From: Tanticharoenia sakaeratensis NBRC 103193
GTDB taxonomy: Bacteria; Pseudomonadota; Alphaproteobacteria; Acetobacterales; Acetobacteraceae
Assembly: GCF_000963885.1 (NCBI RefSeq)
Contig: NZ_BALE01000017.1
Span: 62,001-126,000, forward strand
Direction: 5' to 3'
DNA: 64,000 bases
Below the pieces are notes generated by a model. The model was not told the DNA's origin, searched no databases, and saw only the letters and a list, made by a program, of their open reading frames with translations. The position numbers and the translations under genes were made by a program. Of this stretch, positions 1 through 64,000 are shown one piece after another (the first letter of the stretch is position 1; every line of letters starts with the position of its first letter).

Positions 1-342
1 ACCGTATCCGCCCTGCGTCCAGTTGTTCTGGCCGTAGGCCGGGCGATAATACGGCTGCGCGTAGCCATTGGCCCCGGCGCCCGGCTGGTTCGGCGTCGTC
101 ACGGCACCTGCACCGGCGCCAAGAACGCCACCGGCCAGCGCCCCGATGGCGGCACCCCGGCCACCGCCCGCGAGCGCGCCGATGGCAGCACCTGTCCCGC
201 CGCCGATCAGGCCGCCGCCGAGTGCGCGGGAGCCCGGGTTGTAGTCATTGGCACAGGCCGCCAGCATCAGCGGTGCGCAACCGAGCAGCACGACGGCGCG
301 GGTCGCCGTGCGTCCGTTCAGGTAGTTCATGATGTCGCTCAT
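1..342 (-). CDS. glycine-zipper lipoprotein, C-terminus cut by the window edge
   Basis: Small predicted envelope lipoprotein; 114 residues are visible and no stop is reached before base 1. The start ATG at 342 has GGAG seven bases upstream. A hydrophobic leader ends in a lipobox, L-A-A-C, with the cysteine near residue 30. After it comes a run of Gly/Ala with GGG and AAIGAL repeats, typical of glycine-zipper segments that pack in membranes, then a Tyr/Gln/Asn/Pro-rich tail. It is clearly related to the next gene upstream on the same strand (399-665), so the two look like a tandem duplication. Lipoprotein and membrane association are inferred from the lipobox; no specific function is known. 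Confidence 0.75.
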   Translation of the reverse strand, partial: MSDIMNYLNGRTATRAVVLLGCAPLMLAACANDYNPGSRALGGGLIGGGTGAAIGALAGGGRGAAIGALAGGVLGAGAGAVTTPNQPGAGANGYAQPYYRPAYGQNNWTQGGYG

Positions 343-398
343 GACGCAGCTCCGTGGCGGGTCTGATCGTAATTCAAGTCGCGGTCCATCGTTGCGTA

Positions 399-665
399 TC
401 AATATCCGCGACGGTTGGGTGTCGTGGCCGCGCCGCCGGCTGCACCGACCGCACCGCCTGTCAGCGCGCCGATGGCAGCGCCCCGTCCACCGCCCGCCAG
501 CGCGCCGATGGCTGCACCGCCGCCTGCACCGATGAGCGCTCCCGAACCCGCACGGGCGCCGGGATCATACGGATCGCCGCAGCCGCTGAGCGCGATTGGC
601 GCAACCGTCAGGGTCGCCAAGGTCAGGGCGGTTGCAAATACTCTCTTAGAACGTGACATGATCAT
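399..665 (-). CDS. glycine-zipper lipoprotein
   Basis: Predicted lipoprotein of 88 residues. The ATG at 665 is chosen because AGGAG lies five bases upstream; a longer reading from 749 has no comparable ribosome site. A signal peptide ends in the lipobox L-S-G-C. The mature part is almost entirely Gly/Ala, with two GGGRGAAIGAL-type units, and ends in a T-T-P-N motif that the paralogue at 1-342 shares. Such glycine-zipper lipoproteins are usually outer-membrane or periplasmic structural proteins; the role here is unknown. The pair lies upstream of, and divergent from, the mre cluster, which is only circumstantial evidence for a link to the envelope. Confidence 0.8.
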   Translation of the reverse strand: MIMSRSKRVFATALTLATLTVAPIALSGCGDPYDPGARAGSGALIGAGGGAAIGALAGGGRGAAIGALTGGAVGAAGGAATTPNRRGY

Positions 666-2037
<1,372 letters not shown>

Positions 2038-2088
2038 AACCATCCGGCCATCCGGCCGGGGCGGATCAAGCGGAGGGGTTGATCGAGG

Positions 2089-3066
2089 GTGCTGTGGTTG
2101 TCGATCCAGGCGCGGCAGGCTCTGGGCAAGCTCGTTCTGCCTGCATTGTTCGTGCTCGCCGTGGGATTCGTGATGCTGGGGTTCGCGCGACGCGGATGGA
2201 TCGATCAGGCCCGCATGACGGTCGCGGATGTTCTGGCCCCGGCCTACGGTCTTCTCGTTCTGCCGGGAGAGCATGTGCGCGCCGCCCTGACGGACCTTCG
2301 CGGGGCGGCTGATCTGTCGTCGGAAAATGCCCGTCTTCGACGGGAGAACGACGGGCTGCGACGCTGGTATGACGTGGCGGTCGCGCTGGCGAACGAAAAC
2401 GCGCAGCTCAAGGCCGCACTGAACTGGATCCCGGACGATGCGCCGGCTTTCGTCACGGGTCATGCCATCCGTGACGCCGGAGGTGTCTATGCACGCGCCA
2501 TCCTGCTGCAGGTCGGCCCCGGCCATCAGGGACATGTCGGAGACGTGGCGCTCGATGCCGGCGGCCTGATCGGGCGCGTGACAGAGATCGGCGGACGCAC
2601 GCTGCGCATCCTGCTGATCACGGACGAGGCCAGCCGGATTCCGGTGGCCCTGTCGTCATCGCATGGCAGCGCGATCATGGCGGGCGACAACTCGGCACTG
2701 CCGCGCCTGATCTTCTTCCCGCAGGACAACCCGCCACTTGAAGGCGAACGCGTCACCACGGGCGCCCAGAACGGCGGCCTGCCGCAGGGGCTGCCCGTCG
2801 GACGCGTTCATTACCGGCATGCGGGCGATCCCGTGGTGGTGCCGGATGGCGATCTCGGCCATCTCGATATCGTGCGTGTCTTCGAATATGCGACGCGGCC
2901 AGTCACAGAGCCTGAGGCGCCGGGGCGCGTGCCTGCGGGCGGCACGACCAGACCCACTCCCGGCGCGCCGGCTGCGGCGCCGGCACCCTTCGGCGCCATC
3001 GGGCCGGCCGGGCCGCGATCCGGCCTGCTCGATGGCCGTTATCTCCCGCAGCGGTCGCTCGGCTGA
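2089..3066 (+). CDS. mreC: rod shape-determining protein MreC
   Basis: Bitopic membrane protein of the elongasome; its periplasmic part contacts PBP2 and stimulates wall synthesis. The protein has 325 residues: a short cytoplasmic N-terminus, one transmembrane helix at about 11-33, a Leu/Glu/Asn/Arg coiled coil at about 65-105, then the beta-rich MreC core. The last 50 residues are a Pro/Ala-rich tail. The start codon is GTG at 2089 with GGAGGGG about ten bases upstream. It lies 51 bases after mreB and five bases before mreD. Confidence 0.95.
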   Translation: MLWLSIQARQALGKLVLPALFVLAVGFVMLGFARRGWIDQARMTVADVLAPAYGLLVLPGEHVRAALTDLRGAADLSSENARLRRENDGLRRWYDVAVALANENAQLKAALNWIPDDAPAFVTGHAIRDAGGVYARAILLQVGPGHQGHVGDVALDAGGLIGRVTEIGGRTLRILLITDEASRIPVALSSSHGSAIMAGDNSALPRLIFFPQDNPPLEGERVTTGAQNGGLPQGLPVGRVHYRHAGDPVVVPDGDLGHLDIVRVFEYATRPVTEPEAPGRVPAGGTTRPTPGAPAAAPAPFGAIGPAGPRSGLLDGRYLPQRSLG

Positions 3067-3070
3067 CGCG

Positions 3071-3637
3071 ATGGTTGCGGAACATTCCGGAAGCGGCATC
3101 AGACCGGAAATCAAGCCGCGCGCCAGTCTGCGGCAGCGGGCCGATGCAGGATTGCGGGCGGCAACGCCGGTCGGGTTCGCGTTCCTCTCGACGCTCGTCT
3201 TGTCCGCGCCCTTGGGCCTGCCCGGACAATCCGAACTGCTGTTCTCGGTTCTGTTCGGGACCGTGTTTTTCTGGTCGGCGCAGCGGCCGCGGCAGATGCC
3301 GCCATGGGCGGTCTTCGCGCTTGGCCTGTTTGCCGAAATGGTGACGTTCGGTGCGCCGGGCTCGATTCTGTTCATGCTTCTGGTGGTGCATGGAATTGCC
3401 CATCTCGGACGTCACAGTCTGACGGCGGCGAGCTTTCTGACGACATGGGCCATTCTCTCGGTGCTGGCGACGATTTCCGGCGTGGTCCAGTGGACGATGG
3501 CGTCCGTCGAGGCGTTTCATCTGCTCGGACCTGCGCCAAGCCTCTTCCAGACGACGCTGACAATCGGTATCTATCCGATCCTTAGCGCAGTGTTCGCGTG
3601 GGCGAACCGGACGGTCGCCAACCCCGAGCGAGCCTGA
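3071..3637 (+). CDS. mreD: rod shape-determining protein MreD
   Basis: Polytopic inner-membrane protein of the elongasome, with 188 residues from the ATG at 3071. After a basic N-terminus there are about five hydrophobic segments, as expected for MreD. The position, between mreC and the PBP2 gene, is the strongest support because MreD sequences diverge widely. The start is uncertain: an in-frame ATG at 3032 would overlap the mreC end by 35 bases, and neither start has a strong ribosome-binding site. I prefer 3071 because it follows the mreC stop by five bases. Confidence 0.88.
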   Translation: MVAEHSGSGIRPEIKPRASLRQRADAGLRAATPVGFAFLSTLVLSAPLGLPGQSELLFSVLFGTVFFWSAQRPRQMPPWAVFALGLFAEMVTFGAPGSILFMLLVVHGIAHLGRHSLTAASFLTTWAILSVLATISGVVQWTMASVEAFHLLGPAPSLFQTTLTIGIYPILSAVFAWANRTVANPERA

Positions 3638-3650
3638 GATACCATCCGGC

Positions 3651-5567
3651 ATGAAATTCAGAAAACGTCAGATCGGCCGCCTGATGCCGAAACGGGACCA
3701 GAGCAACCCCGTGCGCGGCGTCTTCTCCCGGCGTGCGCTGATCGTGCTCGGGGGGCAGGCCGCCGTTCTCGGCGTGCTCGGGCGGCGTCTGTACGATCTG
3801 CAGGTGACCAACGGCGCGCATCTGAGCCAGCTTGCCGAACGCAACCGGACCAGCAAGCGCCTTTTGGCACCGGCGCGTGGAATCGTGGTGGACCGGTTCG
3901 GGACCCAGCTCGCCAGCAACAAGGTCAGCTGGCGCGCCCTGCTGATGCCCGAGGAAACCACGGACATCGTGGGGACGATCGCACGGTTCTCCGAAATCGT
4001 GGCGCTGGACGATCGCGATCATGCGCGAATCGAACGCGATCTGAAGCATGTCCACAAATACGTCCCGGTCACGCTGAAGGACTTCCTGTCCTGGGATGAC
4101 ATGGCGCGGATCGAGCTGAACGCGCCCGGTCTGCCGGGTGTGCTGATCGACGTGGGTTCGAGCCGCCAGTATCCCTCGGGGCCGCTGACCGCCCATGTCG
4201 TCGGCTACGTAGCGCCCGCCAATGAACACGATGTCGCGGCCGACCCGACCATGGCGCTGCCGGGCATGCGCGTGGGGCGTGCCGGTCTGGAACAGACACA
4301 GGACACGGTACTGCGCGGCACGCCGGGCTCCGTCGAGATGGAAGTCAACGCGCGCGGCCGCGTGATGGGCGAGCTGGATCGCGTCGAGGGCCAGCAGGGC
4401 GCACAGGTCGCGCTGACGCTGGACGTAGGCCTTCAGCAGATGGTGCGCGACCGGATCGGCGATCAGTTCGCGAGTGCCGTCGTCATGGACTGCCGGAACG
4501 GCGAGGTGCTGGCGATGGTCAGCACGCCGTCCTTCAACCCGGCGCTGTTCGACAGCGGCGTCAGCCGGGGCCAGTGGGCACAGTGGGCATCCGATCCCGA
4601 GACCCCGCTGATCGACAAGACGGTGGCCGGTCTGTACCCGCCGGGCTCGACGTTTAAGCCCGCTGTGGCTCTGGCAGCGCTCAAGGCCGGGTCCGTTTCG
4701 CCGACCGAGCGGTTTCACTGCCCGGGCTACTACGACATGGGCGGCGTGCGCTTTCACTGCTGGTCGCGGTGGGGGCATGGCAACATCGACATGCATGATG
4801 CGATTAAGCTGTCGTGCGACGTCTATTTCTACCAGCTCGCGCGGGCGACCGGCATGGACCCCATCAAGGCGATGGGCAACGATTTCGGCCTTGGCTCGAA
4901 GCTCGGGATCGAGCTGCCGCATATCCGCACGGGCGTGATCCCGACACCGGACTGGCGACGGGCGCACGGGTTCCACTGGAACGGTGGCGATACGGTCAAT
5001 TCGGGGATCGGCCAGGGCTTCGTCCAGGTCACGCCGATGGAACTTGCGACGTATGTGTCGCGCATCGCGTCCGGCCGCATGATCCAGCCCCATCTTGTGC
5101 GCAAGACAAACGGACAGGCCGACCCGCTGGGCGCGCTTGATGCCGCCGCGGCGCTGGATATTCCGACAGGCCACCTCGACGTGGTGCGTCAGGGCATGTT
5201 CGCGGTCGTGAATGCGTCCGACGGCACGGCGCCGAAGGCGAAGCTGGACCTGCCGGGTGTCCAGATGGCTGGCAAGACAGGCTCGGCGCAGGTGCGGCGC
5301 GTCTCGCGCGCGGTGCGCGAGGGGGGGCATTTCAAGTCGGCCGATCTGCCGTGGGAAGACCGGCCGCACGCCCTGTTCATCTGTTTTGCGCCGTTCGATG
5401 CCCCGCGCTATGCGGTTGCGGTCGTCATCGAGCACGGCAATGCGGGTGCCGATGCCGCAGCACCGCTGGCCCGCGACATCATGACGGATACGCTGATGCG
5501 GGATCCGGTGAACCACATCCATCCGCCGGGCGAGCGCGTCGCGGAGAACGACTTAGGCGAATTCTGA
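3651..5567 (+). CDS. mrdA: penicillin-binding protein 2 (elongation transpeptidase)
   Basis: Class B PBP that cross-links peptidoglycan during side-wall elongation and is the transpeptidase partner of RodA. The protein has 638 residues: a cytoplasmic N-terminus, one membrane anchor at about 30-50, a dimerisation domain with an R-G-I-V-V-D-R motif, and a transpeptidase domain. The catalytic motifs are visible: S-T-F-K with the nucleophile near Ser333, S-C-D near 388, and K-T-G near 542. The ATG at 3651 lacks a clear Shine-Dalgarno; an alternative ATG lies eleven codons downstream. Its stop overlaps the rodA start (TGATG), implying translational coupling. Confidence 0.96.
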   Translation: MKFRKRQIGRLMPKRDQSNPVRGVFSRRALIVLGGQAAVLGVLGRRLYDLQVTNGAHLSQLAERNRTSKRLLAPARGIVVDRFGTQLASNKVSWRALLMPEETTDIVGTIARFSEIVALDDRDHARIERDLKHVHKYVPVTLKDFLSWDDMARIELNAPGLPGVLIDVGSSRQYPSGPLTAHVVGYVAPANEHDVAADPTMALPGMRVGRAGLEQTQDTVLRGTPGSVEMEVNARGRVMGELDRVEGQQGAQVALTLDVGLQQMVRDRIGDQFASAVVMDCRNGEVLAMVSTPSFNPALFDSGVSRGQWAQWASDPETPLIDKTVAGLYPPGSTFKPAVALAALKAGSVSPTERFHCPGYYDMGGVRFHCWSRWGHGNIDMHDAIKLSCDVYFYQLARATGMDPIKAMGNDFGLGSKLGIELPHIRTGVIPTPDWRRAHGFHWNGGDTVNSGIGQGFVQVTPMELATYVSRIASGRMIQPHLVRKTNGQADPLGALDAAAALDIPTGHLDVVRQGMFAVVNASDGTAPKAKLDLPGVQMAGKTGSAQVRRVSRAVREGGHFKSADLPWEDRPHALFICFAPFDAPRYAVAVVIEHGNAGADAAAPLARDIMTDTLMRDPVNHIHPPGERVAENDLGEF

Positions 5568-6736
5568 TGCTGGGACCGCTACGCCACGAGAAACGGCTCT
5601 GGCGTCCCGAGCCCAGCTTCCGCCTGCTGTCCAAGCTCTGGCAGATCAACTGGCTCTACGTGCTGCTGATCTGTGCCCTGGCGGGTGTCGGGTATCTGGC
5701 GCTGTATTCCGCAGGCGGTGGTTCGTCGAAGCCGTTTGCGGCGCCGCAGGCGACGCGGTTCGGGTTCGGCCTCGTCCTGATGATCGGGACAGCTTTGCTG
5801 AGTCCGCGGCTTCTCATGCGCCTGTCCGGACCGATCTATATCGTAGCGATGGCTCTTCTCGTGCTCGTGCTGCGCATGGGGCATGTGGGGAAGGGGGCCG
5901 AGCGCTGGATCAATCTGGCCGGCCTGCAGTTCCAGCCGTCCGAGTTCGCCAAGATTGCGCTCGTGCTCCTGCTGGCAAGCTGGTTTTCAAGGCTCGGGCA
6001 CCGCCGCATGGGCAATCCGCTCTGGCTGATCCCGGCGGCGGTGGCCGTCCTGCTGCCGGTGGGCCTCGTGTTGAAGGAGCCCAACCTCGGCACGGCATCC
6101 ATCATCGGGGTGATTGGCGCGATCCTGTTCTTCGCGGCGGGCATGCGCTGGTGGCAGATCGTGATCCTGGTCGCGCCGGTGCCCTTCCTGGGCAAGTTCG
6201 TCTACGCCCATCTGCACGACTACCAGAAGGCGCGGATCGACACGTTCCTCCATCCTGACCACGATCCCTTGGGTGCCGGCTACAATATCATCCAGTCGAA
6301 GATCGCGCTTGGATCGGGTGGCATGTGGGGCGAGGGATATCTGCATGGAACGCAGGGGCAGCTGAACTTCCTGCCTGAAAAGCAGACGGACTTCATTTTC
6401 ACCATGATCGGCGAGGAATGGGGCTATGTCGGCGCGATCTCCGTCATTGGCCTGCTGGGTCTGCTGGTCCTCGGCGGCATGTTGATCGCCCTGCGCAGCC
6501 GCAATCAGTTCGGTCGGCTGCTCGGTCTCGGGATCGCGATGGATTTCTTTCTCTATTGCGCGGTCAACCTGTCGATGGTCATGGGGGCGATCCCGGTCGG
6601 CGGCGTGCCGTTGCCACTGATTTCCTATGGCGGCTCGGCCATGCTGACGATGATGTTCGGCTTCGGACTGCTGCTGTCGGCTTATGTTCACCGTAACGAG
6701 CGGCTGGGGCCGCACGACCAGCCGACGGTCGAGTGA
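5567..6736 (+). CDS. rodA: RodA, SEDS peptidoglycan polymerase
   Basis: SEDS-family glycosyltransferase that polymerises lipid II into glycan strands together with PBP2. The protein has 389 residues with about ten membrane segments. Typical SEDS features are present, including the F-Q-P-S-E-F-A-K motif in the first half and the long periplasmic loop ending in L-P-E-K-Q-T-D-F-I-F. The C-terminal G-V-P-L-P-L-I-S-Y-G-G-S motif is also present. The start ATG overlaps the mrdA stop by one base. A longer in-frame reading from 5351 lies within mrdA and is not needed. Confidence 0.96.
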   Translation: MLGPLRHEKRLWRPEPSFRLLSKLWQINWLYVLLICALAGVGYLALYSAGGGSSKPFAAPQATRFGFGLVLMIGTALLSPRLLMRLSGPIYIVAMALLVLVLRMGHVGKGAERWINLAGLQFQPSEFAKIALVLLLASWFSRLGHRRMGNPLWLIPAAVAVLLPVGLVLKEPNLGTASIIGVIGAILFFAAGMRWWQIVILVAPVPFLGKFVYAHLHDYQKARIDTFLHPDHDPLGAGYNIIQSKIALGSGGMWGEGYLHGTQGQLNFLPEKQTDFIFTMIGEEWGYVGAISVIGLLGLLVLGGMLIALRSRNQFGRLLGLGIAMDFFLYCAVNLSMVMGAIPVGGVPLPLISYGGSAMLTMMFGFGLLLSAYVHRNERLGPHDQPTVE

Positions 6737-6758
6737 GGACGCGCCGCGGAGCGGCTCC

Positions 6759-7145
6759 GTGAGGGCCGTGCGCCCGCTGACGCCTGCGCTGCGACGGGCC
6801 TACGCCCGCAGCGCGTATGAGGCGGGTGGTCTGCACGTCAGGATCGGGAGGCGCCCTGTCGGATCCTGGCCGTTCCGAAGCGATGCCTTCGTCATCCTCG
6901 GCGCCTGCAATCCCGGCGGGCGGCGTGCGGCAGACGGGATCAACGCCCGCATGATGTGCGCGTTGGCCGAGCGACTCCGGCACGTTCCGTCGGTTGCCGG
7001 GCGAGGCGGCCTTGGCCAGTGGTGGGAACCGATGACCGGTGTCTGCATGCCTCTGGCACCTGCGAAACGGCTGGCGCGCGTATTCGGCCAGAACGCCGTC
7101 GTGCTCGTGCAGCGGGGCAGGTCCGCGCGTCTGGTTCAGGTCTGA
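6759..7145 (+). CDS. DUF3293 domain protein
   Basis: Uncharacterised protein of 128 residues. The GTG start at 6759 is chosen because GGAG lies seven bases upstream. The sequence fits the DUF3293 pattern: a short beta-rich N-terminus, an A-x-N-P-G motif (here A-C-N-P-G-G), an Asn-Ala-Arg segment followed by a helix, W-W-E-P, and a late F-G-Q-N-A-V motif. Function is unknown. It follows rodA by 22 bases and may be co-transcribed with the elongasome genes, but nothing in the protein itself points to wall synthesis. Confidence 0.75.
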   Translation: MRAVRPLTPALRRAYARSAYEAGGLHVRIGRRPVGSWPFRSDAFVILGACNPGGRRAADGINARMMCALAERLRHVPSVAGRGGLGQWWEPMTGVCMPLAPAKRLARVFGQNAVVLVQRGRSARLVQV

Positions 7146-7222
7146 TCCGGCAAAGTTGAGTTGCATCCAAAGGGGCACGCGCGCGTCTTAGGCAGGACGA
7201 AACCCGTTTGGAGACGCGTGTC

Positions 7223-8119
7223 ATGAGCATGTCTGAGATGATGACCCAGATGGCGGATAAAGGGGGTTTTATCGCCGCCCTCGACCAGAGCGGCGGCTCG
7301 ACACCGGGCGCGCTCAAGCTCTATGGTATCCCTGAGAGCGCCTATTCGAACGAAGAAGAGATGTTCGCGCTGATGCACGAAATGCGCGCGCGCATCATCA
7401 CGGCGCCTTGTTTCTCGGGCGACAAGGTCATCGGCGCCATTCTCTTCGAGCGGACGATGGACGGAGAGATCCAGGGAGTGCCGACCCCGCGCTATCTCTG
7501 GCGGGAGCGTGGCGTCGTTCCGTTCGTGAAGATCGACAAAGGGCTCGAGGCCGAGAATGACGGTGTGCGGCTGATGAAGCCGATGCCAGGGCTCGACGAC
7601 CTGCTGGCCCGGGCTGCAGGGCTCGGTGTTTTCGGCACCAAGGAACGTTCGGTCATCCGCCTGCCATCCGAAACCGGCATTGCCGCCATCGTGCGGCAGC
7701 AGTTCGAGGTGGGCGAGCAGGTGCGCAAGCATGGGCTGGTCCCGATTCTCGAGCCGGAAGTCCTGATCGACAGTCCGGACAAGAAAAAGGCCGAGCAGAT
7801 GTTGCATGATGCGATCGCGGCCGAGATCGAGAAGCTGCCGTCCGATGCGCGGATCATGCTCAAGCTGACGATCCCCGAGGTTGCGGGCCTTTATGACAAC
7901 CTTGCGCGGGACGAGCGGATCGTTCGTGTAGTGGCGCTGTCGGGCGGCTATCCGCTGGATGACGCCTGTGAGCGGTTGAGCCACAACCGCCTGATGATCG
8001 CGAGTTTCTCGCGCGCCCTGATCGGCGACCTGCGCCACGAGATGGACGAGAAGCAGTTCGACGACACGCTCGCCATTGCCGTGAACAAGATCTACAAGGC
8101 GTCGGTCGACAAGGTCTGA
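7223..8119 (+). CDS. fda: class I fructose-bisphosphate aldolase
   Basis: Schiff-base aldolase cleaving fructose 1,6-bisphosphate into glyceraldehyde 3-phosphate and dihydroxyacetone phosphate in glycolysis and gluconeogenesis. The protein has 298 residues, typical for the bacterial class I form. The N-terminal A-L-D-Q-S-G-G-S-T motif, the F-V-K-I-D-K-G segment, the I-L-E-P-E-V strand and the M-L-K-L-T-I-P-E segment near residue 215 mark the TIM-barrel active site. The ATG at 7223 is preferred over TTG at 7208 because GGAG sits nine bases before it. A terminator follows at 8133-8170. Confidence 0.93.
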   Translation: MSMSEMMTQMADKGGFIAALDQSGGSTPGALKLYGIPESAYSNEEEMFALMHEMRARIITAPCFSGDKVIGAILFERTMDGEIQGVPTPRYLWRERGVVPFVKIDKGLEAENDGVRLMKPMPGLDDLLARAAGLGVFGTKERSVIRLPSETGIAAIVRQQFEVGEQVRKHGLVPILEPEVLIDSPDKKKAEQMLHDAIAAEIEKLPSDARIMLKLTIPEVAGLYDNLARDERIVRVVALSGGYPLDDACERLSHNRLMIASFSRALIGDLRHEMDEKQFDDTLAIAVNKIYKASVDKV

Positions 8120-8132
8120 TCCGACCGCGCGT

Positions 8133-8170
8133 GAAAACGCCCCTCTGGCCCGGCCGGCAGGGGCGTTTTC
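8133..8170. terminator. bidirectional Rho-independent terminator between aldolase and glyS
   Basis: Perfect 12-bp inverted repeat: GAAAACGCCCCT and AGGGGCGTTTTC around a 14-base GC-rich loop. The A/T ends of the stem supply a short U tract on either strand. It lies 13 bases after the aldolase stop and 3 bases beyond the glyS stop, so it can serve both converging genes. Confidence 0.85.
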
Positions 8171-8173
8171 ATG

Positions 8174-10246
8174 TCAGCCCTCGATCTGCCCGAAATCGGC
8201 GATCGGCGTCAGCGTGTGACGCAGCGCGGCGAGCAGCGCCAGGCGGTTGGCGCGCAGAGCCGGATCGGCATCGTTGACCGTGACGTGCTCGAAGAACCGG
8301 TCGAGGCTGGGTCGCAACCCGGCCGCGGCCCGCATGGCTTCATCGAAGCGTTCATGCATCAGGGCAGCATGGATGGTGGGGACGGCCTCCGTCAGCGCCT
8401 CGGCCAGCCCGCGCTCGGCAGGTTCGCGATAGAGCGACGGGTCCGGCCGGCCATCATGCGGGCCGTCCTTCTTCTCCTCGATCCTCAGGATGTTGGCGGC
8501 CCGCTTGCTGGCTGCCAGCAGGTTCCGCCCGTCCTCCGTTTCCAGCATGGCCGCGAGTGCTTCGGTCCGGGCCAGCAGGCGCGTTAGATCGCCGTCGAGA
8601 CCGCCGGCGAGCACGGCGGACAGGACGTCATGCCGGGCTCCCTCGCTTCGGAGCTGGACGCGCAGGCGGTCGGCCAGGAACGCGATCAGGCCGGTATCCG
8701 CCGCAGGACGTATGGCGTCGGGGAAGCCGCCTTCCGCCGCCGTGATGACCGCGCGGAGATCGAGACGCAGCGCGTTGTCACGCACGATGCGGATGACGCC
8801 GAGGGCTGCGCGACGCAGCGCGTAGGGATCGCCGGATCCGGTCGGCGTCTCGCCGATGGCGAAGAAGCCGGCCAGCAGATCGAGCCGATCCGCAAGGGCC
8901 ACGGCAATCGAGACCGGTGCGCGCGGCGTGTCGTCGGCTGCGCCTTTGGGCTGATAATGGGCCGAAACCGCTTCGGCGACAGCCGCATCTTCCCCGTCAT
9001 GCAGCGCATAGTACCGGCCCATGACGCCCTGAAGCTCGGGGAACTCACCGACCATGCCGGTCGTGAGGTCGGCTTTCGCGAGCCGCGCGGCGCGCGCCGC
9101 ATGCGACGGATCCGCACCGACCAGCGGTGCGATCTCGGCTGCAAGGCGTTCGATCCGGGCGACGCGCGCACCTTGCGATCCAAGTTTCGCATGGAACGTA
9201 ACGGCATCGAGCGCCGCAACGCGGCTTTCGAGCGTGCGTGCGCGATCCAGATCCCAGAAATGGCGGGCATCGGCGAAGCGGGCCCGCAGGACGCGTTCGT
9301 TGCCGGCAATGGTCAATTCGCCGTCGTCGGCGAACGTCATGTTGGCGACGAACGCGAAATGCGGGGCAGCGGCGCCTTCGGCCGTGCGCAGGGCGAAGTA
9401 ACGCTGGTTCACCCGCATCGAGACCTGCATGACCTCAGGCGGCAGATCCATGAACGCCGCATCGATCGAGCCGAGCAGCGGAGAGGGATACTCGGTCAGG
9501 CCCGCGACTTCCTCGACGAGACCCGGATCGTCCACGACGCGCAGCCCCGCACCATCGGCCAGGGCCGCGATCCCTGCGGAAATCCGCGATTCCCGTTTGG
9601 CGGCTTCCACAACGACGTGACGCGCGGCCAGCTCTGTCCGCCACTGCGCGGCAGACGTCACGTGGAACGGCTCGGGCGCCAGGAAACGATGGCCTTCGCT
9701 CAGGTCCGACGACGCGAGACCATGCGCGTCGTCGCCCTCGCGCGCGAGCGAGAACGGAACCACCGCCCCATCGAGCAGGCACAGGATCCGGCGCAGTGGG
9801 CGCACCCACGTGAACAAGCTGGACTGCGTGGTGCCCTCATCGCCCCAGCGCATGGATTTCGGCCACGGGAAACGCCAGAGCAGATCGGGCAGGGCGGCTG
9901 CGATCCGGTCGCGTGCGGAGACCGCCGGGATTTCGCGGTTCAGCACCCAGAAGCCGTTCTCCTGCGTCAGCATCTCCCGCGTGGCGCCATGCTTGCGCAG
10001 GAACCCGGCCAGCGCCTGCTCGGGCGCGCTTTCGCGCGGGCCGCGTTCGCTCTGGGTGGATGCGGGAACGACATCGTCGACCGTGAGGATCAGCGCGATC
10101 CGGCGCGGACCCCAGACCGGGGTCGCATCGCGCGGGTTCAGGCTGTCCAGTGCGCGCGTGACAAGGGACGACAGGTCGTTCGCGGCGCGCGCCTGCAACC
10201 CGGCCGGAATTTCCTCGCAGAACAGTTCGATCAGGAGCTCAGCCAT
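8174..10246 (-). CDS. glyS: glycyl-tRNA synthetase beta subunit
   Basis: Beta subunit of the alpha2beta2 glycyl-tRNA synthetase, which binds tRNA-Gly and supports charging by the alpha subunit. It has 690 residues, the usual length. The start [14 protein letters not shown] is the conserved family N-terminus, and the F-P-K/W-P-K-S-M-R-W motif lies near residue 130. The C-terminus carries an anticodon-binding DALR-like helical region. It overlaps the end of glyQ by eight bases, so the two are translationally coupled. Confidence 0.97.
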
Positions 10247-11144
10247 TGGTCTGTGCCTCCTTGGCCGCGACTTCAGGGGCCAGCCACGTCTCGCAGCAGA
10301 GCTTGGCCAGCGTCCGGACGCGCCCGATATAGGACGCGCGTTCGGATACCGAGATCACGCCGCGCGCGTCGAGCAGGTTGAACAGATGACTCGCCTTGAC
10401 GCACTGGTCATAGGCGGGCTGCGCCACGCCGGCCTCGGCCAGTCGGACGGATTCCGCCTCCGCATCGCGGAAATGGCGCATCAGCATGTCGGTATCGGCC
10501 AGCTCGAAATTATGCCGCGAGTAGTCGAACTCGGCGCGCTTGAAGACATCGCCGTAGCGCAGACCGCGACCGTTGAAATCGAGGTCGTAGACGTTCTCGA
10601 CGCCCTGAACGTACATCGCGAGACGCTCGAGCCCGTAAGTCAGTTCCGTGGACGGGACCGTGACCGGAATACCGCCAACCTGCTGGAAGTAGGTGAACTG
10701 CGTCACCTCCATGCCGTCGCACCAGACTTCCCAGCCCAGGCCCCAGGCGCCGATCGTCGGGTTTTCCCAGTCGTCCTCGACGAAACGGATGTCGTGAAGG
10801 TCCGGATCGATGCCGATCGCGCGATAGCTCTCGAGCAGGAGGTTCTGGCTCTCTTCGGGCGTCGGCTTCAACAGCACCTGATACTGATAATAGTGCTGCA
10901 GGCGGTTCGGGTTGTCGCCATAGCGTCCGTCCGACGGGCGGCGGCAGGGCTGCACATAGGCCGCTTTCCACGGAGCATCGCCAAGCGCGCGGAGGGTCGT
11001 GTGCGGAGAAAGCGTGCCGGCGCCCAGTTCGGTATCGTAGGGCTGGAGGATCGCGCAGCCCTGATCGGACCAGAACTGGTGCAGGCGCAGGATCAGCGCC
11101 TGGAACGAGAGGGGCGCATCGGCGCGGCCGGAACGTTGGGTCAA
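10239..11144 (-). CDS. glyQ: glycyl-tRNA synthetase alpha subunit
   Basis: Catalytic alpha subunit of the heterotetrameric glycyl-tRNA synthetase. The protein has 301 residues and carries family signatures: the early L-S-F-Q-x-L-I-L-x-L-x-x-F-W segment, [17 protein letters not shown]-x-D-G-R-Y-G-x-N-P-N-R, and G-W-E-V-W-x-D-G-M-E-V. The start is TTG at 11144, with GGAG eight bases upstream and no better ATG nearby. It is the first gene of glyQ-glyS. Confidence 0.96.
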
Positions 11145-11352
11145 GAGGCGGGCTCCGGTGTCGGGGCAGGACCAAAAGGGGCTGCATCCTAGTGGCGGGT
11201 GCCGAACGCCACAAGGATGTGTCCCGGCGAACGGCTACGCGCGAGGCTCTGCTGGAACCTGCATCTTGCTCGCGCGTCATCGCATCGCCACATTGGAATC
11301 GTTTCAGGAAGCCGTATGCGGCTTTCATCCGAATTGTGCGGAGTGTCTGAGA

Positions 11353-12090
11353 ATGAATAACGAAGAACGCGATCTGATCGCCCGGTTCGTGGCGCGGGTC
11401 GGCGGTGCACCGTCCGGCGGCGCTTTCGGTGGTTCGTCACAGGCACCGAGCCTGCCGCCGATCGATCCCGAAGCCGATCGTTTCATCGCCGAGAACTTCC
11501 AGCGCTATCCCGAGGCGCGCTACCGCGTGACGCAGATGGCTGTCGTGCAGGAAGCAGCGCTCGTGGAAGCGCAGAACCGCATCCGCCAGCTCGAGTTCCA
11601 GCTTCAGCAGGCCCAGAGCCAGCTGGCGCAGTCTCAGCAGCAGCGCGGTGCGTCCGGCGGTGGCGGCGGTCTGTTCGGTGGCCTCTTCGGTGGCGGCAAC
11701 CGGCAGCAGCAGGCCGCGCCGCCTCCGGGCTGGGGCGGCCAGCAGGGCTACGCGGCACCGCCGCCTCCGCAGGCGAGTTTCCCGCCCGGCTATCAGCCCG
11801 GCATGTTCCAGAGCCGCGGCTCGGGCTTCCTCGGCTCGGCGTTGACCACGGCAGCAGGCGTTGCGGGCGGCATGCTGACGGCCAACGCGCTCGAGGGGCT
11901 GTTCAGCGGCCACCATGACGGCCTGGGCGGCGGCTTCGGTGGCGCTGGCGGCGGCAACGAGACCATCATCAACAATTATGGCGACTCGGGTGCCGATCCG
12001 TTCGGCGGCGCGGGCACGGATGTCGATCCGGGCTTCGACGCCGGCAGCTTCGGTGACAGCGGCGGCGGCTGGGGCGACGATCAGTTCTGA
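11353..12090 (+). CDS. DUF2076 family protein
   Basis: Protein of 245 residues. The N-terminal half matches DUF2076: M-N-N-E-E-R-D-L-I at the start, a D-P-E-A-D-x-F-I segment, then Y-x-V-T-Q-M-A-V-V-Q-E and a Gln-rich coiled coil (about 65-98). The second half is low complexity, Gly/Gln/Pro-rich, with L-F-G-G-L-F-G-G repeats, an Ala/Gly hydrophobic stretch and an acidic Gly/Asp tail. Family members are described as putative periplasmic or sensor proteins without an assigned function, and no signal peptide is visible here. GGAG lies nine bases before the ATG. A strong terminator follows. Confidence 0.85.
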   Translation: MNNEERDLIARFVARVGGAPSGGAFGGSSQAPSLPPIDPEADRFIAENFQRYPEARYRVTQMAVVQEAALVEAQNRIRQLEFQLQQAQSQLAQSQQQRGASGGGGGLFGGLFGGGNRQQQAAPPPGWGGQQGYAAPPPPQASFPPGYQPGMFQSRGSGFLGSALTTAAGVAGGMLTANALEGLFSGHHDGLGGGFGGAGGGNETIINNYGDSGADPFGGAGTDVDPGFDAGSFGDSGGGWGDDQF

Positions 12091-12137
12091 TCGCAAGGCA
12101 CCCTGCCAGGTCATCCTGACCTGATGTCCGGGACATG

Positions 12138-12176
12138 ACCCGGCGCACTCCCTGATCGGGGTGCGCCGGGTTTTTT
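12138..12176 (+). terminator. Rho-independent terminator after the DUF2076 gene
   Basis: The stem CCCGGCGCAC pairs with GTGCGCCGGG around a loop of about 12 bases, and six T residues follow directly. It sits 48 bases after the stop of the DUF2076 gene. Confidence 0.92.
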
Positions 12177-12249
12177 GTGTTCGGAACTCTCGCATCCATC
12201 GTCGGGGTCGGGGCGTTCGCATTTGCGGAACGGCCAGCGGAGATGCCTG

Positions 12250-13776
12250 ATGATCGATACCAGTGCGTTATTTCATGATGTCATCGCGGAAGCAGACGTT
12301 GCACCGGGACAGATTGCAGGCGCTACGATCGGAGACCGAAAAGTCGCTCTTATCCGGGACGGAGAGACGATCCGCGCATTCAAGGGGACATGTCCGCACA
12401 AGGGCGCACCGATGGAGCAGGGGGCGCTCTGCGCGGCCGGAGACGAGTCCTGGCTCGTCTGCCCATGGCACAAGGCCGCGTTCAATGCAGCGGACGGTGC
12501 GCTGCGCGAACCTCTGGCGCTCGATCCCCTGCCGCAATACCCGGTTCAAGTGGTTGATGGTCGCGTGCTCGTGGCCCTGACCGAGATCGAGCGAGCCGAG
12601 CCTGCCAGGTGTGCCGAGCAGAAAAGCGTGCTGATACTCGGCGCCGGTGCGGCCGGCGTGGCTGCCGCGTGCGCGTTGCGGGAGAAGGGGTTCGCGGGAA
12701 AGATCACCATGGTCTCGGCCGAGGCGACCGCACCCTATGATCGCACGGCACTCAGCAAGATGACGATCGGCAAGGACGATCCGAAGGCGTCCGCGCCTCC
12801 GCTGCGGTCTGTCGCGTTCTACGAAGAGAACCGCATCACGCGCATCACGGGCAGGATCACCGCTTTCGATGCGGCATCCCGGACCGCCACGCTGGAAAGC
12901 GGGGACCGTCTGCAGGGCGATGATGTGATCATTGCGACGGGCTCGGTCGCGCGGACGATCGATGTGCCCGGCGCCGACCTGCCCGGTGTCCTGACACTGC
13001 GCACCCAGGAGGATGCAACACAGATCATCGAGACCGTTGATCCGGCAGGATCCGTCGTGGTGATCGGCGCGAGCTTCATCGGCATGGAGGCCGCATCCGC
13101 CCTGCGACAGCGCGGCGTCGGCGTGACTGTTGTCGGTCAGACGAAGGTGCCGTTCGAAAAACAGTTCGGCCGCGAGATCGGCGAACGGTTGCGCGCGCTG
13201 CATGCCGAGAACGGCGTCGCCTTTATCGGCGGCCGTTCCGTCGAACGCATTCAGGGACAGGACCGGGTCAGCGGCGTCGTGCTGGATGACGGCACCGAGT
13301 TGCGAGCCGACGCCGTGCTGGTCGGTATCGGTGCGAGGCCGTCGCTCGACGCGTTCACGAGGCTTTCCCACGCCGAGGATGGCGGTCTGCGGGTCGATTC
13401 CTTCCTGCGCGTGGCAGATCACGTCCATGCAGTCGGCGACATCGCAAGCATGTCACATGACGGACACCCGGTCCGGATCGAGCACTGGCGAACGGCTCAG
13501 GCGCAGGCCCGGATCGCGGCGGCAGCCATCCTTGACGAAACGCCGCCCGCCTTGCCGACGCCGTGGTTCTGGACCCAGCAGCACGGGAAGAAACTGGAAT
13601 ATCTGGGTTGGCCGGACAGTTTCGATGCCGTGGACATCGACGGCAGCCTGCAGGATTTCGATTTCCTGGCGATCCTGCGCCAGAAGGGACGGGCCGTGGG
13701 GCTGGTCGGGGCAGGGCGGGCGGCCGTCATGGCGCAGGCCGCCGTCGATTTCGACTCGGTCGCACAGGATAGCTGA
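12250..13776 (+). CDS. Rieske-domain NAD(P)H-dependent FAD oxidoreductase (AIF-like)
   Basis: Fusion of an N-terminal Rieske [2Fe-2S] domain with a pyridine nucleotide-disulphide oxidoreductase. The protein has 508 residues. Rieske ligands are C48-x-H50 and C71-x-x-H74. An FAD dinucleotide fold begins near residue 130 (G-A-G-A-A-G), a second NAD-binding fold near 272 (V-I-G-A-S-F-I-G), and an A-V-G-D-I-A motif near 395 contacts FAD. A C-terminal reductase domain follows. The architecture resembles AIF-like or ring-hydroxylase ferredoxin reductases. The electron acceptor is unknown and no oxygenase gene is nearby. The ATG has GGAG seven bases upstream. Confidence 0.9.
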
Positions 13777-13903
13777 CCGGCGGCCGGCGCAGGCACGCGG
13801 GCGACCGCTTGACAGCGCGCGCCGCGGGCGGCTCATTGCGGCCAGTTTCATGACCGCCCGTTTTGCGCCGCCGTCTGACCCCGATCGACAGGAAGTTCCG
13901 CCC

Positions 13904-15703
13904 ATGCATCCTTACCGCACCCATAGCTGTGCCGCACTGCGCGCGAGCGATGCCGGATCGAATGTGCGCCTGTCGGGCTGGATCCACAGCAAGCGCGACC
14001 ATGGCGGGCTTCTGTTCATCGACCTGCGCGATCAGACCGGTGTGACGCAGATCGTCATTCCCGCCGGCACCGCGCTGCTGGAGACCGCCGAGAAGCTGCG
14101 CGTCGAGAGCGTGATCACCGTGACGGGCGAGGTCGTGCTCCGCGCCGAGGGCACGGTCAATCCGAACCTGCCGACCGGCGAGATCGAGCTGCGCGCGCGT
14201 GAGCTCGAGGTTCGCTCGCAGGCCGCCGTGCTGCCGTTCCAGGTCGCGGGACACGAGAACTATCCCGAGGACCTGCGCCTCAAGTATCGCTACATCGACC
14301 TGCGCCGCGAGAAGGTGCGTCGCAACATCCTGCTGCGATCGGACGTGATCGCGAGCCTGCGCCGCCGCATGATCGAGCATGGCTTCCACGAGTATCAGAC
14401 GCCGCTGCTGACGGCCTCGTCGCCCGAGGGTGCGCGCGATTTCCTCGTCCCGGCACGTCTGCACCCGGGCAAGTTCTATGCGCTGCCGCAGGCGCCGCAG
14501 ATGTTCAAGCAGCTCCTGATGGTGGCCGGCTTCGATCGCTATTTCCAGATCGCGCCGTGTTTCCGTGACGAAGCCTCGCGCGCCGACCGCAGCCCGGGCG
14601 AGTTCTACCAGCTCGATCTCGAGATGGCGTTCGTGACCCAGGACGAGGTGTTTGCGGTGCTCGAGGACGTCCTGAGCGGCGTCTTCGCGGAGTTCGGGCA
14701 GGGGCGCACGGTCAGCACGGCGCCTTTCGTGCGGATCCCCTACCTCGACGCCATGCGCGACTATGGTTCGGACAAGCCGGATCTGCGCAACCCTCTCAAG
14801 ATCACGGAAGTCACGGACGCGTTCGCGAACTCGGGCTTCGGCCTGTTCGCGAAGATCGCGGCATCGGGCGGCTCGATCCGTGCCATTCCGGCGCCGGGTG
14901 CGGCCGATCGCCCGCGTGGGTTCTTCGACAAGCTCAATGCCTGGGCACGCGAGAACGGCTCGGGTGGCCTGGGTTACATCCAGTTCGATGCGACCGAAGG
15001 GGCAAAGGGGCCGATCGCGAAGAACCTCGAGGCCGAGCGGGTGGAGCAGATCCGCAGTGCCTGTGGCCTCGAGCCGGGCGATGCCGTGTTCTTTGCCGCA
15101 GGTTCGGGTGATGCGTTCGTCAAGTTCTCAGGTCTTGCGCGCACGAAGATCGCGCAGGAACTGGATCTGATCGAGCAGGGCGCATTCCGCTTCTGCTGGA
15201 TCACGGATTTCCCGATGTACGAGCTGAACGAGGACACGGGGCGCATCGACTTCTCGCACAACCCGTTCTCGATGCCGCAGGGCGGCCTCGAGGCGCTGAA
15301 CACGCAGGATCCGCTGACGATCAAGGCCTATCAGTACGACATCGTCTGCAACGGGATCGAACTGTCGTCGGGCGCGATCCGGAACCATCTGCCTGAAGTC
15401 ATGCTGCGGGCCTTCGAGATCGCAGGCTATTCGGCCGACGATGTCGAGGCACGCTTCGGCGGCATGCTGAACGCCTTCCGTTACGGGGCACCGCCTCATG
15501 GCGGTTCGGCGCCCGGTGTCGATCGCATGGTCATGCTGTTGGCGGACGAGCCGAACATCCGCGAAGTCACGCTGTTCCCGCTCAACCAGCAGGCCGAAGA
15601 CCTCATGATGGGCGCACCTGCCGCCGTCGAGCCCGCGCGCCTGAAGGAATTGTCGCTCGCGCTCGATCTGCCGAAGCCGAAGGTCACCGTTCGCCCGGAG
15701 TGA
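13904..15703 (+). CDS. aspS: aspartyl-tRNA synthetase
   Basis: Class IIb synthetase charging tRNA-Asp. The protein has 599 residues, including the bacterial GAD insertion domain. The N-terminal OB fold starts with M-H-P-Y-R-T-H and has the [11 protein letters not shown] motif. Class II motif 1 includes R-Y-I-D-L-R-R, motif 2 [10 protein letters not shown], and motif 3 G-x-D-R near the C-terminus. The ATG at 13904 is chosen because it begins the conserved family N-terminus, with AGGA ten bases upstream; ATG 13850 is in frame but adds a non-conserved leader. Whether it also charges tRNA-Asn cannot be told here. Confidence 0.96.
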
Positions 15704-15743
15704 ACTGTTACATTCCGGCACACGTCGCCACGCCTCGGCAGAA

Positions 15744-15778
15744 ATGTGACACGATCGCACCACGAATTGGTGTCACAT
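15744..15778. repeat. 9-bp inverted repeat between aspS and a small secreted-protein gene
   Basis: ATGTGACAC and GTGTCACAT form a perfect 9-bp inverted repeat with a 17-base spacer. It starts 41 bases after aspS and ends 45 bases before the next ATG. No T run follows, so it resembles a regulator binding site more than a terminator, though either reading is possible. Confidence 0.5.
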
Positions 15779-15822
15779 GCGTTCTCTGTAGCGGTCGCGG
15801 ATTGCGACCGTTCGAGGAGACG

Positions 15823-16107
15823 ATGACAACGATGAAAACGATGATGCGGCGTCTGGCAGCGGGTTCGCTTGCTGTGTCCGCGCTTGGTCTTGGCGTGGCA
15901 ACAATCAGCCCGGCCTCTGCCCAGATGCCTCCTCCGCCGCCGCCCGGTCATGGCCGTCCGCCGCCGCCGCCGCCGCGCTACGAGCGCGTGCCGCCTCCGC
16001 GCCCGCACTGGAACTGGACCGCGGGTCACTGGGTCTGGGGGCCGCGTGGCTATGTCTGGCATGCGGGCCGCTGGTCGCGCCCGGGCGGGTACAATCGCCC
16101 GTACTGA
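15823..16107 (+). CDS. small secreted Pro/Trp-rich protein with a YXWXXGXW-type repeat
   Basis: Predicted exported protein of 94 residues. A Sec signal peptide with a likely A-S-A cleavage site near residue 33 is followed by two poly-proline runs. The mature C-terminus carries repeated W-x-x-G-x-W units (W-N-W-T-A-G-H-W-V-W, Y-V-W-H-A-G-R-W), the pattern of the WXXGXW repeat family found in alphaproteobacterial envelope proteins. Function is unknown. GAGGAG lies a few bases before the ATG at 15823, and an inverted repeat at 15744-15778 lies in its likely promoter. Confidence 0.8.
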   Translation: MTTMKTMMRRLAAGSLAVSALGLGVATISPASAQMPPPPPPGHGRPPPPPPRYERVPPPRPHWNWTAGHWVWGPRGYVWHAGRWSRPGGYNRPY

Positions 16108-16125
16108 GTGTTTTTGCGTGGTCTC

Positions 16126-16902
16126 TCAGTCGTCGCCCAGCGTGACGACGAGGGGCACGTGATCGGACGGCTGAGGTCGGCCGCGTGCGTCGCGATCGAT
16201 CGCCACGTCCTGCAGCCGTTCCGCCATGCGGGGCGTCAGCAGGGCATGGTCGATACGCAATCCGCGATCCCGATCCCAGCATCCCGCCTGATAGTCCCAG
16301 AACGTATAGGCCCGGCCTGAGGGTCGAAGGGCACGCACGGCGTCCGTCAGACCCGACCAGACGAGCCGTCTCCAGGCTGCCCGTGTTTCGGGCCGCACCA
16401 GCGCGTCGTCCGGCGCCAACGCACCGGGGGCATAGTCCTCATCGGTTGGGCAGACGTTGTAGTCGCCCAGAAAGATCGCATCCTGATCGTTTTCGAGAAA
16501 GGCACGTGCCCGCGCCGCAAGCGCATCGAAGAAGGCGATCTTGCCCGCAAATCCGCCGTCACCGCCTGAATTCCCGTTTGGCAGATACAGGCCGCCTGCG
16601 CGCAGGTCGCCGAAAGCCACCTCGATGTAACGGGCCTGTTCGGCGACCGCTCCGTCCAGACCCGGCAGGGCACGCGTGGTGACGTCCAGCGGCGTGCGGG
16701 AGAGGACCGCGACCCCGTTATAGGCCTTCTGCCCGACCGTCTCCGCGTGCCATCCGTGCTCCGCGAACAGGGAGGGAAACTGCTCATCCGTGCATTTGAT
16801 CTCCTGCAGGAACAGGAGATCGGGCTGTACACGCTCGAGCCATTCGAGCACCGCATCTGCGCGCGTGCGGATGGAATTGATGTTCCAGGTCGCGATCTTC
16901 AT
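16126..16902 (-). CDS. xth: exodeoxyribonuclease III / AP endonuclease
   Basis: Exonuclease III-family DNA repair enzyme that cleaves at abasic sites and removes 3' blocks. The protein has 258 residues, near the family norm. Catalytic positions are visible: Asn7 in T-W-N-I-N-S, Glu34 in L-Q-E-I-K, the Y-x-P-N-G segment, G-D-Y-N-V-C-P, and the terminal S-D-H-V-P motif. It lies 12 bases downstream of the Fe-S carrier gene on the same strand, so the two may be co-transcribed. The ATG at 16902 has only a weak ribosome site. Confidence 0.95.
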   Translation of the reverse strand: MKIATWNINSIRTRADAVLEWLERVQPDLLFLQEIKCTDEQFPSLFAEHGWHAETVGQKAYNGVAVLSRTPLDVTTRALPGLDGAVAEQARYIEVAFGDLRAGGLYLPNGNSGGDGGFAGKIAFFDALAARARAFLENDQDAIFLGDYNVCPTDEDYAPGALAPDDALVRPETRAAWRRLVWSGLTDAVRALRPSGRAYTFWDYQAGCWDRDRGLRIDHALLTPRMAERLQDVAIDRDARGRPQPSDHVPLVVTLGDD

Positions 16903-16914
16903 CAGGGATATGGA

Positions 16915-17280
16915 TTACGCGAGCGAGAAACTTGTGCCGCAGCCGCAGGATGATGCGGCGTTGGGGTTGATGACGCTGAAATGGGCCCCCATCAGCTTGT
17001 CGGAGAAATCCAGCGCCGCGCCGCCGAGCAGATCGAGGCTGACAGGATCGACCACGACGCGCGACGGGCCATCTCCGAAGACCGCGTCGTCGGCGGCCTG
17101 CTCGCGCTCGAGCTTGAACTGGTACTGAAAGCCGTTGCAGCCGCCCGCCAGCACCGCGACGCGCAGCATCAGGCCATCGGGATCCGGCTGCTGGGACACG
17201 ATCTCGCCGATTCGGGCCGCAGCACGCTCTGTCACGGAAAACGAGACCGTCATTGGGTCGTTCGTGGTCGTATCGCTCAT
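16915..17280 (-). CDS. erpA: A-type iron-sulphur cluster carrier (ErpA/IscA-like)
   Basis: HesB/IscA-family protein of 121 residues that accepts and delivers Fe-S clusters. Three conserved cysteines are present: G-G-C-N-G in the middle and S-C-G-C-G near the C-terminus. The F-S-V-T-E-R-A-A-x-R-I segment and the L-x-G-A-x-L-D-F-x-D motif are typical. ErpA versus IscA cannot be resolved from one sequence; a lone gene away from isc or suf genes favours ErpA. The ATG at 17280 is preferred; a 20-residue N-terminal extension to 17340 has no conserved character. Confidence 0.88.
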   Translation of the reverse strand: MSDTTTNDPMTVSFSVTERAAARIGEIVSQQPDPDGLMLRVAVLAGGCNGFQYQFKLEREQAADDAVFGDGPSRVVVDPVSLDLLGGAALDFSDKLMGAHFSVINPNAASSCGCGTSFSLA

Positions 17281-17430
17281 GGTCGGGAGGTCTCGCTCAT
17301 GCGATCGGGGGGAAATGACGCCCAGATATAGTGCGCACATGCCGGTATCGGAAGTGTGGCTCAGGGCGTATTGCGTTCACGGGCCTTTAAGCATTGTCTG
17401 CGAGGATTGCCCGAGCGGGAGAGGGAGACG

Positions 17431-18612
17431 ATGGTCAACGGACGCGAAGTGGCCGCCTATGCGGTGCAGGCGCAAGGCAGCCGGGGGCGTCTGCATCCGG
17501 AACCCGAAGCGCAGAGCCGGACGCCATGGCAGCGTGACCGTGATCGCGTCATCCATTCGCAGGGCTTTCGCACCCTTCAGTACAAGACTCAGGTCTTCGT
17601 CAACCACGAGGGCGATTTCTTCCGCACGCGGCTGACCCATTCGCTGGAAGTGGCGCAGATCGCGCGCTCGATCGCACGTCAGCTCGGGCTGGACGAGGAC
17701 CTGACGGAGGCGCTGGCGCTGGCCCATGACCTCGGTCACACGCCATTCGGGCATGCCGGCGAAGATGCCCTGAAGGCGGCCATGAAGGACCTCGGCGGCT
17801 TCGATCACAACACGCAGTCCATTCGCCTCGTGACCCATCTCGAAGCCCGATACTACGCATTCAACGGGCTGAACCTGACATGGGAAACGCTTGAGGGCCT
17901 CGCCAAGCACAACGGTCCCGTCAGGAATCCGTCGCCCTATCTGGCGGAATATGCGGACCGCCATGGGCTGATGCTGCAGACCCACGCGTCGGCAGAAGCG
18001 CAGGTCGCGGCCCTGTCGGACGACATCGCCTATCATGGTCACGATCTAGACGACGGGATTCGTGCAGGCCTGTTATGTTTCGACGATCTCGAAGGACTGC
18101 CGCTCGTCGGTTCGGCGCTGGCACAGGCACGGGCTGCAGGCAGCGCGTATCGGGCGCCGGATCCGGCCGATGCGAGCCAGCGCCTGCGGCACGAGATGGT
18201 GCGACGCGTCATCGATGCGCTGGCATCCGACCTGACGGCACAGACTCGGGCCAATCTTGCCGCGGCGAAGCCGCGTAGTGCCGATGACGTGCGCCTTTCG
18301 GCCGTTCCGCTCGTCGGGTTCAGCGATGAGGTCGCGCAGGCCAATGCGGCCGTGCGCAAGTTCCTGTATGCACGCGTCTACCGGCACTGGCGTGTCAACC
18401 GCATGACCCGCAAGGCGCGGCTGGTTACCGGCGATCTCTTCTCGGTGCTGTTCGAGGACCCGAGCCTGCTGCCCGATCTCTGGCGCGCGCGCACACAGGA
18501 GGCGGACCCGTTTGGGCGCGCCCGAATCGTGGCTGACTACATCGCAGGCATGACGGACCGGTTCGCGATGGAAGAACACCGGCGCCTGACGGAGCTTTCG
18601 GCCCTCGGGTAA
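17431..18612 (+). CDS. dgt: deoxyguanosinetriphosphate triphosphohydrolase-like protein
   Basis: HD-superfamily dNTP triphosphohydrolase of 393 residues, the short type common in alphaproteobacteria. The R-x-x-H motif (R-L-T-H-S-L-E-V) and the paired A-H-D-L-G-H-T-P-F-G-H-A-G-E motif supply the metal-binding His and Asp residues. The N-terminal S-R-T-P-W-Q-R-D-R-D-R-V-I-H-S segment is also conserved. It hydrolyses dNTPs to nucleosides and triphosphate, so it is likely to adjust dNTP pools. The ATG at 17431 has AGGGAG just upstream. It is divergent from erpA. Confidence 0.93.
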   Translation: MVNGREVAAYAVQAQGSRGRLHPEPEAQSRTPWQRDRDRVIHSQGFRTLQYKTQVFVNHEGDFFRTRLTHSLEVAQIARSIARQLGLDEDLTEALALAHDLGHTPFGHAGEDALKAAMKDLGGFDHNTQSIRLVTHLEARYYAFNGLNLTWETLEGLAKHNGPVRNPSPYLAEYADRHGLMLQTHASAEAQVAALSDDIAYHGHDLDDGIRAGLLCFDDLEGLPLVGSALAQARAAGSAYRAPDPADASQRLRHEMVRRVIDALASDLTAQTRANLAAAKPRSADDVRLSAVPLVGFSDEVAQANAAVRKFLYARVYRHWRVNRMTRKARLVTGDLFSVLFEDPSLLPDLWRARTQEADPFGRARIVADYIAGMTDRFAMEEHRRLTELSALG

Positions 18613-19083
18613 GGGAATGTTCCGTGCAGGATGGACCGAGCCTGCGTCTCCGCATGGCGCATGAAGTCCGTGCACTCTTCGCATCTGTTGTTCCGGCCAA
18701 TCTGGAGATCGGTTGGCAATGCAGCAGGTTCCGCACCATTCCCCGATCCGACAGTACTGCGCGGCCGGATCGATGCTGTCATGAGGGACCCTGACATCAT
18801 TCGTTCGTCGCGGCGCTCGACGGGCGCGCCCTGACTGCGAAGCCTGGTGAGCACGTGATATCGCAGTGCGCCCGGATTTCGTATTCTGCCCGCTGGCGTA
18901 CCTGTGCGTTGCGTGAGAGCTGAAGGCGGGCAAAGGGCACCGTGCCGCGCTCGAGACGAGCCATGCGCAAGCGTGTGCGCTGCTGTCTGCCTCGCGGGTT
19001 TTGCTGTTCGCAAGGGCAAGTGCTGTTGCGCTTCGGCCGGGGCTGCCGCAAGAACGGCCATTCCTTTCTGATCGGATCACACT
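18613..19083. other. 471-base intergenic region, nothing recognised
   Basis: The gap lies between dgt and argS. Both strands were read; the available ORFs have Arg/Ser-rich shadow-like composition, and one minus-strand reading runs into dgt. No tRNA, clear terminator or insertion-sequence ends were seen. The argS promoter presumably lies here. Confidence 0.5.
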
Positions 19084-20868
19084 ATGTCGGACTGCCTCTT
19101 CACCGAACTCCAAGCCCAGGTCTGCGATGCGTTGCGCGTCGTCGTGCCCGGCGTGCCGGACGAGGTGCTGGCGCGGGTCGAGGTGACGACAACACGTGAT
19201 CCCGCGCATGGTGACATGGCCACCAATGCTGCCCTGCTGGTGTCCAAGACCGCGCGGCGCAAGCCTGCCGACATCGCGCAGGACCTGTCGCGCCTGCTCG
19301 CGGAGCGCCCGGACGTGGCGCGTGCGGAAGCCGCGGGTCCGGGCTTCGTGAACCTGACGCTCAAACCTGCGGCCTTCCACCGCGTGGCGAAGGATGCGCT
19401 GACGTCCGGTGCCCGCTTCGGTGCCTCCCGCATGGGGGCCGGTCGGCGGATCAATGTCGAATACGTCTCCGCGAATCCCACCGGCCCGATGCATGTCGGT
19501 CACACGCGTGGCGCGGTCGTGGGCGACGTGCTCGCGAACCTTCTGGAAAAGACCGGTCACGCGGTGATCCGGGAATACTACATCAATGATGCGGGCGCGC
19601 AGGTTGCAGCACTCACCTGGGCCGCCTATTGGCGCTATCTTCAGGCGATCGGCACGCAGGTGGACGAGGACGCGTTCGGCGCGCTGGCCCCCACCGGCCT
19701 GCAGTATCGCGGCGAGTATCTGATCCCGATCGGAGAGGCGCTGGCCCGTACTCATGGCCGGGCCCTGGCTGGCGAGAACGGCGCGCCTGCCGAGCCATCG
19801 CTGTGGTTCGACACGGTTCGTGCCGAGACGCTGGCACAGATGATGGGCATGATCCGCGATGATCTCGCAGCGCTCGGCATCACGCATGAGGTCTTCAGCT
19901 CGGAAGCCGAGGTGCTGGCCGGAGGCGGGGTGGATGCGGCAATCGCGGCACTCGATGCGAAGGGATTGCTCTACGAGGGCGTGCTGGAGCCGCCGAAGGG
20001 CAAGACGCCTGACGACTGGGAGCCGCGCCCGCAGACGCTGTTCCGCTCCACGCAGTTCGGGGACGACACCGATCGCGCCCTGCGCAAATCCGATGGGTCC
20101 AACACCTATTTCGCGAACGATATCGGCTATCATGCGCAGAAGGCCCGGTCGTCCGATGCGCTGATCGACGTTCTCGGCGCTGATCACGGCGGTTACGTGT
20201 CGCGGATGCGGGCGGCCGTCAGCGCGCTGACCGAGGGCAAGACCGAGTTCGAAGTCGTGATGTGCCAGATCGTGCGCATCGTCAAAGGCGGCGAGCCGGT
20301 GCGCATGTCCAAGCGCGCGGGCACATTCGTGACCCTGCGCGACCTGATCGACGAGGTCGGACGGGACGCGGTACGGTTCACGATGCTGACCCGCAAGGCC
20401 GACGCGCAGATGGAGTTCGATCTCGATGCCGTCGTCGCCCAGACACGCGACAATCCGGTGTTCTACGTCCAGTACGCGCACGCGCGCTGCCGCTCCGTGT
20501 TGCGCGCTGGTGCGGAGCTGCTGGGGCAGCCGGCCGTCGCGCCGGAGGCTCTGGCGCAGGTTGATCTGTCGCCCCTGACCGCAGATGCGGAGCTTGCGGT
20601 ATTGCGGCGGATGGCGACGTTCCCGCGCGTGGTGGAAGGTGCGGCACAGGCGCGTGAGCCGCATCGCATCGCCTATTTCTGCGGTGAGCTCGCGGCCGAT
20701 TTCCACGCCTTGTGGAACAAGGGGCGCGACGAGACCACGTTGCGGTTCCTTCAGGATGATGACGAGACGGGAACCCGGGCGCGTCTGGCGCTGGTCGAAG
20801 CCACCGCGAGCGTGATCCGCTGCGGTCTGGTGCTGCTGGGCGTGACCCCGGTCGAGGAGATGCGGTGA
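19084..20868 (+). CDS. argS: arginyl-tRNA synthetase
   Basis: Class I synthetase charging tRNA-Arg. The protein has 594 residues. An N-terminal additional domain precedes S-A-N-P-T-G-P-M-H-V-G-H, the HIGH-type motif near residue 137. A KMSKS-like R-M-S-K-R-A-G follows, with a C-terminal DALR anticodon-binding domain (Y-V-Q-Y-A-H-A-R). The last four bases overlap the GTG of the following SPOR gene. It heads the argS-SPOR-scpA-scpB-tatB-tatC-serS run. Confidence 0.97.
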   Translation: MSDCLFTELQAQVCDALRVVVPGVPDEVLARVEVTTTRDPAHGDMATNAALLVSKTARRKPADIAQDLSRLLAERPDVARAEAAGPGFVNLTLKPAAFHRVAKDALTSGARFGASRMGAGRRINVEYVSANPTGPMHVGHTRGAVVGDVLANLLEKTGHAVIREYYINDAGAQVAALTWAAYWRYLQAIGTQVDEDAFGALAPTGLQYRGEYLIPIGEALARTHGRALAGENGAPAEPSLWFDTVRAETLAQMMGMIRDDLAALGITHEVFSSEAEVLAGGGVDAAIAALDAKGLLYEGVLEPPKGKTPDDWEPRPQTLFRSTQFGDDTDRALRKSDGSNTYFANDIGYHAQKARSSDALIDVLGADHGGYVSRMRAAVSALTEGKTEFEVVMCQIVRIVKGGEPVRMSKRAGTFVTLRDLIDEVGRDAVRFTMLTRKADAQMEFDLDAVVAQTRDNPVFYVQYAHARCRSVLRAGAELLGQPAVAPEALAQVDLSPLTADAELAVLRRMATFPRVVEGAAQAREPHRIAYFCGELAADFHALWNKGRDETTLRFLQDDDETGTRARLALVEATASVIRCGLVLLGVTPVEEMR

Positions 20869-21953
20869 GCGGATACGGCCCTTCCGACCGGCGCGATCCG
20901 CGCCGCGACAGCATGCGTCCCGACGACGGTCGGCCGGACGACGTCACGCGCGGTGATCCGCCCGGCGCGCCACGTCGGCCGCCGGGTGCCGCGCGCGAAC
21001 GCATGAGTGCTGATTATGATGACGACCGCGCACCGCGCCGCCCGTCAGCGGGTGCGTCGGCCGGGCGTCCGTTCAACGTCGATGCGTGGACACGGCGCCT
21101 GATCTATGCCGCGGCCGGTATCGGCGCGGTCCTTCTGGCGGCCGTCGGCGGGTGGACACTGATGTCCGGCCATCGGGGTGGCATCCCGGTGCTCGGACCG
21201 CCGCCAGGCCCCGTGCGGGTCAAGCCGGTCAATCCGGGTGGGATGGAAGTCGCGGACAGCTCGGGTGCCGAGACCGACATGACGGGCCACGGCGATGCCC
21301 ATCTGGCGCCGGGCCCCGAGCAACCTGATCCGACGGCGCTCGCACGTCAGTATGGCACCACGCCGCCGGCAACCGGTGGCGATGCTGGCAGCGCCAGATC
21401 CGCGGACGCGGACGGCGCGAAGGCAACGCCGTCGCAGGCTACAGCCTCCGCCTCGCCATCGGATGACAGGACGTTACCATCGGCCCCTGCCGATGCGCCG
21501 GCACAGGCGTCATCGCCCGCCGCTCATGCCCCCAGTGCGCCTTCGCCTGCGCCTCACGCGGCACCCGCACAGGCGACACCGTCTTCGCATGAGGCACCGG
21601 TAACTCCTGTTGCTGTACCGTCGCGCCAGCCGGCGCCTGCCGCGAAGCCTGCGCCCGATGCGGCCAGGGCCGACACCGGAACGGATGTCGGCGGTGCCGC
21701 GCAAGGCGGCCAGCACATGGTGCAGCTTGCGGCGGTCGAAACCGAAGCTCAGGCGCATGAAGAGTGGGCGCGCCTCCAGCATCGGGCGCCGGATCTGCTC
21801 TCGGGCCGGAGTCCGGTTGTGCTTCCGGTGGATCGGGGCGGACGCACGCTGTACCGTCTGCGGGTTTCGGGATTTGCCGATCTGGCTGCCTCGCGTGCGT
21901 TCTGCGCGAAATTGCGTGCCGAGCAGGTCGCGTGCACGCCGGCTGCATTCTGA
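20865..21953 (+). CDS. SPOR domain-containing cell-division-type membrane protein
   Basis: Predicted bitopic membrane protein of 362 residues. An Arg/Asp/Pro-rich cytoplasmic region (1-75) precedes one transmembrane helix at about 77-98. A long Ala/Pro/Ser/Thr-rich periplasmic linker follows, then a C-terminal SPOR domain (about 285-362, starting H-M-V-Q-L-A-A-V). SPOR domains bind denuded peptidoglycan at the division septum. The GTG start overlaps the argS stop, so translation is probably coupled. In many alphaproteobacteria nagZ follows this gene; here scpA follows after three bases. Confidence 0.88.
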   Translation: MSGYGPSDRRDPRRDSMRPDDGRPDDVTRGDPPGAPRRPPGAARERMSADYDDDRAPRRPSAGASAGRPFNVDAWTRRLIYAAAGIGAVLLAAVGGWTLMSGHRGGIPVLGPPPGPVRVKPVNPGGMEVADSSGAETDMTGHGDAHLAPGPEQPDPTALARQYGTTPPATGGDAGSARSADADGAKATPSQATASASPSDDRTLPSAPADAPAQASSPAAHAPSAPSPAPHAAPAQATPSSHEAPVTPVAVPSRQPAPAAKPAPDAARADTGTDVGGAAQGGQHMVQLAAVETEAQAHEEWARLQHRAPDLLSGRSPVVLPVDRGGRTLYRLRVSGFADLAASRAFCAKLRAEQVACTPAAF

Positions 21954-21956
21954 CCG

Positions 21957-22772
21957 ATGCGCGCGTCCGGCGACATCGGGCCTGAGCCGCCGAGGCGTAA
22001 GGAGGTCGAGCTCGTCCCGGCGCCGTATCTGAGCCTGGATGGTTTCGAGGGCCCGCTCGACCTTCTGCTGGAACTGGCACGCGCCCAGAAAGTGGATCTG
22101 GCCCGGATTTCGATCCTGGCGCTGGTCGAGCAATATCTGGCGGTTGTCGAACAGGCGCGTGGCATCCGGCTCGAACTTGCAGCCGACTGGCTGGTCATGG
22201 CGGCTTGGCTCGCCTGGCTGAAATCGCGCCTGCTTCTGCCTGCCGAAGCAGCCCCGGACGAGGATGCCGAGGAAGCCGCGTCGCTCCTGCAGGACCGCCT
22301 GATCGAACTGGACCGCATGCGCGTGGCTGCCGCCTGGATCGGGGAGCGACCGCAGCTGCGCCGTGACGTGCATCCAAGGGGTGCTGCGGAATCGCTCGTC
22401 GCGTATGACCGGTCCGGGCTCGTTGCGGAGCCGGGCGCGCTGATCGCAGCCTATGTCGCGATGGTGCGCCGGCAGGCGGGCCGGCGCGTGTATCGCCCGA
22501 AGGTGCGCCGATACTGGAGTGTCCAGGACGCGTTGTCGCGGCTGAGGTCGATGCTCGGCGATGTCGCGGCCATGCCGGGCTGGCAGGCGCTGTCCGCGTT
22601 CCTGCCCGAGACACTGGAAGATGCGCAGGGGCGGCGCGGCGCGCTGGCCGGTGCGCTTCTGGCAAGTCTCGAACTGGCGCGCGGCGGTGAACTCGAACTC
22701 AAGCAGGATGAAGCCTTCGGCGAGATCATGCTGCGCCCGGGCGAGGCCCTCAGCGAGGAGGAGGCGGCGTGA
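21957..22772 (+). CDS. scpA: segregation and condensation protein A
   Basis: Kleisin subunit that bridges the SMC heads, with ScpB, in the chromosome-condensing complex. The protein has 271 residues. The N-terminal kleisin motif L-x-x-F-E-G-P-L-D-L-L-L-x-L-x-x-x-x-K-x-D-L is intact at about 24-48, and a D-W-L-V-M-A-A-W-L-A-W-L-K-S-R-L-L-L-P helix follows. The C-terminal winged-helix part is shorter and Glu-rich. It overlaps scpB by four bases (GTGA). Confidence 0.94.
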   Translation: MRASGDIGPEPPRRKEVELVPAPYLSLDGFEGPLDLLLELARAQKVDLARISILALVEQYLAVVEQARGIRLELAADWLVMAAWLAWLKSRLLLPAEAAPDEDAEEAASLLQDRLIELDRMRVAAAWIGERPQLRRDVHPRGAAESLVAYDRSGLVAEPGALIAAYVAMVRRQAGRRVYRPKVRRYWSVQDALSRLRSMLGDVAAMPGWQALSAFLPETLEDAQGRRGALAGALLASLELARGGELELKQDEAFGEIMLRPGEALSEEEAA

Positions 22773-23455
22773 GCGAGGCGGCGCAGGAGCACGCGACTCC
22801 ATCCAATGGGGTGAATATCGCCTTGTCGGCAGAGCAACTCGATGCGTGCCTCCGGCTGGTCGAAGCGCTGGTGTTCGCAAGCGTGGAGCCGGTTCGCGAA
22901 TCCTCGATCCGCGCGCTGCTGGTCGGCCAGGCCCTGATTGCCGAGGATGCTTCTCTTGCGCCCGTGATGGAGGCGTTCGTCGCTCGTTACGAGACGTTCG
23001 GGGTCGAGCCTGTCCCGGTAGCCGGCGGGTGGCAGTTCCGCACGCGTCCCGATCTTGCGCAGGCGCTGACTCGCGTCATTGAGCGGCCGCGCCGTCTTGG
23101 CCGTTCGGCGATGGAGACGCTGGCGGTGATCGCCTATCACCAGCCCTGCACCCGGACCGATATCGAATCGATCCGTGGCGTGGCCCTCAGCCAGAACGTG
23201 CTGGATGCCTTGCTGGAGGACAGCCTGATCGTCCCGCGTGGACGCAAGGAAGTGCCCGGGCGTCCGGTGCTGTGGGGCACGGGGACGGGTTTCCTGCAGC
23301 AGTTCGGCCTGCAGGATCTCAGCCAGCTGCCGCGACGTGAGGAGCTGTTGCTCGACGTGCCGAATGTGGCGCCCGCGCCGCTCCTGGATACGCAGGCTGG
23401 GAGCGCATCCGACGACGCCGCGGCGGACGTGGTTCCCGCGAACGACGTGCCATGA
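22769..23455 (+). CDS. scpB: segregation and condensation protein B
   Basis: ScpB, the dimeric winged-helix partner of ScpA in the SMC-ScpAB complex. The protein has 228 residues. The family core is visible: L-V-E-A-L-V-F-A-S near residue 30, G-G-W-Q-F-R-T-R-P, the A-M-E-T-L-A-V-I-A-Y-x-Q-P-x-T-R-x-D-I-E-x-I-R-G-V segment, and G-R-P-V-L-W-G-T-G. A short Ala/Asp tail follows. The GTG start overlaps scpA by four bases. Confidence 0.94.
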   Translation: MSEAAQEHATPSNGVNIALSAEQLDACLRLVEALVFASVEPVRESSIRALLVGQALIAEDASLAPVMEAFVARYETFGVEPVPVAGGWQFRTRPDLAQALTRVIERPRRLGRSAMETLAVIAYHQPCTRTDIESIRGVALSQNVLDALLEDSLIVPRGRKEVPGRPVLWGTGTGFLQQFGLQDLSQLPRREELLLDVPNVAPAPLLDTQAGSASDDAAADVVPANDVP

Positions 23456-23509
23456 TAGGTCAGGGCCGGCTTTTGGGTGTGACAGCCCGGTTTTCGATGA
23501 GATAGGGCG

Positions 23510-24049
23510 ATGTTCGACTTCAACTGGTCCGAGATCGCGCTGATCGTCATCGTGGCGCTGGTCTTCATCGGACCCAAGGACATGCCGGTCGCGATCCGGA
23601 CGCTCGGGCGCGGGATCAGGTCGCTGCGCCGCATGGCGAGCGAATTCCAGACGCATGTCGAAGACATGGTCCGCGAGGCCGACCTTGGCGAGGCCCGCGA
23701 GCAGTTCAGGGACCTCAAGCGGTTCGACGTACGCGGCCAGTTCATGAAGGCGATCGACGGCGACCGCACGATCCGCAACAGTCTGGACTCGCTCGAGTCC
23801 GAACGTCGCGATCCGGCGCCGGCACCGGGCTTCACGCCACCCGAGACGATGCCGGTCCAGCCCGAGGCAACCACGACGAACGTGGAGCCGCCGCGCGACG
23901 AGGTGACCGGCCCGGCCATCCTGCCGCCCTCGGTTGCGCGCCGCGTGTATGAAGATCGCAAGCGTCACCATGCCCCGTCGATCGTGCCGCCTCCGCGCGC
24001 GATCCACGCGGGGCATCGCGTGGCGCTGGAGACCAACGATGTCCGATAG
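23510..24049 (+). CDS. tatB: Sec-independent translocase protein TatB
   Basis: Tat receptor component: an N-terminal membrane helix (about 5-22) ends in F-I-G-P-K-D-M-P, followed by an amphipathic helix with L-G-R-G-I-R-S-L-R-R and a long charged C-terminus of TatB type. The protein has 179 residues, too long for a typical TatA. Its last 11 bases overlap tatC. The gap back to scpB is only 54 bases, so no tatA lies before it, unlike the usual alphaproteobacterial order. Confidence 0.92.
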   Translation: MFDFNWSEIALIVIVALVFIGPKDMPVAIRTLGRGIRSLRRMASEFQTHVEDMVREADLGEAREQFRDLKRFDVRGQFMKAIDGDRTIRNSLDSLESERRDPAPAPGFTPPETMPVQPEATTTNVEPPRDEVTGPAILPPSVARRVYEDRKRHHAPSIVPPPRAIHAGHRVALETNDVR

Positions 24050-24827
24050 CAGGCCGATGGACGACAATCCGATCAACGATCAGGCGATGCCGCTGCTCGA
24101 CCATCTGATGGAGCTGCGCCGGCGGCTGCTGTGGTCGATCGCGACGTTCGCGGTGGCGTTCCTGATCTGCTACCACTTCGCAGGCCAGATCTACCTGTTT
24201 CTCGCGGCCCCCCTCGGCGAGATCATGCGCCAGCAGGGGCAGCAGCCGCACCTGATCTATACCGCGCTCTACGAGGCCTTCTTTACCTATGTGAAGGTCG
24301 CGGTGTTCGGCGCGACGTTCCTGTCGTTCCCGATGATCGCGGTGCAGGCCTGGATTTTCATCGCACCTGGTCTGTACCGGAACGAAAAGCGGGCCTTCCT
24401 GCCGTTTCTGGTAGCAACGCCCGTACTGTTCGTCCTCGGCGGGGCGGTCGCCTACTATGCGGTCTTTCCGATGGCGTGGAAGTTCTTCCTGTCGTTTCAG
24501 ACGACGGGCGCGAACGGGGTTTCGATCGAGCTGCAGGCCAAGGTCTCGGAGTATCTCAACCTCGTCACGAAGCTGATCCTCGCCTTCGGTATCGCGTTCG
24601 AGCTGCCTGTCGTGCTGTCGCTTCTGGCCCGGGTCGGGATCATCAATACCCGCGGCCTGCGCAAGTTCCGCCGCTATGCCTATGTCTGCGCGTTCGTGGC
24701 CGCCGCCATTCTGGCCCCGCCTGATGCGATCACCATGACCGGTCTGGCTGTGGCCCTTATGGTGCTTTACGAGATCTCCATTATTGCAGCCCGGATCGTG
24801 GAACCGAAAGCCGATCCGGATCCCTGA
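24039..24827 (+). CDS. tatC: Sec-independent translocase protein TatC
   Basis: Polytopic inner-membrane receptor that binds twin-arginine signal peptides. The protein has 262 residues with six hydrophobic segments. Family motifs are present: H-L-M-E-L-R-R-R-L near residue 25, P-x-x-x-Q-x-W-x-F-I-A-P-G-L-Y-x-x-E-K, and F-G-I-A-F-E-L-P-V. The ATG at 24039 has GGAG seven bases upstream and overlaps the tatB end. serS follows 21 bases later. Confidence 0.96.
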   Translation: MSDSRPMDDNPINDQAMPLLDHLMELRRRLLWSIATFAVAFLICYHFAGQIYLFLAAPLGEIMRQQGQQPHLIYTALYEAFFTYVKVAVFGATFLSFPMIAVQAWIFIAPGLYRNEKRAFLPFLVATPVLFVLGGAVAYYAVFPMAWKFFLSFQTTGANGVSIELQAKVSEYLNLVTKLILAFGIAFELPVVLSLLARVGIINTRGLRKFRRYAYVCAFVAAAILAPPDAITMTGLAVALMVLYEISIIAARIVEPKADPDP

Positions 24828-24848
24828 GTTTGAAGCAGAGTAAGATCC

Positions 24849-26108
24849 ATGCATGACCTGCGCGCCCTTCGCGCCGATCCCGACGGTTTCGATGCCGACC
24901 TCGCACGGCGGGGCCTTCCCGCGCAGGCTGCGGATATCGTTTCGCTGGATGAGGAACGCCGCGCGGCTTTGACGGCGCTTCAGGATCAGCAGGCCCGGCG
25001 CAAGACGCTGGCGCGCGAGATCGGCCAGGGCAAGAAGGCGGGTACTGACACAAGCGCGCTCGAGGCCGAGGCCGTGCGTCTGCGTGACGAGATGACGGCG
25101 CTGGAAACACGCGCCGCCGCCGCCCAGAGCGAGATCGATGCCCGTCTGGCGTCCCTGCCGAACCGGCTCGACCCGTCCGTGCCCGACGGCGAGGACGAGA
25201 CGCAGAATGTCGTCGTGAAGCAGTGGGGCGAGGTCCGGCGGCCGAACTTCGCGCGACAGCATTTCGAGCTGGGCGATGCGCTGGGCATGATGGATTTTCC
25301 GACCGCCGCCAAGCTGGCCGGCACGCGCTTCGTCGTGCTGCGCGGGGCCCTGGCGCGTCTGGACCGTGCGCTCGGGCAGTTCATGCTCGACCTGCACACC
25401 ACGGAGTTCGGCTACACCGAAACCCAGGTGCCGCTTCTGGTCAACGATGCGGCGATGTACGGCACCGACAAATTGCCGAAATTCGCCGAGGAGTCGTTCC
25501 GCACGGAAGATGGACGCTGGCTGATCCCGACTGCGGAGGTGCCGCTTACGGCGAGCGTTGCAGGCGACATTCTGGAGGCGGCGTCGCTGCCGCGTCGGAT
25601 GACCGCGCTGTCGGCGTGTTTCCGGTCGGAAGCGGGTGCGGCCGGACGCGATGTGCGTGGCATGCTGCGCAGCCACCAGTTCTACAAGGTCGAGCTCGTG
25701 TCGGTCACGACACCGGATGCAAGCGAGACCGAGCACGAGCGCATGACGCGGGCGGCGGAGACCGTACTGGAGCGCCTGGGCATTGCCTATCGCCGGATGC
25801 TGCTGTGTGCCGGCGACACCGGGTTCGGCGCGGCGAAGACGTTCGATCTCGAGGCGTGGCTGCCGGGGCAGGGCGCGTGGCGGGAGATTTCCTCCTGCTC
25901 GAACACGCGCGACTTTCAGGCACGGCGCATGAATGCCCGTTATCGCGCGGAGGGCGGCCCCGCGTTTGTCCACACTCTAAATGGCTCGGGCCTTGCCGTG
26001 GGCCGGACATTGATCGCGGTGATGGAGACCTACCAGATGGACGACGGCCGGATCGAAGTGCCGGAGGCGCTTCGTCCCTATATGGGCGGTCTCGAAATCA
26101 TCGGCTGA
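24849..26108 (+). CDS. serS: seryl-tRNA synthetase
   Basis: Class II synthetase charging tRNA-Ser and tRNA-Sec where present. The protein has 419 residues. An N-terminal long coiled coil (about 28-100) forms the tRNA-binding arm. Class II motif 2 contains [11 protein letters not shown]-x-R-G-x-x-R-x-H-Q-F, and motif 3 contains N-G-S-G-L-A-V-G-R. It is the last recognised gene of the argS-to-serS run; a gene-free stretch follows. Confidence 0.97.
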
Positions 26109-26677
26109 TCCTTCCCGGGCAGGGGCGGCAAGTCGGGTTGTATATTGTGGCGGACGCATTGCCCCGGGCGGCGCCACGTTGTTTGAACGCCCAGGTCGGG
26201 CCTGGCCGAAGCGGAAATTCTGGATGGCGGCGTTCCCTGACGCGCCGTGCACCTTGCATGGACGGGAACCAGTGGGCCGCTGCAGGCTCCTTGGTATGAG
26301 CAATACGCAGCTCATGTTCGGATGCCGTCGCCAGCCTCAGATGCCTGATGTGTTGCGCGTCTGACTTGGCAAGGCGCCCCGCAGGGATTTCCGGCTGGCT
26401 GATCTTTCGGATCGACCCGACTTTATCTCGGGGCGTAAAGTTCGCCGGAATGGAGCAGGCGCCTGCACCCGCCTCTCTCAAGATAGCAGGATGTGCGCCG
26501 AATTTCCGGGTGATCGGCCCTCTGTATTTCGCTGGATCGATAATCCTGAGGCGTTTTGCAGGATCTGAGTGCCGCCTCCGCGTAACATCCGCGCTCTTCG
26601 AACTTTTTTGCGCGCTCCATGAACGTTCGGTGGCACGCTGACGTTCGACCGAGAACGGCAACGAAAAAGAGCGCAGA
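26109..26677. other. 569-base intergenic region, nothing recognised
   Basis: The stretch lies between serS and a receiver-protein gene. It is AT-richer than its surroundings, with several T runs near 26600. Readings on both strands have shadow-like composition (many Arg, Cys, Pro) and no ribosome sites. No tRNA or repeat was seen. The promoter of the downstream gene should lie near its right end. Confidence 0.45.
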
Positions 26678-27064
26678 ATGACTGAACGGCGACCCGCTGG
26701 CGCGACACCGCGCACCGTCCTCGTCGTGGAAGACGATGCGCTGGTGCGCCTCCTTGCAGTCGAACTGCTCAAGGAAGCCGGCCATAGCGTGCATCAGGCG
26801 CCGAATGCCCGCACGGCTCTTCGCCTGCTCAAGAGCAATCCCGAGATCGACACGCTTTTCACCGACGTATCCATGCCGATCGGCATGGACGGCGTCAGGT
26901 TGGTCGGAGCCGTACGTGAGGCATATCCCGACATCCAGGTGATCGTGACGTCCGGTGCACGGCACCCGAAGGCCGGCGACATGCCGCTGGGCGGGGTCTT
27001 TCTGCCGAAACCGTATGAGCCGGCCCATGTGCTGGCTGCGATCGGCGGAGCGGCCACCGCGTAA
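26678..27064 (+). CDS. single-domain response regulator (CheY-like receiver)
   Basis: Stand-alone receiver domain of 128 residues with no output domain. The acidic pocket is E18-D19-D20, the phospho-acceptor is D63 in L-F-T-D-V-S-M-P, T91/S92 follow, and the conserved lysine is K111 in L-P-K-P-Y. It may relay phosphate from a histidine kinase or act through protein contact, but no kinase gene is adjacent. The M-P-I-G-M-D-G-V-R-L segment is typical of receivers fused to or working with hybrid kinases in alphaproteobacteria. Confidence 0.9.
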   Translation: MTERRPAGATPRTVLVVEDDALVRLLAVELLKEAGHSVHQAPNARTALRLLKSNPEIDTLFTDVSMPIGMDGVRLVGAVREAYPDIQVIVTSGARHPKAGDMPLGGVFLPKPYEPAHVLAAIGGAATA

Positions 27065-27070
27065 AGTCGT

Positions 27071-27095
27071 CGGGCCATATGTTCATGGCCCGTTT
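27071..27095 (+). terminator. putative Rho-independent terminator after the receiver gene
   Basis: CGGGCCAT pairs with ATGGCCCG around a six-base loop, followed by TTT. It begins seven bases after the receiver stop. The short U tract makes it a weak candidate. Confidence 0.45.
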
Positions 27096-27144
27096 GACCG
27101 GATCAGTCCCGAACCGGTGGTCTGAGCCCGCGTCTGGCGGAATG

Positions 27145-29562
27145 TCAGCCGCGTCGTCTGCTGCTCCTGTCCCGTCCGCCGCTCTTGCGCGGCCCCGAAC
27201 GCGGTGCCCGGCTGTCTTCCCTGTGTTCGCGTCCGCGGCTGTGCTGGCGCAGGACGGCTTCGATCCAGTCGTTCAGCGTGGCCGTGTTCGCTTCCGCGTC
27301 GTCGATCGCGGCGTAGGTCTCGGGGAAACGCTGGGCCATCCAGCGCCATGCAACGAGGCGCTTGTGGCGCTTTTCCGCGCGCTCGAGTTCCTGCCGGCTG
27401 GCCTGCGATGGGGCCACGAGATGGCCGGTGCCCGGTGGCTGAACCCTGCGACCCGCTGCATGATCCGACGCCCAGTGCGTCAGGCGGACGATGCCGTTGT
27501 CCCGTTCGTCAACCGGGCACATGGCATAGGTCCAGCGCTGCGACAGGTCGAGACCGTCCACGCCCTCCAGGTTTGCCGCAATCGCCACGGCCTGCTCCAT
27601 GTCCGCGAGACGGTAGTTGGGATCGTCCGGCCGCAGCACGGCGCGCTTGATTCGGGCCAGCACACCATACAGGCTTTCGGATCCGATCTCGTCGGCCACC
27701 GCGCGCACGATATCGGCGTCGGGCTGCACCAGCGGGCGCAGTTCCGTGATCGGCTCGGGCGGCGCATGCAGCATCGCGCGGATGAAATTCGGGCTCCCGG
27801 CATTGGCCAGCACGCCCACGATTCCGTCCTCATGCAGTCCGTAGCGTCCGGCGCGTCCGCCGATCTGCTTGATTTCCTGCGTCGTGAGATCGCGCGTCTG
27901 GGTTCCATCGAACTTGCGCAGGCTGGTGAAGATCACGCGCTTGATCGAGAGGTTCAGGCCCATGCCGATGGCATCGGTCGCAACAAGGATGTCCGCATCG
28001 CCCGAATTGAAGCGCTGCGCCTCCGCGCGACGCACCTCCGGGCTGAGCGCGCCGTAGACCACTGCGATCCGCCGACCGCGCGTCAGCAGTTCCGCGCGCA
28101 GGTCGAGAACCTCGCGCCGCGAGAACGCGATCAGCGCATCGCCCGGGCGCAGTTCGTGCAGGCGGATGGTCGCGGATGCCGCACGCAGCGGGCTCTTGCG
28201 TTCGAGCGAGATCTCGTCGACCGGATCGCCGCACAGCTCGGCGATCCGTCGCACCAGCGGCACGCAGTCCGCAGCCCCCAGCACGAACAGGTGCCGCGCG
28301 GGCGCGCCCATGATCGCTGCGGTCCAGGCAGCGCCCCGGTCCGGGTCAGCCAGCATCTGGGCCTCGTCGATGATCGCGACATCGACCGGATTGTGCAGCG
28401 GACACATCTCGACCGTCGCGGCCAGATGGCGCGAGCCGGGCACCGTGATCCGCTCTTCACCGGTCGCGAGCGAGGCCGCGACACCGCGTGCCGCCAGTGC
28501 CTCGCGAAATTCGTGCGCCAGCAGCCGCAGGGGCGCCAGCGCCAGTCCGCTCTCGGCCTCTGCCAAAGCGTTGAGCGCGGTATAGGATTTGCCGGAGTTG
28601 GTCGGACCGGTCACCAGCGTGATGCGCCGGTTCAGCGCGCGGGCCGTGCGGAAATGCGCGGCATAGCGATCGAGGGCTGCGACGCGCGCGACGGCGGCAT
28701 TGCCGGCGCTGCCGGTCTCCGGCACGAGGGACAGCAGATCCGCGCCACCCCGGCGCCCCGGTTTCGCATCCGGCATAACCCCGCGCCAGAGCGGCAGCTG
28801 CGTGCGCAGGCGCTTGAGTTCGACCGGATCGAACTGGAAATCTTCCGTGCCGTCGGGACGCGGAATGCGTCGCGTAACGGGCAGGCGGTTTTCCGCGATC
28901 CAGCGCAGGGCCTCGCGCGGACTGCAATGCAGGATGCGCGGCACCGCATCGAAACTGACGAGGCTCTGCTCCCACGCGGAAATCCGCGCATTTTCGGCCG
29001 CGCGGCGTTCGGCGGCCCGCGTCTCGATCTCGGCGCGGGCTGCCGTATCGGCTTCCTGCCGGGCCAGGGCGCTGCGGGCGAGCGTGTCGTCATCCACGCC
29101 GAATGCGGTGCCGACGGCGCGCGCCAGCAGGTCGAGCTGACGCGGCGACAGCACATGGCCGGAATCGACCAGGTCGGCCTGCACCGTGTCGAACGCGTCC
29201 TGTGCGTTCTGTCCCAGCGTGCGCAGGCGCTCGAACACGACGCCGTCCAGTATCGCCCGCAGTGCATACTCATCCGCCGTGGGATCGATGGTGCGGGCGG
29301 CGGCGGCCTCCATGTCGGGCTTGTCGATCCAGACCTCGCCCGCGCGCCGGGTGACATTCATTAACTGCGTGGCCCAGCCCTTGCGACGCACGACGCACAG
29401 GACCTCGCGGAAGGCATCCGGTTCGATCCGGGCCTCGCCGCCCGGCGTCAGGCGACGGGCAACCTGACGGGTCAGGCGCTGCATTTCACGCGGGGCGGCG
29501 TCGAGCCCGGTTTCGGCGAGTGCGCGGTCGGTTGCGACCTGTGCGGGGGAGAGGGCGTCCAT
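27145..29562 (-). CDS. SUV3-like DExH RNA helicase
   Basis: Superfamily 2 helicase of 805 residues resembling the mitochondrial SUV3 RNA helicase and its alphaproteobacterial relatives. A long N-terminal region precedes the helicase core. Walker A is G-P-T-N-S-G-K-S-Y near residue 318 and Walker B is I-I-D-E-A-Q near 398. A V-A-T-D-A-I-G-M-G-L-N-L segment and Q-I-G-G-R-A-G-R-Y-G form motifs V and VI. A basic Arg/Ser/Gly tail ends the protein and may bind RNA. The ATG at 29562 shares its first base with the stop of the ABC permease gene (TGATG). Mitochondrial SUV3 works with RNA degradation; the bacterial role is inferred. Confidence 0.9.
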   Translation of the reverse strand: MDALSPAQVATDRALAETGLDAAPREMQRLTRQVARRLTPGGEARIEPDAFREVLCVVRRKGWATQLMNVTRRAGEVWIDKPDMEAAAARTIDPTADEYALRAILDGVVFERLRTLGQNAQDAFDTVQADLVDSGHVLSPRQLDLLARAVGTAFGVDDDTLARSALARQEADTAARAEIETRAAERRAAENARISAWEQSLVSFDAVPRILHCSPREALRWIAENRLPVTRRIPRPDGTEDFQFDPVELKRLRTQLPLWRGVMPDAKPGRRGGADLLSLVPETGSAGNAAVARVAALDRYAAHFRTARALNRRITLVTGPTNSGKSYTALNALAEAESGLALAPLRLLAHEFREALAARGVAASLATGEERITVPGSRHLAATVEMCPLHNPVDVAIIDEAQMLADPDRGAAWTAAIMGAPARHLFVLGAADCVPLVRRIAELCGDPVDEISLERKSPLRAASATIRLHELRPGDALIAFSRREVLDLRAELLTRGRRIAVVYGALSPEVRRAEAQRFNSGDADILVATDAIGMGLNLSIKRVIFTSLRKFDGTQTRDLTTQEIKQIGGRAGRYGLHEDGIVGVLANAGSPNFIRAMLHAPPEPITELRPLVQPDADIVRAVADEIGSESLYGVLARIKRAVLRPDDPNYRLADMEQAVAIAANLEGVDGLDLSQRWTYAMCPVDERDNGIVRLTHWASDHAAGRRVQPPGTGHLVAPSQASRQELERAEKRHKRLVAWRWMAQRFPETYAAIDDAEANTATLNDWIEAVLRQHSRGREHREDSRAPRSGPRKSGGRDRSSRRRG

Positions 29563-30386
29563 CACTCCTTATGGTCGGATCGGGGGGCGCCTCGCAACCG
29601 TGTGAGCCAGCGCGGTGCCGTGGATCGATGGGTCCAAGGGGTTGCCATGTATTCAAGGCCGACCAGCGCCGAGAACGAGCCGACGCCGATCAGCGTCATC
29701 AGCATCATCGCGCCATAGACCCCGACCGTGTTCATCTGCGCGTTCGCGGACAACAGATAGGTGCCCAGGCCCATTTTCGACGATGCGGTCCACTCCCCGA
29801 TGACGGCGCCCGTCACCGCATAGGATGCGCCGATCTTCAGCCCGGAGAACAGCGGGCCGAGGCACGCCGGCAGACGCACGATCAGGAACGTGCGCCAGGC
29901 GGAGCCACCCAGAAGACGGGCGAGATTGATCTGGTCGGGATCGACGCGGGCAAGACCGTCCATGACGTTCACGACGACCGGGAAGAACACGATCCACGCA
30001 ACGATGATGAGCTTGGGCGTCATGCCGAAGCCGAATACGATCACGAGCGGGGCCGCGATGCCGACGATCGGGATGGCCTGGGAGGTCACGAGCGCCGGAT
30101 AGGCAAGGCGTCCGAACAGCCGGATTTCCGACATCGCCACGGCAAGCACGATGCCGATCGCAGCCCCCAGCAGATACCCCGCGATCGTCTCGCTGAAGGT
30201 CTGCCACAGCAGCGCGCCCGATTGTCCCGCGTGGCGGATCAGTTCGGCGATCGTCTCGACCGGCGTCGGGACGATGTAGGGCGGCACGTGCGCGATCATG
30301 ACGACCGCCTGCCAGAGCGCGAGCACGAGACCCATGGCGAGAAGCCAGAAGCCGCAGCGCACGAGCAGCGGATGGGCGCGCGTCAC
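29562..30386 (-). CDS. ABC transporter permease (SsuC/TauC/ThiX type)
   Basis: Inner-membrane permease of 274 residues with six predicted helices, of the binding-protein-dependent transport family. The EAA-type cytoplasmic loop is visible as A-R-L-L-G-G-S-A-W-R-T-F. Together with the ATPase and the NMT1/THI5-like binding protein it forms an importer of the nitrate, sulphonate or pyrimidine-precursor type; the substrate is not determined. It overlaps the ATPase gene by four bases upstream and the helicase start by one base downstream. Confidence 0.92.
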   Translation of the reverse strand: MTRAHPLLVRCGFWLLAMGLVLALWQAVVMIAHVPPYIVPTPVETIAELIRHAGQSGALLWQTFSETIAGYLLGAAIGIVLAVAMSEIRLFGRLAYPALVTSQAIPIVGIAAPLVIVFGFGMTPKLIIVAWIVFFPVVVNVMDGLARVDPDQINLARLLGGSAWRTFLIVRLPACLGPLFSGLKIGASYAVTGAVIGEWTASSKMGLGTYLLSANAQMNTVGVYGAMMLMTLIGVGSFSALVGLEYMATPWTHRSTAPRWLTRLRGAPRSDHKE

Positions 30387-31168
30387 GCCGCACCCGACAT
30401 GGATGCGGACGGGTCCGGGCCGCCATAAAGAAGGGAGAGCGCTTCGGCCTTCAGCGCCATGAATGCCGGCGATGCCATGCAGGCAATGTCGCGCGGGCGT
30501 GGCAGGTCGACATGCAGGATGCGTGCGATCCGGCCGGGGCGCGGCAGCATGACGACGACGCGATCGGCCAGAAAGAATGCCTCGTCGATGTCATGCGTCA
30601 CGAAAAGGACCGTGCGTTTCAGGCCCGACCAGATCTCGAGCAGCCATTTCTGCATTGCAAGCCGGGTCTGGCTGTCGAGCGCGCCGAACGGCTCGTCCAG
30701 CAGCATCAGCTCCCGCCCGGCCGCGATCGTGCGCATAAGCGCAATGCGCTGGCGCATGCCGCCCGACATGGCGCCCGGATAGTGATCGAGATACTCGCCA
30801 AGCCCGTATCGCCGTGCCAGATCGGCAGCCTGCGCGCGGTCCTCACGGGTCACGCCCCGTGTCAGCGCCGCGCCCAGCACGATGTTGTCGAGCGCCGTAC
30901 GCCACGGCAGCAGCAGATCCTTCTGCAGCATGTAGCCGACATAGCCGGGCTTCCCCATGATATCTGTCCCGTCCAGCGTTATCGCGCCTGAATCGATCCG
31001 CAGCAGGCCCGAGACCGCGTTGAACAGCGTGCTCTTGCCGCAGCCCGATGCGCCGAGGATGCAGACGAACTCACCCGGTGCGATATCGAGGCTGACGTCA
31101 TCGAGCACGCGGTTGGCGCCGAAAGCATGGCGGACGTTGCAGATTGCAAGTTTCGGGGCATGGGGCAT
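30383..31168 (-). CDS. ABC transporter ATP-binding protein
   Basis: ATPase of 261 residues energising the adjacent permease. Walker A is G-A-S-G-C-G-K-S-T at 39-47, the Q-loop is in M-L-Q-K-D-L-L-L-P-W, the signature is M-S-G-G-M-R-Q-R, and Walker B is L-M-L-L-D-E-P-F-G. T-H-D-I-D-E-A supplies the switch histidine. This pattern matches the SsuB/TauB/ThiZ group. The ATG at 31168 follows the M24 peptidase stop by four bases; an in-frame extension to 31429 lies inside the peptidase gene and is rejected. Confidence 0.94.
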   Translation of the reverse strand: MPHAPKLAICNVRHAFGANRVLDDVSLDIAPGEFVCILGASGCGKSTLFNAVSGLLRIDSGAITLDGTDIMGKPGYVGYMLQKDLLLPWRTALDNIVLGAALTRGVTREDRAQAADLARRYGLGEYLDHYPGAMSGGMRQRIALMRTIAAGRELMLLDEPFGALDSQTRLAMQKWLLEIWSGLKRTVLFVTHDIDEAFFLADRVVVMLPRPGRIARILHVDLPRPRDIACMASPAFMALKAEALSLLYGGPDPSASMSGAA

Positions 31169-31172
31169 GGCG

Positions 31173-31892
31173 TCAGAGCATCCTGACCGTGTCGCCCTCG
31201 AAATAATAGACTTCCTCGTATTTGCAGGCGAGCGGGCTTCCGATCCGCGCGATGTGGGGCTCGAACGTGAAATAGGTGACGGAGCCAAACGTCTGCGCGT
31301 TCTTCGCATCGATGATCGCGAAGTCGGCCGGGTCGGTGGCGAGGCTGTGGCCATAGGCGTCCAGCAGGTCGAGGTTTTCATACCCTGCGTCGCGGATCTT
31401 CGCGGCCATGATGCTGTGGAGTTCGGCAAACGTCATGGATGGCGTGACAATCTTGATGAAGTCGGCATGCAGCGCCCGCTGCAATGCCATGCCGGCCGCC
31501 TGTTCGGTTCCGGCCGTTTCGGCATCGACCACCTGACCGCCGCGCAGAAAGTATGTGCGGGCGCTGTCACCGAAAATCGTGCCGATCCGGGGGCCGACGT
31601 CGATCGTCACCATGGCATCGGGACCGATCGGCGTCTCCGACGGTGTGTAACTGCTGTCGAATACCGAGAGGCGCAGGCGGTCGCCGGCCAGAACGAAGGC
31701 AGGCGTGTTGCCCCAGAAGCCCGACGCCCCATGCTTCAGCATCAGCTCATGGCAGGCAGTATGGAGGCTGGCTTCGGAACTTTCGGGCGTCATGAAGCCC
31801 GCAATGTCCCGCAGGACCGTGCGCGCGATATCCTGGGCCGCGCGATAGGCATCGAGGTCAGTCGGTATTCTGGGGCACGGGACAGTCTGCAT
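31173..31892 (-). CDS. M24-family metallopeptidase or related hydrolase
   Basis: Pita-bread fold enzyme of 239 residues without the N-terminal domain of long Xaa-Pro peptidases. All five metal ligands appear in order: Asp in T-I-D-V-G-P, Asp eleven residues later in F-G-D-S-A-R-T, His in A-Y-G-H-S-L, Glu in T-F-E-P, and Glu in K-Y-E-E-V. M24 members include aminopeptidases and hydrolases of small amides such as creatinase, so peptide cleavage is not assured. The ATG at 31892 has GAGG seven bases upstream and lies four bases after the binding-protein stop, inside the ABC operon. Confidence 0.85.
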   Translation of the reverse strand: MQTVPCPRIPTDLDAYRAAQDIARTVLRDIAGFMTPESSEASLHTACHELMLKHGASGFWGNTPAFVLAGDRLRLSVFDSSYTPSETPIGPDAMVTIDVGPRIGTIFGDSARTYFLRGGQVVDAETAGTEQAAGMALQRALHADFIKIVTPSMTFAELHSIMAAKIRDAGYENLDLLDAYGHSLATDPADFAIIDAKNAQTFGSVTYFTFEPHIARIGSPLACKYEEVYYFEGDTVRML

Positions 31893-31896
31893 GGCG

Positions 31897-32883
31897 TTAC
31901 CTCGGGAGATAGGCGTTGGTGAAATAGGTCTTGGGATCGCGCACATGGTCGATCACGCCGATGTCGTGCATCGCCCCGGCAAGGGCGGCCCATGACACCG
32001 CGCTTTGCTGCAGAAGCTCCGGTAGCGCGCCCAGATAGGGGATCGTGGTGTGCCAGCCGACACGGTCGTAGAGCGGGCTGTCCACCATGGGGTAGGTCCG
32101 CGCGAACAGGGCGGCGGCTTCGTCGGGATGGCTGATGCTCCATGCCGTCGCGTCGTGCGTGGCAGCCAGGAACGCACGGGCGTCATCGCCATGGGCGGCG
32201 AGCCATCGTGGAGACGCGGTGTAGGCCCAGATCGGGAGATCGGGCACGCCCGTGCGGTCGCGGCAGGCGAGGGACGGCATCCTGCCTGTTTCCGCAATCG
32301 AATCCGCGACCGAGAACGGGGCGACGTTGGTCGCGAGGTCGAGCCGCCCGGCCAGCAGGAGCGGCAGGTCCTCGAACTGCGTGATGATCTGCTGCACGTC
32401 GTCCGGGTTCGTGATGCCGTTCCGGGCAAACAGGAGATGCATCATCACGGCGGTCCAGGAATCGGTGAAAACGCCGATCGTCTTGCCGCGCAGATGCCCA
32501 AGGTCGATCGCCTGGCCCGGTCGGCCGACGACGCACCAGCTGTTATGCTGGTCGAACCCGGCGATCGCGGTCAGGGGCAGGCTGATGTTCGCTGCGAAAA
32601 TGACGTCCGTGCGGGACTCCATGCCGATTTCGGCCTGCCCGGTTGCGAGCATGCGCGCCGTCGTCTGCGCGTCCGGCGGCAGCACGATGGAGACGTCCAG
32701 CCCGCGGGCCCGATAGAGCCCCTGTGCCTGTGCAACCACGATCGGGATGAGCAGGAAACCCTGCACGGGCCAGAAATAGACGAGGCGGACCGGATGAAGG
32801 GGCTCGGCCACGGCAGGCGACCGCGTGCCATCGAACAGTACCATGAGGCCCAGAAACAGCGACAGAAATCGGGCCGTCCGCAT
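31897..32883 (-). CDS. ABC transporter substrate-binding protein, NMT1/THI5-like
   Basis: Periplasmic binding protein of 328 residues, first gene of a five-gene run. A Sec signal peptide ends near residue 27 with A-V-A before E-P-L-H-P. The mature protein shows the NMT1/THI5/SsuA pattern: V-R-L-V-Y-F-W-P-V-Q-G-F, then V-A-Q-A-Q-G-L-Y-R-A-R-G-L-D-V near residue 50, and G-K-T-I-G-V-F near 130. Substrates in this group include pyrimidines, taurine, sulphonates and nitrate. The ATG at 32883 is chosen for AGGA five bases upstream. Confidence 0.9.
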   Translation of the reverse strand: MRTARFLSLFLGLMVLFDGTRSPAVAEPLHPVRLVYFWPVQGFLLIPIVVAQAQGLYRARGLDVSIVLPPDAQTTARMLATGQAEIGMESRTDVIFAANISLPLTAIAGFDQHNSWCVVGRPGQAIDLGHLRGKTIGVFTDSWTAVMMHLLFARNGITNPDDVQQIITQFEDLPLLLAGRLDLATNVAPFSVADSIAETGRMPSLACRDRTGVPDLPIWAYTASPRWLAAHGDDARAFLAATHDATAWSISHPDEAAALFARTYPMVDSPLYDRVGWHTTIPYLGALPELLQQSAVSWAALAGAMHDIGVIDHVRDPKTYFTNAYLPR

Positions 32884-33000
32884 CCGTTTCCTTTCGCGCG
32901 CACTGTATGAAGACAACATTCCCTGTAGTCCGAGCGTTCCGCCTGCGCAACCTTTCGGGGTTTGGCAGATGCACCGAAGTGTTTGCGTAATCCGTCCGAT

Positions 33001-33010
33001 GTTCTAGAAC
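33001..33010. promoter_or_regulatory. GTTCTAGAAC palindrome in a divergent promoter region
   Basis: A perfect 10-bp palindrome lies in the 228-base gap between the divergent ABC binding-protein gene and the ferredoxin-NADP reductase gene. It could be a regulator half-site pair. A single occurrence gives weak support; it is not the direct GTTC-N7-GTTC form of the alphaproteobacterial LexA site. Confidence 0.3.
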
Positions 33011-33111
33011 GCCCAACCATCGATCCGGTCCGGTCCGTACCAGGACGTTCACATGGGGCCATTGTCCACGCGCCTTTGCGCGCCAACGCCAGCAGCAGAG
33101 AGTGTCGCCTG

Positions 33112-33987
33112 ATGTCAGATGTCGCGTTCCCCGTACTCGATACGCCGCTTACCGGCCTCGTGCCGTATGAAGGGCATCCGGGCCAGTACCGTCTCGGTGC
33201 GCCTTCCAAGGAATACGGTCATCTGCAGGCCTGCAAGGTGACGTCCGTCCATCACTGGACCGACCGGCTGTTCAGCTTCACGACCACGCGCGATGCCTCC
33301 CTGCGTTTCGAGAACGGCCAGTTCGCGATGATCGGGATCGAGGTCGAGGGCAAGCCGCTCCTGCGCGCCTATTCGCTCGCTTCAGCGAACTACGAGGACC
33401 AGCTCGAGTTCCTGTCCATCGCCGTGCCGGAAGGGCCGCTGACGTCGCGCCTGCGCCACGTGAAAGTAGGCGACACGGTGCTCGTCGGGCGCAAGCCGAC
33501 CGGCACGCTGCTGCTCGACAACCTGCGCCCCGGCCGCAATCTCTACTTCCTCGCAACCGGCACCGGGCTCGCGCCGTTCATGTCGCTGATCAAGGACCCA
33601 GAGGCGTACGAGCGCTATGACAACGTCATCCTCAGCCACACCGTGCGGACTTCGGGTGAGCTGGCTTATGCCAACCACATCCGTCACGAACTGCCGCAGC
33701 ACGAGTTTCTGGGCGAGGACGTTGCCGCGAAGCTGAAGTATTATCCCGCTGTCACCCGCGAGGAATTCGCGGTCACCGACCGGATCACGACCCTGCTCGA
33801 GAATGGCAAGATCTTCGCCGATCTCGGCATCGATGCGCTGGATCCGGAACATGACCGCGTCATGATCTGCGGGAGCCCCGAAATGCTGGCCGATACCGAG
33901 AAGCTTCTCGTCTCGCGCGGGTTCGACGAAGGCAACATGAACAACCAGGGTGCCTACGTCATCGAAAAAGCCTTCGTCGACAAATAA
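33112..33987 (+). CDS. fpr: ferredoxin/flavodoxin-NADP+ reductase
   Basis: FAD-dependent reductase moving electrons between NADPH and ferredoxin or flavodoxin. The protein has 291 residues, with an N-terminal extension of about 30 residues relative to short bacterial Fpr. The FAD motif R-A-Y-S-L-A-S, the G-P-L-T-S-R-L segment, the NADP motif A-T-G-T-G-L-A-P-F-M-S and C-G-S-P-E-M-L are visible. It lies 11 bases before the glutathione reductase gene on the same strand, which suggests joint expression of two NADPH-linked redox enzymes. Confidence 0.92.
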   Translation: MSDVAFPVLDTPLTGLVPYEGHPGQYRLGAPSKEYGHLQACKVTSVHHWTDRLFSFTTTRDASLRFENGQFAMIGIEVEGKPLLRAYSLASANYEDQLEFLSIAVPEGPLTSRLRHVKVGDTVLVGRKPTGTLLLDNLRPGRNLYFLATGTGLAPFMSLIKDPEAYERYDNVILSHTVRTSGELAYANHIRHELPQHEFLGEDVAAKLKYYPAVTREEFAVTDRITTLLENGKIFADLGIDALDPEHDRVMICGSPEMLADTEKLLVSRGFDEGNMNNQGAYVIEKAFVDK

Positions 33988-33998
33988 GGACCTCCATC

Positions 33999-35429
33999 AT
34001 GGCGCAGACCTCCTCCGATACCCCGCTTTACGACCTCTTTGTCATCGGCGCCGGTTCGGGCGGTGTGCGCTGCGCCAGGATCGCGGCCCAGCATGGAGCC
34101 TCGGTCGGCATCGCCGAGAGCCGGCACTGGGGCGGGACCTGCGTCAATCTGGGCTGCGTGCCCAAGAAGCTCATGGTCTATGCGTCCGAATATCCGGACA
34201 TGATCGACGATGCGGTGGCTTACGGCTGGGACGCGGCTCATGGAGAACATGACTGGACCCGGCTGATTGACGCGAAGGATCGCGAGATCGAGCGCCTGAA
34301 CGGCATCTATGTGAAGATGCTGGGCAAGGCGGGGGTCGCTCTCCACACGGGCCGCGCGACGATCAACGGTGTCGATGCGGACGGTATATTCTCGCTCGAG
34401 ATCGGACCGTCGCCACTGGCACCCGACGCCGCGCCGCAGTCGGTCCGCGCGCGCCGGGTCGTGATCGCGACGGGATCGCATCCGGTCCGCCCGCCCATCG
34501 CAGGCGCTGAGCACGCGATCGTCTCGGACGACGCCTTCCACCTGCCGCAGCGCCCCGAGCGCGTATGTATCGTGGGGTCCGGCTATATCGGTGTCGAATT
34601 CGCCAGCATCTTCGCGGGTCTCGAGTCGCATGTCGATCTCGTCTACCGCCAGGACAGACCCCTGCGCGGCTTCGATGACGAACTGCGCACGCACCTGGCC
34701 GAGATGCTGCCGGGACGGGGAATCGTCGCCCATCCGAAAGCGTCGCCGGTCGAGATCGCACAGGACGGTGAAGGCTATCGCGTTGTCCTCGATAACGGTG
34801 GCGTCATCGAGACCGACTGCGTGTTTCTGGCGACAGGGCGCAAGCCCAATATCGGCGGCCTTGGTCTGGAGGCCCTCGGTGTGGCGTTGCCGGATGGGCG
34901 CATCGCGGTCGACGAGGCGAGCCAGACCAATCGGCCGGGCCTCTACGCTATCGGTGACGTGACGGACCGTCACAACCTGACGCCCACGGCCATTGCCGAG
35001 GGGCATATCCTGGCCGAGCACCTGTTCGGCGAAAAGCAGCGGGCCTGGTCGTTCGATACGACGCCCAAGGCCGTGTTCTTCACGCCGGCGCTCGCGAGCT
35101 GCGGGCTGACCGAGGACGAGGCTGCTGCCGGGGACGATATCGAGATATTCTCGACATCGTTCACGCCGCTGCGCCAGACGATTTCCGGTCGGGAGACCAA
35201 GGTGTTCATGAAACTGGTCGTGCGCGCGCGGGATCAGGTCGTTGTCGGCGCGCACATGATCGGCGGCGATGCGGCGGAAGTCATGCAGGCGGTGGCAATC
35301 TGCATCACCGGAGGGCTGACGAAGCACGATTTCGACCGGACGATCGGCATCCACCCCACCTCCGCCGAGGAACTGGTCACGATGCGCAGCCCCACGCGGC
35401 ATGTGCCGCAGCGTGGGGCCGCATCCTGA
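33999..35429 (+). CDS. gor: glutathione-disulphide reductase
   Basis: Homodimeric flavoenzyme reducing oxidised glutathione with NADPH. The protein has 476 residues. FAD motif G-A-G-S-G-G-V-R lies near residue 17, the redox disulphide is C48-V-N-L-G-C53-V-P-K-K, and the NAD(P) fold has G-S-G-Y-I-G-V-E. The C-terminal active-site base is in H-P-T-S-A-E-E. The K-K after the disulphide and the overall pattern favour glutathione reductase over dihydrolipoamide dehydrogenase. It converges on the hydrolase at 35445. Confidence 0.93.
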   Translation: MAQTSSDTPLYDLFVIGAGSGGVRCARIAAQHGASVGIAESRHWGGTCVNLGCVPKKLMVYASEYPDMIDDAVAYGWDAAHGEHDWTRLIDAKDREIERLNGIYVKMLGKAGVALHTGRATINGVDADGIFSLEIGPSPLAPDAAPQSVRARRVVIATGSHPVRPPIAGAEHAIVSDDAFHLPQRPERVCIVGSGYIGVEFASIFAGLESHVDLVYRQDRPLRGFDDELRTHLAEMLPGRGIVAHPKASPVEIAQDGEGYRVVLDNGGVIETDCVFLATGRKPNIGGLGLEALGVALPDGRIAVDEASQTNRPGLYAIGDVTDRHNLTPTAIAEGHILAEHLFGEKQRAWSFDTTPKAVFFTPALASCGLTEDEAAAGDDIEIFSTSFTPLRQTISGRETKVFMKLVVRARDQVVVGAHMIGGDAAEVMQAVAICITGGLTKHDFDRTIGIHPTSAEELVTMRSPTRHVPQRGAAS

Positions 35430-35444
35430 CGCGGCCCTCGTCGG

Positions 35445-36284
35445 TCAGCCGCGCAGGAAGTTCAGCAGGTCCCGGTTGAGGCGGTCGGGCTCTGTCGCGA
35501 AGAGCCCGTGGGGCGCGCCTTCGTATTCGATATATTGCGCACCCGAGATCGCCTCGGCTGCACGTCTGCCGGTGACGTTCGCCGGCACGGCTGCGTCGCT
35601 CGATCCGTGGATCACGAGCGTCGGGACCGTGAACGCTGCCAGGTCCGGGCGGAAATCCGTCGTAGACCATGCTTTCGCGGCAGCAAGTGTCGCAATCGGG
35701 CTCGCCATGATGCCCAGCATGAAGCTCCAGTTCAGCAGGGCATCGCTGACGGGCTTGCGCAGCATGCCGACGCCGTAGAACTGCTTGGCGAAATCGGTCA
35801 GGAACGCGAAGCGGTCCTTGCGGATCGCGCTGTCGATCCCGTCGAACACGCTCTGGTCCACGCCGTCCGGGTTGTCATCGGTCTTGAGAAGGAACGGCAC
35901 GACCGAGGCCACGAGGGCGACGCGCGCAATACGGCTGGCCCCGTGACGGGACAGGTAGCGCGCGACTTCACCGCCACCCATCGAAAATCCGACGAGCGTC
36001 GTGCCCTGAAGATCGAGTTCCTCGATCACGGTTGCCAGATCGTCGGCAAACGTATCGTAGTCGTACGGTCCGATCGGATGGCTGGACTGGCCGAAACCGC
36101 GGCGATCATAGGTGATGACGCGATACCCTGCCTCGAGCAGGGCAACGGTCTGGTATTCCCACATGTCGCCCGTCAGCGGCCAACCGTGGATGAGGATGAC
36201 GGGCGCGCCGGTGCCTGCGTCCTTGACGTGCAGATTGACCCCGTCGCGGGTCTGGATGGAAGGCATGTCTGGCGGCTCCGTCAT
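35445..36284 (-). CDS. alpha/beta hydrolase, non-haem chloroperoxidase/esterase type
   Basis: Hydrolase of 279 residues. Catalytic features are H-G-W-P near the oxyanion hole, nucleophile Ser in G-F-S-M-G-G-G, Asp in H-G-S-S-D-A-A-V-P and His in G-A-P-H-G-L. The Y-D-R-R-G-F-G-Q-S-S motif is typical of the cofactor-free haloperoxidase and arylesterase group; the natural substrate is unknown. No signal peptide is seen. It converges with gor, with 15 bases between them. Confidence 0.9.
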   Translation of the reverse strand: MTEPPDMPSIQTRDGVNLHVKDAGTGAPVILIHGWPLTGDMWEYQTVALLEAGYRVITYDRRGFGQSSHPIGPYDYDTFADDLATVIEELDLQGTTLVGFSMGGGEVARYLSRHGASRIARVALVASVVPFLLKTDDNPDGVDQSVFDGIDSAIRKDRFAFLTDFAKQFYGVGMLRKPVSDALLNWSFMLGIMASPIATLAAAKAWSTTDFRPDLAAFTVPTLVIHGSSDAAVPANVTGRRAAEAISGAQYIEYEGAPHGLFATEPDRLNRDLLNFLRG

Positions 36285-36443
36285 CAGATGTCTGGTCCGG
36301 GATTAACCGAAGGCCGCGATCGAGGTTCCCTCGCACCATGATGCCGCCGGCAACATTGGCAGTCACTCGCCATGGTCCCGGCACTCTTGCTCGGAAGAAG
36401 TATCGCGCGGGCGCGCTCTGGCGCGGAGCTGGCAGAGAGCGCG

Positions 36444-37838
36444 TCAGGGAACGACGACGGTCACCATGTCCTTGCCGAAACCATTGAGGATCGCCTGCGC
36501 ATCCCAGGGCGTCGACGGATCGCCTCGGTGAAAGATGCCCTCGTGCAGCCCGTTTCCATTGGCGACAGGTGTGCCGTGTGACGCAATGAAGCGCACCGTC
36601 GAACCGGGGCTCTTCAACGCAGCCCAGTTCTGTGCACGGACCTGCTCGATTGCCGGGATTGCCGCTGCGGACTGCCGCAGCCCATCAGCGCGAACGTTCA
36701 GCAGAAATGCCATGCCGCAGGCCAGCAGAACTGCGCGCGTGCGGGACAGCGCCAGCGGCAGCAGCCCTGCCAGCGTCGCGACGGAGAGCAGGACGAGCGT
36801 TTCCTGCACCGTCGTATGCCGCTGGCAGCAATACATGCCGAATGCGCGCAGGGCCGCGGCGATGGACAGCCATGCGCCGAGGATCATGGCGCCGCCCCAT
36901 GCGAAAGCCAGCCGCCGATCGGGCGCCGGATTGTCAGACCCGCGTGCGAACAGGACAACGCCCGCCAGAAGCATGGCCGAGCCAATCCACATGTTCGGCG
37001 CAAGTCCCGAAACCAGCGCCGGGCCGTTCAGAAAGATCCGTCCGAGAATCGGCAGCGCGCCCAGCAGGCTGGCGCCGGTCGCATTGGCATAGGGCGTATG
37101 AGCCCAGACCTCGCTCGCGTCCTGCATTCGTCCGAACCAGGTCAGGCCGCATATGACGGCTCCCACGATCCCGGGCACGATGAGCGGGAGCCGAGCGACA
37201 GGGCGGCGCCATGTCAGGGCGGTGGCCAGGCCGCTCCAGGCAAGGGCTACCGTCGCACCGATCTCGTTGCTGCAGGCCGCCACGATCTGAAGTGCTGCAA
37301 GCCGCCACAGATCGGACGATGAACGAAGCGGTCCCCTCAGCAGCACGGTCGCGCCGATGACGGCTCCGATCATCGGCACATAGGCGCAGGCGCCGACCGG
37401 CCAGTAGAACGCTTCTCCGGGTTCGCGCAGCATGAGTGCGAGTGCCAGCAGGGTCAGACCCGTTGCAACGCCCCGTCCGTCGCGCCGGAGCGCCGGTATT
37501 GCGACGGCGAGAACCACGGCTATGAACCAGAGCAGGCCTAGAATTTCGGGGATCAGTGGACGGCCGACGACCATCGCCGTGCGCATGTAGGCCCAGTCCA
37601 GAATCTCGCTTAACGGACGGGGACTGCGCCCGGTGACCTCGGCGCCGACCATCCGGTCGAAGGGATAGCGGATGCCGACGCGCTGGATCGCGTGCAGCAT
37701 GCCGAATTCGTCGCCCTGCCAATGTCCTGCCGGCAACAGGCGTGCGTAAGAGCAAAGGACGATTACGGCCATGCCTGCGACCGCGCCCCGGGCAAGCAGC
37801 TTGAGGAGATGGCCCGGCGCCGCCGGTCTAGTCACCAT
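36444..37838 (-). CDS. polytopic membrane protein of unknown function
   Basis: Protein of 464 residues with about ten hydrophobic helices. An N-terminal helix is followed by a loop with G-H-W-Q-G-D-E-F-G-M-L and a G-R-S-P-R-P-L-S-E-I motif. An acidic pair after the first helix, and the overall layout, resemble GT-C-type membrane glycosyltransferases or O-antigen modification proteins, but I do not recognise a family with confidence. Its ATG at 37838 lies 11 bases inside the 3' end of the MOSC gene, so the two are probably coupled. Confidence 0.75.
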   Translation of the reverse strand: MVTRPAAPGHLLKLLARGAVAGMAVIVLCSYARLLPAGHWQGDEFGMLHAIQRVGIRYPFDRMVGAEVTGRSPRPLSEILDWAYMRTAMVVGRPLIPEILGLLWFIAVVLAVAIPALRRDGRGVATGLTLLALALMLREPGEAFYWPVGACAYVPMIGAVIGATVLLRGPLRSSSDLWRLAALQIVAACSNEIGATVALAWSGLATALTWRRPVARLPLIVPGIVGAVICGLTWFGRMQDASEVWAHTPYANATGASLLGALPILGRIFLNGPALVSGLAPNMWIGSAMLLAGVVLFARGSDNPAPDRRLAFAWGGAMILGAWLSIAAALRAFGMYCCQRHTTVQETLVLLSVATLAGLLPLALSRTRAVLLACGMAFLLNVRADGLRQSAAAIPAIEQVRAQNWAALKSPGSTVRFIASHGTPVANGNGLHEGIFHRGDPSTPWDAQAILNGFGKDMVTVVVP

Positions 37839-38622
37839 GACGTTCGAGAATCTCGCACGTGTCGCCCACGGAGATTGATCCCGTCTGCTCGATGACGGCC
37901 TGCACGCCGAACGTCGGCGCACCGGTATGCTTGCGAAGGCGGGCAAGCGTGCGCAGCGGCTCGGTCTTGTTCGGACGCCGCGCAGTCTTTGGATTGATCG
38001 TCACGATGATGCAGCGGGTGCATTTCTGCGTGACGCGCAGGATGCAGCCGCCGACGCGCAGGCGCAGCCAGTGATCCTCATCCCACGCCGGCGTGTCGGC
38101 GATCACGATGTTCGGCCGGAAACGATCCATCGGAACGCCGTTCGACAGCTCGCTGTTCAGTGCCTCGAGCGAGGCTTCCGTCGTGATGAGAAGCGGCAGG
38201 TCGTCGGCAAGGTTGACGGCGCTGTCTCCGCCATCGAAACGGGCCCGCCGGGCCTGCGGGTCGCACTGGAAGGCGAGGCGCACCGGCTTGTCGAGCTGCC
38301 GGCTCAGCGTGTCGGACACGCTAGCATCGGCCAGCCGCAGGGCGTGAGGCGTGCCCCAGAGCGAACCTTCGCAATCCCGGGGGCCTTCAGGCCATGGCAC
38401 CGCGTTTTCGAGAAGGTCCGGAAAATGCAGCCCGTCCGCGCTCGCGTGGACGTCGATCAGCGCCATCGTGGCAACTTCACGCTGGGTCAGGATCGTGCCG
38501 GCTTCGTCCAGCAGAACCCACCGCCGGTCGAACTGCAGGCCCTGAGGCTCGAGCACGGCTGTATCGAGCAGCTCGCACCCGAGGCTTTTGACCGGATAGC
38601 GCCGCAGGGACGAGACGATCAT
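37828..38622 (-). CDS. MOSC domain-containing protein
   Basis: Protein of 264 residues with an N-terminal MOSC beta-barrel (Y-P-V-K-S-L-G-C, F-D-R-R-W-V-L-L-D) and a C-terminal MOSC domain. The conserved cysteine lies in Q-K-C-T-R-C, followed by T-I-N-P-K-T. MOSC proteins carry sulphur or molybdenum cofactor and reduce N-hydroxylated compounds (YcbX or mARC group). No ferredoxin domain is attached. The ATG at 38622 lies ten bases after the stop of the upstream small-protein gene; an in-frame TTG at 38673 is an alternative start. Confidence 0.87.
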   Translation of the reverse strand: MIVSSLRRYPVKSLGCELLDTAVLEPQGLQFDRRWVLLDEAGTILTQREVATMALIDVHASADGLHFPDLLENAVPWPEGPRDCEGSLWGTPHALRLADASVSDTLSRQLDKPVRLAFQCDPQARRARFDGGDSAVNLADDLPLLITTEASLEALNSELSNGVPMDRFRPNIVIADTPAWDEDHWLRLRVGGCILRVTQKCTRCIIVTINPKTARRPNKTEPLRTLARLRKHTGAPTFGVQAVIEQTGSISVGDTCEILERHGD

Positions 38623-38632
38623 GCGGGTCGGA

Positions 38633-39037
38633 TCAGCGCGGTGCGACCCAGCCGTTTCCCGTCGCATCTCCAAGAGAGCCCTGCTGGGTCGGAGAACTGT
38701 TGGTATAGGACGAGCCGAACTTGGTCAGATTGGCGCCCGTCACCGGGTCGCGCTGGATCGTCGAGAGATGATCCGGGTCCGGCCCGTGGTTGATGTCGTT
38801 GGACGGCGTGTCCTGATAACCGGGCGGCAGATTGTGCTTGCCGTGGGCGGTGTAGTGCTCGCCCGGGCCCGCATGCTCGACGCTGTTGTCCTGGCCCTGC
38901 GTGTTGGTCGACTGCGCCGCGTGGTCGCCTGCCGTGTAGGGCAGGCTCTGCGCGTATGCCGCGCCCGCAAAGCCCATGGCCGTCACGGCGAGAAGAGCGG
39001 CGCGGGCGGCATTATACCGGTGGCGGATCATCGGCAT
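38633..39037 (-). CDS. small secreted protein of unknown function
   Basis: Predicted exported protein of 134 residues. A Sec signal peptide ends near A-Y-A followed by Q-S-L-P-Y. The mature part is hydrophilic, rich in Gly, Asn, His, Gln and Ser, with no cysteines and no recognised domain. Two ATGs, at 39037 and 39031, compete; GGAAGG is two bases before the first and eight bases before the second, so 39031 may be the real start. It precedes the MOSC gene by ten bases. Confidence 0.75.
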   Translation of the reverse strand: MPMIRHRYNAARAALLAVTAMGFAGAAYAQSLPYTAGDHAAQSTNTQGQDNSVEHAGPGEHYTAHGKHNLPPGYQDTPSNDINHGPDPDHLSTIQRDPVTGANLTKFGSSYTNSSPTQQGSLGDATGNGWVAPR

Positions 39038-39233
39038 GGCCTTCCGTGTCCTGATGTGGCGGCGGGGTCGCCGGTGATGAAAAGACTTGGCGTGCGGGAC
39101 AACCTTGCGGCATGCCCTTCGCCTAACGGGCGACATCCCATATTCGAGGCAGTGCTGCCAGCATATTCTCGCAGTACTGGCCCGATGGTCGGTCCCGCCG
39201 ACCGGGGGTGCGCCCTGATCAGGGAGGATGCGC

Positions 39234-39872
39234 ATGGACGATCTGTTCAAGCCTGCGGACGATACCGCGTCCAGGCCCCTCGCACCCGGCGCCGTGCACA
39301 TGCCGGGCTTTGCGGCCCCGCTCGAGCCGGCCCTGCTGGCCCATATCGAGCGCATTGCGCGCGCCGCGCCGTTTCGCCATCTCGCAACGCCCGGTGGCGG
39401 GCGCATGTCGGTCGGGATGACGAACTGCGGCGACGTCGGCTGGTATTCGGATGCCGCGGGCTATCGCTATGTCGAGACCGATCCTTCGACGGACCGGCCC
39501 TGGCCGAAGATGCCGGTAATGTTCCTCGACCTTGCCGTGTCCGCGGCCGAGGCTGCGGGCTATGCAAGTTTTGCGCCGCAGGGATGCCTCATCAACCGGT
39601 ATGAACCCGGCGCCCGGATGGGCCTGCATCAGGATCGCGACGAAAACAGGGTGGATGCGCCGGTGGTCTCGGTCTCGATCGGGGCGAAGGCGATCTTCTC
39701 GTTCGGCGGGCCGAACCGGTCGGATCCTTGCCAGCGCGTGCTCCTCATGGGAGGAGACGTGGTCGTGTGGGGCGGGCCGTCGAGACTGTATTTCCATGGC
39801 GTCGGCGCGCCACGCAGCCCAGGCTTCGGCGATGGCGTGCGCTACAATCTGACCTTCCGGGCGTGCGGCTGA
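39234..39872 (+). CDS. alkB: alpha-ketoglutarate-dependent dioxygenase AlkB
   Basis: Fe(II)/2-oxoglutarate dioxygenase that repairs alkylated DNA and RNA bases by oxidative demethylation. The protein has 212 residues, the usual length. Fe ligands are H-x-D in G-L-H-Q-D-R-D-E and a distal His in Y-F-H-G-V; 2-oxoglutarate-binding residues lie in R-Y-N-L-T-F-R. The N-Y/N-R-Y segment I-N-R-Y is also conserved. The ATG at 39234 is preferred over 39228 because GGGAGG directly abuts the earlier one and lies six bases before this one. Confidence 0.93.
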   Translation: MDDLFKPADDTASRPLAPGAVHMPGFAAPLEPALLAHIERIARAAPFRHLATPGGGRMSVGMTNCGDVGWYSDAAGYRYVETDPSTDRPWPKMPVMFLDLAVSAAEAAGYASFAPQGCLINRYEPGARMGLHQDRDENRVDAPVVSVSIGAKAIFSFGGPNRSDPCQRVLLMGGDVVVWGGPSRLYFHGVGAPRSPGFGDGVRYNLTFRACG

Positions 39873-39987
39873 AGCGATAGACGGCCGCCGGCCCGGATTT
39901 GTTGTGCCGCGCTCTTTGCGCGGCCCTGCAAAGTTCGCCATAAGACCCGGTTCCCGGCACGAGAGGCGTGCCGGACAGAGATAAAGG

Positions 39988-41391
39988 ATGACGACCGTGA
40001 CCATCGATTCCCGTGACGAAGCACAGCGCGCGGCCTGGACGCCTGCGAGCTGGCGCGGGTATCCGGTCCGACAGATGCCGCGCTATGACGATCCCGCCGC
40101 CCTTGAGGCCGTGGAAGCGCGTCTGCGCCGGTATCCGCCCCTCGTCTTCGCGGGCGAGGCGCGGCGTCTCAAGGCCCAGCTTGCCGCGGCATCCCGTGGC
40201 GAGGCGTTCGTCCTGCAGGGTGGCGCCTGCGCCGAGAGCTTCGACGAATTCACGGCCGACATCGTCCGCGACACGTTCCGTGTTCTGCTGCAGATGGCGG
40301 TCGTGCTCACGTTTGCCGCAAAGGTTCCGGTGGTGAAGATCGGGCGGATGGCCGGCCAGTATGCCAAGCCGCGCTCGTCCGAGACCGAGACCATCGGCGA
40401 CACCACGCTGCCCTGCTATCGTGGCGACATCATCAATGGCCCGGCGTTCGACGCGGCCGCGCGTGCGGCCGATCCGCACCGGATGGAGACGGGCTATTTC
40501 CAGTCCGCCGGGGTCATGAACCTCCTGCGCGCCTTTGCGTCGGGTGGATTTGCGAACCTGCACGAGGTGCATCGCTGGAATCTGGGCTTCGTGGAGCGCT
40601 CGCCGCTTGCGGCGCGCTATCGTGATCTGGCGCAGCGCATCGACGAGACGCTGTCGTTCATGGGCGCCTGCGGCCTGTCGCAGCGCGCGCCCCAGATCGA
40701 CGAGACGGAGTTCTACACGTCGCACGAGGCGCTGCTCCTGCCGTACGAGCAGGCGCTGACCCGCGTGGATAGCCTGAGCGGCGAGTGGTACGATTGCTCC
40801 GCGCATTTCGTGTGGATCGGCGATCGGACGCGCCAGCCGGACGGCGCGCATGTCGAGTTCCTGCGCGGGGTGCGCAATCCGATCGGCATCAAGGTCGGAC
40901 CGACCACCGATGCAGCGGATCTGGATCGTCTTCTCGATATCCTCAACCCGAGCGACGAGGCCGGGCGCATCACCCTGATCTCGCGCATGGGGGCCGAGCG
41001 CGTGCACGACCTGCTGCCGCCGCTGCTCGATCGCGTGCGTGCGCTCGGCCGCAAGGTGACGTGGGTCTGTGATCCGATGCACGGCAACACGGTCTCCACC
41101 ATCAACAAGATCAAGACCCGTCGCTTTGAGTCCATCGTGGCCGAGGTGCGCGGGTTCTGCTCCGTGTTTGCGGATGCAGGCATCCCGCCGGGTGGCGTGC
41201 ATATCGAAATGACGGGTCAGGACGTCACCGAGTGCGTCGGCGGCGCCCATCGCCTGACCGAGGATGATCTGGGCAACCGCTACGAGACGTTCTGCGATCC
41301 CCGGCTGAATGCCGAGCAATCGCTGGAGATGGCATTCCTGCTGGCCGAGGAACTGACCGAGCAGGTTCGGGCGCGCGTCGAGCGTGCGTGA
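39988..41391 (+). CDS. class II 3-deoxy-7-phosphoheptulonate synthase
   Basis: Condenses phosphoenolpyruvate and erythrose 4-phosphate in the first step of the shikimate pathway. The protein has 467 residues and is of the plant-like class II type. Motifs include [33 protein letters not shown], and [10 protein letters not shown]. The final [11 protein letters not shown] motif is also present. AAAGG directly precedes the ATG, so initiation at the GTG three codons later is an alternative. An 8-bp hairpin overlaps its stop codon. Confidence 0.95.
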
Positions 41392-41409
41392 ACGGCCCTC
41401 GGGCCGTTC
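41390..41409 (+). repeat. hairpin overlapping the DAHP synthase stop
   Basis: GAACGGCC and GGCCGTTC pair perfectly around a CTCG tetraloop. It lies between the DAHP synthase gene and the nicotinate phosphoribosyltransferase gene. No T run follows. It may be a weak terminator or a processing/stability element. Confidence 0.4.
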
Positions 41410-41434
41410 GTATGACAGGAGAGAAGGCCTGGGC

Positions 41435-42631
41435 ATGACGGATCGGAAGACGCCGGATCAGGCATGGCTGCGCGCATCCGCGTTCGGGCCGCATCAGTCG
41501 CTCGACGAGGCGACGGTCGCGGCACGGACGGATGCCTACTTCAACCGCACGCGCGAGATCGTCGAGCGCTTCGGCGATGTCCGCGTGACCTACGCCGTGT
41601 TCATTCGCCGGCCTGTCGTCGCGGCGACGGGGCTCATGACCGCATGGCTCGAAAACGTGGCGGCGGAGGGCGGTTTTTCGATCGAGATCGAACGTCTGCA
41701 CGCGGAAGGCGCGTGGGTCGGTGCCGGTGAGCCGCTGCTCTACCTGACCGGCTCCTTTGCGCGTCTGGCCAATCTCGAGACGCTGTTGCTGCAGCGCCTC
41801 GGGTCGGTCTGTGTCGCGGCCCACAACGCCTATCAGATGGCAATGGCGCTTCCGAACGTCGCGTTTCTCGCGATGGAAGCGCGCCATTGCGCGGGCTTCG
41901 AAATGCAGGAACTGATGGCCTATGCGGCATCGGTCGGCAGCGTCGCGGCCCGGCGCGAGGGCGCGCGGGGCTTCATCGGCAATGCGAACGATGCGACCGC
42001 GCCGTTCTTCGGCATGGAGCGTGGCCTGGGCACCATGCCGCATGCCCTGATCGGTTATGCGGGATCGACGCTGCGGGCGGCGGAGATGTACCAGGAGGTC
42101 TATCCGAACGATCCGCTGGTGGTGCTGGTCGATTATTTTGGCCGGGAAATCACGGACGGCCTTGAAGTCTGCCGCCGCTTTCCCGATCTCGCGGCAGCAG
42201 GCCGGATCAGCCTGCGGCTCGACACGCATGGCGGTCGGTTCCTCGAAGGCCTCGACCCGCAGAGTTCCTATGCCGTGCTGGAAGCTCACACGCCCGGCAC
42301 GATCCGCCGCTATCGATCCGAGCGCGAACTGCGCCATCTGATCGGAACCGGTGTTTCGGCGGCGGCAATCTGGCGCCTGCGCGAAGCGCTGGACCAGGCG
42401 GGCTTTCCGCAGGTTCGGATCGTGGCATCGTCCGGGTTCGGCGTCGAGAAATGCACGGCCATGGCTGACGCGCATGCACCGGTCGATGTCGTGGGCACCG
42501 GCTCGTTCATTCCGGACAGCTGGCACGAGACCTACGCCACGGCGGACATCGTGGCCTATGACGACGAGCCGCGCGTGAAGATCGGTCGTGAATTTCTGCT
42601 GCGCGCACTGGCTGAACGCAATCGCCCGTGA
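41435..42631 (+). CDS. nicotinate phosphoribosyltransferase-like enzyme
   Basis: Type II phosphoribosyltransferase-fold protein of 398 residues, most like nicotinate phosphoribosyltransferases that convert nicotinate and PRPP to nicotinate mononucleotide for NAD synthesis. Recognisable are F-I-R-R-P (residues near 55), the L-L-L-Q-R-L-G-S-V segment, the R-H-C-A-G-F-E and G-F-I-G-N-A-N-D-A motifs, and the R-L-D-T-H-G-G-R-F strand, with V-V-G-T-G-S-F-I-P near the end. AAGG lies seven bases before the ATG. It is followed after 34 bases by an acidic hypothetical gene. Confidence 0.85.
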   Translation: MTDRKTPDQAWLRASAFGPHQSLDEATVAARTDAYFNRTREIVERFGDVRVTYAVFIRRPVVAATGLMTAWLENVAAEGGFSIEIERLHAEGAWVGAGEPLLYLTGSFARLANLETLLLQRLGSVCVAAHNAYQMAMALPNVAFLAMEARHCAGFEMQELMAYAASVGSVAARREGARGFIGNANDATAPFFGMERGLGTMPHALIGYAGSTLRAAEMYQEVYPNDPLVVLVDYFGREITDGLEVCRRFPDLAAAGRISLRLDTHGGRFLEGLDPQSSYAVLEAHTPGTIRRYRSERELRHLIGTGVSAAAIWRLREALDQAGFPQVRIVASSGFGVEKCTAMADAHAPVDVVGTGSFIPDSWHETYATADIVAYDDEPRVKIGREFLLRALAERNRP

Positions 42632-42665
42632 CGCAGCGTTTCGAGACAAGCAAGGCAGAACCATC

Positions 42666-43094
42666 ATGAACAACGATCGCGTCTATGACGCCCATGCCGG
42701 AATCGGCCCTGATGCGGACGAGGATTTCGAGCCCGTCGTGTCCGATCGTGGTTGGGTCGTGCGCATCATCGACCAGTCCGGTGCATCGGAAGGCGATACG
42801 GTCGAGGAGGTCAAGGATTTCCAGGATCTGATGCATGCCAATGCCTTCGCCCGTGCCTATGTCCGCGACAGCATCGAGCGCTGCCGTGTCGGCGGTGCGG
42901 CGGGTCGTGAGGTGATCGAGGCGTGGTTCTCCTTCGGCGAAGACGCCGAAGTGGTCGATGCCGGCGACGATGGCTGGAAATCGGCCAACGAGCTGGACGA
43001 TTTCGCGGCCAACATCGCAACGCCGATGGAGCGCGACTGGCGCGCGCTCGACCCGCGTCGTCTGGTCGAGGATGACGAGCCGGAGGAACTCTGA
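42666..43094 (+). CDS. acidic hypothetical protein
   Basis: Cytosolic-type protein of 142 residues, rich in Asp and Glu and with no signal peptide or membrane helix. I do not recognise a domain. The N-terminal part has D-A-D-E-D-F-E-P-V-V-S, the centre an F-A-R-A-Y-V-R-D-S-I-E-R helix, and the end a D-D-E-P-E-E-L acid tail. Coding character is good. It lies 34 bases after the nicotinate phosphoribosyltransferase-like gene on the same strand and may share its transcript. Confidence 0.7.
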   Translation: MNNDRVYDAHAGIGPDADEDFEPVVSDRGWVVRIIDQSGASEGDTVEEVKDFQDLMHANAFARAYVRDSIERCRVGGAAGREVIEAWFSFGEDAEVVDAGDDGWKSANELDDFAANIATPMERDWRALDPRRLVEDDEPEEL

Positions 43095-43111
43095 CACGTC
43101 ACCTGACCGGA

Positions 43112-44422
43112 TCAGCGATTCCGTTCGATTCGCGTCAGGGCCTGTGCCAGAACCTCGTCATGCCCTGATCGAAGACTGGCGACAGTCGTTGGCAGCGGAA
43201 CGTCCGGATGGACCCCGACTCCTTCGAACGGCGTGAAATCCGGGAAGTACTCGCGTCGCGTGCTGACGCGAAAGCGCATGCCCAGATCGGGAAATGACAC
43301 GAAGTAGGGTTGGCCCGTGCTGCCATAGGTCGTCTCCCCCATGATCACACCACGATGTGCATTGTGCATCGTGGTGATGAAATCCTCGCAGGCTGAAGCG
43401 CAGTGCCGGTCGGCGAGGAAATAGGCCCGCCCGTGGAAGACCGGATGGTCCGGCTCAAGCGGCTCGCCGCCTGTCCGCAGCATGGCCCGGGGGAAGGTCG
43501 GAACGTCTGCTTCCGCCCATGCTTCGATCGTTCCGAAATGGGCTGGCGTGGCGTCGATCATGTCCCTGACCGGATGTTCGAGGACCGTATGGATCAGGTC
43601 TATCGGGGTTGAACCGCCGCCGTTGCCGCGCACATCGAACAGGATGGCCGGTGCGGAAGCATGTGCCTTTACCGCCGCGACGGCTGCGGCTTCGAATTTC
43701 GGATCGTCGAAGCTCGGGATTTCGATCCGGACGATCCCGCCTTGCAGCATGCTGACACGAACCCCCTCGGGTTGCGTGTAGAGGCCTTTCCATGGGGTCT
43801 TGAGAGCCTGCACGCGATCGACGCGGACACTCCGACCGTCGGCCAGTGTCAGGCTAAAGCGAACCGGCCAGATCAGCCCGGTCGAGAATAGCTGGCTTTC
43901 GCTTTCGGTGTCGTTGCTGCGGCGGACGAGCGGCAGCCTGGCGGAAGCCCAGGTCTCGAACGGCTGGTCATCGATCTGCCTGATGACAGCGCCGGGCGGA
44001 ACATTGTCGAGCTGCGAGCGCGTAATGACCCAGTCATTGCCCAATTTTTCCGCGCGGAATGGCAGCTCAGGCTCGCAGGCCAGTGTCGTGTCGGTGAAGC
44101 TGGTGTGGCCGTTGCGCAGGGATCCGAGCAGCCGCATGGCCGCGAGATCGAAGGCCACGCGTGTCCGTGCAGCTATGGCTTCGGTGACGAAGCGCTTGTA
44201 TTCGGCATCGAAATCGTAGGCGTCCGGCAGCGCTTCGGCATGGGCGAAATAGCGCTCCACCGTGTCATAGAGGCGTGTTGCCACATAGATCTTCTGCGAC
44301 AGCTCTGGCGCGGGAAGGGTATCAGTCGTGTCCAGCGGCGGACAGGCCGGGGCGGCCATGGCGCGTGCGCTGCCGATGAGTGTTGCAAGAATGACCGCGC
44401 AGCAGCGTGCCGAAATCGCCAA
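43112..44422 (-). CDS. S41-family peptidase, secreted
   Basis: Exported protease-like protein of 436 residues with a signal peptide cleaved near A-M-A-A. The TTG start at 44422 has GGAGG eight bases upstream. An N-terminal helical domain with N-G-H-T-S-F, a degenerate PDZ-like region, and the S41 core follow. The nucleophile candidate is Ser in H-C-A-S-A-C-E-D-F; the R-G-N-G-G-G-S segment builds the oxyanion region. The usual catalytic Lys position appears to be replaced: G-E-T-T-Y-G-S-T-G. That points to a tricorn-like Ser/His arrangement, or to loss of activity. Confidence 0.82.
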   Translation of the reverse strand: MAISARCCAVILATLIGSARAMAAPACPPLDTTDTLPAPELSQKIYVATRLYDTVERYFAHAEALPDAYDFDAEYKRFVTEAIAARTRVAFDLAAMRLLGSLRNGHTSFTDTTLACEPELPFRAEKLGNDWVITRSQLDNVPPGAVIRQIDDQPFETWASARLPLVRRSNDTESESQLFSTGLIWPVRFSLTLADGRSVRVDRVQALKTPWKGLYTQPEGVRVSMLQGGIVRIEIPSFDDPKFEAAAVAAVKAHASAPAILFDVRGNGGGSTPIDLIHTVLEHPVRDMIDATPAHFGTIEAWAEADVPTFPRAMLRTGGEPLEPDHPVFHGRAYFLADRHCASACEDFITTMHNAHRGVIMGETTYGSTGQPYFVSFPDLGMRFRVSTRREYFPDFTPFEGVGVHPDVPLPTTVASLRSGHDEVLAQALTRIERNR

Positions 44423-44559
44423 CTTCGTTTCCTCCCCAGAGGTTTCCCGACCAGGCGACGGCTATTCAGGCGGCGCGCCGTTCCACTGGTGTAACCTTTC
44501 AGGAGGCGATTCGTAACACAGAGACAACAAAACGTCTCTTCATGTCGTATCCGGAACCA

Positions 44560-44574
44560 TGTCCGGAAACGAAC
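44560..44574 (+). repeat. 15-bp direct repeat copy downstream of ribokinase
   Basis: TGTCCGGAAACGAAC occurs here, 50 bases after the ribokinase stop, and again at 45595-45609 just upstream of its start. A related CCCGGAAACGGAC lies at 44580-44592 inside an 8-of-9-bp hairpin (44575-44598). Confidence 0.7.
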
Positions 44575-44624
44575 GGTCTGCCCGGAAACGGACAGACCCC
44601 AATGGACGCCAGGCGGACAGTCGC

Positions 44625-45584
44625 CTACGTCAGCAGTAGCGCCTCGACTTCCGCTCTTTCGGGCGCTGCGTCGGCGGCGCCTCGCTTCGTCGTGGCGAGT
44701 GCTCCGCAGGCAGCGGCGAAGCGAACGGCCTGACCCAGGGGCCGCCCTTCGCTCAGGCTCAGCGCGAGCCCGGCATTGAAGCAGTCTCCGGCAGCGACGG
44801 TATCGATCGCGGTCACGGCAAACGGATGTATGAAGCCGCTCCCGGTCGCGTCGCACCAGTACACGCCGTTGGCTCCGAGTTTGACGACAGCCGCCCGCGC
44901 CCCCTTCGCGCGCAGCGCGGCACCTGCGTCCGCCGCCTGCGCTGCGTCGCGCGGACGAAGGCCGACCAGCCGCTCGGTTTCGGTCTCGTTGGGCGTGACG
45001 ACGTCGATCTCCGCCCAGAGCGCGTCGGGCAGGCCGTCATGAGGTGCCGGCGCCGGGTCGAGAAGAACGATCGCGCCGGCTGCCCGCGCGCGGCGCGCCG
45101 CCTCGATGACGGCGGGCATCGGGATTTCCAGTTGCAGCATGACGACGCGCGCGCCGGCGATAGCCGCCTGCGCGCGGTCGAGATCGCCGACATCAACGGC
45201 CATGTTGGATGCGCCGATGACGGTGATGCAGTTTTCGCCACGTGCGTCGATCCCGATCAGGGCGAGGCCCGTGCCGTTCCCGGCATCATCCGAGAGCCAG
45301 CGACAATCGGTACCGAACTTCGAAAGGCTCTCGCGCGCCTGTGTCCCGAACGCGTCCTTGCCGACCCGTCCGACGAGCGCCACGCCACAGGCGGCACCTG
45401 CCAGCCGTGCGCAGGCGGCGGCCTGATTGGCGCCCTTGCCACCCAGACCGGTTGCGTAGCGCGTGGCGTGAATGGTCTCGCCCGCACGGGGGAGGGCAGG
45501 GGAATAGGCGGTCAGGTCGATATTGACGCTGCCGATGGAGAGAATGCGTGGGGACGGAATGTCGGGGTTCATGGTCGGTACCAT
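44625..45584 (-). CDS. rbsK: ribokinase (PfkB family)
   Basis: Sugar kinase of 319 residues phosphorylating D-ribose at O5. PfkB motif 1 is G-G-K-G-A-N-Q-A, and motif 2 with the catalytic Asp is D-T-V-A-A-G-D-C-F. The N-terminus has S-I-G-S-V-N-I-D, as in ribokinases. The ATG at 45584 is chosen because AGG lies eight bases upstream; ATGs at 45590 and 45572 are alternatives. No ribose transporter is adjacent, but a nucleoside hydrolase at 60763, which could release ribose, is in the same window. Confidence 0.9.
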   Translation of the reverse strand: MVPTMNPDIPSPRILSIGSVNIDLTAYSPALPRAGETIHATRYATGLGGKGANQAAACARLAGAACGVALVGRVGKDAFGTQARESLSKFGTDCRWLSDDAGNGTGLALIGIDARGENCITVIGASNMAVDVGDLDRAQAAIAGARVVMLQLEIPMPAVIEAARRARAAGAIVLLDPAPAPHDGLPDALWAEIDVVTPNETETERLVGLRPRDAAQAADAGAALRAKGARAAVVKLGANGVYWCDATGSGFIHPFAVTAIDTVAAGDCFNAGLALSLSEGRPLGQAVRFAAACGALATTKRGAADAAPERAEVEALLLT

Positions 45585-45594
45585 TGTCATGACC

Positions 45595-45609
45595 TGTCCG
45601 GAAACGAAC
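45595..45609 (+). repeat. 15-bp direct repeat copy upstream of ribokinase
   Basis: Second exact copy of TGTCCGGAAACGAAC, ten bases upstream of the preferred rbsK start and overlapping its ribosome-binding region. Copies in the same orientation bracket the gene. Confidence 0.7.
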
Positions 45610-45880
45610 AGCATCCAGCGATCTTGGCCGATTTATCACGTATCTTCAACGGCCTGAGCGGCTGGTGTGCATCCGGCACGATAGCGTGATCAGGATTGTC
45701 CACCCGGTGTGCCGATGTCAGCGCGTGTCCTGTTCGAGACTTGCCGCTAGGCGGCACTCTCCGTGCGAATCTGCGAAATTTCCCTTTCCATGGCCCAGCC
45801 TTCGAACGGTGATCCGTCTGGCCAACGTGCATTCTGCCGGCGACGCGCGCGTTCATGTGGCGTCCGCATTCAGGTGGGTA

Positions 45881-46288
45881 TCAGCGTGGAGACAGCGTGT
45901 AGCCCGGACGGTCGGCATACACCGCAAGGCGGGTGTCCAGCGAGCCAACATGCAGTTCGAGTTTGTGCCCGTCAGGATCGAGAATGTAGAGCGATGCGCC
46001 TTCGCTGCGGTTGTCGCGCCATATTGGCGCCTGAACCGCAACACGCGCCGCGAAGGCAGCAAAATCGTCGGGGGCAACGTCGAAGGCGATGTGTGTGTAA
46101 TCGGGATGCGGCGCGGTGCGGGCCTTCGGGTCGAATGACAGGCAGAGCCAGAGCGTGCCGGCCTCCAGATAGGCGCCGCTGTCCCATTGTGCACGCAGGA
46201 CGCATCCGAGCGCATCGCGATAGAACGCGATTGCGCGGTCAAGGTCGCCTGTTGCGAGCGTGATGTGATTGATCCCCCTGATCGCCAT
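45881..46288 (-). CDS. fosA: FosA-type fosfomycin thiol transferase (VOC fold)
   Basis: Glyoxalase-fold enzyme of 135 residues strongly resembling FosA, which opens the epoxide of fosfomycin with glutathione. Metal ligands H8, H66 and E111 are present, with T10, W47, N93, S95-E96-G97, S99, Y101 and R120 at FosA active-site positions. The residue equivalent to FosA Lys90 is Arg91. The GHKLELHVG segment is intact. Alternative reading: a relative of FosA with another substrate. The ATG at 46288 has GGAG eight bases upstream. It is divergent from gltX by 68 bases. Confidence 0.82.
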   Translation of the reverse strand: MAIRGINHITLATGDLDRAIAFYRDALGCVLRAQWDSGAYLEAGTLWLCLSFDPKARTAPHPDYTHIAFDVAPDDFAAFAARVAVQAPIWRDNRSEGASLYILDPDGHKLELHVGSLDTRLAVYADRPGYTLSPR

Positions 46289-46356
46289 CCGTCTCGCTCC
46301 TTCCTCTCGCGTCGGTACTCTGGCACCCATGCGCGTGGCAGGGCATAAGGCATGGC

Positions 46357-47691
46357 ATGAAACTGCGCTTCGCTCCCAGCCCGACCGGCTACCTTCATGT
46401 CGGCAACGCCCGTCTCGCCATCGCCAATGCGCTGTTCGCGCGTCGTCATGGCGGCCAGTTCATGCTGCGGATCGACGATACCGATCTGTCGCGTGGAAAG
46501 CCCGAGTATGAAACGGCGATCCAGACGGACCTGAAATGGCTCGGTCTGCACTGGGACGAGTTCGTGCATCAGTCCCACAGGCTCGATCGCTACGCGCTCG
46601 CCATCGAAAAGCTGAAGGCCTCGGGGCGCCTCTATCCGTGTTTCGAAAGCGAGGTCGAGCTGGCCGCCAAGCGCGAGGCACGGCTGCGCGCGCGCAAGCC
46701 GCCGATCTACGACCGCGCGATGCTGCGCATGACGCCCGAGCAGCGCGCACAGGCCGAAGCCAACGGCAAGGTGCCTTACTGGCGCTTCAAGCTCAGCGAC
46801 GGGGCCAAGGGATGGCACGATCTCGTCATGGGATCGAGTTCGGTCAAGCTGACGGCCATCTCCGACCCGGTTCTGGTCCGGGCGGACGGGACGGTGCTCT
46901 ATACGCTGGCATCCGTGGTGGATGACATGGAACTGGGCATCACCCATGTCGTGCGCGGCGAGGATCACGTCACCAACACCGGCGTTCAGCTCGACATCGC
47001 CGAGGCCCTTGGGGCGAAGCCCGACCGCTTCAGATTCGCGCATCTGCCGCTGCTGCTGGATCAGGGCGGCGGCAAGCTGTCCAAGCGGTTCGACGCGCTG
47101 TCATTGAAGAGCCTGCGTCAGGACGGCATGGAGGCGGACAGTGTCGTGGCCTATCTCTCGCGGATCGGCTCGTCCGAGGATCCGCACCCGATGAGCGTCG
47201 CCGAGGCCGCCGAGACATACGATCTCGCGCATGTCTCCAAATCGGCCGCCCGTTTCGACATGGGCCAACTGCTGGCGCTCAACCGTCATGTCTTGCAGGC
47301 GACGCCGTTCGAGGCGGTGCGCGACCGGCTGCCGGAAGGCGCGGATGCGACGTTCTGGGACGCGATCCGGGGAAACGTCGATCTGCTGGCCGAGGCACGG
47401 CACTGGTGGGACGTGACGCATGGCGACATCACGCCGCCGGTTCAGGACGGAGAGGGCGCATTCCTCGCCCAGGCGCTCGAGACGCTGCCGCCCGCGCCCT
47501 GGGACGGGCAGACGTGGTCGACGTGGATCGCAGCGCTCAAGGACGTGTCGGGCCGCAAAGGACGCGTGCTCTTCAGGCCCCTGCGGCTGGCCCTCACGGC
47601 CGAGGAATCCGGCCCTGAACTTCATGCCTTGCTGCCGCTGATGGGGCGCGACCGGACAGCGGGACGATTGGCGGTGGCAGCGCGCGGGTGA
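46357..47691 (+). CDS. gltX: glutamyl-tRNA synthetase, short form
   Basis: Class I synthetase of 444 residues. The HIGH-type motif is Y-L-H-V-G-N-A-R near residue 13 and the KMSKS-type motif is G-K-L-S-K-R-F. Many alphaproteobacteria carry two GltX copies, one of which may prefer tRNA-Gln as substrate for a later amidotransferase step; which copy this is cannot be decided here. AAGG lies six bases before the ATG. Its stop overlaps the GTG of the following hydrolase by four bases. Confidence 0.92.
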   Translation: MKLRFAPSPTGYLHVGNARLAIANALFARRHGGQFMLRIDDTDLSRGKPEYETAIQTDLKWLGLHWDEFVHQSHRLDRYALAIEKLKASGRLYPCFESEVELAAKREARLRARKPPIYDRAMLRMTPEQRAQAEANGKVPYWRFKLSDGAKGWHDLVMGSSSVKLTAISDPVLVRADGTVLYTLASVVDDMELGITHVVRGEDHVTNTGVQLDIAEALGAKPDRFRFAHLPLLLDQGGGKLSKRFDALSLKSLRQDGMEADSVVAYLSRIGSSEDPHPMSVAEAAETYDLAHVSKSAARFDMGQLLALNRHVLQATPFEAVRDRLPEGADATFWDAIRGNVDLLAEARHWWDVTHGDITPPVQDGEGAFLAQALETLPPAPWDGQTWSTWIAALKDVSGRKGRVLFRPLRLALTAEESGPELHALLPLMGRDRTAGRLAVAARG

Positions 47692-48506
47692 TCCGGACCG
47701 CGTTACTGGCCGGCGGCGCCCTCTGCGGGCTGGCGTATCTCGGCGTGGTCGGCACGTTGTATGCGCAGCAGACCGCGCTCGAATTCCCAGCCGATCGCAC
47801 GGCGATACAACTGCCGGACGGCGGCTTCGCGGGGCTTCAGGTCGTGTCGGTGCGGACAAGTGACGGGCTGGCACTGCATGCCTGGTATCGCGCGCCCGAT
47901 CCCGGGCGGCCCACGATCCTGTTCCTGCACGGTAACGGCGGCAATCTGAACGGGCTGCACGCGCAGATCTCGCGGCTTGCCATTCCGGGATGCGGCCTGA
48001 TGGCGCTGGAATATCGCGGCTACGGCGGCAATCCCGGCGTGCCGAGCGGCGCGGGGCTGGCACGTGATGCCGATGCCGCGATGGCGTTCCTTGCCGAGCA
48101 CGGCGTCGCGTCCTCGCGCGTCGTGGTTTATGGCCATTCTCTCGGAACGGGTGTCGCAACGGAGCTTGCCGCACGGATGAAGGTCGCGGCTCTCGTACTG
48201 GACTCACCGTTCACGAGCATCGCGGCCGTTGCGCAGAAGCGGTACTGGTATCTGCCGGCGGGACTGCTGCTGCGGTCAAAATTCCCGGTCCGGGCCCTGC
48301 TGCCGCATGTCGAGGCGCCCGTGCTGATCCTTCAGGGCGCGCGCGACCGCACCGTGCCGCCCGCCATGGGGCGCGCCGATTTCATGGCGGCGCGCGATCC
48401 GAAAGTCATCTGGTGCGCGCCGGACGCCGGCCACATGCAGGTGCTGGAGCAGGGCGGGGACGCCGTCCTGCGCAGCTTCATCGCGCGTTACGTCGAAGGC
48501 AGCTGA
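47688..48506 (+). CDS. alpha/beta hydrolase with N-terminal membrane anchor (BEM46-like)
   Basis: Hydrolase of 272 residues. An N-terminal hydrophobic helix (about 4-26) anchors or exports it. The L-H-G-N-G-G-N motif, R-G-Y-G-G-N-P-G, nucleophile Ser in Y-G-H-S-L-G-T-G, Asp in G-A-R-D-R-T-V-P and His in D-A-G-H-M complete a typical triad. The pattern is that of BEM46/YfhR-like hydrolases with unknown substrates. The GTG start overlaps gltX. Its 3' end overlaps the converging Hsp70-like gene by 19 bases. Confidence 0.87.
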   Translation: MIRTALLAGGALCGLAYLGVVGTLYAQQTALEFPADRTAIQLPDGGFAGLQVVSVRTSDGLALHAWYRAPDPGRPTILFLHGNGGNLNGLHAQISRLAIPGCGLMALEYRGYGGNPGVPSGAGLARDADAAMAFLAEHGVASSRVVVYGHSLGTGVATELAARMKVAALVLDSPFTSIAAVAQKRYWYLPAGLLLRSKFPVRALLPHVEAPVLILQGARDRTVPPAMGRADFMAARDPKVIWCAPDAGHMQVLEQGGDAVLRSFIARYVEGS

Positions 48507-49774
48507 ACGGCAGCGCGTTCGGCGCCGATCAGGGCCAGACCTTCGGCCACGGACACGAACTCGCCGCCCGTGTCGATCCGGTCCGCGCTGAAGCGCTGGC
48601 TGAACAATGCGCGGACGGACGGCACGAATGATGTGCCGCCCGTCAGAAACACGCGGTCGATGTCCGCGGCAGCACAACCGGCGCTGGCCAATGCGTCGTC
48701 GATCGCGGTCGCAAAGCGGGCGAGGTCCGGTGCGATCCAGCCTTCGAATGCATCGCGCGTGATGGTCTCTTCGATCTCGAGGCCGGCGTGGCAGAAGCGC
48801 AGCGTGGTTTCGGTGTCGCGGGAAAGGGCCGCTTTCGCTCGGGCGACGGCGCCATAGAGCGCATGCGCCTGCTGGTCTTCGATCAGCCGGATCAGGTGAC
48901 GCAGTTTTTCAGGGTGCGTCGCGGTGCGGGCGACGTCCGCGATGGCGCGCAGCGTCTGTGGATTGCGCATCAGCGAAAGACGGTGCCAGCGCCCGAGATC
49001 GGCATACCATTCGACCGGCACCGGCAGTGGCGCGCCGCCCATGACGCGATAGGTCTCGTGCATGCCGAGATGAGGTGCGATGACATTGGTCAGAATACGA
49101 TAATCGAGCTGGTCGCCCGCGATGCCGACACCGGCATGGCCGAGCGGCCGTGCGCGCGGCTCGGCTGCCGGATCGAACCGAAGGACGGAAAAGTCGCTCG
49201 TGCCGCCGCCGAAATCACCGACCAGAACGACAGCCGGGCGTTCGAGCCGTCGGGCAAAGCGTTGGCCGGCGGCTTCCGGTTCATAAGCCAGTGCCGTGCC
49301 GGAAAAGCCGGCTTCCGCCAGACTGGCCTGAAGCCGCTCTGCGCCCAGATCGTCGTCGGCGCGTTCGCCGGCAAAGCGCACGGGTCGACCGACCGTGGCG
49401 TGGGCGTGCGCGGGATCGAAGCCGAAGCCATCCATCAGGCGGCGCAGGAACGTCGCGATCAGCGCCTCCAGCGTCAGGCGATGGCCGAGCAGGCGCGTCT
49501 CGCGGAAGGACGCCTGCGCGAGATAGGACTTCATCGACAGGATCAGCCGGCTTTCGGCCGGGTCGTCGAGATAGGCCTCGATCGCGTCGTCCCCGATCGC
49601 GTCATGCAGGACGAGCTTGCCGCGTAGCTGTTCCTGCCAGAGGCACAGAACCGTCCGGCAGGTTTCCCTGCCCACGGGCAGGGTGAGTGTCTTGGTCTGA
49701 CCGTCGGGCGTGACGATGGACACGACGCTGTTGGACGTGCCGAAATCGATGCCGAGATGAATGGGGGAACTCAC
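48488..49774 (-). CDS. Hsp70-family ATPase without substrate-binding domain (YegD-like)
   Basis: DnaK-type nucleotide-binding domain of 428 residues, ending without the beta-sandwich peptide-binding domain. Phosphate 1 is G-I-D-F-G-T-S-N-S near residue 8, phosphate 2 is G-D-F-G-G-G-T-S-D-F near 190, and the adenosine motif is F-L-T-G-G-T-S-F-V-P. The length fits the YegD group of Hsp70-like proteins, whose clients are unknown. The GTG start at 49774 has AAGG nine bases upstream. A good promoter lies at 49825-49852. Confidence 0.88.
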   Translation of the reverse strand: MSSPIHLGIDFGTSNSVVSIVTPDGQTKTLTLPVGRETCRTVLCLWQEQLRGKLVLHDAIGDDAIEAYLDDPAESRLILSMKSYLAQASFRETRLLGHRLTLEALIATFLRRLMDGFGFDPAHAHATVGRPVRFAGERADDDLGAERLQASLAEAGFSGTALAYEPEAAGQRFARRLERPAVVLVGDFGGGTSDFSVLRFDPAAEPRARPLGHAGVGIAGDQLDYRILTNVIAPHLGMHETYRVMGGAPLPVPVEWYADLGRWHRLSLMRNPQTLRAIADVARTATHPEKLRHLIRLIEDQQAHALYGAVARAKAALSRDTETTLRFCHAGLEIEETITRDAFEGWIAPDLARFATAIDDALASAGCAAADIDRVFLTGGTSFVPSVRALFSQRFSADRIDTGGEFVSVAEGLALIGAERAAVQLPST

Positions 49775-49824
49775 GAACGACGGCCTTGCTGCATTGTGGG
49801 CTGGATCGGGGAAGCGAGCGCGCC

Positions 49825-49852
49825 GTTATAGTGATCGCAGACCGATTGTCAC
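49825..49852 (-). promoter_or_regulatory. sigma-70-type promoter for the Hsp70-like gene
   Basis: On the minus strand GTGACA (-35) and TATAAC (-10) are separated by 16 bases. Each hexamer has five of six consensus bases. It ends about 50 bases upstream of the GTG start at 49774. Confidence 0.65.
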
Positions 49853-50070
49853 ATGTTTCATGACAGGCCTTGTCTCTATGCGTGCCGGAGACTGGCGAGC
49901 GTCCGGATCGTCCGAGGCCTTTCGCGGATTGGCGCGCTATTCCTGCCATGCCCGTCAGGACGGGCTGCGGGGACGATCCGGGAATGACGATTTGACGGCG
50001 CTGGCGGCACGCCGACACCGTCTTGATGCGTGGGCTGATCGGACACTTCGCCCAGGCGATGGCGCACGCC

Positions 50071-50463
50071 TCAGGGCGTAGCGAACTGCTCGTAAAGCTC
50101 GAGGGGAAGCGCGTCGGGATCTTCGAAAAACGTGAAGCGCGCACCCGTGAATTCGTCGACGCGGATCGGTTCGCAGGCAACGCCCTCTGCGGTCAGGCGT
50201 GCGACCACCGCATCGAGATCCTCCACCGCGAAAGCCAGGTGTCGCAGGCCGCGCGCTTCCGGTCGGCTCGGGCGCGCGGGCGGCTCTGGAAACGAAAACA
50301 GCTCGATCTGGCTGTCGCCGATCGCCAGATCGCATTTCCATGACCGGCGTTCGGCACGCCAGATTTCGCGAATGACGTGCAGGCCCAGAATGTCGCGATA
50401 GAAGGCGCGCGAACGTTCATAATCGCTCGCGATGATGGCGACGTGATGAATGGAGCGCAGCAT
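50071..50463 (-). CDS. VOC-family (glyoxalase fold) protein
   Basis: Single VOC module protein of 130 residues of the YaeR/SMU1112c type. H-H-V-A-I-I-A-S near the N-terminus, the Q-I-E-L-F-S-F strand, R-H-L-A-F-A-V and the C-terminal L-E-L-Y-E motif place His/Glu metal ligands. Function is unknown; relatives are often called glyoxalase or dioxygenase-like. It follows trmJ by six bases and is probably the last gene of cysS-trmJ-VOC. Confidence 0.87.
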   Translation of the reverse strand: MLRSIHHVAIIASDYERSRAFYRDILGLHVIREIWRAERRSWKCDLAIGDSQIELFSFPEPPARPSRPEARGLRHLAFAVEDLDAVVARLTAEGVACEPIRVDEFTGARFTFFEDPDALPLELYEQFATP

Positions 50464-50469
50464 CGTCGC

Positions 50470-51255
50470 TTATTTCCCGCCGCGTCGTGCGTGCCGTCCA
50501 TGCGACAGTTCGCTGACGACGCCATGCAATGTCCGAAGCTCCTGCTCCGTGACCTCGCCACGCTGGAACAGGTGGCGCAGGTTGCGGACCATGCCCGGAC
50601 GCTTCTGCTCGTTGCGCAGGAAGCCGCACGCGTCGAGATCGCGGATCAGGTGATCCATGAAGTTCTCGAGCTCGCCCTTGGTCGCGACGTGCGTCTCGTT
50701 CGTCATCAGCGTGCGCGGCGGGGTATCATCGGCATACATCCACCACTCGTACGCCATGACGAGCACGGCCTGCGCGAGATTGAGCGACATGAAGCCGGGG
50801 TTCAGCGGGTAGCGGATCAGCGCGTCGGCGCAGGCCATGTCGTCATTGTCCAGCCCTGCGCGTTCCGGCCCGAACAGGAGGCCGGTGCGCAAGGACCGCC
50901 GCTCGCAGGCACGCAGCTCGGCGGCAGCCCCGCGCGGCGTCATCACGGGCTTGACGATATGACGCGGGCGCGGGCAGGTCGCATAGACGTGCTGCAGGTC
51001 GGAGACGGCATCGGCGACCGTCTCGTGCACGGTCGCGGCGTCAAGGATGCGGTCCGCGCCCGAGGAGGCATACCAGGCGCGTTCCTGGGGCCAGCCGTCG
51101 CGCGGGCTGACGAGCCGCAGGTGGAACAGGCCGCCATTGGCCATGGCGCGCGCCGTCGTGCCGACATTCTCGGCAAGCTGCGGGCGGACGAGAATGACGA
51201 CGGGCGAGAATTCCCCGATCGGTGCCAGGTCCGCGCCACCATCGCGCCCGGTCAT
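50470..51255 (-). CDS. trmJ: tRNA/rRNA 2'-O-methyltransferase, TrmJ-like
   Basis: SPOUT-class RNA methyltransferase of 261 residues, family TrmH group 1, methylating the 2'-hydroxyl of tRNA position 32 in known members. The knot motifs are visible: L-V-R-P-Q-L-A-E-N-V-G-T-T-A-R-A-M near residue 25, L-L-F-G-P-E-R-A-G-L, and Y-P-L-N-P-G-F-M-S-L-N-L-A-Q-A-V. The ATG at 51255 overlaps the cysS stop (ATGA) with GGAGG upstream. Confidence 0.9.
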   Translation of the reverse strand: MTGRDGGADLAPIGEFSPVVILVRPQLAENVGTTARAMANGGLFHLRLVSPRDGWPQERAWYASSGADRILDAATVHETVADAVSDLQHVYATCPRPRHIVKPVMTPRGAAAELRACERRSLRTGLLFGPERAGLDNDDMACADALIRYPLNPGFMSLNLAQAVLVMAYEWWMYADDTPPRTLMTNETHVATKGELENFMDHLIRDLDACGFLRNEQKRPGMVRNLRHLFQRGEVTEQELRTLHGVVSELSHGRHARRGGK

Positions 51256-52607
51256 GCGCGCCTCCACGTCGTGCCGCCCGCATTGTCTTCGAGAAGGATG
51301 CCATCAGCCGAAAGCTCGGCCCGGATCGCATCGGCACGGACGAAATCGCGCGCCTTGCGGGCGGCGAGACGCTCGGCGATCAGCGCTTCGATCCGTGGTG
51401 CGTCGAGGCCTGCGCGGAACCATGTATCCGGCGACTGCCCCAGGAGGCCGAGCATGGCGCTTGCCGCCCTGAGCGCGGACGACGCGTCCGCATCGCCTGC
51501 CAGGGCCGCGTCGGCGAGCGGGTGGAGGGCTGCGATCGCCAGCGGCGTGTTGAGGTCGGCGCAGAGCGCTGCCATCACTGCCTCGGGCACGGGCGCATCG
51601 CTGATCGGGGGTGTGCGTTCGAGCGCGCGGTAGAAGCGGTCCAGCGTGCGCCGCGCATCGTCGAGCTTGTCCCACGTGAAATCGAGCACGGAGCGGTAGT
51701 GCGTGCTCAGGAACAGCAGGCGCAGCGCTTCGGCAGGCGCGCGTTCGATCACCTCGCGGATCGTGTGGAAATTGCCAAGCGATTTCGACATCTTCTCGCC
51801 GCCGGACAGCAGCATCGCGTTGTGGATCCAGACGTTCGCGAACCGCCCCTTCGGAAAGCAGCACATCGACTGCGCGCGTTCGTTCTCGTGGTGCGGAAAC
51901 AGCAGGTCGTCGCCGCCGCCATGAATGTCGAAGCTCTCGCCGAGATAGCGATGCGCCATGGCGGAGCATTCGATGTGCCAGCCGGGGCGACCGCGGCCAT
52001 ACGGGCTGTCCCAGCCGGGCTGGTCCGGCTCGGAGGGCTTCCACAGCACGAAATCGCCCGGATCGCGCTTGTAGGGGGCGACCTCGACCCGCGCGCCGGC
52101 CAGCATCTCGTCGAGGCTGCGGCCCGACAGCTGTCCGTAGCCCGGGAAAGCGCGCACGGCGAACAGCACGTGGCCTTCCGCCTCGTAGGCGTGACCGTTT
52201 GCGATCAGCTCGCCGATCATGGCGAGCATGTCGCCGATATGGTGCGTCGCGCGGGGCTCGATGTCGGGCGGCAGCACGCCGAGGGCTGCCAGATCCTTAT
52301 GAAAATCGTCCGTCGTGCGGGAGGTGAGGGACGCAATGTCCTCGCCGTTGGCACGTGCGCGCGCCGTGATGCGGTCGTCCACGTCGGTCACGTTGCGCAC
52401 GAAGGTCACGCGGGGATAACGCGCCCGCAGGAGACGCACGAGGATGTCCGCACAGAGCATCGCGCGCAGATTGCCGATATGCGCGAAGTCATAGACCGTG
52501 GGGCCGCAGTAATAGAGACGGACATGCGTCGGATCGAGCGGCACGAACGGGCGCGCCTGTCGTGTATGGTTGTCGTGAAGAACGATTTCGGGCGGGGTCG
52601 TGGTCAT
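51252..52607 (-). CDS. cysS: cysteinyl-tRNA synthetase
   Basis: Class I synthetase of 451 residues charging tRNA-Cys. Y-Y-C-G-P-T-V-Y-D near residue 29 supplies a zinc-binding cysteine, H-I-G-N-L-R-A is the HIGH motif, G-W-H-I-E-C-S-A-M the second zinc segment, and E-K-M-S-K-S-L-G-N the KMSKS motif. It starts the cysS-trmJ-VOC run and is divergent from the MATE gene. Confidence 0.96.
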   Translation of the reverse strand: MTTTPPEIVLHDNHTRQARPFVPLDPTHVRLYYCGPTVYDFAHIGNLRAMLCADILVRLLRARYPRVTFVRNVTDVDDRITARARANGEDIASLTSRTTDDFHKDLAALGVLPPDIEPRATHHIGDMLAMIGELIANGHAYEAEGHVLFAVRAFPGYGQLSGRSLDEMLAGARVEVAPYKRDPGDFVLWKPSEPDQPGWDSPYGRGRPGWHIECSAMAHRYLGESFDIHGGGDDLLFPHHENERAQSMCCFPKGRFANVWIHNAMLLSGGEKMSKSLGNFHTIREVIERAPAEALRLLFLSTHYRSVLDFTWDKLDDARRTLDRFYRALERTPPISDAPVPEAVMAALCADLNTPLAIAALHPLADAALAGDADASSALRAASAMLGLLGQSPDTWFRAGLDAPRIEALIAERLAARKARDFVRADAIRAELSADGILLEDNAGGTTWRRA

Positions 52608-52744
52608 GGCGTGCGATTAGATGCGCGAGCCAACGCGCCCGCGCAAACGCTTTGTGTGACGGATCGGAGAAAAACAGGCGGGAACGCCGCCGGTCGCGGT
52701 GCCTGTGCTTGACCAGGCGGCTTCGACAGATAGAACCCGATCCC

Positions 52745-54148
52745 ATGGCACAATCAGGACCACCTGCGACGGACGATCAGACCGGCACGCGCGCGCATCT
52801 CGCAGCACTCGTCGGAATAGCGCTTCCCCTGAGCATTTCCCAGCTTGCCGAAATGGCAATGGGCACGACGGATACGGCCCTTCTGGGCACGATCAGCCCT
52901 GATGCGGTGGCGATCGGCGGTCTGGCCACCAGCCTGTTCTTCACGACGCTTGCGACGTTCCAGTCAGGCCTTGGCGCGGCCGGTATCATGATGTCGCGCA
53001 GCCTGGGTGCCGGGCGTCCGCACGAGGTCCCGGGCCAGGGCACGAACGCGCTCCTGTTCGGGCTGCTGCTGTGTCTGCCGTGCGCGGCGTTGCTGCTGAT
53101 GGCGCACAGCCTGCTGAGCGCGTTGCACGAGCCGCCGATCATCGTGGATCAGACCAGCCGTTTCGCGAAGATCCTGCTGCTGGCGCTGCCGCCCGACCTG
53201 CTGGTCATCGGTCTGCTTCGGGCGGCGTTGCCGGCGCTGGGCGCGCAGCGGCTGATGTTGTGGACGATGCCGATCATGGCGGTGCTGAACGGGTTTCTGA
53301 ACGCCGGCCTGATCCATGGCTGGCTGTTTCTGCCGCGTCTGGGGCTGTGGGGCTCGGCTGTCGCGACGGCCGTGACGGGCTGGGTGGTGGCGGCCGCCCT
53401 CATGATCCTGGTCTGGAGCGACAAGGCCACGCGGTCGCATCTGCGGTTCGCGCGTCCGGACTGGCCGGGCTTTGCGGAGATGGTCCGCCTCGGCCTCCCG
53501 ATGACGATGGCCGCCGCCGCCGAGATCCTGATGTTCCAGGCGACTTCGTTGCGCGCCGGGAAGTTCGGCACGCAGGCGCTCGCGGCGCACCAGATTGCGA
53601 TCACGGTATGCGCGACGACATTCATGGTGACGCTTGCAATTTCGCAGGCCGTCAACGTGCGGGTCTCGTTCTGGCTGGGTGCGGGGCGAGGCGATCAGGC
53701 GCGGCGGGCCGTGTTCGTCGCGGTCGGTGCCGTCTTCGTCTGGACGCTCATCTGCGCCGTAGCACTGCATGTCTGCGCCGTGCCGATCGCTCGCCTTTAT
53801 CTCGATACGACACAGGCCGGATCACTTGCGGTCGTGGCGACGACTGCGGGACTGCTGCGGATCGGCGCGCTGTATCAGATCGGGGACGGTCTACAGGTCG
53901 TATTTGCGGGCGCACTTCGCGGTGCAGGCGATGCCGTGGTGCCGATGGTGTTGACCGTTCTTGGCTTCACGGTTCTCGGCTCGATCGCCGGAGGATGGTT
54001 CGCCCATTCGCTGGGACTTGGTGTGAATGGTCTGTGGTATGGTCTTCTGACGGGCCTTGCGACGGTTGCGGTGCTTCTGGCGATCCGTCTGGGCGTCATG
54101 ATGGGCCGCCTGTCGCGCGGGGAAATCCCGCTGAAACAGGCGGCCTGA
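52745..54148 (+). CDS. MATE-family efflux transporter
   Basis: Cation-coupled multidrug exporter of 467 residues with about twelve membrane helices. The first half has the L-P-L-S-I-S-Q-L-A-E-M-A-M segment with M-G and the second half the repeat-related L-G-L-P-M-T-M-A-A-A-A-E-I, consistent with the NorM-type inverted pseudo-repeat. The substrate is unknown. The ATG at 52745 starts the conserved region but has no obvious ribosome site; a longer in-frame reading back to 52562 is low complexity. Confidence 0.9.
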   Translation: MAQSGPPATDDQTGTRAHLAALVGIALPLSISQLAEMAMGTTDTALLGTISPDAVAIGGLATSLFFTTLATFQSGLGAAGIMMSRSLGAGRPHEVPGQGTNALLFGLLLCLPCAALLLMAHSLLSALHEPPIIVDQTSRFAKILLLALPPDLLVIGLLRAALPALGAQRLMLWTMPIMAVLNGFLNAGLIHGWLFLPRLGLWGSAVATAVTGWVVAAALMILVWSDKATRSHLRFARPDWPGFAEMVRLGLPMTMAAAAEILMFQATSLRAGKFGTQALAAHQIAITVCATTFMVTLAISQAVNVRVSFWLGAGRGDQARRAVFVAVGAVFVWTLICAVALHVCAVPIARLYLDTTQAGSLAVVATTAGLLRIGALYQIGDGLQVVFAGALRGAGDAVVPMVLTVLGFTVLGSIAGGWFAHSLGLGVNGLWYGLLTGLATVAVLLAIRLGVMMGRLSRGEIPLKQAA

Positions 54149-54167
54149 CTAGAGGCCGCGCCAGGCC

Positions 54168-54638
54168 TCAGTTCTCGGTCGGCACGCGGATGGTCTGGCC
54201 CGGATAGACCTCGCCTTCCTTGTGCAGGATGGGCGCGTTGGCTTCGTGCAGGTCTTCCGCGCTGACGTCGTGCGGGATCGTCTCCGCGATGGTCTCGAGC
54301 GTCTCGCCCGGCTTGACCGTGTGGAACACGGGGTCCGGCGTGCCGGCGGGGACGGCGATCTCGGACTTCACCGCCTCGATGCCCGCGATATTGCCCGCGG
54401 CCAGGATCATGTGGTCGCGCTCTGCGGCGGACTGGGCCTGGCCCTTGATGGTGATCGTGCGGTCCTCGACGACGATGTGGGCCATGCCGACCTGCGCGAG
54501 ACCGATCTGCTTGAAGGCGCGCTTGATGAAATTCTCTTTCGGCGCACCCGGCGTGGCCGAGCCGGCATGCTGGATCGCGTCAAGCGCATCCTGGTCGAAG
54601 CGACGTCCCGCGGAGGGGTTGAACTTGAAGATACGCAT
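54168..54638 (-). CDS. BON-LysM protein, Kbp/YgaU-like
   Basis: Cytosolic-type protein of 156 residues. A BON domain occupies about 35-95 and a LysM domain about 104-154, with H-T-V-K-P-G-E-T-L at the LysM start and [10 protein letters not shown] at its end. The architecture is that of Kbp, a potassium-binding protein of E. coli, and relatives. No signal peptide is seen. GGAG lies seven bases before the ATG. It converges with the MATE gene. Confidence 0.9.
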
Positions 54639-54650
54639 CGGATCGCTCCA

Positions 54651-54923
54651 TTACTGAATATCGTGTCCGGATGTCGCGGCCTGCCATGCGGCGCGAATAT
54701 CGGCCGCCCGGATACGCGACGCCGGAATAGTCATGCGCGGATTGCGGTGCAACACCCACGCGACACAGGCCTTCGGAACGTTGGCTTCGCGGTTCGGTTC
54801 CGCGCGGAAGAAGCGGCCCGGACGCCGGCCGAAAACATTGACAAGCCGCACCTCGGTCGCGTAGGACGCGCGCCACTGCCGGGAACGAGGACGACGACCG
54901 GCCAGCGCATCCGAAAACGACAT
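54651..54923 (-). CDS. possible small basic protein upstream of the Kbp-like gene
   Basis: Reading frame of 90 residues with high third-position GC, rich in Arg and Ala, and no recognised domain. Its stop lies 12 bases before the Kbp-like start. The ATG at 54923 has no good ribosome site; a good one (AGGA, seven bases) precedes an out-of-frame ATG 16 bases upstream that opens a less gene-like frame. The protein may be real with another start, or the frame may be chance. Confidence 0.35.
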
Positions 54924-54990
54924 CGTTTCGGGACATCGCGGGTTCCTGCCGGCCCGCCTGCACTGGCCTTGTCGACTGTATCGCCCCGTT

Positions 54991-55043
54991 CAGCACCAGG
55001 ATGGTGCTGGGCCTACCGGTGCAACAAGCGATCGCCCACCGGT
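54991..55043 (+). promoter_or_regulatory. hairpin and ACCGGT repeats in the rpsD leader
   Basis: CAGCACC and GGTGCTG pair around a five-base loop (54991-55009), followed by ACCGGT at 55015-55020 and again at 55038-55043. They lie 43-95 bases before rpsD. S4 controls its own operon in some bacteria by binding leader RNA; a similar role here is inference only. Confidence 0.3.
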
Positions 55044-55085
55044 CAGGGAAACCGGGCGGTCCGATACGAAGAAGGCCTCGACGCA

Positions 55086-55703
55086 ATGTCAAAGCGCCAG
55101 GAAAGCAAGTACAAGATCAATCGCCGCCTCGGCGTCAACCTGTGGGGCCGCGCGAAATCGCCGGTCAACAAGCGGGAATATGGCCCCGGTCAGCACGGCC
55201 AGCGCCGCAAGCAGAAGCCGTCGGACTTCTCGGTCCAGCTGATGGCGAAGCAGAAGCTCAAGGGCTACTACGGCAACATCAGCGAGAAGCAGTTCCGCAA
55301 GTACTACGAGGAAGCCGTGCGTCGTAAGGGCGACACCTCGGAGAACCTGATCGAGCTGCTGGAGCGCCGCCTGGATGCGGTGATCTACCGCCTCAAGTTC
55401 GCGATCACGCCGTTCGCCGCCCGTCAGCTGATCAGCCACGGCCACGTTCTGGTAAACGGCCGCAAGGTCAACATTCCGTCGTTCCTCGTGCGTGATGGCG
55501 ACGAGATCGAGCTGCGCGAGAAGTCCAAGCACCTCGCCGTCGTGCTCGATGCCGCCCAGAGCCCCGAGCGCGATGCGCCGGAGTATGTCGAGGTCGACCA
55601 CCGCCAGATGAAGGGCAAGTTCATCCGTGCGCCGCGTCACGCCGACGTGCCGTATCCGGTGCAGATGGAGCCGAACCTGGTCGTCGAGTTCTACTCGCGC
55701 TGA
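55086..55703 (+). CDS. rpsD: 30S ribosomal protein S4
   Basis: Primary 16S rRNA-binding protein nucleating 30S assembly; 205 residues. [16 protein letters not shown] starts the family N-terminus without zinc cysteines. The S4 RNA-binding domain (about 95-155) has [26 protein letters not shown] longer in-frame reading back to 54222 crosses other genes and lacks family similarity. AAGG lies about ten bases before the ATG. Confidence 0.97.
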
Positions 55704-55713
55704 GTCTGGCTGG

Positions 55714-55734
55714 GGCGGCGGTATGACCGCCGCC
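55714..55734 (+). terminator. hairpin between rpsD and prfC
   Basis: GGCGGCGGT and ACCGCCGCC pair perfectly around a three-base loop, 11 bases after the rpsD stop. No T run follows, so termination, if any, would be weak. Confidence 0.4.
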
Positions 55735-55818
55735 TCGTGCTATCGTCGGAACGCCGGTCGGGACATCAGTCTCGCCCGGCGTTTCGCGTTTCTGTCCTCC
55801 GTTTTCTGGTGACTGCCG

Positions 55819-57381
55819 ATGTCCGAGACCCTGACCGATACCGCTCTCAGCGCCCGGATTTCCGATGAAATCGCCCGTCGGCGCACATTCGCCATCATCT
55901 CGCATCCGGATGCCGGCAAGACGACGCTGACCGAGCGTATCCTGAGGGCGGGCGGCGCGATCCAGATGGCAGGCAACGTGCGTGCCAAGGGCGAGCGTCG
56001 CCGCACGCGTTCGGACTGGATGGGCATCGAGCGCGACCGTGGCATCTCGGTCGTCACCTCGGTCATGACGTTCGAATATGGCGGATGCATCTTCAACCTG
56101 CTCGACACGCCCGGCCATGAGGACTTCTCCGAAGATACCTACCGGACGCTGACGGCGGTGGATTGCGCCGTGATGGTGATCGATGCCGCCAAGGGCATCG
56201 AGGCCCGCACGCGCAAGCTGTTCGAGATCTGCCGCCTGCGCGACATTCCGATCGTCACGTTCATCAACAAGATGGACCGCGAGGCGCAGGACAGCTTCGC
56301 CCTTCTGGACGAGATCGGCTCAGGCCTCGCACTCGACACGTCACCCGCAACGTGGCCGATCGGCCGTGCCGCGAAATTTGCCGGAACGTACGACCTGCGT
56401 ACGCGTGAGGTGCGCCCTCACGAGACCCTGTCCCAGTCCGACGAACGCATGACGACGCTCGCCGAAGAGCTTGAGCTGGTCGAGGCCGCACTGCCGCCGT
56501 TCGACCGGGAGTCGTTCGACGCCGGGCACCTTACGCCGGTCTTCTTCGGCTCCGCCATGAAGGAAATCGGTGTCATCGATCTGCTGGATGCGCTGGTGGC
56601 CTATGGTCCGGCACCCCGGTCGCAGCCCTCCGAAAGCCGGGTGGTGGCGGCGGACGAGCCGGACATGACGGCGCTCGTGTTCAAGATCCAGGCGAACATG
56701 GACCCGAACCACCGCGATCGCATGGCCTTCGCGCGCATCTGCTCGGGACGTCTCACGCGCGGGATGCGGCTGCGCCATGGCCGCACCGGCAAGCAGTTCG
56801 CGCTCCATACCCCGCAGTTCTTCTTTGCCCGCGACCGGCAGCTGGCCGAAGAAGCATTTGCCGGCGACGTCGTGGGGATCCCGAACCACGGAACGCTCAG
56901 GATCGGCGACACGCTGACCGAGACAGAAGACCTGCGCTTCACGGGCGTTCCGCACTTCGCGCCCGAAATCCTGCGTCGTGTGCGTCTTGATGACGCGATG
57001 AAGGCCAAGAAGCTGCGCCAAGCGCTGGTCGAGTTGGCAGAGGAGGGGGTGGTGCAGCTGTTCCGTCCGCAGGACGGACTGCCGCCGATCGTAGGCGTGG
57101 TCGGCACGCTGCAGCTCGACGTGCTTCAGTCGCGCCTGAAGGGCGAGTATGGCGTGGCGATCGGCTTCGAATCGACGCCTTACACACTTGCGCGCTGGGT
57201 TACGGGTGACAAGGCCAAGCTCGAGACCTTCTCGATGGTCAACCGTTCGGCCATGGCGGACGATATCGACGGTGACCCGGTCTTCCTCGCCAGCTCCGCG
57301 TTCATGATGCGCCGCATGGCCGAACAGAATCCGGATCTCGCGTTTCACGACATCAAGCAGATCGGCATCGACATCGGATGA
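55819..57381 (+). CDS. prfC: peptide chain release factor 3
   Basis: Translational GTPase that removes RF1 or RF2 from the ribosome after termination. The protein has 520 residues, near the usual 525-530. G1 is H-P-D-A-G-K-T-T, G2 includes R-G-I-S-V-V-T-S-V-M-T-F, G3 is D-T-P-G-H-E-D-F-S-E-D-T, and G4 is N-K-M-D. The C-terminal RF3-specific domain follows, with V-G-V-V-G-T-L-Q-L-D-V. It lies 115 bases downstream of rpsD on the same strand. Confidence 0.95.
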   Translation: MSETLTDTALSARISDEIARRRTFAIISHPDAGKTTLTERILRAGGAIQMAGNVRAKGERRRTRSDWMGIERDRGISVVTSVMTFEYGGCIFNLLDTPGHEDFSEDTYRTLTAVDCAVMVIDAAKGIEARTRKLFEICRLRDIPIVTFINKMDREAQDSFALLDEIGSGLALDTSPATWPIGRAAKFAGTYDLRTREVRPHETLSQSDERMTTLAEELELVEAALPPFDRESFDAGHLTPVFFGSAMKEIGVIDLLDALVAYGPAPRSQPSESRVVAADEPDMTALVFKIQANMDPNHRDRMAFARICSGRLTRGMRLRHGRTGKQFALHTPQFFFARDRQLAEEAFAGDVVGIPNHGTLRIGDTLTETEDLRFTGVPHFAPEILRRVRLDDAMKAKKLRQALVELAEEGVVQLFRPQDGLPPIVGVVGTLQLDVLQSRLKGEYGVAIGFESTPYTLARWVTGDKAKLETFSMVNRSAMADDIDGDPVFLASSAFMMRRMAEQNPDLAFHDIKQIGIDIG

Positions 57382-57455
57382 TGGAGCAGCGCTGGTCGCC
57401 CGTCAGCCAGGCGCGACAGCGGCGTTCTTCGTACACCGGCTACTGCGTGGGAGAG

Positions 57456-57482
57456 GCGAGACCCGGGCATAACAGGTCTCGC
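57456..57482. repeat. stem-loop between prfC and a small lipoprotein gene
   Basis: GCGAGACC and GGTCTCGC form an 8-bp perfect stem with an 11-base loop between converging genes. There is no T run on either strand; it may help to end either transcript. Confidence 0.35.
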
Positions 57483-57499
57483 TGCGGCCTGTCCGACCG

Positions 57500-57694
57500 T
57501 TACGGCTGCGTCGGTGACGGCGGGGCGGAGCCGGACGCCGGGCCGGGTGTCGGCGAAGTCGTTGGAGAGTCATAGCCACCCGGGCCGCGCCAGTGATGAT
57601 GATGCGACGATTGCGCCGACATGCCCTGATCGTCACAAGCGGCGAGGGGAAGCGCGAGAAGAAGCCCGAACGAAGCAATCATGAACGTTTTCAT
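57500..57694 (-). CDS. small lipoprotein
   Basis: Predicted lipoprotein of 64 residues. The signal peptide L-L-L-A-L-P-L-A-A-C carries a clear lipobox. The short mature part has a run of four His and a Ser/Thr/Pro/Gly tail. GGAGG lies six bases before the ATG at 57694. No function is known. The His run could bind metal, but this is speculation. Confidence 0.8.
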   Translation of the reverse strand: MKTFMIASFGLLLALPLAACDDQGMSAQSSHHHHWRGPGGYDSPTTSPTPGPASGSAPPSPTQP

Positions 57695-57743
57695 GGGGTA
57701 CCTCCGCGCTGGTAACGCGCCCCACGTGGCGCAGTAGAATCGA

Positions 57744-57775
57744 CACAAAAAGAAACCCTGCCGAAGCAGGGTTTC
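57744..57775 (-). terminator. Rho-independent terminator after the proline-rich gene pair
   Basis: GAAACCCTGC pairs with GCAGGGTTTC around a CGAA (minus strand TTCG) tetraloop, followed on the minus strand by TTTTT. It begins two bases after the stop of the 34-residue gene. Confidence 0.88.
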
Positions 57776-57776
57776 G

Positions 57777-57881
57777 TCAGTTCGTCGGATTGCCCGGATC
57801 CTGCGGCATCGGTGTCGGCTTGTCCGGTTCGGGCTTGGGCGCCGGCTGTTCCGGCGGAAACTGTTCTTGTGAGCCGGTCAT
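57777..57881 (-). CDS. 34-residue proline-rich small protein
   Basis: Tiny hydrophilic protein, about one third proline with Glu, Gln, Asp and Lys. It has no hydrophobic segment or known domain. GGAG lies seven bases before the ATG at 57881, and that ATG overlaps the stop of the upstream 43-residue gene as ATGA. A strong terminator follows almost at once. The ribosome site, coupling and terminator together support a real gene despite its size. Confidence 0.6.
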   Translation of the reverse strand: MTGSQEQFPPEQPAPKPEPDKPTPMPQDPGNPTN

Positions 57882-58009
57882 TTGGCGTCTCCACCGTTCT
57901 CCGGACCGCCTTCGTGTTCCGGGCCTTCGTCCTGCTGGGGGCTTCTGTCGGGATAAGGCTCGAAGGGCTCTTCCGAACCCGGCGACGTCGGGTTTTTGGG
58001 ATCAGGCAT
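57878..58009 (-). CDS. 43-residue acidic, proline-rich small protein
   Basis: Tiny protein rich in Pro, Glu, Asp and Gly, without Cys, Trp or hydrophobic stretches; probably disordered. The start is supported by AAGGAGG five bases upstream of the ATG at 58009, one of the strongest ribosome sites in the window. Its stop overlaps the start of the 34-residue gene by four bases. A GGAAC element upstream hints at an EcfG-type -35, but the matching -10 (CGTT) is not clear. Function unknown. Confidence 0.65.
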   Translation of the reverse strand: MPDPKNPTSPGSEEPFEPYPDRSPQQDEGPEHEGGPENGGDAK

Positions 58010-58273
58010 ATCTGCCTCCTTGATGGATACGGACTCAAGACACGCCATCCCTGAGAGTTCCGAAAAACAATCCGTGTGATCCCGCGGCCGGGCAGGGCAG
58101 CCGGGGGGCATCTCATGGCCCGTATGACGTCTTTGCAGACCCTCATGCTCCAAAACTGACTGCTCGGATAAATTTCTGGAAATTGCCAAATCGATACGGT
58201 TAAGCTCGTTTCGGTCCCATCACGTTCCGATTCCGGTGCGGGCAGGGATATCGGCGTCACGTGGAGTATTCAG

Positions 58274-60754
58274 ATGTCCCGGAAAGTGTGTTCCGTTCTG
58301 ACGAGCGCAGTGCTGGTCTCGACAGCGCTCAGCCCCTGCGTGGTTCTCGCGCAGTCGGCGTCTGATGCAGCGGGTCATGCTTCCAAAGCTCACGGTTCTC
58401 GCCATGTTGCGCCCCATCGGCATGCGATGCATCCCGCGGCGATCCCTGCGAGAGGGACTGCAGTGCCTGCATCCACCACGGTCGCGCCCCCCGTGCAGCC
58501 CCATGCAAAGGCGGAAAATGTCGATGTCATCAGCGCGCGTCGCAATCTGACCATCGGTGGCGGCCTGCTGCGGCGCGTCGACGTGCCGCGCAACATCCAG
58601 ACCGTCAGCCAGGACTATATCGCCAAGCAGTCACCGACCCAGAACGTCGCAAACCTTCTGTCCATGATGCCCAGCGTCAACGTCATGCCGGGCGATGCGG
58701 CAGGCATCAACAGTTCCGGAATTCAGGTCCGTGGACTGTCGAGTAATGATATCGGCTGGGTGATGGACGGCGCGCCGACCCTGTCTCCAGGCGCCGGATC
58801 CTATCAGGCCGAGATGCTGGACACGGAGAACATGCAGGAGATCGCGATCGCGCCCGGATCGGCCGCGACTGACGACCCGGTGACCAGTTCGCTGGCCGGC
58901 ACGATCTACACGAAAATGCGCGATCCGACCGAGCATGCAGGCGCCCAGACCGACTTCACCTATGGCTCGTTCAACACCTATCGCGGATTTTTCCGTGGCG
59001 ACACCGGTGAGATCGGTCATTCGGGCGTCCGCGCCTTTGCCTCAGTTTCCGAAGCGAAAGAGCAGCACTGGTTCGGCGTCGGGGAGCAGGGCAAGATCCA
59101 CTCGGACGCAAAAATCCTTAAGACATTTGCCAATGGCAGTTCGATCGCTTTCGAACAGGTCCTGAATATTTCGAGTTCCGGATATTACTACAACCCCACG
59201 CTGTCCGTCTGGCGGCAGTCGAAATGGGGCAGCCCCGACGCGACCTACGGCGGCGTCACCGATGGAAGCTTCTACAAGCTGAACACGGCCGATCCGTTCT
59301 ATTCCGGCACTGTGCTGATGCCCATGAAGTTCGTGCTGCCTCACAACCTGACGCTGACCGACACGCCCTATTTCTGGTACGGCTATGGATGGTCGCTGGG
59401 CGGGACGACGGTACAACAGGGCAGCACCTATGCCGGTGCCTCGACGGTGGATGTCAACCTCGCCCAGGGGACGGGTGCATCGTCGGTCCCGGCCGGAACG
59501 TCGGTGCTCGTGGACAGCGCAGGCTACGGCCTGACCTATATCGGTGGAAACAACCTCAAGCTGAACTGGCACACCGCGCATAACGATCTGTATGCCGGGT
59601 ACTGGTACGAAAACTACAATCTCAACGAGAAGGATCCGGTCGGCATTGTCGATCAGTCGTCGGGCAATCCCTTCGACATCACGCAGGGCCACAACCAGTA
59701 TACCGTGGCAGGCGGCGGCAAATGGTATGCCGCCGACTATTTTCTGCACTACCAGCTCAATGCGATCTATCTTGGCGACAGCTTTTCCTGGTTCGACAAT
59801 CGCCTGAATATATCGGCAGGTTTCAAGGATGTGATGGTCACGCGTTCCGCTGACAACTATCTTGCGGGCTCGACCCCGCATCAGGGCGTCAGTGAGAACG
59901 TGCCGCTTCCGACGCTCGGTATCCGATACAACTTCGACCGGCGAAACCAGCTCTACGTGCTGGGTGAGGGCGATTATCGTCAGCCCTACATGGGCAGCAC
60001 GCTGGATGCCTATTCGATTTCCTCCGGCGCATTGGTCAACGGCAGTTCAACGCCGAAATCCGAATACGCGATCAAGGAAGAACTGGGATACCGCTACAAC
60101 GGAGACCGCCTGATCGCGTCCGTCATTTTCTACAACATGAACATCGTCAACCGGCTTTTGACGCTCAATACCTACCAGAACGGCGTCCAGATCAGTCGGA
60201 CGTTGAACGCCGGCGGACAGACCAGCCGTGGCGTGGATGTCCAGCTTGCCACGACGCCATTCTGGGGACGGTTCACGCCCTATGTCACTTTCGCATATCT
60301 GAATGCGCGGCAGGACAACAACGTCGAGGCCGCCACGACGACCGACCAGACGGACTACCTGCCGACGGCCGGAAAAACGCAGATCCTGAGCCCGCATTAC
60401 CAGGCGGGTCTGGGGCTCACCTATGACGACGGCCATTTCTTCGGCAATCTCAACGTGCGCTATGTGGGCACGCAATACGCGACCCTCATGAACGACGAGA
60501 CCGTGCCGGGATACGTGACGGATTCCATGACGTTCGGCTACCGCCGTGCACGGCTGGGCTTCCTCAAGACGCCGAAAATCCAGGTCTCGCTCAACAATCT
60601 CAACGGATCGACGCAGAGGATCGGTGTCTACGGCTATACGAACAACGCCCGCGCGACACGCGGCGTATTCGGTGGCACGATCGCCGGCAGCAGCCCGACC
60701 TACTACATCGATCCCGGGTTCGCGGCTCTGATGACGGTCAGCGTCGGCCTGTAA
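58274..60754 (+). CDS. TonB-dependent outer-membrane receptor
   Basis: Outer-membrane beta-barrel receptor of 826 residues driven by TonB. A signal peptide (cleavage near A-Q-S) is followed by a His/Ala/Pro-rich stretch, a TonB-box-like E-N-V-D-V-I-S segment near residue 82, the plug domain (R-N-I-Q-T-V-S, G-I-Q-V-R-G-L near 160), and a barrel with many aromatic-rich strands. The ligand is unknown; ferric siderophores are common. The last residues V-S-V-G-L lack the usual terminal aromatic. GGAG lies seven bases before the ATG. Confidence 0.92.
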   Translation: MSRKVCSVLTSAVLVSTALSPCVVLAQSASDAAGHASKAHGSRHVAPHRHAMHPAAIPARGTAVPASTTVAPPVQPHAKAENVDVISARRNLTIGGGLLRRVDVPRNIQTVSQDYIAKQSPTQNVANLLSMMPSVNVMPGDAAGINSSGIQVRGLSSNDIGWVMDGAPTLSPGAGSYQAEMLDTENMQEIAIAPGSAATDDPVTSSLAGTIYTKMRDPTEHAGAQTDFTYGSFNTYRGFFRGDTGEIGHSGVRAFASVSEAKEQHWFGVGEQGKIHSDAKILKTFANGSSIAFEQVLNISSSGYYYNPTLSVWRQSKWGSPDATYGGVTDGSFYKLNTADPFYSGTVLMPMKFVLPHNLTLTDTPYFWYGYGWSLGGTTVQQGSTYAGASTVDVNLAQGTGASSVPAGTSVLVDSAGYGLTYIGGNNLKLNWHTAHNDLYAGYWYENYNLNEKDPVGIVDQSSGNPFDITQGHNQYTVAGGGKWYAADYFLHYQLNAIYLGDSFSWFDNRLNISAGFKDVMVTRSADNYLAGSTPHQGVSENVPLPTLGIRYNFDRRNQLYVLGEGDYRQPYMGSTLDAYSISSGALVNGSSTPKSEYAIKEELGYRYNGDRLIASVIFYNMNIVNRLLTLNTYQNGVQISRTLNAGGQTSRGVDVQLATTPFWGRFTPYVTFAYLNARQDNNVEAATTTDQTDYLPTAGKTQILSPHYQAGLGLTYDDGHFFGNLNVRYVGTQYATLMNDETVPGYVTDSMTFGYRRARLGFLKTPKIQVSLNNLNGSTQRIGVYGYTNNARATRGVFGGTIAGSSPTYYIDPGFAALMTVSVGL

Positions 60755-60762
60755 CTCTTATC

Positions 60763-61716
60763 CTATGGCAGACGGGCGATCCGCTCTGCCAGCAGGTCAT
60801 AGAACCCGTCCGTATCGGCGTTTCTCAGATAGAACACGTTGGGCGGACGGTCGGTGACATGCCAGTAGTCGACGCAGGTCGCGCCCCGCGTGAACGTGCC
60901 CGCACATTCGATGCCGACATGGCATTCCCGACCCGTGAAGAGATCAGGACGCAGCAGCCATGCGATCGTGCATGGATCGTGAAGTGGCGCGCCCGACCCG
61001 CCATATTTCGCAAGGTCGAACCGTTCGGAAAAGCCGAGCATTCCAGCCACAACCTGTCCGGCCCTGTTGCCGAGTTCTGCAAAGCGTCGCAGCCGCGCCG
61101 GTGTCGTAAGGCACTGATGTGTCACGTCCAGCGGCACCATCGTGAGCGGGATTCCGGCGCGCAGGACAATGTCCGCGGCTTCCGGGTCGACATAGACGTT
61201 GAATTCCGCGCTCGGGGTGATGTTGCCTCCTTCGAAACAGGCGCCGCCCATCCACACGATGTCCCGGATACGCGAGAATGCGTCGGGTGCCCTGGTGAAC
61301 AGGTTCGCGCTGTTGGTCATCGGTCCCAGCACAACCAATGTGACCGAACCCGGGTCCCGCTCGCGCAATGTCCGCGCAAGAAAACCCAAGGCATCGGTCG
61401 AGGCGGGCGCCCGGGACGGGGCAGGGAGATCGGACCCGTCCAGCCCTGTCGGGCCGTGGACATGTGCGCCCGTGACAGGTGCACGGGCTACGAGCGGACG
61501 GTCGGCGCCGACATGGACGGCGATGTCGGCCCGCTCGGCCAGATCGAGAATGCGGATGGCGTTGGCGGTCGTGTGCGGGAGCGGCACGTTGCCTGCGACA
61601 GTCGTGATGCCTGCCACGTCGAGTTCGGGAGATGCGAGGGCAAGGAGAATTGCGACGGCATCGTCCTGGCCTGGATCGGTGTCGATGACGATCGTCCGGG
61701 GCGCGGTGTCGGTCAT
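60763..61716 (-). CDS. nucleoside hydrolase (IunH/Rih family)
   Basis: Hydrolase of 317 residues splitting nucleosides into base and ribose. The Ca-binding signature D-T-D-P-G-Q-D-D lies near residue 11. V-V-L-G-P-M-T-N, M-G-G near residue 154, N-x-Y-x-D-P-E-A near 170 and the late H-D-P-C segment complete the active site. The base preference cannot be read. The ATG at 61716 begins the conserved region; ribosome signal is weak. It converges with the TonB receptor gene. Confidence 0.93.
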   Translation of the reverse strand: MTDTAPRTIVIDTDPGQDDAVAILLALASPELDVAGITTVAGNVPLPHTTANAIRILDLAERADIAVHVGADRPLVARAPVTGAHVHGPTGLDGSDLPAPSRAPASTDALGFLARTLRERDPGSVTLVVLGPMTNSANLFTRAPDAFSRIRDIVWMGGACFEGGNITPSAEFNVYVDPEAADIVLRAGIPLTMVPLDVTHQCLTTPARLRRFAELGNRAGQVVAGMLGFSERFDLAKYGGSGAPLHDPCTIAWLLRPDLFTGRECHVGIECAGTFTRGATCVDYWHVTDRPPNVFYLRNADTDGFYDLLAERIARLP

Positions 61717-62094
61717 GCCAGGGCTTTCGGCTGTGAGAGCGATCCGGATTCGTATCATGACAAATGCCTCCGCCGCATCATCGATACGTTATCGGTTCGA
61801 TCACATCCGGACAGGGGCAGACGGATTTCCGGGTTCTTTTCGTGACGCCCGATGGTGCTTTCGTTTTCAAAGCGCATGTCGCGTCGGGTCATGGAGTATG
61901 CGGCCGCGTCGTGGTCAGTTGCCCGGAGGAGGTGGTTGCCGACCCGCATAGTCGGCTGCGACACGGCGATGCCGACGGCTGGGGATGACGCGAGCAGACG
62001 CGGTACCGACTGTGCGTTTTCAGTTCCGGATGTGGGCGTGCGCGCGTTCTGCGGCGGAGCGCATGACGATGAGGAGATCGCGAACAGCTACCCC
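61717..62094. other. 378-base intergenic region, nothing recognised
   Basis: The gap lies between the start of the nucleoside hydrolase and the end of the TGA-interrupted gene. Possible short ORFs on both strands have no ribosome site and no recognised domain. Confidence 0.45.
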
Positions 62095-63033
62095 TTACCG
62101 GATTTCGCTCGTCACTTCATGGGTGATTTCCGCCTGCTCGTCATGCGCTGCCAGATCAGCATCCGCGCCGTAGAGGGCTTGCAATGTCGCAAGGTCGAAC
62201 GACGTCAGCTGCCTGGGAGCCCCCTGCTGAAACCGATCCTGATTGTACAGGCTCATGATCGATCCTTTGTAGAAAACATCACCGAGTTTCGGAGACGTCA
62301 GACTCGCGAAGGCAATGTAGTCGGCAAGTTGTCCCCAGGTCGGCCCGGCGGATCGGGGAAGGTCGACGATCATGATGAGGTAGGTTGCGCGCAGCTGTGT
62401 CCGCTTGTGACCAAACACGCCTCTAATGCTGTCCGACAGGACCTTGGCCGGTCCAGAAGCCTGGGATCCGCGCGACAGTATTGCAATCACGCCGTCCGCC
62501 GGATCGGTGCTGATTGCGCGATACCATCGGACCGGTCGGTCCTCGCGTAACTGCCTGATGTCGGATTCGTCCGGTAGTGCATAGTCATCGCGCGTCAGGC
62601 CGCTGGAATCAGTGCCTCTTCCGAGGAAGGGATCGTCGTGGAGCACGGTATTGAAGGTCTGCGTGCCGTTCTGAGTAAAGAAGATGAGCAGGTTCTGTTT
62701 CGAGCAGTCTGCTTCCTGTCCCTTGAACGCCAATCTGGACAAGCGATTAGTGTGACTGGCCACGATGCTGTAAAACGGTTCGCGCAGTCCTGACACAACA
62801 GGACAGGGAGGAGCACCTCAACGAGAAACCTGCTCGTACCAAGGAGCCGTCGTCACCTGTTCCACGGCGTGACGAACTGAATCCGGGCTGACGCCATGAA
62901 CAGTGATCGTTTCACCCGACGGGTTCGAGGGCCCGGCTGGCGTCATATGAGCGTTGCTGGCGGCACGGGCGGTCGAAGACGTCAGGATCGCGAGAAGCAA
63001 CGCCCTGAACAGGTTGATCTCATTACGGAGCAT
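62095..63033 (-). pseudogene. secreted hypothetical protein gene interrupted by one in-frame TGA
   Basis: One reading frame of 313 codons contains a single TGA at 62818-62820, codon 72. The first part has GGAGG nine bases before the ATG at 63033, a signal peptide ending near A-R-A, and ends W-Y-E-Q-V-S-R. After the TGA it continues G-A-P-P-C-P-V-V-S-G-L, with C-x(n)-N-L-L-I-F-F-T, and later L-A-D-Y-I-A-F and L-Q-A-L-Y segments. From memory of alphaproteobacterial exported proteins with a W-x4-C-P-x-V-x-G-L motif, the TGA falls where a Trp (TGG) is expected. Readings: recent nonsense mutation, sequencing error, or read-through. Confidence 0.75.
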
Positions 63034-63944
63034 GGCCCTATACCTCCGACACACCGTTTATTATCATAGTGTGTCAGGATTCACCTTGGTGTGCCAGAGA
63101 ATTTCATACAATTTCCAGTGGGCGCACCGTTCAGACAGGAATGGTGGACGTGAACCGTCGGTCCTCTGACCCGGCGCGCGACGGGTGGCCACTGGGAGCG
63201 TATGTGACATCGGCGAAAAAATGGATGCCTATGCCATAAGTGCACTGCGTTATCTGCTCGATAGGCCGCCAGATATTGGGCGTCAGAGGACCGCTGGCCG
63301 GCTCGCTGTTTTTGTTGAACGCCCACCGACGGACGACGTGCGGGATAGCTCGAAGCTCTGATTCACGCTCAGCGGGCCGTGTGATGGCTTGCCACCGCCT
63401 ATCCGATAGGCTCATGGCTGCCTTCATTATCGGCCGTACGCTTTGCTCGACACCCAAGAACGGAACGCGGGCGACCTGCAACGGTGCAGACACAAGCGCG
63501 GATCGACGCTGCACGCGTCTGTTGATGCGCCCGCTTCATCGACGAGCATTGCGCATCATGTCGGCCAATCTTGATGATTGCACGGAGATTGACCGCCTCG
63601 GCGCCGTTATCCGCAATGTAGCCGGCCAGAACGCCGGACCAGCATGCGCCGGGCAGGGCTATATCGAGATCAGGCCGGCCACTTCAGCGGACAGGCCAAG
63701 GATTGCGAGCACTACGCGTCGATGTCCGCCGGGACATACGCCATCATCTCGGGTTGTCCCTTGCTCGACCTTACAATTCCGCAATTACCTCCAGGCGGTA
63801 CAGGCGTGCCTGCTTCGCGATGACTGCGGCGGAATTCCAGAAATTGGGTTGTCGGGCACCCCGGCTCAGCATTTGAAATGTGACGCTTGCAGCACTGCGT
63901 CAAACCGATAGGGTGTCGGGACCGTTCCGATGGAGGATCGATCT
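63034..63944. other. 911-base degenerate region without a supported gene
   Basis: This stretch is AT-richer than the rest of the window, especially at 63050-63120. Readings on both strands are Arg/Cys/Ser-rich and lack ribosome sites. On the minus strand a frame near 63580-63650 weakly recalls the A-D-x(n)-L-R-A-I-I segment of IS5-type transposases, and 63131-63514 has a weak W-x-P-x-E pattern. Neither is good enough to call. It looks like decayed DNA at the edge of a less conserved region. Confidence 0.4.
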
Positions 63945-64000
63945 GTGATGCCGGACATGTCTTGTCATCCTGCCTCGCCCCGGTTGCTCCGTGCGTCCCG
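63945..64000 (+). CDS. possible 5' end of a gene running off the window
   Basis: GGAGG at 63932-63936 lies eight bases before GTG 63945 and eleven before the adjacent in-frame ATG 63948. The frame stays open to the window end, giving about 18 residues (M-M-P-D-M-S-C-H-P). Too short to identify. Confidence 0.3.
   Translation, partial: MMPDMSCHPASPRLLRAS

Follow-up and report, generated by a model that had tools for sequence, protein, structure and literature searches.

A probable fresh nonsense pseudogene for a patchily distributed exported protein in Tanticharoenia sakaeratensis

In a 64,000-nucleotide stretch of the Tanticharoenia sakaeratensis NBRC 103193 genome (the whole of the DNA analysed, here called the window), a gene for a putative secreted protein is crossed by a single in-frame TGA, which raises the question of whether the gene has been inactivated, whether the base is wrong in the record, or whether ribosomes pass the stop. 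The whole gene (62095..63033, minus strand) runs from an ATG at 63033 to a terminal stop at 62095 as a frame of 312 codons, with the TGA at codon 72 (62818..62820, minus strand) as the sole internal stop, while the remaining five frames over 62095-63033 contain 4 to 16 stops each. Codons 1-71, upstream of the TGA (62821..63033, minus strand), are translated into a segment with a signal-peptide-like N-terminus (approximately residues 1-24, called by eye, without a predictor), inside which a helix is predicted at residues 3-18 in the AlphaFold model. A Shine-Dalgarno-like GGAGG (63043..63047, minus strand) can be read nine bases upstream of the ATG. The conserved part of the protein is encoded by codons 73-312, which together with the terminal stop occupy 62095..62817 (minus strand); it comprises exactly 240 residues beginning G-A-P-P-C-P-V-V-S-G-L, in which the four residues G-A-P-P separate the TGA from C-P-V-V-S-G-L. 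The sequence-only reading had described one TGA splitting an otherwise intact gene, two halves in the same frame, a ribosome site and signal peptide before the stop, about 240 residues after it, and a C-P-x-V-x-G-L motif four residues further on; all of this was confirmed. The source genome is a 3.5-Mb draft in 94 contigs, in which the gene is single-copy.

Among 397 Acetobacteraceae genomes searched, the protein query matched 21 and a profile matched 22, counts that include the window's own genome (20 and 21 others, respectively, some with copies that are themselves damaged), and the profile search placed the gene in 10 of the 102 genera sampled. A class-level profile search of 385 genomes yielded additional members in four other families. 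Since homologues in the Acetobacteraceae and in other Alphaproteobacteria span the stop, a real family covers both halves; the refuting outcomes set out beforehand, a lack of homologues across both halves or relatives that naturally end or start at the break, did not occur. The closest relative, L004 (intact, in G022), is 48% identical over residues 11-309, and a named relative among the matches is Gluconacetobacter diazotrophicus PA1 5. Gene neighbours vary from genome to genome, and a plasmid search returned distant relatives only, on one Sphingomonas and one Gluconobacter plasmid. Outside the Acetobacteraceae, members frequently stand in tandem pairs or triples (L084-L102; for example, G671 C11:20232-23181 and G458 C3:67805-69591), an arrangement that suggests paralogous subunits or duplicates.

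The codon taken by the TGA belongs to a strongly conserved position. In an alignment of 18 Acetobacteraceae proteins, column 72 is Trp in 17 of 17 intact relatives and is one of ten columns invariant among them, and across 34 relatives it holds Trp in 29, Phe in three, Tyr in one and Met in one, so that the check proposed in the sequence-only reading, for Trp at codon 72 in relatives, came out positive. The window copy keeps nine of the nine other invariant residues, with none lost from the conserved part after the stop. It also keeps 45 of the 50 columns that are identical in its four closest relatives; the same leave-out test applied in turn to intact L004 and L008 likewise gave 45 of 50. 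In a maximum-likelihood tree the window branch measures 0.64, against 0.52, 0.76 and 0.79 in intact clade neighbours, and since this lies within the range of the intact clade, the window copy shows no accelerated evolution. A second stop or frameshift is absent from the gene. With the remainder undecayed and free of further lesions, the lesion is either recent or an error of the record, and the absence of further decay is also what would be expected of a record error or of an active gene with read-through.

The standing of TGA in this genome bears on the last of these possibilities. The release factor 2 gene prfB (L039:1400-1700) is intact and carries the classical in-frame TGA programmed frameshift site (CTT-TGA-C downstream of AGGAGG), no UCA anticodon was found among the 42 tRNA genes found and typed in the genome, and tRNA-Trp is canonical (anticodon CCA, 5-bp anticodon stem, A9 and G24); TGA is therefore a true stop here. 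A code in which TGA is read as Trp (as in NCBI table 4) was rejected, given an intact RF2, no tRNA-Trp(UCA) and a tRNA-Trp that is not prone to read-through. Recoding as a selenoprotein was also rejected, as no tRNA-Sec was found in the genome: in the search with RF01852 the best match, and the sole one above the cut-off, is tRNA-Ser(TGA) according to ARAGORN, and the other places listed fall on ordinary tRNAs.

Leaky or programmed read-through, in which some ribosomes would insert Trp at the UGA by means of near-cognate tRNA-Trp and so make the full protein, would agree with the conservation of the frame past the stop. Natural misreading of UGA inserts Trp, the residue that relatives have at this site. 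Several results stand against it, however: the TGA is common to no relative, all of which have a codon for Trp or another residue there, predominantly Trp; RF2 is intact; and RNA folding 3' of the TGA is no better than that of shuffled sequences (z -0.55), with no unusual structure. UGA read-through in E. coli, both background and tRNA-dependent, has been discussed together with the tRNA-Trp features linked to it (PMC13092985), and with CCA, a five-pair stem, A9 and G24 the tRNA-Trp of this genome is without those features. Read-through of this kind is accordingly judged very unlikely, and that the ordinary tRNA-Trp reads the UGA usefully, restoring Trp with gene output reduced or dependent on conditions, is if anything less likely.

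The main rival to a real inactivation is a sequencing or assembly error, by which the gene would be intact in the living strain and the TGA would exist in the record only. Only one base is affected in a gene that is otherwise undecayed, and a base in a 94-contig draft could be wrong; on the other hand, the site (position about 124,818) lies deep within a 206-kb contig. A coding-potential scan of 82 kb for other stops flanked by strong coding signal found none, which argues that the record is not rich in errors, although the same scan scores the window gene negative as well (its composition is atypical), would have missed it, and is therefore a weak control. Relatives with independent lesions also weigh against an error. 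Broken copies are present in five of the 22 Acetobacteraceae genomes with the gene, through different lesions and with the window's TGA copy included: in the G401 copy (L007) two adjacent TAG codons interrupt a frame that is conserved elsewhere, the G238 copy (Gluconacetobacter diazotrophicus PA1 5, NC_011365.1; L002/L024/L009) has lost one base from a run of A and also has Arg at the conserved Trp column 72, and the G282 and G008 copies are split pieces, as judged from search output only. Some of these lesions may be sequencing errors. Because the lesions are independent, true loss looks common in the family, and repeated breakage together with differing neighbour genes makes the gene look accessory and dispensable. 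A base error at the window's TGA is considered unlikely, though with a chance that deserves to be kept in mind.

The gene of G270 is intact and shares 99% DNA identity with that of G238. Relative to L008, an intact gene 99% identical to it, the NC_011365.1 orthologue lacks one base and carries three substitutions, each of which changes an amino acid and one of which hits the conserved Trp codon; the cause could be fresh decay of the gene or mistakes in the record.

The surroundings of the window gene were also searched. Upstream of the gene, a stretch of about 830 bases (63100-63930) lies where the G+C content of the window is lowest, and coding content could be recognised in none of its frames. 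Nor was a decayed gene identified within approximately 900 bases upstream; Rfam gave no match over 60000-64000, and promoter and terminator scans performed no better than chance.

Finally, the break could have produced a split gene, the second half of which would be re-initiated at a GTG at 62796 as a separate, non-exported protein, and an open frame of 233 codons does start there. This GTG is not preceded by a Shine-Dalgarno-like sequence, however, the product would be without the signal peptide, the Trp72 site and Cys77, and a two-gene design is seen in no relative, the split copies of G238, G282 and G008 looking damaged; the arrangement is scarcely credible. Caution is nevertheless called for, since an automatic annotation might enter the second half as a protein in its own right, starting at GTG 62796.

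A fresh nonsense pseudogene, that is, a recently inactivated chromosomal gene for a patchily distributed exported protein, is the probable explanation of the locus. Among the readings offered beforehand (pseudogene, assembly error or read-through) it is the best supported, with a base error possible and dedicated read-through unsupported (TGA unshared, RF2 intact, no UCA tRNA). The ancestral gene would have encoded a 312-residue exported protein belonging to an Alphaproteobacterial family with a patchy distribution in the Acetobacteraceae, and a stop would then have arisen at the family-invariant Trp codon. With a stop at this position, translation should end after 71 residues, and the product would consist of the signal peptide and about 47 further residues, without nearly all of the conserved fold. 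If the base is taken as real, the gene would be inactive, its loss presumably being tolerated because the protein is dispensable. As a single gene the case is of little weight, nonsense pseudogenes being common; what is modestly useful is that a broad family of exported Alphaproteobacterial proteins, without a significant Pfam or NCBIfam match, has been described, and that breakage of its copies in the Acetobacteraceae has been seen repeatedly.

The window protein itself (P0001) has no significant match in either Pfam or NCBIfam. Sub-threshold matches to DUF2927 (PF11150) were obtained for four of the 18 aligned proteins (best E 0.045) and not for P0001; membership was rejected, as the family cut-off was not reached, and a literature search gave no mention of DUF2927. 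The AlphaFold model (mean pLDDT 79.6) has a metalloprotease (metzincin)-like predicted fold spanning residues 56-291, and the 50 VIA-align matches listed are MMP-type domains throughout, karilysin included. Foldseek gave nothing significant, and with a best E of only 0.46 homology to metzincins is not established; a PDB sequence-profile search returned chance matches only. Membership of the Matrixin/metzincin proteases was rejected, since the HExxHxxGxxH zinc site is absent. A degenerate zincin family, with a zincin-like fold but no zinc site, would be a reasonable guess on the basis of the model.

Among known systems, the catalytic domains of matrix metalloproteinases (metzincin fold) resemble the window model structurally, with VIA-align Z values that reach 8.9 over 137-144 residues (values around 8 can be common), whereas the HExxH zinc motif is absent from the 35 family proteins (P0001 and 34 relatives). 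The orthologue of Gluconacetobacter diazotrophicus PA1 5 is disrupted, like the window copy, but by its one-base deletion and with Arg at the Trp column, where the window copy is broken by the TGA. L004, from the same uncharacterised Alphaproteobacterial secreted family, has the W-x4-C, VRW, LADY and DxxxLxxLY elements in common with the window copy, and is intact, whereas the window copy has TGA in place of the conserved Trp.
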